From Chloroflexota bacterium (lineage in GTDB: Bacteria; Chloroflexota; Anaerolineae; DSLN01): a DNA stretch of 37,566 nucleotides. Below the pieces are notes generated by a model, which saw nothing but the letters and a program-made list of their open reading frames with translations, ran no database searches and was not told where the DNA came from. This document shows positions 1 to 37,566 of this stretch, one piece after another. The stretch spans positions 1 through 37,566 of the forward strand of contig CADDZL010000004.1 in NCBI GenBank assembly GCA_902812335.1, written 5' to 3'. Position 1 is the first letter of the stretch; every line of letters starts with the position of its first letter. The translations under genes were made by a program, and so were the position numbers.

Positions 1-621
1 TGTGGGCAGGAGCAGACCCGTCCCCACATATTCGGCCGGCAGCGTGCTGGTGGTCGGTACCACCGTCATCACATGGATCGCGGCCCCACATACCCGCGCC
101 AGTTCCGCTGCCAACGGCACCGCCGGCTCGTGCAGCGCCGTGCTATCGAGCGGAACGAGGATCTTGCGGCACTCGAACGGCGGTTCGTCATCCGTCCCTT
201 TCGGCCGCACGAAAAACACGGGCAGCGTCCCACGCTGGATGACCTGCTGCGCAATGGTGCCCACCAGCATGTCGCGCAGCCCACCATGTCCGTGCGCGCA
301 CAGGATAGCCAGGTCCGCGTGCAGTTCATCGCCGTGGCTGATAATACTGCGGGCTACATCGGCTTCCTCCGTCGAGTGAACGTGTTTTTCGATGGAGATA
401 CCAGGCCGCGCGAACCGCGCCGCGATCTCGTCGAGATAGGCTTGCGCTTCGTCCACCCGCAGCAAATGGCGCTGACCGTGAATGCTCGCAGGCGCGCCTT
501 GTTCAATGACGTGAAAGAGGATAATCGCCGCCTGGAAATGTTCGGCGAGATAGAACGTCGCCGGCAACACTGATTCGGCCAGATGCGAGCCGTCAAGCGG
601 CACCAGCAGTCGTTTGAACAT
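1..621 (-). CDS. Universal stress protein, tandem UspA domains (3' end beyond window)
   Basis: The reading frame starts at ATG 619-621 and stays open to the window edge, giving 207 codons of a longer protein. The first UspA domain opens with a KRLLVPLDGS strand-loop and ends with an AHGHGGLRDMLVGT segment. That segment corresponds to the G-2x-G-9x-G(S/T) nucleotide-binding motif, with the first glycine replaced by cysteine (residues about 109-123). A second domain begins at KILVPLDSTALHEPAVPLA, so this is a two-domain Usp. A strong Shine-Dalgarno (GGAGGAGG) lies inside the end of mntH, and only 2 nt separate the two genes, so they are almost certainly one operon. UspA proteins are cytosolic nucleotide-binding stress proteins. 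A link to metal stress is inferred from the operon only. Confidence 0.9.
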   Translation of the reverse strand, partial: MFKRLLVPLDGSHLAESVLPATFYLAEHFQAAIILFHVIEQGAPASIHGQRHLLRVDEAQAYLDEIAARFARPGISIEKHVHSTEEADVARSIISHGDELHADLAILCAHGHGGLRDMLVGTIAQQVIQRGTLPVFFVRPKGTDDEPPFECRKILVPLDSTALHEPAVPLAAELARVCGAAIHVMTVVPTTSTLPAEYVGTGLLLPT

Positions 622-623
622 GG

Positions 624-1982
624 TTAGCCTCCTCCGCCGAACAGCGATTGATACAGCAGGAAAACGTTCAGAGCGACAATCAACGCGGCAGCAATGCTCG
701 CGATGATCGTGGTGCTACGGCGATTGACCAGAACACCCATGATGTCCGGTCGTGCCGTGAAGATGACCAGCGGGATGATCGCGAAGGGCAAGCCGAAACT
801 GAGCACGACCTGGCTCAGGACCAGCGTGTTAGTAGGATCGAGCCTCAGCCCAATCACGATGAATGAGGGCAACATGGTGAGCAGGCGGCGGATCCACACC
901 GGTATTTTGCGATGGACGAAACCCTGCATGATGATCTGGCCCGCCATAGTTCCTACAGTTGAGGACGACTGGCCCGAAGCCCATAGCGAGATGGCGAAGA
1001 CCAGGCTGGCCGCGCCGCCCAACAGTGGCACCAGTGTGCGGTGCGCCTCTTCTATCGTGCCAATATCCGTCAAGCCATGTTGAAAAAACGTGGAGGCAGC
1101 CATGATCAACATGGCCGCATTAACCAATCCGGCGACCGACATGGCAATCAGCACATCAACCAGTTCGAAGCGAAAGAGCCGGCGCAACTGGGCAGGATCG
1201 CGCGTGACGACCCGGCCCTGCATCAGGCCTGAGTGCAGGAAGATGGCATGCGGCATGACCGTCGCACCCAGGATACCGGCCGCCAATAGCACACTCTCTG
1301 TGCCGGAGAACTGCGGCACGATGGAATGAAAAGCAATCACGCCCCAATCAGGGCGGTCGAGCACCGTTTCTATCAGGTAGGATACGGCAATCACACCCAC
1401 CAGTGACGTAATCAGCGCCTCCAGCGGGCGAAATCCACGCCGCTCGAGCAACAGAACGACGAACGTGGCGCAGCCGATGAGAACAGCCGGCACTAGCAGC
1501 GGCGGCCAACCCGTGATATTTCCGAGCTTCTGGAAGAGGCCGGGGAAAAGCAAATAGACCCCCAGCGCCGCCCCCAGAAACTCCGCCAGGTCGGTGGCCA
1601 TGGCGACGACTTCCATCAGGGCCCACATCCCATAGCCCGCCCAGCGGGGATAGTGATCGCGCATCATCTCGGCGAGGTTCTTGCCGGTGGCAATGCCCAA
1701 CTTGGCCGATAGCGATTGAACCAACATGGCCGTCAGATTGCTGGCGAAGATGACCCAGAGCAACAGGTAACCGAACCTTGCGCCCGCCTGGATATTCGTG
1801 GCATAGTTGCCCGGGTCCACGTAGGCCACCGAGGCAATAAAGGCCGGCCCGAGGAAGGGCAGGAGCCGGGCCAGCCACCCTTTCTGGCTCCGCCCTTCAA
1901 GCACTTCCATGGCTGCGGAGACTGTGCCTACGTCGGCAGGCTTGACTCGATTGATGGCATTGGGCTGCGTCGAACCTGGCAT
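624..1982 (-). CDS. mntH: Nramp-family divalent metal (Mn2+/Fe2+) transporter
   Basis: This 452-aa polytopic membrane protein has the Nramp signature DPGN in TM1 (D56, N59) and the TM6 motif ATVMPH (A240, M243). Together these supply the residues that coordinate Mn2+/Fe2+ in characterised Nramp structures, so a true metal transporter is likely rather than a Nramp-related Mg or Al carrier. The ATG start is preceded by AAGGAG at good spacing. It lies 13 nt downstream of a decayed ABC permease gene and 2 nt upstream of a universal stress protein. The likely promoter, which overlaps a DtxR/MntR-like palindrome at 2793-2810, sits upstream of the pseudogene, so mntH would be transcribed through the remnant. 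Expected role: proton-coupled metal import at the inner membrane, repressed when metal is plentiful. Confidence 0.95.
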   Translation of the reverse strand: MPGSTQPNAINRVKPADVGTVSAAMEVLEGRSQKGWLARLLPFLGPAFIASVAYVDPGNYATNIQAGARFGYLLLWVIFASNLTAMLVQSLSAKLGIATGKNLAEMMRDHYPRWAGYGMWALMEVVAMATDLAEFLGAALGVYLLFPGLFQKLGNITGWPPLLVPAVLIGCATFVVLLLERRGFRPLEALITSLVGVIAVSYLIETVLDRPDWGVIAFHSIVPQFSGTESVLLAAGILGATVMPHAIFLHSGLMQGRVVTRDPAQLRRLFRFELVDVLIAMSVAGLVNAAMLIMAASTFFQHGLTDIGTIEEAHRTLVPLLGGAASLVFAISLWASGQSSSTVGTMAGQIIMQGFVHRKIPVWIRRLLTMLPSFIVIGLRLDPTNTLVLSQVVLSFGLPFAIIPLVIFTARPDIMGVLVNRRSTTIIASIAAALIVALNVFLLYQSLFGGGG

Positions 1983-1995
1983 TATCGCTCCTTGA

Positions 1996-2739
1996 TTATA
2001 TTACCGTGTTCATCATGCCGAAGCCGCCGATGATCACCGCCAGCAGCGACGGCTCCCAAGCAGAGCCACGAATATAGGCGATCTCACCCTGGCTCTCGGC
2101 GGCCCGGCTGGAGGCCCTTGCCTCAGCATCGGGCAACACGCGCTCTGAGCGCTGCCGCACGCGCTCGATCTGGCTGGGGGCCTTAAGCTGGGCCTGGGAG
2201 GCACCGAGCTGGCGCGGCTTTTGCAAGAGCGCCTGGGCAGCGGCCAGGGTAATAGCCGCTGCGGCCTCTTCATAGGCGGAACCGGTCTCGAAAATACCTG
2301 CGATATGAAAGGCCGAATCCGTCAGGCGAATGGTATCGCCGACTCTCAGCTCGAAGTTCTGTGCGGCGAGCTTGCCCAGGATGAGCAGCCGGCCGTGACC
2401 ATGCCAGGCCGACAGGCTCTGCCCCTCGACGATCTTGAAGCGCTGTATGGCGAAGCTCTGGGGATCGTGGCCGAAGACGAAGAAGTAAGGTGAGCCTTCG
2501 GTGGTGACGATGCCTGACAGCAGGCCGGCCACTGCGCGCACCTCCGGCATGGCCTTGATCTGATCGCTCACGACCTGGGGTAGCGCGCTTAGCGTGATGT
2601 CGAAGGGGCCCTCTTGGGTGAGGACGAGGTCAGCGCCGCTGCCGGCGAGGGTGGTGGTGTAGCCTTCGGCCATCGCCCCCAGCATGACAATGGTGAGCAG
2701 GCGGCGCGTCCTGCGACGCGCCAGGTTTCTGAGGATCAT
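1996..2739 (-). pseudogene. Truncated MacB/FtsX-type ABC transporter permease
   Basis: The frame encodes 247 aa. The N-terminus (ILRNLARRRTRRLLT) is typical of MacB/LolC-like permeases, and the middle resembles the MacB periplasmic domain. The sequence stops at GGFGMMNTVI, which in intact relatives begins the FtsX core and is followed by three membrane helices. The stop TAA comes immediately after, so the whole FtsX core is missing. The first membrane helix also looks shortened: RRLLT runs almost directly into LGAMAEGY, where family members carry about 20 hydrophobic residues. With neither transmembrane region the product cannot be a functional permease. It sits first in the transcription unit ahead of mntH. 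A short soluble product remains possible but unlikely. Confidence 0.75.
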
Positions 2740-2792
2740 AGCGTAGCGTCCGCCGCCTCGACTTATCAGACTTTCGTACCACAGAAATCATG

Positions 2793-2810
2793 ATTTAGGT
2801 ATGACTAAAT
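2793..2810. promoter_or_regulatory. DtxR/MntR-like metal operator palindrome
   Basis: The 18-bp sequence ATTTAGGTATGACTAAAT has perfect 6-bp arms (ATTTAG/CTAAAT) around a 6-bp centre. It resembles the TTTAGG...CCTAAA boxes bound by DtxR/IdeR/MntR-family repressors. It shares its last two bases with the -10 box of the promoter at 2809-2836 and covers the expected transcription start, the classic position for repression. The gene downstream is mntH, which fits a Mn- or Fe-responsive repressor. The regulator itself is not in the window. Confidence 0.65.
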
Positions 2811-2836
2811 TATAACCTCAGCTCCCTATCTGTCAA
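2809..2836 (-). promoter_or_regulatory. Consensus sigma70 promoter of the mntH operon
   Basis: On the minus strand TTGACA (2831-2836) and TATAAT (2809-2814) are separated by 16 bp. Both hexamers are perfect consensus. It points toward the permease remnant, mntH and the universal stress gene, and overlaps the metal-box palindrome. Confidence 0.8.
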
Positions 2837-2991
2837 GCCCTTGCTGACACCGGTCGGGATTATAGTGCACTTCCGATAGTTCTCCTAGACACAAAGCCGA
2901 CATTTGCCCGACGTTGACCGATCATGGGCACAGTCTATCACGGGATATGCGCCAACGTCATGAGAGAGGGGTCCTGGTGCGGTCAGGCTAT

Positions 2992-3013
2992 CCCTTCCCC
3001 GGCCAGGGAAGGG
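2992..3013 (-). terminator. GC-rich hairpin after rel
   Basis: CCCTTCCC and GGGAAGGG form a perfect 8-bp stem with a 6-nt loop, starting 15 nt beyond the rel stop codon on the minus strand. There is no T-tract, so it may be a factor-assisted terminator or an mRNA 3'-end stabiliser rather than a classical intrinsic terminator. Confidence 0.4.
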
Positions 3014-3028
3014 TGGTGGGCTCAGCTC

Positions 3029-5206
3029 CTACGAGGTCTGCCGCCGGGCTTCGATGACGTTAGGCACGCGCTCGATCTTCGCCAGTACCCGGCTGAGCTG
3101 GGCGATGCCGGTGATCTCCATGGTGGTATAGAAGGTGGCGATGTTGCGGCTGGTGGTGATGTTCACCTGGCTCATGTTGATGCCCTCACCCGCCACGATG
3201 CCGGAAATCTCATGCAACAGCCCACCCCGGTCGTAGGCCACGATCCTGACCTGGACCGGATAGGTCTGCTGGCTGGGGCCCCAGGCGACTTCAATCAACC
3301 GCTCGCGCTCCTGCGAGAGCAACACGTTAGGGCAATCGCGGCGGTGGATAGTCACGCCCCGCCCACGCGTGATGTAGCCGATGATCTGGTCGCCCGGCAG
3401 CGGGTTGCAGCAGCGGGCGATGTGTGTGAGCAGGCCGCCCGTGCCATGCACCTCGATGCCCTCCACAGTCAATGGTGGTGGGGGGGCTGGGACCTCAGCC
3501 GGCACGGTCGCCTCGGCGGCCCGCTGCTCCAGCTCCAGATTGACGATCTGGCCGGCGATCTGCTGCGAATTGATGTCGCCAGTGCCCACCGCCGCCAGGA
3601 AGTCATCCAGCTTATCGTAGCCGAAGAGCTTGCTGATACGCTCATGGGCCAGGCCATCCACGCCCAGCCGCTTCAGCTCCCGCTCCAGAAAGTCACGGCC
3701 CTGGGCAATGTTCTTGTCGCGGTCCTGGCGCTTGAACCACTGCCGGATTTTAGAGCGGGCGCGCTGCGTTTTGACATAGCCCAGGTGGGGATTGAGCCAA
3801 TCGCGACTGGGGCCGCCGCGCTTGGCGGTAATGATTTCCACCTGATCGCCGGTCTTGAGTTGATAATCCAGATTGACCAGCCGCCCGTTGACCTTGGCCC
3901 CACGGCAGCGGTCACCGACCTCAGTATGAACGTGGTAAGCGAAGTCAATCGGCGTCGCCCCGGCCGGCAGGTCAATGATGTCGCCTTTGGGCGTGAAGAC
4001 ATAAACCCGGTCCTGGAAGACATCGGTTTTGAGCGATTCGACGAAGTCGCCGGCGTCGGCGACGTCCTGGCGCCAGTCGAGCAGCGAACGCAGCCAGGCG
4101 ATCTTATTCTCGTATTCGAGGTCGCGCTTGCCGCCCTCCTTATAGCGCCAGTGGGCCGCGATGCCGTATTCGGCCGTCTGGTGCATCTCATAGGTACGGA
4201 TCTGCACCTCTAGCGTCTTGCCGTCGTCGGCCACGACCGCGGTGTGCAGGCTGCGGTACATGTTATCCTTGGGCGTGGCGATGTAGTCGTCGAACTCGCC
4301 AGGGATCGGGCGCCACAGCCCGTGGACGATGCCCAGGACCTGGTAGCAGGTCGGGATGTCTGCCACGATGACGCGCACCGCGCGCACATCGTAGATCTGC
4401 TCGAAGGTTACGCCCTTGCGCGCCATCTTCTTGTAGATGCTGTAGATATGCTTGGGCCGGCCGCTCACCTCGGCCTGGATGCCCGCTTCGGCCAGTTTGC
4501 CTTTGAGCGTTGTGACGATGTGCTCGATGTGGGCTTCACGTTCGGCGCGTCGGTCGGCGATGAGCCGGGCGATCTCTTTGTAGCGCACCGGGTCGAGATG
4601 GCGGAAGCCCAGGTCCTCCAGTTCCCACTTCATTTGCCAGATACCCAGGCGGTTGGCGAGGGGGGCGAAGACATCCAGCGTCTCGCGGGCGATACGCTGG
4701 CGGCGCTCTTCGGGCAGCGCGCCCAGCGTGCGCATGTTGTGCAGGCGGTCGGCCAGCTTGATCAGTACCACGCGCACGTCGTCCACCATTGCCAGGAAGA
4801 TCTTGCGCAGCGATTCTGAATTCAGATCGCTGAGCGGGCGCTGGTCCATCTGGCTAAGCTGGTCAATCTGCTGCAGCTTGGTCACACCATCCACCAGCCG
4901 GGCGATCTCCTCGCCGAACTCGCGCTGGATGTCTTCGATGGTGAAGCCGGTATCCTCGACCACATCGTGCAGCAGGCCAGCAGCAATGACGGCCGGGTCA
5001 AGGTTCAGGTCGGCCAGGATCTTAGCGACGGCCAGGCTGTGCTGGATATAAGGCTCGCCCGAGGCACGGGTCTGGCCTTCGTGTGCCATCGCCGCCAGTT
5101 CATAGGCGCGCCGAATCAGGTCCCGGTCGGCCGGGGCCAGGTTGCCGTCAAGATGGACCAGCAGAGTTTCCAGTTTCATCGTGCGATCCGACGTAGCTTC
5201 AGCCAT
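3029..5206 (-). CDS. rel: RelA/SpoT (Rel) (p)ppGpp synthetase/hydrolase
   Basis: This full-length Rel is about 725 aa. Numbering below counts from a TTG three codons upstream of the chosen ATG. Domains in order: HD hydrolase (about 45-190) with HDVVEDT at 83-89 and LADRLHNMRTL at 154-164; synthetase (about 250-360) with RPKHIYSIYKKM and YIATPKDNMYRSLH; TGS (about 398-458); a CC/zinc-finger-like region (about 600-630); and ACT (about 650-726). The synthetase loop reads EFDD (307-310), the form described for monofunctional RelA, whereas bifunctional Rel enzymes usually have RxKD. The hydrolase motifs nevertheless look intact. I chose ATG 5206 because the TTG at 5215 lies in the -10 box. No Shine-Dalgarno precedes the ATG, which fits a leaderless transcript. 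It acts in the cytosol, at the ribosome, in the stringent response. Confidence 0.93.
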   Translation of the reverse strand: MAEATSDRTMKLETLLVHLDGNLAPADRDLIRRAYELAAMAHEGQTRASGEPYIQHSLAVAKILADLNLDPAVIAAGLLHDVVEDTGFTIEDIQREFGEEIARLVDGVTKLQQIDQLSQMDQRPLSDLNSESLRKIFLAMVDDVRVVLIKLADRLHNMRTLGALPEERRQRIARETLDVFAPLANRLGIWQMKWELEDLGFRHLDPVRYKEIARLIADRRAEREAHIEHIVTTLKGKLAEAGIQAEVSGRPKHIYSIYKKMARKGVTFEQIYDVRAVRVIVADIPTCYQVLGIVHGLWRPIPGEFDDYIATPKDNMYRSLHTAVVADDGKTLEVQIRTYEMHQTAEYGIAAHWRYKEGGKRDLEYENKIAWLRSLLDWRQDVADAGDFVESLKTDVFQDRVYVFTPKGDIIDLPAGATPIDFAYHVHTEVGDRCRGAKVNGRLVNLDYQLKTGDQVEIITAKRGGPSRDWLNPHLGYVKTQRARSKIRQWFKRQDRDKNIAQGRDFLERELKRLGVDGLAHERISKLFGYDKLDDFLAAVGTGDINSQQIAGQIVNLELEQRAAEATVPAEVPAPPPPLTVEGIEVHGTGGLLTHIARCCNPLPGDQIIGYITRGRGVTIHRRDCPNVLLSQERERLIEVAWGPSQQTYPVQVRIVAYDRGGLLHEISGIVAGEGINMSQVNITTSRNIATFYTTMEITGIAQLSRVLAKIERVPNVIEARRQTS

Positions 5207-5214
5207 TATTAGCA

Positions 5215-5244
5215 AGTATACCAGACTCTGAGGCAGGGATACAA
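5215..5244 (-). promoter_or_regulatory. Extended -10 promoter of rel, probably leaderless
   Basis: On the minus strand the -10 box is TATACT (5215-5220), preceded by TGG, an extended -10 element. A weak -35, TTGTAT (5239-5244), lies 18 bp further upstream. Exactly 8 nt separate the -10 box from the rel ATG, so transcription should start within a few bases of the start codon. Confidence 0.6.
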
Positions 5245-5248
5245 GCGG

Positions 5249-5294
5249 CGTAAAACGTGATGCGTGAAACGCGACCTACGTTTCATGTTTTACG
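5249..5294. repeat. Palindromic repeat built from GTAAAACG/GTGAAACG words
   Basis: CGTAAAAC (5249-5256) pairs with GTTTTACG (5287-5294), and GTGAAACG (5264-5271) pairs imperfectly with CGTTTCAT (5279-5286). The same words form the inverted repeat at 6693-6748, so this is a dispersed palindromic family. The end of the thioesterase gene (codons for QNVKHET) is written within it. Confidence 0.6.
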
Positions 5295-5689
5295 TTTTGT
5301 GCCAGGATATTGCGCCAGCGGGGTGGGATCACCGCTACGCGCCCGTTCCGGTCAATGCACACATGCTGGCTCTGGCCCGTCGCCAGGAGTTGGCCGGTAT
5401 CGGCCTGGACGGCCTCGTAGGCAAAGGTGACCGTCCGGCTGCGCACGTCTTCGAGCCAGGTGCGGATGGTCACGCGCTCGCCGTAGTGGGCTGGAGCCAG
5501 ATAGCGGAGATGGATCTCGGTGACGGTCAGGAAGTAGCCGCTGCGCTCGATCTCGGCATAGTCGCTGCCGATGGCGCGCATGTAAGCGGACCGGCCTTCT
5601 TCTATCCAGACGACGTAGGCGCTGTGGTGGACGACGCCCATCTGGTCAGTTTCGGCATAGCGGACATGGAAGGTGGTTTCGATACTCAT
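5276..5689 (-). CDS. 4-hydroxybenzoyl-CoA-type acyl-CoA thioesterase (YbgC/FadM-like)
   Basis: This 137-aa single hot-dog domain has the family's signature YAETDQMGVVHHSAYVVWIEEGR near the N-terminus. It contains the catalytic Asp of the 4-hydroxybenzoyl-CoA thioesterase group (D15) and the following V-x-H-x-x-Y helix start. Such proteins hydrolyse acyl-CoA thioesters in the cytosol; the substrate cannot be read from sequence. The ATG overlaps the TGA of the upstream CoA-transferase-like gene (ATGA), so the two are translationally coupled, which suggests a shared acyl-CoA pathway. The C-terminal residues are encoded by a dispersed palindromic repeat, so the tail may be a recent addition. Related acyl-ACP thioesterases cannot be excluded. 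Confidence 0.88.
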   Translation of the reverse strand: MSIETTFHVRYAETDQMGVVHHSAYVVWIEEGRSAYMRAIGSDYAEIERSGYFLTVTEIHLRYLAPAHYGERVTIRTWLEDVRSRTVTFAYEAVQADTGQLLATGQSQHVCIDRNGRVAVIPPRWRNILAQNVKHET

Positions 5690-6495
5690 GTTTCGTGTGC
5701 CAGGACCTCACGCAACAAGGTCTTACGCTCTCCGGCCGCCAGCATCTCCAGCTTGCGGGTCCCCAGCGGGTCAATCTCCTCGCGCAACAGGCGTACTTCC
5801 TCGGCGGTAGGTGGCTCGGTCTCGCCCGCATCCGGCGCGACCTGGAGCGGGAAGCCGGTTTGGGCCTGGATGTCGCGCAGTGACTGGCCGGGGTGCCACG
5901 TCACCAGACGCATACGCCCGTCGGCGAAATCGAACTGGCCCAGGTCGCTCACCAGGTAGCGCGGGCCGGCCCCGGCCGACCGGGCCGGGTTATGGCCCAG
6001 GCCGGAGAGGATATCGAGTTGCTCGACGAAGACAGCGCGGCTGTGGCGGGGGACGTACAGGTAGAATTTGTCGGAGTAGGCGGTTACGTCGGCGATGCCG
6101 CCGCAGCCGGGCAGGCGGACGCGGGGCCGGGCGTAGCTGCCGCCGATGAAGATGTTATTGCAATTGCCCTGAGCATCCACCTGGCCGGGCCGGAAGAATT
6201 CCTTGAAGTGCAGGCGGGGCAGAAGTTCGCAGGCCACCTGGGTGAAGCTGAACGTGATCAGTGCCCGGCCCAACCACAGGTCCTCGACGCGGGCCAGGCC
6301 CAGCGGTATTGGGTCACGGCACACGCTGCTGCCGATGGCCGAGGCATAGTATACGTTGGGCGCGTGGGTGCGTTGCGCCAGGAGATAGCCGGCCATGACC
6401 AGTGGCGTGGCGATGCCCTGGGCCAGTATCTCACCATCTTCGACCTGGCGCGCAATGCAGACGCAGATCAGTTCGTCAACCGTCCAATCGGGCAT
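5686..6495 (-). CDS. CoA-transferase family I beta-subunit-like protein (GctB/IpdB-like)
   Basis: This 269-aa protein resembles beta subunits of glutaconate CoA-transferase and the related IpdB ring-cleavage hydrolases. Recognisable segments are ILAQGIATPLVMAGYLLAQ near residue 25, FFRPGQVDAQGNCNNIFIGG (about 103-122) and LPGCGGIADVTAYSDKFYLY (about 130-150). I see no E-N-G catalytic glutamate motif, which would fit an IpdAB-like hydrolytic role better than a transferase. No alpha subunit is encoded next to it; the upstream neighbour is a tRNA gene. The start is ATG 6495, exactly 8 nt after a TATACT -10 box and without a Shine-Dalgarno, so it is probably leaderless. The stop codon overlaps the thioesterase start. 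Confidence 0.75.
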   Translation of the reverse strand: MPDWTVDELICVCIARQVEDGEILAQGIATPLVMAGYLLAQRTHAPNVYYASAIGSSVCRDPIPLGLARVEDLWLGRALITFSFTQVACELLPRLHFKEFFRPGQVDAQGNCNNIFIGGSYARPRVRLPGCGGIADVTAYSDKFYLYVPRHSRAVFVEQLDILSGLGHNPARSAGAGPRYLVSDLGQFDFADGRMRLVTWHPGQSLRDIQAQTGFPLQVAPDAGETEPPTAEEVRLLREEIDPLGTRKLEMLAAGERKTLLREVLAHET

Positions 6496-6503
6496 CAAGG
6501 CGG

Positions 6504-6532
6504 AGTATAAAGGCCGATGCCGGGGATGTCAA
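6504..6532 (-). promoter_or_regulatory. Strong promoter of the CoA-transferase-like/thioesterase operon
   Basis: The minus strand carries TTGACA (6527-6532), a 17-bp spacer and TATACT (6504-6509). The ATG follows after 8 nt, predicting a leader of about two bases. It stands back to back with the tRNA-His promoter, with 12 bp between the two -35 boxes. Confidence 0.75.
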
Positions 6533-6544
6533 GGCCGGTGAGGA

Positions 6545-6573
6545 TTGACGGATCAGGCCACCGATGGTATAAT
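6545..6573 (+). promoter_or_regulatory. Promoter of tRNA-His
   Basis: TTGACG (6545-6550), a 17-bp spacer and a perfect TATAAT (6568-6573) lie 40 bp upstream of the tRNA-His gene. Confidence 0.75.
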
Positions 6574-6613
6574 CTATTCCATTCAACTGGTCATTCAGGG
6601 CTGGACAGTTCAT

Positions 6614-6686
6614 GGTGACTGTAGCTCAATGGCAGAGCACTCGGCTGTGGCCCGAGGTGTTGTGGGTTCGAGACCCACCAGTCACC
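6614..6686 (+). tRNA. tRNA-His (GTG)
   Basis: A complete cloverleaf can be drawn, with anticodon GTG in the loop CTGTGGC. G6614 serves as the extra G-1 opposite discriminator C6686, the identity element of tRNA-His. The T arm GTGGG-TTCGAGA-CCCAC is perfect. The 3' CCA is not encoded (CTG follows). Confidence 0.95.
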
Positions 6687-6692
6687 CTGATT

Positions 6693-6748
6693 GCAAAGCG
6701 TGAAACGTAAAACGCGGGGCTTCTGGCGGATTACGTTTCACGCTTTGC
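6693..6748. terminator. 18-bp inverted repeat between convergent tRNA genes
   Basis: GCAAAGCGTGAAACGTAA (6693-6710) and its exact complement (6731-6748) enclose a 20-nt loop. It lies 6 bp past tRNA-His and 15 bp past selC, which converge here, so it could end both transcripts. Neither strand shows a clear T-tract. It belongs to the same repeat family as 5249-5294. Confidence 0.55.
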
Positions 6749-6763
6749 GTTTCGCGGCATAGG

Positions 6764-6858
6764 CGGGGATGGATGGGAGTCGAACCCACCGCGCCCTGCC
6801 ACGCAGCGCGCCAAACGGTTTTGAAGACCGCGAGGACCACCGGGTCCCAACCACCCCC
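6764..6858 (-). tRNA. selC: tRNA-Sec (TCA), selenocysteine tRNA
   Basis: This 95-nt tRNA has the hallmarks of bacterial tRNA-Sec. The acceptor stem is 8 bp (GGGGGTGG with CCATCCCC), and the D stem is 6 bp (GGGACC/GGTCCT) closing a 4-nt loop. The anticodon loop is CTTCAAA with anticodon TCA. A long variable arm of about 9 bp carries one mismatch, and the T arm has 5 bp with loop TTCGACT. Discriminator is G. Acceptor plus T stem make the 13-bp (8+5) helix recognised by SelB. The organism therefore probably decodes UGA as selenocysteine, although selA, selB and selD are not in the window. Confidence 0.95.
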
Positions 6859-6869
6859 AGGCAAGACGT

Positions 6870-6898
6870 AGTTTACCTGATCCCTGGCCTGGCGACAA
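6870..6898 (-). promoter_or_regulatory. Probable selC promoter
   Basis: On the minus strand TTGTCG (6893-6898), a 17-bp spacer and TAAACT (6870-6875) lie 11 bp upstream of the mature 5' end of tRNA-Sec. The same -35 variant, TTGTCG, is found at the tRNA-Ser promoter. Confidence 0.5.
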
Positions 6899-6913
6899 GC
6901 GAGGGTCAGCAGG

Positions 6914-7333
6914 TTAGAGGGAGAACCCCGGTGGTCCGCCAATTGGACGAACTGACCCGCCCGAATCCGTCCACTGACTGTTGGTGTCAGCGAAGCGGCG
7001 GATGCGCGAGACCAGGTCAGAGGGTAGAAAGGGCTTACAGATATAGTCGTTGGCCCCCAAGCGCAATCCCCGTGCGATATCGCTCCGGCTATTTCGCACC
7101 GTCAGGAAGATGATGGGTATCTGGCTGCGACTGCGGATGCGCCGGCACGTCTCCCACCCGTCCATCCCAGGCATCATCACATCCAGGAGGATGAGATCCG
7201 GCTGCAGTTCACCCATCCAACGCAAAGCCTCCTGACCACTGTCCGCTGTGCGGACCTCGAAGCCGGCCCGGCTCAGGATCAGGGTCAGCAGGGCTTGAAT
7301 GTCAAAGTCGTCGTCAATCACCAGAATGCGCAC
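6914..7333 (-). CDS. Single-domain response regulator (receiver domain)
   Basis: With start GTG 7333 (AGGAG six bases before) the product is 139 aa: one CheY-like receiver domain and a short tail. The acidic pocket is DDD at 7-9, the phospho-acceptor is D51 (LILLDVMMPGMDG), the switch Thr is T78 and the conserved Lys is K100 (CKPF). There is no output domain, so it likely acts by protein-protein contact. An upstream in-frame extension of 69 codons exists, but it is low-complexity and lacks domain character, so I excluded it. No histidine kinase is nearby; the partner is unknown. Confidence 0.85.
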   Translation of the reverse strand: MRILVIDDDFDIQALLTLILSRAGFEVRTADSGQEALRWMGELQPDLILLDVMMPGMDGWETCRRIRSRSQIPIIFLTVRNSRSDIARGLRLGANDYICKPFLPSDLVSRIRRFADTNSQWTDSGGSVRPIGGPPGFSL

Positions 7334-7716
7334 GAATCGCTCCTGTGCATCCGTTACCCCCGGCTCGGAGCATGGGCCCTCCACTGCACGAGAGGGCGCC
7401 GAACCCGGAGCAACCTTGGGCGTGGCTGCGAGCCCTGACGTCTCCTCTAACCCCTTCTCAGATAACGAAGGAGCGCCAGCGCTGAAGTGTGTAGAATGCT
7501 CATGTTGGGGGCGGAGCGGTTTAGCAGAGCTTGCCTGCATCTCGATCCTTAAAGCTCAACCGGGTGCTCATCGGGACTGCCCCCATGAGGCCGGCCCCAA
7601 AGCCTTTACCTCTCCCGCTCCTTCCCCCAGATCATGGAGAGGGAGAATGGGGGCTACAGTTATTGTGAACCGGACTACACGGTCCACCCCGCCAAGGTCC
7701 CCGACCCTGGCGCAGG

Positions 7717-7829
7717 GTGGTTCATGGTGAGTATGCTCAAGTCTATTTCAGACCCAAGATATTATGAGCATCCCTGGCGCCTTCAAAATACGTGGTTCAT
7801 GGTGAGTATGCTCAAGTCTATTTCAGACC
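7717..7829. repeat. 38-bp direct repeat, two copies 75 bp apart
   Basis: A 38-bp word, beginning GTGGTTCATGG and ending TATTTCAGACC, occurs identically at 7717-7754 and 7792-7829. A 37-bp spacer lies between the copies. Confidence 0.9.
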
Positions 7830-7870
7830 GCAAATAAAGAGGCCAGACGCTCTCGCTCAAGGTGACATTC

Positions 7871-7902
7871 TTGAAATGGATTCTGCTTGAAATGGATTCT
7901 GC
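7871..7902. repeat. 16-bp perfect tandem duplication
   Basis: TTGAAATGGATTCTGC occurs twice head to tail (7871-7886 and 7887-7902). Confidence 0.9.
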
Positions 7903-8123
7903 GCTCTTTTACACGCTGGTGCTGTCTTACAAACAATCGGGCCTGATGGGCAACTCACCCGCGCATCGTTTGCACTATACCATAGATATAGCTTGAGATA
8001 CATGCTATCATTGGCGTATTTGTGCCTACGTTGTTTTGCGTAGATATTCGCCGGGGGCCGCGCTCGCGAGTGCGGCTATGCGGTGAAACAGGCCCCCGGC
8101 CCAGAAGTGGACGGAGTGAGTGG

Positions 8124-8157
8124 AATGTGGTATCATGTTTAATGTGGTATCATGTTT
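8124..8157. repeat. 17-bp perfect tandem duplication
   Basis: AATGTGGTATCATGTTT occurs twice head to tail (8124-8140 and 8141-8157). Confidence 0.9.
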
Positions 8158-8183
8158 ATGATTGGCCGTGTGAACCCTGTGAA

Positions 8184-8213
8184 GGCGGTGACTTCTTCCA
8201 GTTCGTCACCGCC
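8184..8213 (+). other. 9-bp hairpin upstream of glgP
   Basis: GGCGGTGAC (8184-8192) and GTCACCGCC (8205-8213) form a perfect stem with a 12-nt loop, ending 58 bp before the glgP ATG. It may be a 5'-leader structure or a terminator of upstream transcription; the sequence does not decide between these. Confidence 0.45.
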
Positions 8214-8271
8214 TGATTGTTGCACGGAGTAAACGGCGAACTACGATTATGGCCGCAATGGATGGCGGATA

Positions 8272-10494
8272 ATGACGATACTTCAAGGACCAAACCACCC
8301 CGAGACCCTTCGTAATGGCGTCTCGCTTCCCCGGCGCATCAATCGCCTGATGGAGTTAGCCTACAATCTGTGGTGGACCTGGCATCCGGAGTCGCACCGG
8401 CTGTTCGAGCGTATTGATGCCGTGCTATGGGATCAGGTATCCCACAACCCGGTCAAGTTCCTGCAACAGGTCGAACGCAAATACCTGAACGCCGCCGCCC
8501 AGGACCGCCGCTATACGGATTTCTACGACCGCATCATGGCCGAGTTCGATGCGTACATGGCCCGTACCCAGACCTGGTACTCCAGCACTTATCCTGAACT
8601 GCTCAACCGGCCCATCGCCTACTTCTCCATGGAATTCGGCCTGCACGAATCCCTGCCGTTCTATGCCGGTGGCCTGGGCGTGCTCTCCGGCGACCATTTG
8701 AAAGAAGCCAGCGACTGTGGCCTGCCGTTGGTCGCGGTGGGTTTCCTGTATCAGCAAGGCTATTTCCGGCAACGCCTGACCGAAGATGGCTGGCAGGAGG
8801 CCTCCTTCGACACCATCAACCCCAATGAGTTAGCCATTCTACCGGTATATGCTGCCGATGGGACTGAACTGCGTGTCACCGTGGGCCTGCCGGGCCGCAC
8901 AGTCCTGGCTCGTGCCTGGCGGGTGCAGGTCGGGCGCACCTCACTTTATCTGCTGGACACGGATCTCGAGGAGAATTCGCCTGGGGACCGCCAACTGACA
9001 GCACGCCTGTACGATGCCGACCCAGATATGCGCATCTCGCAATTCATGGTGCTAGGCATCGGGGGTGTCCGCGCTCTACGCGCCCTGGGCATTCATCCGG
9101 TCGCCTGGCATATGAATGAGGGGCATTCGGCCTTCATCGGGCTGGAACGCATCCGCGAGCTGGTAGCTGCGGGCCGCACATTCGCCGAGGCCCAGGCGGA
9201 GGTGCGCGCCACGACCGTCTTCACGACGCACACGTCGGTGCCAGCAGGCAATAACAGCTTCCCGCTGTGGCTGATCGAGAAGTACTTCGTGGACTATTGG
9301 AAGGAACTCGGGCTGGACCGTGATAGCTTCATGGCCCTGGCCGTGCACAATGAACCCTGGGGCCCCACATTCGGGATGACCCCCCTGGCAATGCGTCTAT
9401 CGGCCTACCATAACGGTGTCAGCGAGCTACATGGCCAGGTGTCGCGCCAGTTATGGCACTTCCTCTGGCCCGACCTGCCCGAAGACCAGGTGCCCATCGG
9501 CTACATCACCAACGGCATCCATACCAGCACGTGGCTGGCACGGCGGCTGCGCCGGCTGCTGGACACCTATCTGGGGACGGATTGGATAGAAAGGCTGGAT
9601 GACCCGGCCACCTGGGAACGCGTCTGGGAGATCCCCGATGAGGACCTCTGGGCGGTGCGCAAACATCTCAAGCGCCAGTTAGCCGCCTTCATCCGCGATC
9701 GGGCCCGCGAGCAATGGACACGTGGCCAGGCTCACCCGGTGCAGATCGTGTCGGCTGGGGTGCTGCTCGACCCGTACGCGCTGACGATCGGCTTCGCCCG
9801 CCGCTTTGCCACGTACAAGCGCGCCAATCTGCTGCTGCGCGACGTCGAGCGCCTGCGCAAGCTGGTCACCCATCGGGATCGGCCGGTCCAGTTTATCTTC
9901 GCCGGCAAAGCCCATCCGGCCGACGACCCGGCCAAGCACATCATTCAGGACCTGTACCAACTGGTGAAGAAGCCCGAGTTCGGCGGGCGGCTGGTCTTCC
10001 TGGAGGACTACGACGTGAGGCTGGCCCGGCTGCTGGTGCAGGGCGTGGATGTGTGGCTCAACACGCCACGACGGCCGTTAGAGGCGAGCGGAACCAGCGG
10101 CCAGAAGGCCGCCATCAATGGGGTGCTCAATCTGAGCGTATTGGACGGCTGGTGGCGTGAGGGCTACAACGGCCAGAATGGCTGGGCCATCGGCGACGAT
10201 AAGAGCTACCCTGACTACGAGGCCCAGGATGAGGCCGATTGCAAGTCGCTATATAATCTGCTGGAGAATGAGGTCGTTCCCCTGTACTACGATCGCGACC
10301 CGGATAATATCCCCCATCAATGGCTGAAAAAGGTCAAAGCATCCATTGCCACGGTGGGGCCGGCTTTCAGCACGCGCAGGATGGTGAAGGAATACACCGC
10401 AACCATGTACGTCCCTGCCATCCGCCAGGGCCTTGCGCCGAGCCAGAATGGCAAACAACCTGAACCAACAGCCCTGGCCGAAGTGGGCAGTTAG
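8272..10494 (+). CDS. glgP: Alpha-glucan (glycogen/maltodextrin) phosphorylase, GT35
   Basis: This 740-aa enzyme releases glucose-1-phosphate from alpha-1,4-glucans using pyridoxal phosphate. It is of the shorter Thermotoga/archaeal type rather than the roughly 800-840-aa E. coli type. The N-terminus (LMELAYNLWWTWHPE) and the segment ISMEFGL-like YFSMEFGLHESLPFYAGGLG (about 117-136) are characteristic. The PLP-binding lysine is K612 in the segment SGTSGQKAAING, followed by the LDGWW motif of this subgroup. The gene stands alone on the plus strand and faces tatC. The ATG has only a weak purine stretch upstream. It probably degrades the polymer built from GlgC-made ADP-glucose in the same window. 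Confidence 0.94.
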   Translation: MTILQGPNHPETLRNGVSLPRRINRLMELAYNLWWTWHPESHRLFERIDAVLWDQVSHNPVKFLQQVERKYLNAAAQDRRYTDFYDRIMAEFDAYMARTQTWYSSTYPELLNRPIAYFSMEFGLHESLPFYAGGLGVLSGDHLKEASDCGLPLVAVGFLYQQGYFRQRLTEDGWQEASFDTINPNELAILPVYAADGTELRVTVGLPGRTVLARAWRVQVGRTSLYLLDTDLEENSPGDRQLTARLYDADPDMRISQFMVLGIGGVRALRALGIHPVAWHMNEGHSAFIGLERIRELVAAGRTFAEAQAEVRATTVFTTHTSVPAGNNSFPLWLIEKYFVDYWKELGLDRDSFMALAVHNEPWGPTFGMTPLAMRLSAYHNGVSELHGQVSRQLWHFLWPDLPEDQVPIGYITNGIHTSTWLARRLRRLLDTYLGTDWIERLDDPATWERVWEIPDEDLWAVRKHLKRQLAAFIRDRAREQWTRGQAHPVQIVSAGVLLDPYALTIGFARRFATYKRANLLLRDVERLRKLVTHRDRPVQFIFAGKAHPADDPAKHIIQDLYQLVKKPEFGGRLVFLEDYDVRLARLLVQGVDVWLNTPRRPLEASGTSGQKAAINGVLNLSVLDGWWREGYNGQNGWAIGDDKSYPDYEAQDEADCKSLYNLLENEVVPLYYDRDPDNIPHQWLKKVKASIATVGPAFSTRRMVKEYTATMYVPAIRQGLAPSQNGKQPEPTALAEVGS

Positions 10495-10505
10495 CCCCCA
10501 GCCGG

Positions 10506-11243
10506 TCACGATACCACGAGTTCTTCAGAGGATCGCTTGCGCCCCGCCTCAATCCTCCTGGCGAACCAGATGCTGATCTCGTATAAGATGACGAGGGGCG
10601 CCATCACGGTCAGGGGGGCGACGATCGGGTCGGACACCGGCGTGACGATCTCGGCAAAGGCAAACAGCGCAAAGTAGGCGATGCGCCGCTGCCGGCGAAG
10701 AACATCCGATGACAGGATCCGCAATTGGACCAGGATAATCAACAGCACGGGCAATTGGAATGCCAGACCGCACGCCAGCAGGAAGAACACCACAAACGAG
10801 ATGTAATCATCGGCCGAAGGCAGGTATTCCACCTGCGGCGGAAAGAACTGAACCAGGACCCGGATCATTCCCCATAACAGATAGTAGCCAAAGAGGGCGC
10901 CCAACGCGAACAGGATCAACGAGCCCGCCAGCGCAGGGAAGATGACACGGCGTTCGTGCTCCAACAAACCGGGCTTGACAAAGCGGTACAACTGGTAGGC
11001 CCAGACAGGGAACGCGACCACGATGCCCGTGTACAGCCCGATATGCCACTTGATCATGAAGCCGTCCATCAAGCTGAACGCCTTGAGTTGCAATCCGCCT
11101 GACGGCAGCAACAAGAGTTGGAGGATGGTGTCGGACAGGAAGAAGGCAACAACCGAAGCAATCAGAATCGCCGCTGCGGAGATGATGATGCGCTGGCGCA
11201 ATTCCTCCAGGTGCCCGATCAAGCTCATCGGTTTGTCGGCCAC
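10506..11243 (-). CDS. tatC: Sec-independent protein translocase subunit TatC
   Basis: The 245-aa polytopic inner-membrane protein has the TatC N-terminal signature HLEELRQRI just before TM1, and the F-x-KPGLLEHER segment in the first cytoplasmic loop (about residues 86-98). That loop is the site that recognises twin-arginine signal peptides. Six hydrophobic helices follow the usual order, with EIVTPVSDPI in the last third. GTG 11243 is taken as start; ATG 11228 is an alternative. It lies 68 bp downstream of tatA on the same strand, so together they form a minimal TatA-TatC system. A beta-helix protein with a twin-arginine leader is encoded at 19318-20640, a plausible client. Confidence 0.95.
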   Translation of the reverse strand: MADKPMSLIGHLEELRQRIIISAAAILIASVVAFFLSDTILQLLLLPSGGLQLKAFSLMDGFMIKWHIGLYTGIVVAFPVWAYQLYRFVKPGLLEHERRVIFPALAGSLILFALGALFGYYLLWGMIRVLVQFFPPQVEYLPSADDYISFVVFFLLACGLAFQLPVLLIILVQLRILSSDVLRRQRRIAYFALFAFAEIVTPVSDPIVAPLTVMAPLVILYEISIWFARRIEAGRKRSSEELVVS

Positions 11244-11311
11244 AGCACACCCTCAGAGGACAACAAAGGACGACTGACGAAGCTTATAGGTCTTGCGCCC
11301 CCGCCCGTCGT

Positions 11312-11626
11312 TCAGACCGGGAGCTGAGTGCCGCACTTGTTACAGTAGCGTGCATCGGCAGGGTTCGCCGCACCGCAGTTCGTGCAAAAGTTCCCGCCCG
11401 CTATCCGGGGTTGTGAAGGAACGGCCGCTGCCGTCGGGCCTTCATCGCCCATAGGCCGGCTAACCTCCTCGCGGAAGCCCTCGGTCATTTCCCTGGCCCC
11501 TTTGCGAAACTCGGTGAGCGCTTTGCCCAGCCCGCGCCCGATCTCCGGCAAGCGCGAGGGGCCAAAGATGATCAGCGCTACTAGCGCAATCACGAGGAGG
11601 TGAATAGGCTGTATTCCGAATGGCAT
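11312..11626 (-). CDS. tatA: TatA-type translocase protein with C-terminal zinc ribbon
   Basis: The 104-aa protein starts at ATG 11626 behind a good GGAGG. Residues about 5-20 form the single short membrane helix (HLLVIALVALIIFG). The family's FGPSRLPEIGRGLGKAL hinge and amphipathic helix follow, then a charged linker. The last 25 residues form a zinc ribbon, CxxC-x10-CxxC (CTNC...CNKC), which is not part of standard TatA/TatB. A longer frame adds 13 residues upstream, but the ribosome binding site fixes the shorter start. The gene is directly upstream of tatC. The metal-binding tail would lie on the cytoplasmic side and might serve in oligomer formation or client selection; this is inference. 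Confidence 0.9.
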   Translation of the reverse strand: MPFGIQPIHLLVIALVALIIFGPSRLPEIGRGLGKALTEFRKGAREMTEGFREEVSRPMGDEGPTAAAVPSQPRIAGGNFCTNCGAANPADARYCNKCGTQLPV

Positions 11627-11639
11627 ACCAACCTCCTGA

Positions 11640-11660
11640 TTGTAGCGCCGTGCGCTACAA
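11640..11660 (-). promoter_or_regulatory. 9-bp hairpin directly before the tatA ribosome binding site
   Basis: TTGTAGCGC and GCGCTACAA form a perfect stem with a 3-nt loop. In the minus-strand transcript the hairpin ends only a few bases before the GGAGG of tatA. It could influence initiation or end upstream read-through from the TPR gene. Confidence 0.45.
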
Positions 11661-11694
11661 CCCACAATGTCTGCTAGCCTCAGCAGATCACATC

Positions 11695-11720
11695 TGTCAT
11701 GCTGAGCGCAGCGAAGTATC
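11695..11720 (+). repeat. Dispersed repeat, GTCAT-CTGAGC-CAGCGAAG type
   Basis: This 26-bp element in the tatA leader region matches, with about three mismatches, the complement of 14578-14604 between glgC and the GH57 gene. It is a dispersed non-coding repeat; I see two clear copies here. Confidence 0.6.
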
Positions 11721-11802
11721 CCGGCACCCTACACAGGAGACCAGACGCGCTCGCTCAGAGCCTGCCCTGAACGCAGGACAGTTCTGTGATCCACTAAACT
11801 GA

Positions 11803-11811
11803 ATTATAGCA
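11803..11811 (-). promoter_or_regulatory. Extended -10 promoter for tatA-tatC
   Basis: The minus strand reads TGC-TATAAT (11803-11811), an extended -10 box with perfect hexamer, and no obvious -35. It would give a leader of about 170 nt that includes the dispersed repeat and the hairpin before tatA. Confidence 0.5.
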
Positions 11812-11869
11812 CATAACCGGCTCGAATGATAGCGCCCGGCGCGGATGACGTGAGCAGACGGGGACCGTC

Positions 11870-13108
11870 TCACTCCCTGGGAGGTGGTTTCAGACTATGC
11901 GTCTCATAGGCCTGGATAATCTCAGCATGGACATGCACACGGTGAAGAAAGTCATGGCGCAAATCGGGATCGGGGATACGGTCAGCCTGGGTCATCAGCC
12001 GTTTATGCGCCCGGTCAAGGGCATCCCAGGCTTCGTCGGAGGCACCGCAAGCAGCCAGGACCTGGGCGCAGCGGAAATAGACCTCGGCTAGACTTTCGAC
12101 CCCCTGCACGCCAGCGGCGACCTCTGCCAGGGCCGCCTGCGCGGCCTGCCAGGCCTGAGGAAGCTGCGACAGATACAGGTGGGCCATCGCCAGGCCGGCG
12201 TGCACACGAACCTGCCACTGACGCTGTTGCAATTCTGTGAAGATCGCGAGGGCCGGTTCCAGGCAGGCCATGGCCTGCTGGGCTGCACCTTGAGCCAGGT
12301 AAGTGTAGGCGCAGTAGGTCAGGGTTGCACCCTCGCTCTGGCGGTCACCCACAGCCCGGAATAGATCGCGGGCCTGAGCGTAGTAGGTCATGGCGGTCGT
12401 GTAGTCCTCCAGGTAGCCATAGGCCGCGCCCAGGTTGAGGAGGTCTATGGCTTGGCCGTGCCGGTCGCCCACCGCCTGGAGCAATGCCAGGGCCTGGAGA
12501 TAATAGTCGCGGGCCTGTTCATAATGGCCGAGTTCGCCTGCGATCTGGCCCAGATTGCCCAGTGTAATCCCTTGCCCTTGCACATCGCCCAGGTCACGCC
12601 AAATGGCCAGGGCCTCGGTGAAGCATTTGTACGCCGCACCATAGTCGCCCATGCCCCAATAGACAATGCCCAGGTTGTTCAGTGTGCGCACTTCACCCTG
12701 CCGCTCATCCGCTGGCCCACTCTGGCGAAAGCGAGCGAGAGCAATCTGATAATAGTGGCCGGCCTGGCTGTAGTCGCCGCGTATAGCGGCAACATCGCCG
12801 AGGCGGCGCAGCGCCACCGCTTCGCCGGCGATGTCGCCCAGGTCACGGTAAATTGCCTGCGCTTCCAATACGGCAGCCTCGGCTGCGGCATAATTGCCCA
12901 GCATCCATTCGAGCGTAGACTGAGCGATCAGCGTTCTGGCACGCCAGCCGGCGCCGGACTTGGGCTCGGCACCCTTCGCCGCGGTATCCGCCAGAGCGAA
13001 CAGCGTTTCCAGTTCGGCGCGCTGTTCATCGCGCCGCCCTTCCAGGCCCAGGGCCTCGAAGCGGGCCATGGCTTGCTCGAAGGCCTGTTGTAATGAGCTA
13101 TCGGCCAT
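11870..13108 (-). CDS. Tetratricopeptide-repeat protein
   Basis: The 412-aa protein consists almost entirely of TPR units of roughly 40 residues, of the A-x-x-x-Y-x-x-A-L-x-x-x-x-x-x-G type (for example NYAAAEAAVLEAQAIYRDLG and HYEQARDYYLQALALLQAVG). About seven repeats lie between residues 60 and 390. There is no signal peptide, membrane segment or catalytic domain, so it is likely a cytosolic scaffold. ATG 13108 is chosen over a TTG one codon upstream. It follows the GH57 gene by 4 nt and is in line with glgC, which suggests an accessory role in glucan metabolism, although that link rests on position only. Confidence 0.85.
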   Translation of the reverse strand: MADSSLQQAFEQAMARFEALGLEGRRDEQRAELETLFALADTAAKGAEPKSGAGWRARTLIAQSTLEWMLGNYAAAEAAVLEAQAIYRDLGDIAGEAVALRRLGDVAAIRGDYSQAGHYYQIALARFRQSGPADERQGEVRTLNNLGIVYWGMGDYGAAYKCFTEALAIWRDLGDVQGQGITLGNLGQIAGELGHYEQARDYYLQALALLQAVGDRHGQAIDLLNLGAAYGYLEDYTTAMTYYAQARDLFRAVGDRQSEGATLTYCAYTYLAQGAAQQAMACLEPALAIFTELQQRQWQVRVHAGLAMAHLYLSQLPQAWQAAQAALAEVAAGVQGVESLAEVYFRCAQVLAACGASDEAWDALDRAHKRLMTQADRIPDPDLRHDFLHRVHVHAEIIQAYETHSLKPPPRE

Positions 13109-13112
13109 CAAC

Positions 13113-14576
13113 TTAGCGCGCGTGCACGTCTTCTCCCAACGCCAGGGCGTCGGTAAGGATCTCGTCCAGGAGGTCGGCGCCGGTCTTGCCCGTCGTCGTG
13201 CTCACAGCGGCGGCCAGGTCGCGTCGGAAGCCGGGCAGGAGGTCTACACCGACGGCCCGCCGGGTCAGCAGGATGGCGCGGGCGGCATTGGCAATGGCAT
13301 AGCGCGGCTCGGGCCGGCTCAATTCCTCGAAGAAGTAAGCGCAACTGGTGTACATGCGCTGGCGATGCAGTTGGGCCTGCAACAGCAGCAGGGCGCGGCC
13401 CACCTGAGCGGAGGTTAACCCGTCTATCGCATGGGCGGCAATGAAGTCGGGGCCCCGGACAATGCCGAGCACGACCTGGATATATCGGTCGCGAACGCGC
13501 CAGGGATCACGCACCAGGACGGACAGGGTCTCCTCGTAAACGCCGTCCAACTGATCGGAGAGGGTGGTCAGCGCGGTGCGTAAGGCCCGCTTCCAGGTGC
13601 TATCGCCGGCGGTACAAGGACAGCCGGTAGCCCAGCGGGCGACCCCATGAGCGCAACTCCACGAGGTTCCATCGAGGACTTCAACCTCGGCACGGGGCGG
13701 GTGCTCCTTCAGATAGCGGTTGAGGTAGGTTATCTCGTAGCCAGCACGGCTGAGGTCACGACTCAGCAGGAGCCGAAGAAACTCGACGCCACTGCGGTGG
13801 TGATGGCCGAAGGTCTCGCCGTCAGTGGCAACCAGGATGAGGCCCCCAGCGCCCTCCCGCCTTCCACCACCGGGCTTAAGCCCGGCGCCGGCATGAGAGG
13901 GGAAGGTGAGGAGATGGGCCTGGGTCCACTCTGCCGGGCTCCGGTAGCGATCCATGTCGAAGGACAGGGTATTGGACAGATAGGTATCGCGCACAAAAAC
14001 GGCGATAGAACGCCGGTCCTCCAGCCGGACCCAGTACGGGCCCGCTCCCAGGCCCTTCGCCCCACCCAGGGGCCCGTGCACCTGTTCGGCCGAGAGGATG
14101 GTGTACTTGATGCCGGCCTCGGCCAGGACCTGAAGCGTGGCCCGGTCCACAGCCATCTCCGGCAGCCACATGCCGACGGGGTCGCGGCCGAAGCGGTAGC
14201 GGAAGCTGGCAATGCCCCATAGCACCTGCGTCAGTTTGTCACGGGCGTTGGCCAGAGGCAGGATGGTGTGATGGACCGACTGGGCTACGGCGTTGCCGAC
14301 GCCATAGGTCACCAGGTTAGCCCGGTCGGCGGCGACGATCTTGTTATAGGTATCAGGGGCATGGCGCGCCATCCACGCGGCCAGGGTCCCGCCCAGGTTG
14401 AAGCTGATGCGCGCGAAGTTGCCCACCTGGGCGTTGGGAGTATAGCACTCGGCGGTGATCTTCTCGTTGAAGTTGCTGTACGGCTCGGCCCCGACTTCGC
14501 GTGGCACCTCACCTGTGAAGGGGTCTTCACGTGGCGGCTGGTAGAAATGGCCGTGAATGCAGAAGTACATTCCCAT
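13113..14576 (-). CDS. Glycoside hydrolase family 57 protein with DUF3536-like C-terminus
   Basis: The 487-aa protein begins with CIHGHFYQPPRE, the GH57 start motif. E140 in GMWLPE is the expected nucleophile and D252 in ATDGETFGHHH the expected acid/base of family GH57. The C-terminal half (GTSWSCAHGVARW...) resembles the DUF3536 domain that often follows this type of GH57 domain. It is shorter than many such proteins. Substrates are likely alpha-glucans, and it could act as an amylopullulanase-like or glucanotransferase-like enzyme. Residues about 230-238 (AGLKPGG) are encoded by a 16-bp palindromic repeat inserted in frame shortly before the catalytic Asp. It lies between glgC and the TPR gene on the same strand. 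Confidence 0.88.
   Translation of the reverse strand: MGMYFCIHGHFYQPPREDPFTGEVPREVGAEPYSNFNEKITAECYTPNAQVGNFARISFNLGGTLAAWMARHAPDTYNKIVAADRANLVTYGVGNAVAQSVHHTILPLANARDKLTQVLWGIASFRYRFGRDPVGMWLPEMAVDRATLQVLAEAGIKYTILSAEQVHGPLGGAKGLGAGPYWVRLEDRRSIAVFVRDTYLSNTLSFDMDRYRSPAEWTQAHLLTFPSHAGAGLKPGGGRREGAGGLILVATDGETFGHHHRSGVEFLRLLLSRDLSRAGYEITYLNRYLKEHPPRAEVEVLDGTSWSCAHGVARWATGCPCTAGDSTWKRALRTALTTLSDQLDGVYEETLSVLVRDPWRVRDRYIQVVLGIVRGPDFIAAHAIDGLTSAQVGRALLLLQAQLHRQRMYTSCAYFFEELSRPEPRYAIANAARAILLTRRAVGVDLLPGFRRDLAAAVSTTTGKTGADLLDEILTDALALGEDVHAR
13870..13885. repeat. Palindromic repeat inside the GH57 gene
   Basis: CCGGGCTTAAGCCCGG is a perfect 16-bp palindrome located within the coding sequence. A related, imperfect copy lies inside another glucan gene at 21442-21460. 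Confidence 0.75.
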
Positions 14577-14605
14577 AGATTCTTCGCTGTGCTCAGAATG
14601 ACGGA

Positions 14606-14645
14606 GGACCGAGGACGGATAGCTTCGGTCTTCCGTCGTCGGTCC
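14606..14645. repeat. Inverted repeat between glgC and the GH57 gene
   Basis: GGACCGAGGACGGA (14606-14619) and TCCGTCGTCGGTCC (14632-14645) pair over 13 of 14 positions around a 12-nt loop. It directly follows the dispersed repeat at 14578-14604. The two fill the 77-bp gap and may form an intercistronic mRNA structure. Confidence 0.6.
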
Positions 14646-14653
14646 CCGGTCGC

Positions 14654-15907
14654 TCAGGTAACCTCAGGGGTGAGGCCGACGATCTTGCCCCGGCCGATGA
14701 TCTTCCTGGGGAAATCCTGCTCGCTCATGTCCGGGGCGATAATGGCGCCTGGGTTGATGATGATCCCGGCCGGCAAGCGGGTTTTCTTGCCCACCAGGGT
14801 GATTGACGACTCGCCCGGGATATCGGAGATAGCCCCGACGCGGGCACCCTGGCCGACTACAACGTCCTTATCCAGGATCGCCCGTTCGACAATCGCCCCC
14901 GGCTCGATGATGGTGTCGTCCATGATGATTGACTCGCGCACCACCGCCCCGGCCATCACCCGCACACCCGGTGAGAAGATGCTGTCCTCGATATGGCCGG
15001 CAATGATGGAGCCATCGGTGAGGAGGCAATTGGACACCCGCGCCCCGGCACGGATATCCACCGGCGGGCGCTGCTGCGAACGCGTGTAGATAATCCAATT
15101 GCGGTCGGCCAGGTCCAGCGGCGGCGAGTCCTGGAGCAGGTCCATATGGGCCTCCCAGTAGGCCTGGACTGTCCCCACGTCCACCCAGTAGCCGCCGAAG
15201 GGGAAGGCGAAGACGCGGTGGGTCCGGATCATGCGCGGAATGATGTCGCGGCCAAAGTCATGGCGCGAATCCTTGCGCTGGGCGTCTTCCGTGAGAACCT
15301 GGCTGAGCACGTCATAACGGAAGACATAGATACCCATCGAGGCCAGGTTACCTTTAGGCTGTGCCGGTTTCTCTTCAAAGGACACGATCCGATACTCGTT
15401 ATCCACTTCCAGAATGCCCATGCGGGTGGCCTCATCCATAGGCACGCGGATCGTGGGGATGGTCACATCAGCCTGATGCTCCTCATGGAATTGCAGCAGG
15501 ATGCGATAATCCATCTTGTAGATGTGGTCGCCGGCGAGGATGAGGACATTCTCCGGGTTATGGTGGCGCAGGAAGTCCAGGTTCTGTTGCACCGCGTCGG
15601 CGGTTCCGGCGTACCAGTCGGAATCGCGCCGGCCGAGATAGGGCTGAAGGATGGTAATACCCCCCTCAATCTCGCGGTCCAGGTCCCAGGGCCGGCCCTG
15701 GCGGAGATGGTCGTCCAGGGAGCGTGGCCGATATTGGGTGAGGACGCCGACTGTGTAGATGCCGGAGTTAACCAGGTTGCTCAAGATGAAGTCAATCATG
15801 CGATAGCGGCCGGCGAAGGGCACCGCCGGCTTGGCCCGTTTGGCGGTCAGGACACTCAAGCGCGTCCCCTCACCGCTCGCCAGGATCAAAGATACGATGC
15901 GCGCCAT
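14654..15907 (-). CDS. glgC: Glucose-1-phosphate adenylyltransferase (ADP-glucose pyrophosphorylase)
   Basis: The 417-aa enzyme makes ADP-glucose from ATP and glucose-1-phosphate, the first committed step of bacterial glycogen synthesis. The N-terminal nucleotidyltransferase domain has SGEGTRL (a variant of GGGxGTRL), the AKRAKPAVPFAGRYRMIDF substrate loop (about 23-41) and WYAGTADAVQQN. Motifs LILAGDHIYKMDY and FEEKP are also clear. The C-terminal third is a left-handed beta-helix of hexapeptide repeats. The start ATG follows an AGGGGG stretch. It is the first gene of a minus-strand run glgC-GH57-TPR. No glgA is in the window. Confidence 0.96.
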   Translation of the reverse strand: MARIVSLILASGEGTRLSVLTAKRAKPAVPFAGRYRMIDFILSNLVNSGIYTVGVLTQYRPRSLDDHLRQGRPWDLDREIEGGITILQPYLGRRDSDWYAGTADAVQQNLDFLRHHNPENVLILAGDHIYKMDYRILLQFHEEHQADVTIPTIRVPMDEATRMGILEVDNEYRIVSFEEKPAQPKGNLASMGIYVFRYDVLSQVLTEDAQRKDSRHDFGRDIIPRMIRTHRVFAFPFGGYWVDVGTVQAYWEAHMDLLQDSPPLDLADRNWIIYTRSQQRPPVDIRAGARVSNCLLTDGSIIAGHIEDSIFSPGVRVMAGAVVRESIIMDDTIIEPGAIVERAILDKDVVVGQGARVGAISDIPGESSITLVGKKTRLPAGIIINPGAIIAPDMSEQDFPRKIIGRGKIVGLTPEVT

Positions 15908-15933
15908 AGGAACACCCCCTACACCTGAAACGA

Positions 15934-15939
15934 ATTATA
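15934..15939 (-). promoter_or_regulatory. -10 box of the glgC operon
   Basis: A perfect TATAAT on the minus strand lies 26 nt before the glgC ATG. The -35 region is weak. Confidence 0.4.
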
Positions 15940-16020
15940 CTCATTCTTTGCAGTTAGCCTAGTGCCGTGAACCAGGGCAATCGGTTTTAGGCCGGGCGCA
16001 GTGCAAAACCGGGTTGAAAG

Positions 16021-16227
16021 TTGTTTGAGGAGGCTGAGCAGTTCGCTCAGCAGTTGGGCCTTTCCCGAAGTGAATTATACGCAACTGCCCTTGCGGCCTA
16101 TATCGAGGCCCATCGAGCCGAACATGTCACCAAGCAACTGAATCGGCTGTACGAGACCGAGGATTCCTCACTGGATAATGTGATCCAGGAACTCCAGGCA
16201 CTATCACTGCCCGCAGAGGAGTGGTAG
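16021..16227 (+). CDS. MazE-like antitoxin, N-terminally truncated
   Basis: The 68-residue frame matches the ribbon-helix-helix/MazE type of antitoxin: FEEAEQFAQQLGLSRSELYATALAAYI, then a helical tail for toxin binding. Relatives normally have about 10 more residues upstream, starting with the DNA-binding beta-strand. Here an in-frame TGA lies two codons before the first possible start (TTG 16021), so that strand is missing. The stop TAG overlaps the GTG of mazF. Without the strand, operator binding is doubtful although toxin binding could persist. It may equally be a remnant. Part of it is duplicated at 20685-20758. Confidence 0.65.
   Translation: MFEEAEQFAQQLGLSRSELYATALAAYIEAHRAEHVTKQLNRLYETEDSSLDNVIQELQALSLPAEEW
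16082..16155 (+). repeat. 74-bp segment identical to 20685-20758
   Basis: This part of the mazE reading frame recurs without a mismatch, in the same orientation, 4.6 kb downstream. Homology continues beyond it on the 3' side at clearly lower identity, up to the first codons of mazF. Confidence 0.9.
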
Positions 16228-16353
16228 TGCAGCGGGGCGAAATCTGGTGGGCCGCCTTGCCTAAGCCCACTGGCTCAATGCCGGGTTATCGGCGGCCTAT
16301 TGTCATCGTTCAGGCGGATTCATTTATTGACCTTCGTCTAGTAAAAGGAACGG

Positions 16354-16977
16354 TCACAGGTCCAAGCCGGCATGCTGGAAGAAGGAACGGATGAGATGGG
16401 CTTCACCCCGTGTGTTCTCGATGGAAGTGACCACTGCCCGCTCCAGGTCGTGCACGTCCTCTGGCAGAAAGTTAGCCAGATCGCTGTACTTGGTGTGATT
16501 CCACACCATTTCCACCGGGTTGAGTTCAGGCGCATAAGCGGGCAGCCAGGCCACCTCAAACCAATCGGGATGCCCGGCGCGCAATAGCCGCACCGCCTTA
16601 CGATGCGCACTGTAGCGATCCAACACCACGATCAACTTGCGCCCCAACTGCCGGTGCAACAGCGTCAGGAACGGGATCACCTCTTGGAAGGAGATGTTGT
16701 GGCTGTGAACCTGGAAATACAGCCCCAACCGCTGCCGCCGCGGGGACAGCGTGAGGGCTGCGATCAGCGACAGGCGGTCGTGGCGGTCCCAACTGGCTTG
16801 GCGCGGCGTCTGTCCCTTGGGCGCCCAGGTGCGACGCACCACCGGCTGAAGCATGAAGCCGCTTTCGTCTATCAAGATGAGGCTCCCACCCTGCTCCCAG
16901 GCTCTTTTTTGACCTGGTCCCATTCCTCCTCGCGCCAGCGCCGGATGGCCGCCCCGTCCCGCTCGCGGGCGCGTCAT
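16354..16977 (-). CDS. IS630-type transposase, C-terminal DDE part
   Basis: From ATG 16977 this frame gives 207 aa. It holds the DDE catalytic residues: D in LILIDESGF, D in VVLDRYSAHR and E in NPVEMVWNHTKYSDL. The first 20 or so residues do not resemble the family. The conserved RWREEEW-like segment lies instead in the frame of the upstream ORF. A -1 shift at AAAAAAG (about 16907-16915) would join that segment to this DDE domain. The start overlaps the upstream stop (ATGA). Confidence 0.75.
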   Translation of the reverse strand: MTRPRAGRGGHPALARGGMGPGQKRAWEQGGSLILIDESGFMLQPVVRRTWAPKGQTPRQASWDRHDRLSLIAALTLSPRRQRLGLYFQVHSHNISFQEVIPFLTLLHRQLGRKLIVVLDRYSAHRKAVRLLRAGHPDWFEVAWLPAYAPELNPVEMVWNHTKYSDLANFLPEDVHDLERAVVTSIENTRGEAHLIRSFFQHAGLDL

Positions 16978-17369
16978 TCCGGTTTCTGGGGACTCCAGCC
17001 CATCTCGCGCAGGATGCGCCAGACATGCCCTGGATGATAGGCCACCCCAAAGCTGCGCTCGATGACCTGCGCCACCCGCGCCAGCGTCCACAGGTCGGTG
17101 GGGAAGCCAGCGGCGGGCGCGCCCTGCCGCAGGATGTCGGCCAAGCTCTGCTTCTGCTGCGGCGTCAGGCGGGGCGGACGCCCCGGATGCGCTCGCGCCT
17201 GAAGTGCTTCCATCCCGCGCTGCTGGAGTGCCTGCTGCCAGCGGAAGACCGACGAGGGCGCAGCGTCAACCAAGCGGGCCACTTCCCGCAGGCCCTTGCC
17301 CTGCTGGAGCAGGTGGGCGGCGATGCGGCGACGCACTTCCAATGCTTCTGCACTGCCTTTAGGTCTCAT
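16974..17369 (-). CDS. IS630-type transposase, N-terminal helix-turn-helix part
   Basis: From ATG 17369 the product is 131 aa, with two helix-turn-helix units (GKGLREVARLVDAAPSSVFRW and the winged LTPQQKQSLADIL region) that bind the terminal repeats. It ends at GWSPQKPE followed by TGA. The same frame continues beyond the TGA with a family-like stretch (RARERDGAAIRRWREEEWDQVKK), so the TGA looks like a C-to-T nonsense mutation of CGA. The transposase is thus probably inactive unless both the stop and the later frame change are bypassed. Confidence 0.75.
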   Translation of the reverse strand: MRPKGSAEALEVRRRIAAHLLQQGKGLREVARLVDAAPSSVFRWQQALQQRGMEALQARAHPGRPPRLTPQQKQSLADILRQGAPAAGFPTDLWTLARVAQVIERSFGVAYHPGHVWRILREMGWSPQKPE

Positions 17370-17681
17370 AGGGCTGATTATACCACCTCCCGTTCCTTTA
17401 AGGGTACGAAGGTCAATAATCGCAGCCGCATCCAGACCGTGATCGCTGTCATCCTTACATCGAACTTGCGACTTGCCGCCTCGCCGGGCAATGTACACTT
17501 GTCCTCCCGCAGTACCGGCTTACCAAGGAACTCCGTCGCCAATGTGTCGCAGGTGATTACCGTTGATAAATCGCTTCTGACGGAACGGGTTGGGCAGCTA
17601 TCCGCACGGAAGATGAAGCAGACTGATGATGGATTGCGGTTGGTGCTATCTCTATGACTTATGCCTGAACTAAGATATCCA

Positions 17682-18863
17682 TCACATGACTGTCAATCGT
17701 CTGACCAATACGCCTACATCGCGCCCTCCGCCTGTGGGTTCGCGGCGCAGCCGATCCACGGCGATGTGCACTTCGATAGTTGACTGGGTGGCAACGGGTA
17801 AATCCAACTCCAACCGCTGCCAAACATCGCCCTTCAAATGAAACACCCGGGCATGCCCATCGGCGTGTAGCGTGACTTCCACCGGCCCAAGTTCAGCCGG
17901 GCCAGAGCTTGCTTCTACACTCAGTCTTGAGGCCCCTACAGGTCGACGCAGACGTGCCACCGCCTCTAACCCAGACGTCCAGCGAAACGGCTCCGGCGGC
18001 CACCAGCCAAGGCCCAGATGCCCGATGTCATTGTCTCCCATGATGACATCGTTACTCACGACACGGCTGATGGCGTGAGTGCTAATGTAGAGATAGGGTG
18101 GATAATAGTACCGTCGGGGACGAGTTGCACGTGCCAGGATGAAGAGATGATCACGACGTTGCGGTAGGATCTTCTTTATTAGCTGATGCCATCTGGGACA
18201 GGGCAGGATGTCATCCCAGCGCGCCGTGACGATTTCGTAGCCACAGCCCCTGACGAGATTGACTAGTTCGCCCATGCCATATTCGCGTTGATGGCGGCCA
18301 TATACGCCATAACCGGAGTAGGGATGGAAGATGTTGCGCTGGCCTTGAAGGAGAGCTAGCACATGCGCCAGCCGGAAGACGTTTGGCGTTGTCAAAAGCA
18401 ACGCGCCGCCTGGCTTCAGGACCCGATGGATTTCACAGAGCATGTGGGTCGGATCAATCGTCAGATGCTCGATGATCTCACAGCATGTGACTAAGTCGAA
18501 CGAGGCATCGGGATAGGGGAAGACCTGGGTTTCAGCGTTGAAGTTCTCGAAAGCGAAGCTAAATTGCTCTCCGTAGCGGGTGCTGGTCACGGTTTGCATC
18601 ATAGGGCCAGGGAAGTCGTGGCCGAAGAAGTTTGCCTGATGAAGTGTGTAACGCGTGTACTTCTGAAGCAGCAAGGTGAAGAAATAGGGGCCTGCGCCCA
18701 GTTCAAGCAAATGCAGCCCTGGCCTGTCCTTGTCCGGCACCATCTCCAACGTGATTAGGAAGCGTTGCAGCGCATCAGTAAGATAGTTAATGCCCTCTTG
18801 CGGCGCTCCGGCGAAGATATCAAAGCTGAGCAGATAGTCACGGATCGCTTCGGAATCGATCAT
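17682..18863 (-). CDS. SAM-dependent methyltransferase with C-terminal beta-sandwich-like domain
   Basis: The 393-aa protein has a class I methyltransferase fold. Motif I is LLELGAGPYFFTLLL (about 52-66), the acidic region is DLVTCCEIIEHL (about 122-133) and the post-motif is LKPGGALLLTTPN (about 148-160). Residues from about 280 onward (LGLGWWPPEPFRWTSG...) look like a small beta-sandwich seen at the C-terminus of glycan-locus glycosyltransferases and methyltransferases. An O-methyltransferase acting on a glycan is plausible, but the substrate is unknown. The ATG follows AAGGACAAG. It lies on the accessory segment between two mazE copies, divergent from the exported beta-helix protein. Confidence 0.8.
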   Translation of the reverse strand: MIDSEAIRDYLLSFDIFAGAPQEGINYLTDALQRFLITLEMVPDKDRPGLHLLELGAGPYFFTLLLQKYTRYTLHQANFFGHDFPGPMMQTVTSTRYGEQFSFAFENFNAETQVFPYPDASFDLVTCCEIIEHLTIDPTHMLCEIHRVLKPGGALLLTTPNVFRLAHVLALLQGQRNIFHPYSGYGVYGRHQREYGMGELVNLVRGCGYEIVTARWDDILPCPRWHQLIKKILPQRRDHLFILARATRPRRYYYPPYLYISTHAISRVVSNDVIMGDNDIGHLGLGWWPPEPFRWTSGLEAVARLRRPVGASRLSVEASSGPAELGPVEVTLHADGHARVFHLKGDVWQRLELDLPVATQSTIEVHIAVDRLRREPTGGGRDVGVLVRRLTVM

Positions 18864-19317
18864 CTTGTCCTTGTCCTGACAGTTATGTGAGCCTCATCGC
18901 TGGCAATTACATACACGATTTAACTTCAGTCGTGTGATTGTCGATCGCCTCGCACAGAGTCAGATTCACCTTACTCGCAAGCCCCCTTGTGGGGCGTACC
19001 TCCAATGATTTTAGTGAGATTTGAAACCCGATAAGAACAGCCATCGAAGGTCAGGCACCAGTAAGCCTTGTCGCCAAGTTTTAAGGTTTAACTCGCATTT
19101 GTGGTTGATTCACGAACCTATCCGGTGTATGCTGCGACTAGTCATTGGATCAAGCTAGTGCTGCGTGAAGTTAGTTCAGAGGATAGATTATACAAGAAGA
19201 CTCCTATAGGTGCAACAAGCCGCTAGAAGCCTAGAACCTAGCGTACCAAGCAAGGAGAGCCCTCAGTTTGCTACCATTCTAGACGCCCGAAGTTGAAGGG
19301 ACTGCAAGGAGGCCAAC
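18864..19317. other. Divergent intergenic region, AT-richer than its surroundings
   Basis: No coding sequence, RNA gene or clear promoter is seen in these 454 bp. A good AAGGAGG ribosome binding site for the next gene lies at its end. Base composition is lower in GC than the glucan genes on either side. Confidence 0.5.
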
Positions 19318-20640
19318 ATGTCATATGTGGAACCCGAGCCAAACATGGATCGCCGCGCATTCCTGAGCAGTGTAACAGGAGCAGCCGTTGGTGCAGGCGC
19401 AGCACTGATACTACCCCCAACCAGAACTGCAACCTCACCTGATGGCACCCTCGAAGTATTCAACGTTAAAGACTACGGTGCAGTAGGGAATGGCACAACG
19501 AACGATGCGAGCGCTGTGCAGGCCACTATTAATGCTGCAGTAGCTGCACCGTATGGGGGCACCATCTATTTTCCACCGGGTAATTACTTGATCCAACCAA
19601 GCCCTAGCTTCCCGCTCGTAATCAGCAATCCCAATTTCAAGCGACTAGCGATGGTCGGAAATGGTTGGAGTTCCAACATCCTGTGGGCTTTCAATAACCA
19701 TCTGTTCTATTGGCCCTACTCCTGTCGCGAGGTGACAATACGAGATCTGACCATTACATCATGGGCTGTTAACAAGTCTCCGCAGTTTGCTGCCTTCAAC
19801 TGTAACGGAGGAATCGAGCGCACCGTCTTTGACCATGTAAACGTTATATATGACTTCAGTAACCCAACTCCGACGAATCTTCCAGGGTCGGGAATTCTGT
19901 GCAATCCTACTGCATTCTTCGCGGGGTGTGCCATCTATGAGTGCCTGTTCTTTGGAATCCAAGGCACGGGCATCCGCCTCGGCAATGGGGCTGAGGTGCG
20001 GATCATAGGTGGACGAGTCATAGGTACGAGATTATCGCCAAGCTACCCAAATTACACGCCGGGAAGTATTGGCATTCAGTTTACTGGTGATAATGGAGGA
20101 GTCCATATAGTATCAACCGATGTTTATGGCTTGGAGCAGGGGGTGCGCATTGAGAACTCGTCGGGCCTGGGGTCAAATCGGGAGATTTTCATCACCGATG
20201 CCACCTTGGATAGTTGTTGGAGAGCGCTGGAGATCCGCGATAGTTCTATTGTATCAGTAACTGGATGCGGGCTTGGTTCGTCGGATCAAGAGATTGTCCA
20301 TGTCGAGGTAGACGCCGGTTCGAAACTTATGATCAGTGGAGGTTACATCTATAACGCCGGTGCTTGGGTACAGGCCGGTGCGAACGGGATTACCGTCAAC
20401 TCAGGCTCATTCATACTAGATGGGGTCTGGGTAAGTTATAACCGGGGGAGGGGGATATGGGTGCCGAATAGTAGCGTTAGCGAATATACGATCACAGGTT
20501 GCCGTATCATGGATAATGGTCAGCCCATCTCGTTAGATGGTTCGTGGTACATAGTCGCTAATAATGTCTTTGCGAGAAATAACGGACAAAGTCAATACAG
20601 TGGCACTAACTACCTCGCGGTTAATAATCTGGAGCGCTGA
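19318..20640 (+). CDS. Tat-exported pectate-lyase-like beta-helix protein
   Basis: The 440-aa protein starts with a twin-arginine leader: MDRRAFLSS followed by a hydrophobic alanine/glycine stretch up to about residue 38. Next comes FNVKDYGAVGNGTTNDASA (about 48-66), the signature of the pectate lyase 3 / phage tailspike type of right-handed beta-helix. The rest is a regular series of short strands rich in N, G, I and V, as in parallel beta-helices. Glycan binding or cleavage outside the membrane is likely; the substrate is unknown and no catalytic set can be assigned. Codon use is more AT-rich than in neighbouring glucan genes, suggesting transfer. The window's own tatA-tatC could export it. 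The start is fixed by AAGGAGG. Confidence 0.82.
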   Translation: MSYVEPEPNMDRRAFLSSVTGAAVGAGAALILPPTRTATSPDGTLEVFNVKDYGAVGNGTTNDASAVQATINAAVAAPYGGTIYFPPGNYLIQPSPSFPLVISNPNFKRLAMVGNGWSSNILWAFNNHLFYWPYSCREVTIRDLTITSWAVNKSPQFAAFNCNGGIERTVFDHVNVIYDFSNPTPTNLPGSGILCNPTAFFAGCAIYECLFFGIQGTGIRLGNGAEVRIIGGRVIGTRLSPSYPNYTPGSIGIQFTGDNGGVHIVSTDVYGLEQGVRIENSSGLGSNREIFITDATLDSCWRALEIRDSSIVSVTGCGLGSSDQEIVHVEVDAGSKLMISGGYIYNAGAWVQAGANGITVNSGSFILDGVWVSYNRGRGIWVPNSSVSEYTITGCRIMDNGQPISLDGSWYIVANNVFARNNGQSQYSGTNYLAVNNLER

Positions 20641-20675
20641 CCCGGACTCAAAGCAGTCTACACTTGTCCCCCTAA

Positions 20676-20824
20676 CGTTGTACACAACTGCCCTTGCGGC
20701 CTATATCGAGGCCCATCGAGCCGAACATGTCACCAAGCAACTGAATCGGCTGTACGAGGTTGAAGATTCCTCTCTGGATGAGATCATCCAGCGGCTCCAA
20801 ACCCTGTCACTGCCTATCGAGTAG
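20676..20824 (+). pseudogene. mazE fragment, second copy
   Basis: The reading frame LYTTALAAYIEAHRAEHVTKQ...LSLPIE, ended by TAG, corresponds to the C-terminal two thirds of the mazE product at 16021-16227. It has no start of its own; the sequence before it is the end of the beta-helix gene. The first codons of a mazF (about 20831-20845, MQWSD) follow and then run into the end of the GH13 gene. This is a broken toxin-antitoxin remnant. Confidence 0.8.
20685..20758 (+). repeat. 74-bp segment identical to 16082-16155
   Basis: This is the second member of the direct repeat. The two copies lie at the edges of the accessory segment that holds the IS, the methyltransferase and the beta-helix gene. 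Confidence 0.9.
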
Positions 20825-20845
20825 CAGTAGTGCAATGGAGCGATA

Positions 20846-23800
20846 CTAAACCTCTGCCAGCAGCTTCTCCACCTGGTAACCACTCTTCCGTTCGGCCTGG
20901 TGTAGTTCGTGGATGATGCCATACACCTCCGCAACCTGTTCGATCACCCTGGCGGCCGGCTGATCGGGTTCAGCCGTCGCCTGCACCACGGCGACTAAGA
21001 GCAGCCACCACAGTAACTGGTCGAAGGCTTCCTTGTTAAACCACAGTACCCCTTTATAGCGGTTCACCTGCAGGAACTGTTGGACTTCACCGTCTTCAAG
21101 CAGGGATTGCAGGACCGGGTAAGCCCGGAGCCGGGCCACAGCCGCGGCGTTGGCGGCCGCTTCGGAAGCCCCGGCGGCCCAACCCTGGTGATTGGTCAGC
21201 ACTTTAATCAGCGTCACCGCCCGTCGGGCAGCCGGCTCGTCCACCCCCAAGTCCACCAGCGCACCGGCCATGATCCGGCCCAATCGCCATTCGTCAATCC
21301 AGCTCCGGCTCTGCGGCGCAAAGTTCACCTGGTCAGCAATCTTGCCCAATGAATGGACGCTCCACCAGCCGAGCAAGGTGCCCCAGGTGCATGGGTCGTC
21401 ATCCAGATTCGCCTGCACATATCTGACCATCGTCTGGTATAACCGGGCTGAAGCCCCGGTGCTGGGGGGCTCCGGCGCGGGGAAGCGACTCTCCAGGATA
21501 GGCACTTGTAGAATCGCTTCCAATTCGTGCCGCAGTTCTCGCGCAAGCGTGATCTCGTCCCCGACGCTATGGCTGAACTGTTTGGCCTCACGCAATAGAT
21601 GAACCATCTTCTGCTCGACTGCATCTAAGAGCGCCGCATCGAGTGATCCGCCAACCTCGATCAGCCGGGCGCTGCTAAGCCGCCGGAACATATCGGCATT
21701 CACCAACTCTTTAAATGGCTGCTGAATGGGCTGTAGGAAAAGCTCGCGCAAGGCCTCTTCGATGCTCGGCACCCCGCGTCCATCCAGGTAAGCCGCCAGG
21801 TGGGCATAATGGTGCCAGGCGTCATCTTGCACTTCCCGGAAGTCCAGGAACACCTGATACTTGAAAGCACCCAGCTCTACGTATAACCCCTGGTCGAACA
21901 ATTGCCTGCTATTGCGGATGTATTCCAGGCCCGTGATATGGTCGCGGAAAGTGCAGAAGTAGGCGGGGTCAGCGTGCAGGCCCAGGCCCTCACCCAGGGT
22001 CTTCTGGATGAGCACACGCTCATCGCCCCGCCCGCTCTTCACCGAGTAGGCCGTCGAAGTCCTGATCCAGCCACGCGTCTGTTCGTACTTGTTGTTATAC
22101 ACCACCAGCGCGCGCCCATCGCCAGCGCGGTTGGAATAAGCAAAGACGTTTTCATTGACGACGCCTTCGGGCGTGAAGAAATCGTACAAAAGGAAGTTCT
22201 GCGCATCCGCAAACAGTTCGCGGCGGCGCAGGAGGGGGAAGACCTCGCGCTCGTGGCGCTGGACCAGGTCCCAATCGGGCTGTTCATCCCAGTAGGCACG
22301 CCGGTATTCCATGCCGTATTTCTCGGCGAAGCCCTCGATCTGGCCATGCCCGAACATGGGAAGTCCGGGCATGGTGACCATCAAGATGCAAACGCCGAAG
22401 TACTTATCGTCTTTGCCGAATTGGGCTACAGCCGTTTCTTCGTCCGGGTTGTTCATGAAGTTGACGAAGCGCTTCAGGATCTCCGGGTCGAATTCCAGCA
22501 CGTTCTTGATGGTGGCGCGGTACTTAGCATTCTCCTCGTTCTTTAACATATTCATGAAGGCGCTGTTATAGACGCGATGCATCCCCAGGGTGCGGACAAA
22601 GTAGCCTTCCATCAGCCAGAAGGCTTCGGCCAGCAACAGGGTGTCCGGCGCTTCCTGCGCCACACGGTCAACGACCTCACGCCAGAATTCGTTGGGCATG
22701 GCGGCATCGAACTGGGCCTTGGTCAGTCCATGTTCAGTGCGGGAGGGAATGGCCCCGCCGGTGCCCGGTTCCGGGAACCACAGGCGCTGGTAGTGCCGCT
22801 TGGCGAGGGTCATGGCCGCATCGAAGCGGATGATGGGGAATTGCCGCGCCACGTGCAGGATGGTCTGAATGACGGCCTCGCGCACTTCGGGGTTCAGGAA
22901 GTTCAACTGGGCGGTGTCATTCCAGGGCATGCGGGTGCCGTCGTTGCCGTGATAGATGTACTTCTCTCTGCCGGTCCAGCGATCTACCCGCTTGAAGACG
23001 ACAGCGGCGTCGGTGCGCGTGTAGTAGTGGTCCTCCAGGAAGATGCCTACACGCTCATCCCAGGAGAGGTCCGGCCCATTGAAGCTGTAAGACGGGAAGG
23101 GACTGTGATCCAGCGCGATGAACCAGTCGGGGTGCTCGACCACCCATCTGGAATCAATACCCATATGGTTAGGCACCATATCGCTGGCCAGGCGGATGCC
23201 CCGCTGCCAGGCCCGCTCTCTCAGATCCCGATAGGCCGCTTCACCGCCCAGGTCAGCGGCGATCTGATAATCAAATAGCGAGTAGGCCGAAGCCACCGCC
23301 TCAGGATTGCCGGTGAGTTGTTTGATCCTCTGCGAGGCCCGGCTGCGTTCCCACAAGCCGATCAGCCACAAGCCGGTAAATCCCCAGCGTGCCAGAGTAT
23401 CCAACTCTTCATCGGGAATCTCATCCAGCCGGGTAATGGCGCGTTGATACTTCTTGGAAAGCTGGTCCAGCCAGACATAAGTGCTCTTGGCGATCATCAC
23501 CACGCGGGGCATCCAATCCCGATCGGGGCTATAGCGCTCCGGTTCCGCTTCCAGTCCGGCAAACTCCAGCACCCGGGCGGGGCCGGGGCCTGCGAAAGCC
23601 ATCCTCTCTTCTTCTTTGAGCAGGTCAAGGCTGGTGAGCAGGCGATAGAGATAGGGGCCCAACAATGCGCCCCATCTCTCCCGGATGTAGTCCAACTGGC
23701 CGGACAGCGAGTAGGGGACAGCAATCGCAGGACTGCGCAGCATGTCCACCAGGTTTTGATGGTCGGGTCCAAATTTGGGCTGGGTATCAAAGAACCGGTG

Positions 23801-24373
23801 CAAATTGAAGATGATCTGCAAGTAGGAGGTTTCCCGTTCCAACGCCGAGTCGTCGAATAGCTCCAGGAAGGGCGAAGAGGCCGGGTTCATGTTGGCCAGC
23901 CAGAGCATGAGCATCTCCTCAAGCACAATCTGGCGGTTGGGAATACCGGCTGTTTCCCTCTCAAGGTAGGCGGCGGGGTCCATCTCGCGCCGATAAACGG
24001 CCAGCGGAGGGAACTCGTCTACAAATCGGCGCAGGGTTCGGTTGAGCGCCTCTTGGCCAAGCTGCTCCAGCAGCCAATCCATCGCCTGACCCATGACCTG
24101 CGCGTTGATCTGCCGGGCATATACCCCGATCACGTAGTGGAGGATCTCGTCGATCAGGCCCATGGCGTTCAGTTCGCCGGCTTTGGCGGCCTGTTCGGGG
24201 AAACTGACCACATCGCGTTTTTGATTGATCTTTTGCGCGAACACACGCGCGGCGTGGAAGTTGGCAAAAATCACATTCCCGCTGAGCGAAAACAACGACG
24301 CATCAAACTGATAACGGTCCCGCGCCTGACGGGAAACGTGAAATTCACGGGTGACGGTTCTTTCATCGGCCAC
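20846..24373 (-). CDS. Very large GH13 alpha-amylase-family protein
   Basis: The 1,175-aa protein has a central GH13 catalytic barrel (about residues 345-760) between long, mostly helical N- and C-terminal regions without recognised domains. The GH13 sites are visible: region I ASDMVPNHMG, nucleophile D518 in IIRFDAAMT, acid/base E583 in LLLAEAFW, and third aspartate D644 in NNPDEE, where the usual N-H-D reads N-P-D. PGLPMFGHGQIEG follows. All three catalytic acids are present, so an active alpha-glucan hydrolase or transferase is likely; the exact reaction is not clear. GTG start with GGAGG eight bases upstream. A palindromic repeat is translated near residues 972-978. It lies beside the mazE remnant and downstream of the maltodextrin operon. 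Confidence 0.85.
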   Translation of the reverse strand: MADERTVTREFHVSRQARDRYQFDASLFSLSGNVIFANFHAARVFAQKINQKRDVVSFPEQAAKAGELNAMGLIDEILHYVIGVYARQINAQVMGQAMDWLLEQLGQEALNRTLRRFVDEFPPLAVYRREMDPAAYLERETAGIPNRQIVLEEMLMLWLANMNPASSPFLELFDDSALERETSYLQIIFNLHRFFDTQPKFGPDHQNLVDMLRSPAIAVPYSLSGQLDYIRERWGALLGPYLYRLLTSLDLLKEEERMAFAGPGPARVLEFAGLEAEPERYSPDRDWMPRVVMIAKSTYVWLDQLSKKYQRAITRLDEIPDEELDTLARWGFTGLWLIGLWERSRASQRIKQLTGNPEAVASAYSLFDYQIAADLGGEAAYRDLRERAWQRGIRLASDMVPNHMGIDSRWVVEHPDWFIALDHSPFPSYSFNGPDLSWDERVGIFLEDHYYTRTDAAVVFKRVDRWTGREKYIYHGNDGTRMPWNDTAQLNFLNPEVREAVIQTILHVARQFPIIRFDAAMTLAKRHYQRLWFPEPGTGGAIPSRTEHGLTKAQFDAAMPNEFWREVVDRVAQEAPDTLLLAEAFWLMEGYFVRTLGMHRVYNSAFMNMLKNEENAKYRATIKNVLEFDPEILKRFVNFMNNPDEETAVAQFGKDDKYFGVCILMVTMPGLPMFGHGQIEGFAEKYGMEYRRAYWDEQPDWDLVQRHEREVFPLLRRRELFADAQNFLLYDFFTPEGVVNENVFAYSNRAGDGRALVVYNNKYEQTRGWIRTSTAYSVKSGRGDERVLIQKTLGEGLGLHADPAYFCTFRDHITGLEYIRNSRQLFDQGLYVELGAFKYQVFLDFREVQDDAWHHYAHLAAYLDGRGVPSIEEALRELFLQPIQQPFKELVNADMFRRLSSARLIEVGGSLDAALLDAVEQKMVHLLREAKQFSHSVGDEITLARELRHELEAILQVPILESRFPAPEPPSTGASARLYQTMVRYVQANLDDDPCTWGTLLGWWSVHSLGKIADQVNFAPQSRSWIDEWRLGRIMAGALVDLGVDEPAARRAVTLIKVLTNHQGWAAGASEAAANAAAVARLRAYPVLQSLLEDGEVQQFLQVNRYKGVLWFNKEAFDQLLWWLLLVAVVQATAEPDQPAARVIEQVAEVYGIIHELHQAERKSGYQVEKLLAEV
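21442..21460. repeat. Palindromic repeat inside the large GH13 gene
   Basis: ACCGGGCTGAAGCCCCGGT is an imperfect palindrome within coding sequence, similar to the one at 13870-13885 in the GH57 gene. Confidence 0.6.
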
Positions 24374-24520
24374 AATCAGGTTCCTCCCTGTTTACCTACT
24401 GCTTGCCAACGGTCCCAGCAGATCACAGGTCTGTTCATGCCGAGCCATGTCCTGACCGCCGGGAAGGGGCAGCGAAACATCTATCTCTATGATGCTTACA
24501 AGCGGCTCTTCGCTGCGTTC

Positions 24521-24548
24521 CTATGAAAATGGGCAGCTATTTTCATAG
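24521..24548. other. 10-bp AT-rich inverted repeat upstream of the large GH13 gene
   Basis: CTATGAAAAT and ATTTTCATAG are perfect complements around an 8-bp centre, 148 bp before the GTG start. It could be an operator or an mRNA hairpin between the fusion gene and the GH13 gene; no T-tract follows on either strand. Confidence 0.5.
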
Positions 24549-24654
24549 TCTGTGGTGAGCCGCAGGCCCATGATGACTCAGAGTGACACTGCTGCGATCT
24601 ACTGAGTCTGGATTTTAGATTGACACGCGATATTCAGCAATCGGAGGTCTCAAA

Positions 24655-25854
24655 TCAAGTAGCCTCACGCCTCCCAGCCCGTATCTCGGTGGACGAGATA
24701 TCCAGGCGGAAGCGGGATTCCGGGATCGCCCGGAACATGTCGGCGAAGTCAGGCGGGATGGGCACATCGGCCAGGGTATGATAGACACCCTCCACCAGGC
24801 GTCCGGCGACGAGGAAGGAGCAACCCACAGCCCGGATATCGGCCAGTGCTGCTCGCATCTGGCTCTCCTGATCGGCGTAGTAGACCGGATCCACCAGTCG
24901 CCGGGCCGTGTCGTAGCCTATGACGAAGGTGCAACCCGGGAACAGATGGGCCTTGTCCACGAACAACGGGGCATCGGTCAGCACGATACGCCAGCGACCG
25001 GCGAATTGCGCCAGCCGGCGCCGGACCTCCTCGGCGGAGAGCGGCACTTTGTCCACATTATGCACGGACAGTTCGAAGGCCACTTCCGTGCCCAGTATGT
25101 CGCCCGCGACCCGGGCCAGTTGTTCGTGCCCGATGTGCAGCGGATTGAATGCGCCGGGCAAGATTCCGCCGCGGACCGGCGCGTCCACCACCATGTGGCC
25201 GTCCGGGAAGACGGTCACGGTCTTCACTGCTCCGGCCAGCAGCCGCCGGACCGGATCATCCTGCATCACCTCTAGTGTCTCAACCTCAGTCAGGCCCAGG
25301 TCCACCGTCATGGCAAGGCCACAGGTCTCTGCCAGGGCATGCAGGATCAGGCGGCTCACGACCCCTTCTTCACCGGCCCGATCGCGCCGCCCTTTTTCCA
25401 GCTTGAGTGCGTAGATCATCGTCCCGGCAGCGGTGCGCACGGCGATGTCAGCGCGATGGTCACCCCGCTTGGGCCGGTCGGTGATAATCGTCGCAGTGCA
25501 GCCCAGGCCCACAACAGCCGTCGGTGGGCTATGGGCAGTGGGCAGTTCACCGGTCAGGGCCTGCTGTATCCTGTCCACTGCCCACTGCCCACTGTAATAA
25601 AGCGCCCGGCGGTAGGCCTGTTCCGCCAGGGCTATGGCTGTCTCAGGCGATACGTACTGCTGCGGCTCATGGCCCAGGTATTCAATCATGGCCCGCGCGC
25701 TATAGGGGATGACAACTTCTAACAGGGTTCGCGACGCACCGGGCACGCCCAGCAGCCAGGCCACTGCCTGACTGCCTGCACCGGTCACCGCCATCGCAAC
25801 CATCAGGTGAGCGGAATGGATCTGCTCGATGAGACGGTGGAGGGCTTCGTCCAC
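24655..25854 (-). CDS. CinA/PncC-like domain fused to an NMN-adenylyltransferase-like domain
   Basis: The 399-aa protein appears to be a two-domain fusion. Residues 1-160 resemble the CinA C-terminal/PncC fold (NMN amidohydrolase): VTGAGSQAVAWLLGVPGASR, EVVIPYSARAMIEYLG, VSPETAIALAEQA and GCTATIITDRPKRGDHRADI. The canonical TGIAGP reads GCTAT. Residues 228-399 form a nucleotidyltransferase of NadD/NMNAT type with GAFNPLHIGHEQ (234-245) and ISSTEIR (386-392). Together they could turn NMN into NaMN and then NaAD, an NAD-salvage route, but this is inference. GTG start. Residues about 89-108, between the two halves of the CinA-like domain, are encoded by an inverted repeat. It follows the GH13 gene closely on the same strand. 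Confidence 0.72.
   Translation of the reverse strand: MDEALHRLIEQIHSAHLMVAMAVTGAGSQAVAWLLGVPGASRTLLEVVIPYSARAMIEYLGHEPQQYVSPETAIALAEQAYRRALYYSGQWAVDRIQQALTGELPTAHSPPTAVVGLGCTATIITDRPKRGDHRADIAVRTAAGTMIYALKLEKGRRDRAGEEGVVSRLILHALAETCGLAMTVDLGLTEVETLEVMQDDPVRRLLAGAVKTVTVFPDGHMVVDAPVRGGILPGAFNPLHIGHEQLARVAGDILGTEVAFELSVHNVDKVPLSAEEVRRRLAQFAGRWRIVLTDAPLFVDKAHLFPGCTFVIGYDTARRLVDPVYYADQESQMRAALADIRAVGCSFLVAGRLVEGVYHTLADVPIPPDFADMFRAIPESRFRLDISSTEIRAGRREAT
25533..25590. repeat. Inverted repeat inside the CinA/NMNAT fusion gene
   Basis: GGGCAGTGGGCAGT (25533-25546) and its exact complement (25577-25590) enclose 30 bp. The whole element is translated in frame. Confidence 0.8.
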
Positions 25855-25896
25855 TGGCTACTGCCCCTGTAGGAGCGGCTGTGCGCCCTTATCATT

Positions 25897-28101
25897 CTAT
25901 AGCCGCACCAGCCGGAACAGATATGGCTGGAACGGCTCCGGCGTGATCTGAAGCCGTTCCAGGTCGGTTAGGGTCCACCACGCCGTGCCGGCCTCGTTCC
26001 AGTCGCGTCCGGTCATCAGATCATGCAGGCAAATGGCCGTGCCGACAGGCGGATGCAGTCGTTCTCCGAGCAGTGTGCGCGGCAAAGCGAAGGTGAACGT
26101 GCGTTTCTCCGGCCAGAAGCTCACCAGCCCCCAGACGATCTCCTCTTCATGCCGGCGCACGATACTCAATACCCACTCGCCGTCGCAGTTGACCACGTTG
26201 AACAGTCGTTCTCCCCGCAGCAAGGCCGGCGAAGCCTGCCGTGCCGCCAGCAGCCGGCGGTAGAAATCCTCCTGGCCGCGCTCCTGGCCGGCCCAGATCA
26301 TCGGCACAAAACCGGCCATGATCAGGGCCGCCAGCATGGCCCGCCCTGCTTGCGAGCCGCGCCAGGCGACCGCCGGTGGATGAAAGCCGCGCGTATCGTG
26401 TGTCTCAATGAAGCTGACGCGGATGGCTCCCTCCGGCATCGCTGCCCAATAGTCGCGCAGCCACTCGCCCAGCTCCCAGGGCGTGAGGTGTTGGTCGAGC
26501 AGCTCATAAAGCTGGGCGCAGGGCAGATAGTCATAGGCGAAGTCGTGGGTGCGGACGAAGAGCGGGCCGAAGGCTTCGCATAGCAGGGCGGCGTCTGGCT
26601 TGATCGTCTTGATCCCCCGTTGTAGCCGTTCGAGCAGTGTCACGACGCCCAGATTGGTGGCGCTGGCATGGTAGGGGATGCGCCGGTCCCAGTTGGGCTC
26701 TTTGCCAAAGGGCGCATCAACGCGATAGCCATCCAGGTCGAACTCGCGCACCCAGCGCAGGCTCCAGCCCAACATGTATTCCTGGTAGTGAGGGTTGGCC
26801 CAATCAAAGGAGTAAGTGTCGCTCCAACCATGTGATGACACGAGCCGTCCCGCTTCATCCCGGCAGTACCACTCCGGATGCTCGCTCACTAGGCGTGCAT
26901 CACAGGCACTCCCCTGCACCACCAGGTCGGCCAGGACACGCAGGCCATGGCGGTGGGCCTCGTTGACCAATGCGCGGAAGTCCTCAGCCGAGCCCAATGT
27001 CGGCTCGAACGCCTCGAAGTCCTTGATCGCATACGGGCTGCCACAGCCGCTCCAGTTCCCGTCCCAGGCGCGGCCGCAGCGGTTGTCGTAGGGCTGGACC
27101 GGCAGCAGATACAAGGTCGTAATGCCCAATTCCGCCAGGCGCGGTATCTCGCTCATCAGGCCACGGAAACCGCCGAACGGGCCGGGATGAACCTCATAGA
27201 TGGCGGCCGAGGGCACCCAGGCAGGTGGCTCACCGTACACCGACGGCAAGAGGCCATTGCGCGTGTAGCCTTCGCGGAAAGCTGCCAGGGCCGAGGCCCA
27301 GGGGCCACGGTGGAGCTGAATGAACTGTGTCCCAGCCGTCAGGCGCGCCCCAGACGCCAGCCAGCCGGCCAGCCCGACCTCGTGGGTCAGCGTGACGCCC
27401 CCGCCCGCGCCGCACGCCATCGGCGCGGCGGCCTGCACATTGCTGTAATACCAGCACAGCAGGGTCTCATTCCGCCCGGTATTGTGGACTGCCATGAGGC
27501 CGGGCGAGATATCAGGTGCGTCCTCCATCGGCAGGCCACGCGAGCGCACGGCCGGCGCGATGTCGTCCAGTCTGCCCTCATCCCCTACCCCCCTCTCCCA
27601 GAGCTTTGGGAGAGAGGGCGAAGGGGGCGAGGGTGAGAGGTGGGCCAGCATTGCCAGGGGCAGCCGGGGCCGAAAGCTGGTGGCCGGCGCTTCAAAGTGG
27701 CAGGCGTCGAGCGGGCCGATACGGGCACCCGGCAGACTCAGGCGTACGCCGTTCAGTTGGGTTTCAGCCGCACCGACGTTCTCGACGGTGACCTGGCGCT
27801 CAATCAGCCCGGCCCGCGCTAGGTAGTGATCATACAGGTACAAGGGTCCCAGGCGCACCGTGATGGTCGCGTGTAGGCCCTCTTCGGCCGCTTCAAAGCT
27901 GTGGGCGACGAACTCAACCGGCTCGTGCTCGCCCAGCCAGGCACCCTGCCCCAGGCGGGCATCCAGCCCTGGCACGTCAGAGCAATGGCCCAGGGCGCTC
28001 TCGCGCGACCCTGCCCACCTGAGCCGGTGCAGTGCGCCGGTGACCGGCGAGAAGCCCAGTTCCAGTGTCCCATTGCCTGCCCAGAGTAGATCTTCGCGCA
28101 C
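25897..28101 (-). CDS. GH13 alpha-amylase-family enzyme with N-terminal beta domain
   Basis: The 734-aa protein has a beta-rich N-terminal region (about 1-300), a GH13 barrel (about 305-660) and a C-terminal beta domain. Catalytic acids are nucleophile D462 (LDGYRVDAPFG), E509 (LLCEAFG) and D569 (FIETHDTRG). Region I reads ADLVVQGSACD, lacking the usual N-H. The GTG start is 34 bp downstream of the malG-type permease gene, so this is the fourth gene of the uptake operon; it probably cleaves imported maltodextrins. No signal peptide is seen, so it is cytosolic. Residues about 155-177 (SPSPPSPSLPKLWERG) are encoded by a palindromic repeat inserted in frame in the beta domain. Confidence 0.88.
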   Translation of the reverse strand: MREDLLWAGNGTLELGFSPVTGALHRLRWAGSRESALGHCSDVPGLDARLGQGAWLGEHEPVEFVAHSFEAAEEGLHATITVRLGPLYLYDHYLARAGLIERQVTVENVGAAETQLNGVRLSLPGARIGPLDACHFEAPATSFRPRLPLAMLAHLSPSPPSPSLPKLWERGVGDEGRLDDIAPAVRSRGLPMEDAPDISPGLMAVHNTGRNETLLCWYYSNVQAAAPMACGAGGGVTLTHEVGLAGWLASGARLTAGTQFIQLHRGPWASALAAFREGYTRNGLLPSVYGEPPAWVPSAAIYEVHPGPFGGFRGLMSEIPRLAELGITTLYLLPVQPYDNRCGRAWDGNWSGCGSPYAIKDFEAFEPTLGSAEDFRALVNEAHRHGLRVLADLVVQGSACDARLVSEHPEWYCRDEAGRLVSSHGWSDTYSFDWANPHYQEYMLGWSLRWVREFDLDGYRVDAPFGKEPNWDRRIPYHASATNLGVVTLLERLQRGIKTIKPDAALLCEAFGPLFVRTHDFAYDYLPCAQLYELLDQHLTPWELGEWLRDYWAAMPEGAIRVSFIETHDTRGFHPPAVAWRGSQAGRAMLAALIMAGFVPMIWAGQERGQEDFYRRLLAARQASPALLRGERLFNVVNCDGEWVLSIVRRHEEEIVWGLVSFWPEKRTFTFALPRTLLGERLHPPVGTAICLHDLMTGRDWNEAGTAWWTLTDLERLQITPEPFQPYLFRLVRL
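27593..27614. repeat. Core of a palindromic repeat translated inside the GH13 gene
   Basis: CTCTCCCA and TGGGAGAG form the centre of a larger element (about 27575-27640) with C-rich left and G-rich right flanks. It is read in frame as a proline/serine-rich stretch. Confidence 0.7.
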
Positions 28102-28134
28102 TTCACCCCTGCGACTTCCCGCTTCGAAACAGGG

Positions 28135-29100
28135 CTAACCCTTCACGCCACCGATGGCGAGTCCGCCGACAATATACTTTTGAATCGAGAGGTAAATGAC
28201 CGAGACGGGTAAAGCCACCAGGATGGACATCGCCGAGAACATAGACCAGGGGGTGCTATCTGCATACTGCCCGACCATGTTGTACAGAGCCATCATGAGG
28301 GTGAAGTTCTTGGGATTGGTGAGAAATTGCCAGGAGACGGCAAACTCAGTCCAGCCGCTCATGAAGCCAAGGAATGCGGTCACGGCCAGAGCCGGTACGG
28401 CAAGAGGCAGGGTCACACGGAAGAATGCCTGGTTCGGCGTGCAGCCGTCAATCAGGGCTGCCTCCTCCAGGTCCCTTGGAATGGTGTCAATGTAGCCCTT
28501 GAGATTCCAGATCGCAAAGGGGAGCATGCCCGACAGTATCGCCAGTCCCACCCCCGGAAGCGAGTTCCGTAAATTGAACTGGACGTCACCCAGCGTGAAT
28601 TGAACCTTGTTCAGTAACACGAACAAGGCTGGCAGCATGGCAATCGAGGGCAGCATCAGTACCGTGAGGACGGCGATCATCAAAGCTTGCCGGCCGGGAA
28701 ACTTGAGGCGCGAGAAGGCATAGGCGGCAAAGACCCCGATCAGCACTGAAGCGAGTGAAGTCCCGCCGGCCAATTGCAGCGAGTTCAGAGCCAGTTGGGG
28801 CCAGCTTACCGGGTTGGGGGTTGGCTGCTTGATGACTTGAGCATAAGCCTGGAGCGAAGCCCCTGGTGGGATAAGCGTGAGTTGGGTGGGGCGGGAGATG
28901 CCCCGTGGATCGAGCGAAATGCTCACAATCCATAGAATGGGGTAGATCACCGTGAACGCAATCAGTAGCAGTAGGGCCTGCAACGCCAGTTGCTTCCTCA
29001 GGCTGAGCCTACCTCCACTGACGGTCATAGCCCTCCGTCGGCCGCTGGTGCGGCTCACGAGCCGGGAGAGAGTTCCAGAAACGGCATTTTGGCTAGACAT
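28135..29100 (-). CDS. malG: Sugar ABC transporter permease, MalG type
   Basis: The 321-aa membrane protein has about six helices. It carries the EAA loop EEAALIDGCTPNQAFFRVTLPLA near residue 210, which docks the ATPase, and ends with the family's typical SIQKYIVGGLAIGGVKG tail. Start ATG 29100 is preceded by GGGGAG; a longer frame from GTG 29118 is less likely. It is 24 bp downstream of the malF-type gene and 33 bp upstream of the GH13 gene. No ATPase is encoded here; a shared MsmX/MalK-like ATPase elsewhere would be needed. Confidence 0.92.
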   Translation of the reverse strand: MSSQNAVSGTLSRLVSRTSGRRRAMTVSGGRLSLRKQLALQALLLLIAFTVIYPILWIVSISLDPRGISRPTQLTLIPPGASLQAYAQVIKQPTPNPVSWPQLALNSLQLAGGTSLASVLIGVFAAYAFSRLKFPGRQALMIAVLTVLMLPSIAMLPALFVLLNKVQFTLGDVQFNLRNSLPGVGLAILSGMLPFAIWNLKGYIDTIPRDLEEAALIDGCTPNQAFFRVTLPLAVPALAVTAFLGFMSGWTEFAVSWQFLTNPKNFTLMMALYNMVGQYADSTPWSMFSAMSILVALPVSVIYLSIQKYIVGGLAIGGVKG

Positions 29101-29124
29101 CGTAGCTCCCCATGACACAGTGGC

Positions 29125-30135
29125 TCATTCGGCGTAACTCTCCGTCGCACGGGTGATCGCATTGGTCAGCAGGGTGATAATCAGCAAGATGAAGAAGACA
29201 TAGATGGCGAAGGCCGCCGCCACGCCGTAGAGCCGCTGCTCATTGACCAGGCGAAAGGCGACTGTCAACAGAATCTCGGTCTGGCGCAGGGGACCACCGC
29301 CGGACAGGAAATAGATCAGGCTGAACAGGTTGAAGGTGACGACAATACCGTAAACGGCAGCGGGCACCATGGCCGGGCGCAGCAATGGCAGTGTAATATG
29401 CCGGAATTGCTGGTAACCGCTGGCGCCATCCATCTCGGCCGACTCGTAAAGGTCCCTGGGGATGCTCTGGAGCGCGCCGGTGGCGACGACGGTCATAAAT
29501 GGCCAGCCCAGCCAGACGTTGGTGATGAGCAGGGCGAAAAACGACAGCGGGAGAGGAATGCCAGGGATAGGTGGGTCAATCTGATCAATCCAGCGAATGT
29601 GAAAGAGGCCAGGTGACAGTCCCAGGAGCTTGCCGACGAACGCCAGACCCTGGTTGATCGCACCGTAGTCGGGGTCATACATGTTGCGCCAGATGTTGGC
29701 GATAATGATCTGAGGGATGATGATAGGCAGAATGTAGATAGCCCGATAAATGCGCTTGAACCACAGTCCTTCAGTATTGAGCGCCACGGCGATCAGAATG
29801 CCGAGCGCGACGTGAATGATCACGTTTGAGAACGTCCAGAACAAGTTGAAAAGGAGCGTCCGAAAGAAGTCGAAGTTGGAGAGACCCAGTTCGTTCTGCA
29901 AGATCCTGACATAGTTCTCAAGACCAACCCAGTTGGGCGGTGGCGCGTCAACTCTCAGGTTCTGCAGGCCATAATTCGTGAACGACATCCAGACCTCGTA
30001 GCCCATCGGATAGAAGGTGATGATGCCCATCACGAGGAACGCCGGGATCAGGTACATGTAGGCGGGCAGTGCTCTACGAAAAGTCTTCGCGAAGGTCCCC
30101 GGCCGATAGGCCACTCTTGCGCTGATTGTGGTCAT
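29125..30135 (-). CDS. malF: Sugar ABC transporter permease, MalF type
   Basis: The 336-aa polytopic permease starts at ATG 30135 behind GGAGAGGACA. The EAA loop reads YESAEMDGASGYQQFRHITLPLLRPA, matching the MalF/UgpA class. About six to seven hydrophobic segments are visible. It is the second gene of the operon, separated from the binding-protein gene by 108 bp that contain a strong hairpin. With the MalG-type subunit it would form the channel for an alpha-glucoside or other oligosaccharide. Confidence 0.92.
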   Translation of the reverse strand: MTTISARVAYRPGTFAKTFRRALPAYMYLIPAFLVMGIITFYPMGYEVWMSFTNYGLQNLRVDAPPPNWVGLENYVRILQNELGLSNFDFFRTLLFNLFWTFSNVIIHVALGILIAVALNTEGLWFKRIYRAIYILPIIIPQIIIANIWRNMYDPDYGAINQGLAFVGKLLGLSPGLFHIRWIDQIDPPIPGIPLPLSFFALLITNVWLGWPFMTVVATGALQSIPRDLYESAEMDGASGYQQFRHITLPLLRPAMVPAAVYGIVVTFNLFSLIYFLSGGGPLRQTEILLTVAFRLVNEQRLYGVAAAFAIYVFFILLIITLLTNAITRATESYAE

Positions 30136-30195
30136 TGTCCTCTCCCCCCAAACGCAGCTCCGGGGCGTTGCCCAACGAATGAACACGGAGGTGAG

Positions 30196-30233
30196 CCTCC
30201 AGGGAGCGCCTGCGAAGCGGCGCTCCCTGGAGG
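30196..30233 (-). other. 15-bp intercistronic hairpin between malE and malF
   Basis: CCTCCAGGGAGCGCC (30196-30210) and its perfect complement (30219-30233) close an 8-nt loop, beginning 10 bp after the binding-protein stop codon. No T-tract follows. The position and strength fit a structure that protects the upstream mRNA and reduces expression of the permeases relative to the binding protein. Confidence 0.7.
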
Positions 30234-30243
30234 GCGAAGCGGG

Positions 30244-31494
30244 TCACGGTATCTTGTTCGCCTTGTTCATATCGGCGCAAGCCTTGGCGACGCCATCCGC
30301 TGGCGTGACTTTTCCAGCCAGAACCGCGGTGTACATATCGCCGAACGGTCCCCAGTAATTGTCAAACCATGCCTCTTGTGGGCGTGGGAAGCCGTTGGCC
30401 GCAGCATCCGCAAAGGCTTTGACTAGAGGATCGGCAGTCTGAACGTCGGTCCGAACGGGTGGATCGCCCGCCAGATCAGCGTAAGTCTTCAGCCCATCCG
30501 CGCCAAAGATGTAGAGGGCGAGGTCAACCGCCGCTTTCATATTCTTGCTGTTCGGGTTAATGAACCAGCCATCCACGCCGGACAGTGGAGTGACAGGCCC
30601 CTTAGGGCCGGCGGGAATGGGGGCCACACCCAGTTTATCTCCCAGGTCCTTCTTGTAATCGCCCAGCATCCAGGGGCCATCAATGACCATATCTGCCTGT
30701 CCTTGTCGGAACAGGGTCGAGATTTTGGCGCCGTCCGTCTCAAACTGTGCACCGGCCGCCTGCAGGTCAACCAGGTATTGCACAGCATCCACAAAGCCGC
30801 CCTGGTCAGCGATGCACTTACCCTTGTCGTCCACCAGCTTACCGCCGAACCCGGAGAACCAGCCGAAGTTGAAGTAGGCGATAGGTCCGCCCGCGTAGAG
30901 CAGCAGCTTCTTGCCGCCTTTCACGGCCGCAAGCAGCTCGTCTGTCGTCTTGGGTGGGTTGGAGACAGTGGACTTGTTGTAGTACAGAGCCACGGCCTTG
31001 ATAATCCCAGGCACGCCGTAGATCTTACCCCCGACGGTCATGCCGGCCACACCCGCTTTGGACACTTTATCGAGTTTACCGGCCACCAGATCGTCAATCG
31101 GCGCGATCAGGTTGGCGCGCACTTCCTTGCCGAGGTTGTCATTGGGAACAGTGAACATGTCAGGCCCACCGCCTGCAGCGACTTCGGTCTCCCACTTGTT
31201 GAAAATCTGGTCAAAGGGGATCGCCAGGACGTCCACGGTGACGTTCGGGTTGGCCTTCCGATAGGCGTCAACGATCTGGGTGATCGCCTGTTCTTCTGAG
31301 CCGCCCGTGTGGTACGAATGCCAGATGGTCAGCGTAACCTTGGCCGCCTGCGGGGCCTGGGTTGGCTGAGCCGCCGGCGGTTGCGTTGCCGGTACGGGTG
31401 TGGCCGCCGCCCCGCCTCCACCACCGCCACAAGCGGCCAGCAACAGGCCGACCACGGCCAGGGCGCTCAGCACGCTAATGCGTAACTTGGACAT
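30244..31494 (-). CDS. malE: Sugar ABC transporter substrate-binding lipoprotein, MalE type
   Basis: The 416-aa protein starts at ATG 31494 after GGAGAGGAG. A lipoprotein signal ends in LLLAAC, so Cys22 would be lipidated and the protein anchored outside the membrane. A glycine run and a Pro/Thr/Ala/Gln linker (about 23-50) precede the mature domain. The mature part begins KVTLTIWHSY, as in extracellular solute-binding proteins of the maltose group. It continues with AIPFDQIFNKW, GGPDMFTVPNDNLG and DMVIDGPWMLGDYKK, all typical of MalE/CUT1 binding proteins. It is first in the operon with malF, malG and a GH13 gene, so maltodextrin is the likely ligand. Confidence 0.93.
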   Translation of the reverse strand: MSKLRISVLSALAVVGLLLAACGGGGGGAAATPVPATQPPAAQPTQAPQAAKVTLTIWHSYHTGGSEEQAITQIVDAYRKANPNVTVDVLAIPFDQIFNKWETEVAAGGGPDMFTVPNDNLGKEVRANLIAPIDDLVAGKLDKVSKAGVAGMTVGGKIYGVPGIIKAVALYYNKSTVSNPPKTTDELLAAVKGGKKLLLYAGGPIAYFNFGWFSGFGGKLVDDKGKCIADQGGFVDAVQYLVDLQAAGAQFETDGAKISTLFRQGQADMVIDGPWMLGDYKKDLGDKLGVAPIPAGPKGPVTPLSGVDGWFINPNSKNMKAAVDLALYIFGADGLKTYADLAGDPPVRTDVQTADPLVKAFADAAANGFPRPQEAWFDNYWGPFGDMYTAVLAGKVTPADGVAKACADMNKANKIP

Positions 31495-31639
31495 CTCTCT
31501 CCTCTCCTTCTTAACAGACTTGCCTGGGATATGCCACGCGCGAGCCGCCAGCCGCACCGGCTGGAATAAGCGTGGCGCACCGCCACTAATACTTGCTCTC
31601 CACTTATAGGTGGGGTACAATTAGCGACCTTTCCGATAG

Positions 31640-31652
31640 GGATCACCTCCTT
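31640..31652 (+). other. 13-nt match to the 3' end of 16S rRNA (anti-Shine-Dalgarno)
   Basis: GGATCACCTCCTT on the plus strand equals the conserved 16S rRNA tail; its complement on the minus strand is a perfect, extended Shine-Dalgarno. On the minus strand no start codon stands at a usable distance. On the plus strand 8 nt of it (CACCTCCT) can pair with AGGAGGTG at 31764-31771, the ribosome binding site of the ybdK-type gene. Confidence 0.4.
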
Positions 31653-31699
31653 CCCGCACTTCTGGCTTCTGGAGGCTATGCAGGTCCCGCCTCAGTACC

Positions 31700-31728
31700 A
31701 ATATAGCATGGGGGGTTGTCTCACGCAA
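31700..31728 (-). promoter_or_regulatory. Candidate promoter of the malE operon
   Basis: On the minus strand TTGCGT (31723-31728), a 17-bp spacer and TATATT (31700-31705) would give a leader of about 200 nt before malE. Confidence 0.4.
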
Positions 31729-31778
31729 GTCACAATAGCGACCCTATGGAGCTGGTCCCTCACAGGAGGTGGTGTGAA

Positions 31779-32888
31779 ATGAGCAGACCATCATTGACGA
31801 TCGGTGTTGAGGAAGAATACCAGATCATTGACCCGCAGACCCGTGAGCTGCGCTCCTACATCACCCAGTTCCTGGAAGAGGATAAACTGGTCCTGCGTGA
31901 GCAACTCAAACCGGAGTTGCATCAGTCGATCATCGAAGTTGGCACGCGCATCTGCCACAACATCCAGGAGGTCCGCGAGGACCTTATCCAGTTGCGCCGC
32001 ACCGTCCTCGACCTGGCAGCCCGCAAGGGTCTGGCGATTGCCGCCGCCGGCACGCACCCCTTCTCCTCCTGGCTGACCCAGGATATTACCCCACATGAGC
32101 GTTACCTGGGTGTGCTCAAGGATATGGGGGTTCTGGCGCAACAACTGCTCATCTTTGGCACACACGTCCATATCGGCATCGAGGACCGCGAATTTCTGAT
32201 CGATACCATGAATGTGCTGCGCTACATGCTGCCGCACGTGCTGTGCCTGTCCACCAGTTCCCCCTTCTGGATGGGGCGTGATACCCATCTCAAGTCCTAT
32301 CGCAGCGTCGTCTTCAAGAGCTTCCCGCGCACCGGCATCCCGCCCCATTTCAGCTCCTACGCCGAATTCCAGGCGTTCGTTGATACCCTGGTGCGCACCG
32401 GCTCCATCCCCGATGGCACCAAGATCTGGTGGGATGCTCGCCCCAACGCCAAGTATCCGACGCTGGAGTTCCGCATCTGTGATTGTTGCACCCGCCTCGA
32501 CGAAGCCCTATGTGTCGCCGCTCTCTTCCAGGCACTCGTGGCCAAGCACTACAAGATGCGCCGCGACAACATCACCTTCCGCCTTTACCGGGGCGGCCTG
32601 GTTGACGAGAACAAGTGGCGGGCGGTGCGCTATGGCCTGGACGGGAATCTAATTGATTTCGGCAAGCAGCAGGAACTGCCCGCCCGCACTCTGATTCATG
32701 AGTTGATCGAATTCGTAGATGACGTGGTAGATGAACTGGGCAGCCGCAAAGAGGTCGAATATGCCTACCAGATTCTGGAGAAGGGCAGCAGCGCCGACCG
32801 GCAACTCGCCACCTATGCTCGGACCGAGGACTTAAACACGGTGGTGGATCAGCTCATTGCGGAGACCAAAGAAGGGGTAGTTGCCTAG
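31779..32888 (+). CDS. Carboxylate-amine ligase, YbdK family (GCS2)
   Basis: The 369-aa protein begins [18 protein letters not shown], the start motif of the GCS2/YbdK glutamate-cysteine-ligase-like family. [12 protein letters not shown] and [19 protein letters not shown] are the matching later motifs, holding metal- and ATP-binding residues. Members join a carboxylate to an amine using ATP; weak gamma-glutamylcysteine synthetase activity is known for E. coli YbdK, and the true substrate is open. ATG 31779 is fixed by AGGAGG; a longer frame upstream is less likely. Its stop codon overlaps the end of the convergent PHP gene by 4 bp. Confidence 0.9.
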
Positions 32889-33532
32889 CTTCGCCGCTTT
32901 CTCCACTGCGCCCAACGCGAGGCGAAATGGATCAGGCGGGTGGTTGGGCGGGCCTCGATCTGGGCATCACTGAGGGCAGCCAGAAAGTCCTGAGGCCCAT
33001 CAAAGGGCCGCAGGCGCATCGTCGCCCGGCCCAGTTCGTAGAGCGTGTGCGCGTCGCTGCCGGCGGTCTTCAGCCGGTTGTGCGCCTCGGCCAGCGCCAG
33101 CGCTCTGGCATTGTCCTCCTGGAAGATGCTGCGGGCGTTGAACACTTCGACCATATCCACCCTGTCAATGATGGCCAGGGCCGCGCTCTCCCCCATGGCC
33201 TCACGCCGGATGCGGTCCAGCGGATGTGAAATGCCCACCAGGCCGCCCTGGGCGCGGATGCGGGCAATAGTCTCCTCCGGCGACAGGTCCGGCGGAACCG
33301 TTTCCTTAAGGAAGTAGGCCAACAGTTCACCCCGGCTGGTGCGCACCTCCTCGCCCACAATGACCAGGTCGGGCGCCATCCGGGCCAGCGTCAGCGCTCC
33401 CTCGGCGGTGTTGTGGTCGGTCACGGCCAGTTTGTCAATCCGCTTGCGCCGGCAGGCGGCGACCATCGCCTCCAACCGCACCAGGCAATCGGGCGAATAC
33501 AACGTATGGGCATGGAGCTCGACCTTCCACAT
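32885..33532 (-). CDS. PHP-domain metal-dependent phosphoesterase
   Basis: The 215-aa protein has the PHP metal-site motifs: [11 protein letters not shown] (residues about 5-15), AVTDHNT (about 38-44), GISHPLDR (about 100-107) and [11 protein letters not shown] (about 155-165). Compact PHP proteins like this hydrolyse phosphate esters such as 3',5'-bisphosphate nucleotides or RNA 5' ends in the cytosol. The true start is ATG 33532; a longer frame upstream is only the shadow of the membrane-protein gene. ATG overlaps the upstream TGA (TGATG), so the genes are translationally coupled. Confidence 0.9.
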
Positions 33533-34518
33533 CAGCTTCTCGTCTCCGGGACCACTTCCGGCGCAGCCGGCGGAAAGAAGCGGCGGCGATACACCAGAAG
33601 GGTCAGCGCCCCCAGACTGACGCCGAACCAGAGGGTGCAGAAGCGGATCAGCAGGGTGGCTGCGACGGCGATGTCCTGATTGGGATTGACCAGCGCCAGC
33701 ATGAGGGCGGTGATGCTGAGATCGGCCGCACCCAGCCCACCGGGGAGCGCGGTAACCGCTCCCGTCAGAGTCGCGATCGCACCGATAAAGACCCCCTTTT
33801 GCAGCAGGACCAGGTCGGGCGGGAAGACCGGCCCCAGCCCCAATCCGCTCAGGACCAGGTAAAAGGCAATCGCCTCGCCGCTCCACGACAGCACACCGAT
33901 CCCCACCCCCAGCAGGAAGTTGCGCCAGCCGAGAAGCTGGTAGCTGCTCTCGTAAAAGGCCCGCAATGGCTCGATGAAGCGCGAGACGAGCGGCAGCCGA
34001 CCGGCCCATTCAAGCAACCGCAGGCACAGTGGGCGCATCTGGATAACGACGACGCCGCTCAACATCATCAGCACCAGCACCAGGACAAACGGCCAGGCGG
34101 GACGATACAGCGACACACCGACCAGCGCCAGGATCACGGTCGCCAGCCCGTCGGTCAGCCGTTCGGCGACGACGATGGGGGCCGCGCGGCTAATGGCGAC
34201 ACCGTGGCTCTGCTTCAGCGCATAGGCTTTGAACAACTCTCCCACTTTCCCCGGCGTCATCGCCATGGTGAAGCCAGCCACGAAGATGATGGCGCTATCG
34301 CGCAGGTGCACGCCCTTCAAGCCGATCTGCCCCAGATAATAGTGCCATTTGAAGAAGCGCAGGACATAGTTGTAGGCCGTCAGGCCGAGGATGGCAGGCA
34401 CATAGGCCCAGGTGAAGCCGACCAGGACCTGACTCAGCTTGGCGACATCGGCATAGAGCGCCAAACCGACCAGGACCAGGACGCCCAGGAGGAACGAGAG
34501 GATGAGCCGGTTGCGCAT
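33532..34518 (-). CDS. UPF0104/LPG-synthase-TM-domain flippase-like membrane protein
   Basis: The 328-aa protein has about eight hydrophobic helices and the family pattern of the AglD/MprF N-terminal domain (UPF0104). Visible motifs are YNYVLRFFKWHYYL (about 49-62), AMTPGKVGELFKAYAL (about 86-101), ERLTDGLATVILAL (about 119-132) and TALPGGLGAADLSI (about 259-272). Such proteins are thought to move or modify lipid-linked molecules across the membrane. It starts at ATG 34518, 82 bp after tRNA-Ser on the same strand, and may be co-transcribed with it. It is coupled to the PHP gene downstream. Confidence 0.88.
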   Translation of the reverse strand: MRNRLILSFLLGVLVLVGLALYADVAKLSQVLVGFTWAYVPAILGLTAYNYVLRFFKWHYYLGQIGLKGVHLRDSAIIFVAGFTMAMTPGKVGELFKAYALKQSHGVAISRAAPIVVAERLTDGLATVILALVGVSLYRPAWPFVLVLVLMMLSGVVVIQMRPLCLRLLEWAGRLPLVSRFIEPLRAFYESSYQLLGWRNFLLGVGIGVLSWSGEAIAFYLVLSGLGLGPVFPPDLVLLQKGVFIGAIATLTGAVTALPGGLGAADLSITALMLALVNPNQDIAVAATLLIRFCTLWFGVSLGALTLLVYRRRFFPPAAPEVVPETRS

Positions 34519-34599
34519 TTCAGTGTCCTACCCTTGGATCGAACCGTTCTCACCGAAGAGTGATAACCCGGGCGTCCTGGCGGTTAATGGTAGCAGGAG

Positions 34600-34686
34600 C
34601 GGAGAGGGTGGGATTCGAACCCACGAGGCATTTCTGCCTGCGCGCTTTCGAGGCGCGTGCATTAGGCCGGACTATGCTACCTCTCC
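34600..34686 (-). tRNA. tRNA-Ser (CGA)
   Basis: The 87-nt tRNA has acceptor GGAGAGG/CCTCTCC, anticodon loop CTCGAAA (anticodon CGA, reads TCG), a long class II variable arm and the T arm GTGGG-TTCGAAT-CCCAC. Discriminator is G. CCA is not encoded. Confidence 0.95.
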
Positions 34687-34756
34687 TCTGATGTCGCGTA
34701 ATACCGATGTCCAGTAGGTAGCGACTCACCGGCGATTCGCCCCTACATCTGGCCAG

Positions 34757-34785
34757 ATTATAACATATCATGATCCGCCCGACAA
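34757..34785 (-). promoter_or_regulatory. Promoter of tRNA-Ser
   Basis: On the minus strand TTGTCG (34780-34785), a 17-bp spacer and a perfect TATAAT (34757-34762) lie 70 bp upstream of the tRNA. Confidence 0.65.
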
Positions 34786-34850
34786 GGCCCTGTGACAGGT
34801 GGGTACCATATAGGGTGAGCTTATCACGCCCTGCACGGCGTGGTTACCCG

Positions 34851-34879
34851 TTGCGGCTCTGGGGTCTTCATGTTATCAT
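34851..34879 (+). promoter_or_regulatory. Extended -10 promoter of the ABC export operon, probably leaderless
   Basis: TTGCGG (34851-34856), a 17-bp spacer and TATCAT (34874-34879), preceded by TGT, form an extended -10 promoter. The ATG at 34888 follows after exactly 8 nt and has no Shine-Dalgarno. Confidence 0.55.
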
Positions 34880-34887
34880 CTTATCCT

Positions 34888-35868
34888 ATGCCGCCGGCAA
34901 TTGAGACTTTCGGCCTGACCAAGCACTTCCCCCGGCTGACCGGCCTGCTGCGGTTGAGCCGACAGCCGCCGATCACCGCCGTGGACGGGGTGGACTTGCG
35001 CGTGGAAGCCGGCGAACTCTTCGGCCTGCTTGGCCCCAACGGTGCCGGCAAGACGACCCTGATCAAGCTGCTGTGCACACTGATCGCGCCAACCGCCGGC
35101 ACAGCGCGCGTCGCTGGCTATGACCTGAGCCAGGAGCAGGCGATCAAGACCGCCGTGGGATTGGTCGTGAGTGACGAGCGCAGCTTCTATTGGCGCCTGT
35201 CAGGCCGGCGCAACCTGCTCTTTTTCGCCGCCCTGCATGGGATGACCGGCCCCGAGGCGGCCCGGCGGGTGGAAGCCGTGCTGGAATCGGTGGACATGAT
35301 CGCGCCGGCCGACCAGCCTTTCCTCACCTACTCGACCGGCATGCGCCAGCGGCTGGCTATCGCCCGCGCCCTGCTCCATCGCCCGCGGGTACTCTTCATG
35401 GATGAACCCACCCGCAGCCTTGACCCCGGCGCTACTCGCCGCCTGCACGACCTCATCCGCAGCCTCGTCGCCGAGCAGGGCGTGACGGTCTTCCTGACAA
35501 CCCACGATCTGGCCGAAGCCGAGTCGCTATGCAGCCGGGTGGCCGTCATGCACCGTGGTCGCATCCGCGTCGCCGCCTCACCCGAGGCGCTACGCCGGAC
35601 GCTGCGCCCTGGCGAACGCTACACGCTAATCCTGGACCAGGTACCGGCTTCGGCCTCCGACCGCCTGGCACAACTCGTCGAGGGGGTACAGATCGAGCTG
35701 CAGGAGATCGAAGGCAGGGTGCAATTGCGCTTCCACACCAACGGCACACCGGGGAGCCTCAACAACGCACTCGATGTGCTGCGCGGACACGCCTGCACCA
35801 TCTACAGCGTCAGCAGCGAAGTGCCGTCGTTGGAAGAGGTCTTCGCGCATTACACAGAAGACCCATGA
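34888..35868 (+). CDS. ABC transporter ATP-binding protein (ABC-2 exporter)
   Basis: The 326-aa ATPase has Walker A GPNGAGKTT (about 49-57), signature YSTGMRQRLAIARAL (about 149-163), Walker B RVLFMDEPTRSLDPG (about 167-181) and the switch histidine in TTHDLAEAE. The C-terminal 90 residues form the regulatory extension seen in DrrA/NatA-like exporters. I chose ATG 34888 (MPPAIETFGLTKHF) because the longer frame runs through the promoter. The stop overlaps the permease start (ATGA), so the two subunits are coupled. The exported substrate, possibly a drug, lipid or glycan, is not evident. Confidence 0.92.
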   Translation: MPPAIETFGLTKHFPRLTGLLRLSRQPPITAVDGVDLRVEAGELFGLLGPNGAGKTTLIKLLCTLIAPTAGTARVAGYDLSQEQAIKTAVGLVVSDERSFYWRLSGRRNLLFFAALHGMTGPEAARRVEAVLESVDMIAPADQPFLTYSTGMRQRLAIARALLHRPRVLFMDEPTRSLDPGATRRLHDLIRSLVAEQGVTVFLTTHDLAEAESLCSRVAVMHRGRIRVAASPEALRRTLRPGERYTLILDQVPASASDRLAQLVEGVQIELQEIEGRVQLRFHTNGTPGSLNNALDVLRGHACTIYSVSSEVPSLEEVFAHYTEDP

Positions 35869-36665
35869 AACGCGCTATCGCCTTCCTTGTCCGCGACTTT
35901 TACATCGAGCTGAGCTACCGCTTCTCCTTCCTGCTGCAACTGGTGCAGGTCTTCATCGGTGTGTTCATGTTCTACTTCATCAGCCGCCTGCTGGGTCCGG
36001 CAGCCGCCTCCCGCCTCCAGGCCTACGGCGGCGACTACTTCGCCTTTGTCATCATCGGCATGGCCCTGTCATCTTACTTCGGTATTGGCCTGGCCAGCTT
36101 CGCCCAGACGCTGCGCGAAGCCCAGACGACCGGCACGCTGGAAGCCATGCTAATGACCCCCACTCGCGTCTCGACCGTCATCATCGGCTCAGCCCTGTGG
36201 ACCTATGCCTTTACCACGCTGCGCGTGTTCCTCTACCTGGGCGTCGGTACGCTGCTGGGTCTGTCACTGGTCCATGCCAATCTCGGCCTGGCCGTGCTGA
36301 CGCTGGCCGTTTCCATCGTTACCTTCAGCGCCATCGGCATCCTGGCAGCCAGCTTCATTATGGTGCTCAAGCGTGGCGATCCGATCACCGGTCTGGTGGG
36401 CGTTGGCACCAGCCTGATCGCCGGGGTCTATTACCCTGTCGAGGTCTTGCCGCAGCCGCTCCAGGTCCTGGCCCAATTCGTGCCGGTGACCTACGCCCTG
36501 CACGCGCTACGTCTGGCGCTGCTACAAGGCGCATCCTGGCGTGAGGTCGCGCCAGACCTGCTGGCCCTGGCCGGGTTCGCGCTTGTGCTGGTGCCCCTCT
36601 CGCTCTACGCCTTCCGCCTGGCGGTGAACCGGGCGCGCGTAGATGGGAGCCTGACGCACTTCTAG
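35865..36665 (+). CDS. ABC-2 type transporter permease
   Basis: The 266-aa membrane protein has six hydrophobic helices and the ABC-2 pattern: an N-terminal amphipathic segment (RAIAFLVRDFYIELSYRFSF), a cytoplasmic loop TTGTLEAMLMTPTR (about 88-101) and the extracellular GVYYPVEVLPQPLQ region (about 187-200) before the last helices. It partners the ATPase with which it overlaps by 4 bp. The longer frame extending upstream is the ATPase gene in another frame. Confidence 0.92.
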   Translation: MKRAIAFLVRDFYIELSYRFSFLLQLVQVFIGVFMFYFISRLLGPAAASRLQAYGGDYFAFVIIGMALSSYFGIGLASFAQTLREAQTTGTLEAMLMTPTRVSTVIIGSALWTYAFTTLRVFLYLGVGTLLGLSLVHANLGLAVLTLAVSIVTFSAIGILAASFIMVLKRGDPITGLVGVGTSLIAGVYYPVEVLPQPLQVLAQFVPVTYALHALRLALLQGASWREVAPDLLALAGFALVLVPLSLYAFRLAVNRARVDGSLTHF

Positions 36666-37133
36666 CCATCGGATAGAATCCGGCGGCTACTGTTATGAAA
36701 CCGGCAACGCAGGTTTTGGGTAGTCTCCCTTTTAGTTGCGCAGAAGTTGTAAACGTAACCCAGCAGGTATATCCCCGCCGCCAGCGTTTGGACCGTCCGG
36801 GCCAGCGTCCGCCCCCGCCGCACCAGGCAGGCCAGCCGATCACGGAAGGTCGCATTGAAGCGTTCGGTATTCGGCATAGGCGGTGTTGAGCACGCCGCCC
36901 CCCTGCCAACCAGAGGAGATCTCCCTGGGTCTTCACCCGCTGTTCGTCGGCCTGGACTTGCCCCAGGTCCAACTGCCCCCGCTGGATCAGAGCTTGATGG
37001 ACCTTCTGGCAGTGATCACCGGCAGCACGTTGCCACGTTGCCAAGCGGCCACTGTGCGCTCATCCACCGCGAAGGTGACCACAATCGCCTGAGGTGGACA
37101 GCCGTGCGCCAACGGGGAGATCATCGGAGACAT
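36662..37133 (-). pseudogene. Decayed IS1-like transposase
   Basis: The pieces VDERTVAAWQ, AAGDHCQKVHQ, DLGQVQADEQRVKTQGD, VLNTAYAE and ERFNATFRDRLACLVRR, plus YLLGYVYNFC, appear in the order known from an IS1-like transposase group, but in different frames. Three lesions explain this. An 8-bp tandem duplication (GGCAACGT twice, near 37028-37043) shifts the frame. The catalytic middle (about 150 residues) is missing between LLWLA and GGVLNTAY. A roughly 7-bp insertion precedes ERFNA. The final stop lies within the end of the ABC permease gene (3 bp overlap, opposite strand). It is clearly inactive. Confidence 0.75.
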
Positions 37134-37181
37134 TGGTCTCAGTCGCGCAGGCGAGAGGATAGCGGATGCAGCTCACCCCTG

Positions 37182-37566
37182 CTAGAATAGGCCGCGCTGT
37201 CTAAGCACAATCACAGAGACAGTGAGGACGGCCAGGCACAGGACAATAAGAGCACAACCGGCCAGGGCCAATATCCACATCAGCCGGTTAGAGCTACCTG
37301 TAGGTGTAACTTCGGCTTGCGCAGGGGCCGGGGTCATCGGCATCGGGCCTGGTGCCGGGGTGGCTGTGGAGGTGGATGCCGCTGCTGGCGTGAGCAGGCT
37401 GTATTCGGGCACCACCCCCTGCACCACGATGGTCACCCGCTGGCTCTCCGCCCGGTTGCCGGCGGCGTCGTAGGCCACTGCCCAGAGCGTGTGCCTCCCC
37501 ACACCGCTGATGGTCCACTTGGCGTTATACGGCGCAATCGTCCGCACCGCCACCGGCTTGTCGGCA
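37182..37566 (-). CDS. C-terminus of a membrane-anchored Ig-like surface protein (5' end beyond window)
   Basis: The frame is open at the window edge. It begins with an Ig-like strand pattern (KPVAVRTIAPYNAKWTIS then HTLWAVAYDAAGNR), as in bacterial Ig domains of extracellular enzymes. A Pro/Thr/Ala linker of about 40 residues follows. Then comes one membrane helix (LMWILALAGCALIVLCLAVL) and a short basic tail (RQRGLF). The protein is therefore exported and held in the membrane by its C-terminus. The catalytic or binding part, if any, lies outside the window. Confidence 0.75.
   Translation of the reverse strand, partial: ADKPVAVRTIAPYNAKWTISGVGRHTLWAVAYDAAGNRAESQRVTIVVQGVVPEYSLLTPAAASTSTATPAPGPMPMTPAPAQAEVTPTGSSNRLMWILALAGCALIVLCLAVLTVSVIVLRQRGLF

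Follow-up and report, generated by a model that had tools for sequence, protein, structure and literature searches.

A NadD-like nucleotidyltransferase joined to a CinA-fold domain in Chloroflexota, a candidate enzyme of NAD formation

NMN deamidases of the PncC/CinA type have been described from A. tumefaciens (structure 2a9s) and T. thermophilus (structure 4ct8). According to the accessible part of PMC5384747, the A. tumefaciens enzyme (AtCinA) is inactive when carrying S31A, K63A or R145A and less efficient with Y58F, S48A or T105A, and the equivalent lysine of the T. thermophilus enzyme (TtCinA) acts as general base (PMC4246079, accessible part). Adenylyl transfer to NMN is known from human NMNAT, yeast Pof1 and cyanobacterial NMNAT-C, which share T/HxxH or HxGH motifs, with SxxxxR in Pof1; the latter two are precedents for direct adenylylation of NMN (Pof1, PMC13191266; NMNAT-C, PMC13036487; both as far as the accessible text goes). 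An NMNAT can also be fused with a NAD-recycling domain, as in NadM-Nudix (PMC3680494, accessible part), and in two-domain CinA proteins the PncC fold is itself fused with a second NAD-recycling domain, the ADP-ribose pyrophosphatase COG1058 on the N-terminal side.

The protein described here has the PncC/CinA fold over its whole first half, but its partner is a NadD-like, adenylyltransferase-like domain on the C-terminal side and not COG1058. A CinA-fold partner is not mentioned for the NMNAT families in the accessible parts of PMC13191266, PMC13036487 and PMC3680494; Pof1 and NMNAT-C were compared by description only, and the activity of the fusion protein is a predicted one. A literature search of titles and abstract openings found no description of a CinA-NadD or PncC-NadD fusion, and the accessible part of a domain-architecture census (PMC3855486) does not mention it.

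The fusion gene lies in a stretch of 37,566 nucleotides from a Chloroflexota contig (CADDZL010000004.1), which is called the window (Table 1). A first-pass annotation of the same DNA had placed the open reading frame exactly but left its strand unstated, and the three sequence elements that it quoted, GAFNPLHIGHEQ, ISSTEIR and GCTAT, are all found in the 399-residue translation. An in-frame stop codon is situated 6 nt 5' of the GTG and AGGGG is found upstream of the gene start. Pfam recognizes CTP_transf_like (PF01467) at residues 231-393 with an E-value of 6.7e-7, above the curated cut-off, and CinA (PF02464) at residues 7-84 with 2.9e-5, where 24.2 bits are barely over the cut-off of 23.5. 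A chance or artefactual reading frame was rejected because full-length homologs occur in 13 of 199 genomes of the window's class and the frame is open at all 80 loci kept from a wider search.

Table 1. Coordinates in the window of the fusion gene, its domains and the residues discussed; fractions refer to the distinct rows of the family alignment.
Feature	Position	Strand	Remark
Whole fusion gene	24655..25854	-	399 aa, GTG start, stop included
CinA C-terminal (PncC-like) fold, residues 1-180	25315..25854	-	Z 18.5, 150 aligned, 2.1 A to 2a9s_B
T24, place of catalytic Ser (S31 AtCinA)	25783..25785	-	Alignment with canonical CinA
S41, phosphate-binding Ser (S48 AtCinA)	25732..25734	-	S 77, T 11 of 88
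Y51, phosphate-binding Tyr (Y58 AtCinA)	25702..25704	-	Kept in 88/88
M56, place of catalytic Lys (K63 AtCinA, K301 TtCinA)	25687..25689	-	Alignment with canonical CinA
Insert largely private to this copy, residues 88-112	25519..25593	-	Alignment; pLDDT 63 (91-100), 56 (101-110)
GCTAT (118-122), TGIAGP region	25489..25503	-	C119 77/88, T120 83/88, A121 87/88; exact register uncertain
R157, phosphate-binding Arg (R145 AtCinA)	25384..25386	-	Kept in 88/88; aligned to R145 place
NadD/NMNAT-like nucleotidyltransferase, residues 226-399	24658..25179	-	Z 12.6 to 5vir_B; PF01467 6.7e-7
HIGH (H240-H243), ATP-handling HxGH	25126..25137	-	Both His in 88/88
ISSTEIR (386-392), phosphate-binding motif (SSTxxR)	24679..24699	-	S387 88/88; R392 87/88, one gap

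AlphaFold models reached a mean pLDDT of 86.0 with a 13-row alignment and 92.3 with a 93-row alignment, and the latter model was compared with known structures using VIA-align 2. The first half aligns closely with A. tumefaciens CinA, as the CinA C-terminal fold proposed in the first-pass annotation would predict. The second half aligns over 157 residues at 3.1 A with NadD of M. abscessus (5vir), and its Z-scores of 12.6 for NadD and 11.8 for human NMNAT (1nup), against 8.2 for the best PPAT chain, agree with the earlier preference for NadD over PPAT. A CoaD/PPAT identity of this half was rejected on that lower Z and on the score of TIGR01510, 12.4 bits against a cut-off of 103.3. On the predicted structures, the two-domain reading is right.

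The match of the NadD model TIGR00482 to the fusion is also weak, 18.3 bits against a cut-off of 112.45, and the NCBIfam PncC_domain (TIGR00199) gives no match at E-values up to 1. With NCBIfam scores for NadD, CoaD and CinA so far under the cut-offs, the fusion protein, judged by curated models, is not simply an orthologue of these enzymes. The whole family is poorly seen by current models, with PF02464 at 1e-3 detecting only 13 of 93 rows.

Residues were counted in an alignment of 93 rows, 13 from the class and 80 from the best of 440 loci, of which 88 are distinct because five are shared with class loci. The place of the catalytic lysine is occupied by Leu in 35, Phe in 32, Met in 18 and Ser, Thr and His in one row each, and never by Lys (0/88), whereas all 28 canonical CinA sequences of the class have Lys there and all 21 sampled family rows have Met, Phe, Leu or Thr. 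The catalytic serine, present in 28 of 28 canonical sequences, is replaced in 80 of the 88 rows (Ala 62, Thr 18) and kept as Ser in the other 8. The canonical TGIAGP is replaced as well, reading CTATIxTDRPKRG in most family members; the place of Thr105 of PncC is uncertain in this region, being V115 by MAFFT and C119 by ungapped counting. Altered chemistry of the first domain, suspected in the first-pass annotation, is supported by these replacements of Lys and Ser.

The Ser, Tyr and Arg that bind phosphate in the canonical enzymes are kept. With these anchors present and the catalytic Ser and Lys lost, the domain should hold a 5'-phosphate but should not deamidate by the known mechanism. New conserved residues peculiar to the first half of this family (H13, T43, E46, T120, T125, D126, K154, R159 and E162) suggest more than mere decay, and the Thr at the catalytic-Ser place of the window protein could in principle serve as a nucleophile.

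These residues bear directly on the scheme of the first-pass annotation, in which NaMN is produced from NMN by deamidation in the first domain and converted to NaAD by adenylylation in the second, for NadE to amidate. The retained phosphate-binding residues are what such a deamidase would need, but both places at which substitution inactivates AtCinA (S31A and K63A; PMC5384747, accessible part) are altered in the family. Judged by the residues, the first-domain chemistry proposed there is probably wrong, and the scheme as a whole is considered unlikely.

The second half was compared in 20 family rows (19 fused, two of them identical, and one separate) with eight NadD rows of the class. It shares with NadD (TIGR00482) the fold, HxGH, SSTxxR and the Lys of PPHK, which is NVDK in the window protein. 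Unlike NadD, it has no long C-terminal tail, ending soon after SSTxxR, and is missing the segment that precedes the Tyr-Thr motif; at the Trp loop, two extra residues stand before PxYY. The Tyr-Thr segment and the Trp of NadD are presumably the nicotinate-binding elements. Since elements on the nicotinate side are missing, a pyridine may not be the ligand of the second half, and the remodelled pocket would suit an alternative in which this half acts on another phosphorylated substrate, such as a flavin or a quinone-pathway intermediate, the loss of NadD being unrelated.

The second half carries a signature of NVDK or HVEK, FxxKA and GxDTxxRxxxPxYY that is also found outside the fusion, in stand-alone proteins of family f11 and in genome G115. 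Five f11 loci (L015, L016, L018, L019 and L020) encode stand-alone NadD-like proteins of 236-327 amino acids from the first start, with GxDTxxRxxxPxYY or nearly so, in genomes that also have canonical NadD. G115 encodes a protein of 457 amino acids (L163:2652-4025) that combines a PncC_domain scoring 135.4 bits (cut-off 68.9) with a NadD-like domain whose subtype is that of the fusion; almost the full length of this second domain is covered by a TIGR00482 match at 1e-15, below the cut-off. These intermediates tie the second half to NadD and not to CoaD. G115 shows a related pairing in another genome, which would favour consecutive deamidation and adenylylation since its first domain exceeds the PncC_domain cut-off, but even there the place of the catalytic Lys is taken by Gln.

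The 13 class genomes with a full-length homolog include that of the window; the homologs in the other 12 have 41-53% identity. Altogether 21 class genomes were matched, and the eight with partial matches (G010, G031, G077, G078, G115, G121, G158 and G174) were counted as non-carriers. In GTDB contigs, a scan detected 440 stretches coding for relatives. The 80 best were retained, and each has an open frame of 372-402 amino acids, that of L110 being cut by a contig end. By title, most records among these best 80 are Chloroflexota (Anaerolineae, SAR202 and other Dehalococcoidia, and Roseiflexus); some are Rokubacteria, and a few single MAGs carry different labels. A scan of viral contigs found no relatives of the fusion, and a search with the plant gene names At2g01220 and At3g27610, which we take to be possible relatives, gave nothing useful.

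In a sample of 400 genomes of the phylum, 60 had a match at 1e-20, including split and partial matches. Family f66 mostly has the halves as independent genes, which lie on separate contigs or, where they share one, at a large distance from each other. At 1e-20 both halves are found in 17 of 19 such genomes, the second alone in two (G209 and G551) and the first alone in none, and in four more genomes (G285, G383, G500 and G526) the halves are adjacent or overlapping genes. This co-occurrence of unlinked halves supports a joint function. In G305 each half has its own gene, the two lying some 2.9 Mb from each other on the same contig (L156:4841-5359 and L157:5423-6043), and the first half lacks Cys119 and part of the KGxRDRxGEE set.

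It could be argued from such a first half, and from the loss of known catalytic residues in the first domain generally, that the protein is degenerate or a purely regulatory mononucleotide sensor without catalysis. This is highly improbable in view of the 30 invariant columns over 88 distinct sequences, mostly polar residues or Gly, and the intact HxGH and SSTxxR.

Genes for NAD synthesis were sought in the class genomes with E-values up to 1e-15 for NadD, up to 1e-10 for PncC and below 1e-25 for NadE, weaker PF02540 matches being taken as other ATP-pyrophosphatases (one that was inspected, in G034, is MnmA). Canonical PncC is found in none of the 13 carriers compared with 164 of 186 non-carriers (Fisher 1.8e-11, a test that ignores kinship), and NadD in four of the 13 compared with 169 of 186 (1.4e-6, likewise ignoring kinship). 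The carriers are close kin, nine of the 13 belonging to one family code, and most are draft MAGs. Among high-quality genomes (at least 90% complete and at most 5% contaminated) the figures are 0 of 10 carriers against 112 of 121 others for PncC and 4 of 10 against 119 of 121 for NadD.

NadE was found in nine of the 13 carriers and is undetected in G034, G066, G093 and G113. The absences are nested, with PncC undetected in 13, NadD in nine and NadE in four, and all genomes lacking NadE also lack NadD. A tree of the fusion protein with 53 rows (the 13 from the class plus 40 named loci out of 80) served as a proxy for a species tree; on it, the 13 class rows require at least four changes in NadD state and two in NadE state. 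Among the four genomes with neither NadD nor NadE detected, G066 is 99% complete in three contigs.

Five of the nine carriers lacking NadD are 97-100% complete. Other PF01467 proteins in these nine, searched at 1e-3, were only CoaD, RibF and, in G000, an RfaE-type protein whose RfaE-domain-II match is just under its cut-off; the search is not exhaustive, since it failed to recover the fusion itself in G034. PF04095 (NAPRTase/NAMPT) gives nothing in 12 of the 13 carriers and a match over the cut-off in G180 (4.5e-6), and NadA is found in one, G150.

The lack of canonical PncC in all 13 carriers is what would be expected if a deamidating first domain had replaced it, and the nine carriers with NadE could amidate NaAD. 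However, with no detected NadE in the other four, NaAD would be a dead end there, which speaks against consecutive activities. The link to NMN metabolism made in the first-pass annotation is supported indirectly, through the absence of PncC and partial absence of NadD and NadE in class relatives; its two consecutive steps are not supported.

NadD is retained by every one of the 57 carriers that were found outside the window's class in the 400-genome phylum sample. Replacement of NadD is thus not the general role of the fusion, which is normally additional to NadD. The absence of NadD as a general trait of carriers, considered on 17 genomes (13 carriers and four others), was rejected since the phylum sample confines it to the window's class.

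The first-pass annotation had placed the gene in a sugar-uptake operon. At the window this is supported by Pfam, which identifies the neighbours as a solute-binding protein, two permeases and two Alpha-amylase-type (GH13-like) proteins. The fusion gene lies downstream of the ABC uptake set on the same strand, between the two Alpha-amylase-type genes, with the preceding one 42 nt away and the following one 281 nt away. As a conserved setting it did not hold up: the solute-binding protein, either permease and the 734-aa GH13 protein have no match near the 80 named loci (best 80 of 440, flanks up to 8 kb and often shorter). Among the loci searched for window neighbours, the sole match to the second permease (34%) is in L163, beside the PncC_domain-NadD-like protein of G115. 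Sugar metabolism as the role of the fusion was rejected because the sugar genes of the window are unmatched at the loci searched, save for this permease.

In other lineages the fusion is accompanied by genes for quinones, flavins and respiration and not by NAD genes. In the flanks of the best 80 of 440 loci, which vary in length, UbiD occurs 11 times, UbiX 13, UbiA 10, MenA-like UbiA 4 and flavin reductase 9, named by Pfam on representatives, and nuoB-like and nuoD-like genes 10 times each, named by eye. UbiX either belongs to a co-directional run together with UbiD and UbiA or, in Anaerolineae loci, is encoded on the opposite strand. In five loci of SAR202/Dehalococcoidia type (L042, L043, L050, L058 and L072) the fusion is followed by UbiD and UbiA on the same strand, with UbiX in four of the five, and from this gene order the run downstream of the fusion is an apparent operon.

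These neighbours, like the 57 carriers that keep NadD, are in line with a substrate outside NAD metabolism, as raised above for the remodelled pocket. However, the settings vary from clade to clade: among the 40 named loci on the tree, each of three settings (UbiD run, MenA-like, nuo) is confined to a single clade. A substrate of this kind would also not explain why PncC, NadD and NadE are missing from class genomes in a nested pattern. RibF is the usual FAD synthetase and is found in the same genome as the fusion in the four carriers inspected (G142, G150, G160 and G166), which speaks against a flavin. Action on another phosphorylated substrate therefore seems rather unlikely.

Taken together, the folds, motifs, residue losses and gene distribution observed here make it somewhat probable that the fusion protein is an NMN/NaMN adenylyltransferase of divergent type, whose CinA-fold domain binds a mononucleotide and does not deamidate by the known mechanism. 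In its favour are the two folds, the retained ATP motifs, the nested absences in the class, the co-occurrence of unlinked halves and the pairing in G115; against it are NadD in 57 of 57 carriers outside the class, the remodelled pyridine side, the non-NAD neighbours elsewhere, the weak NadD model scores, the kinship of the carriers with the draft state of most of them, and the rarity of PF04095 and NadA among them. For substrates and activity we infer that the C-terminal half would transfer AMP from ATP to NMN, using HxGH and SSTxxR, and form NAD; the enzyme would either prefer NMN or be dual in its substrates. Where NadE is present and NadD absent the fusion, if it is the missing enzyme, must also accept NaMN, and in carriers with NadE the C-terminal half probably also converts NaMN to NaAD.

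The ligand of the N-terminal half is most likely NMN or another 5'-phosphoribosyl compound, which this half would hold or sense in order to capture substrate or regulate the enzyme; alternatively, it might perform other chemistry on that compound with its own conserved residue set. As to the order of losses, we infer from the nesting that in some lineages of the window's class the cell would have dispensed with PncC, then with NadD and then with NadE.

A wider claim is that these proteins form an undescribed NAD-forming class across Chloroflexota and beyond, in which a NadD-derived adenylyltransferase takes NMN straight to NAD and the CinA-fold domain carries out another 5'-phosphoribosyl reaction, displacing PncC, NadD and even NadE in some lineages. 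This is possible but doubtful. NAD synthesis is essential, and the fusion is the only candidate found for the missing NadD step in nine class genomes; it would thus supply a step missing from the annotated metabolism of a phylum that is large and mostly uncultured. The first half is also a natural example of the PncC fold in which the residues for substrate binding persist and those for catalysis are gone, and might serve to test the other abilities of the fold.

A 10-bp inverted repeat is located 3' of the fusion gene (window 24521-24548, minus strand). The 51-nt stretch containing it has a folding energy of -10.4 kcal/mol (z -2.16) and 9 of 200 shuffles were as good; no terminator was called in the stretch downstream of the gene.

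At window positions 20846-24373 (minus strand) a protein of 1175 amino acids is encoded, for which an Alpha-amylase match (322-684) is the only Pfam hit. Homologs of this protein with 58-59% identity are situated a few kb from the fusion in G349 (L165/L170), G498 (L172) and G515 (L173), three of the six f102 genomes read, and are absent from the stretches of G484, G509 and G327, of which the first two end at contig ends. The named locus L107, on a Roseiflexus contig equal in length to that of G515, also has a homolog near the fusion.
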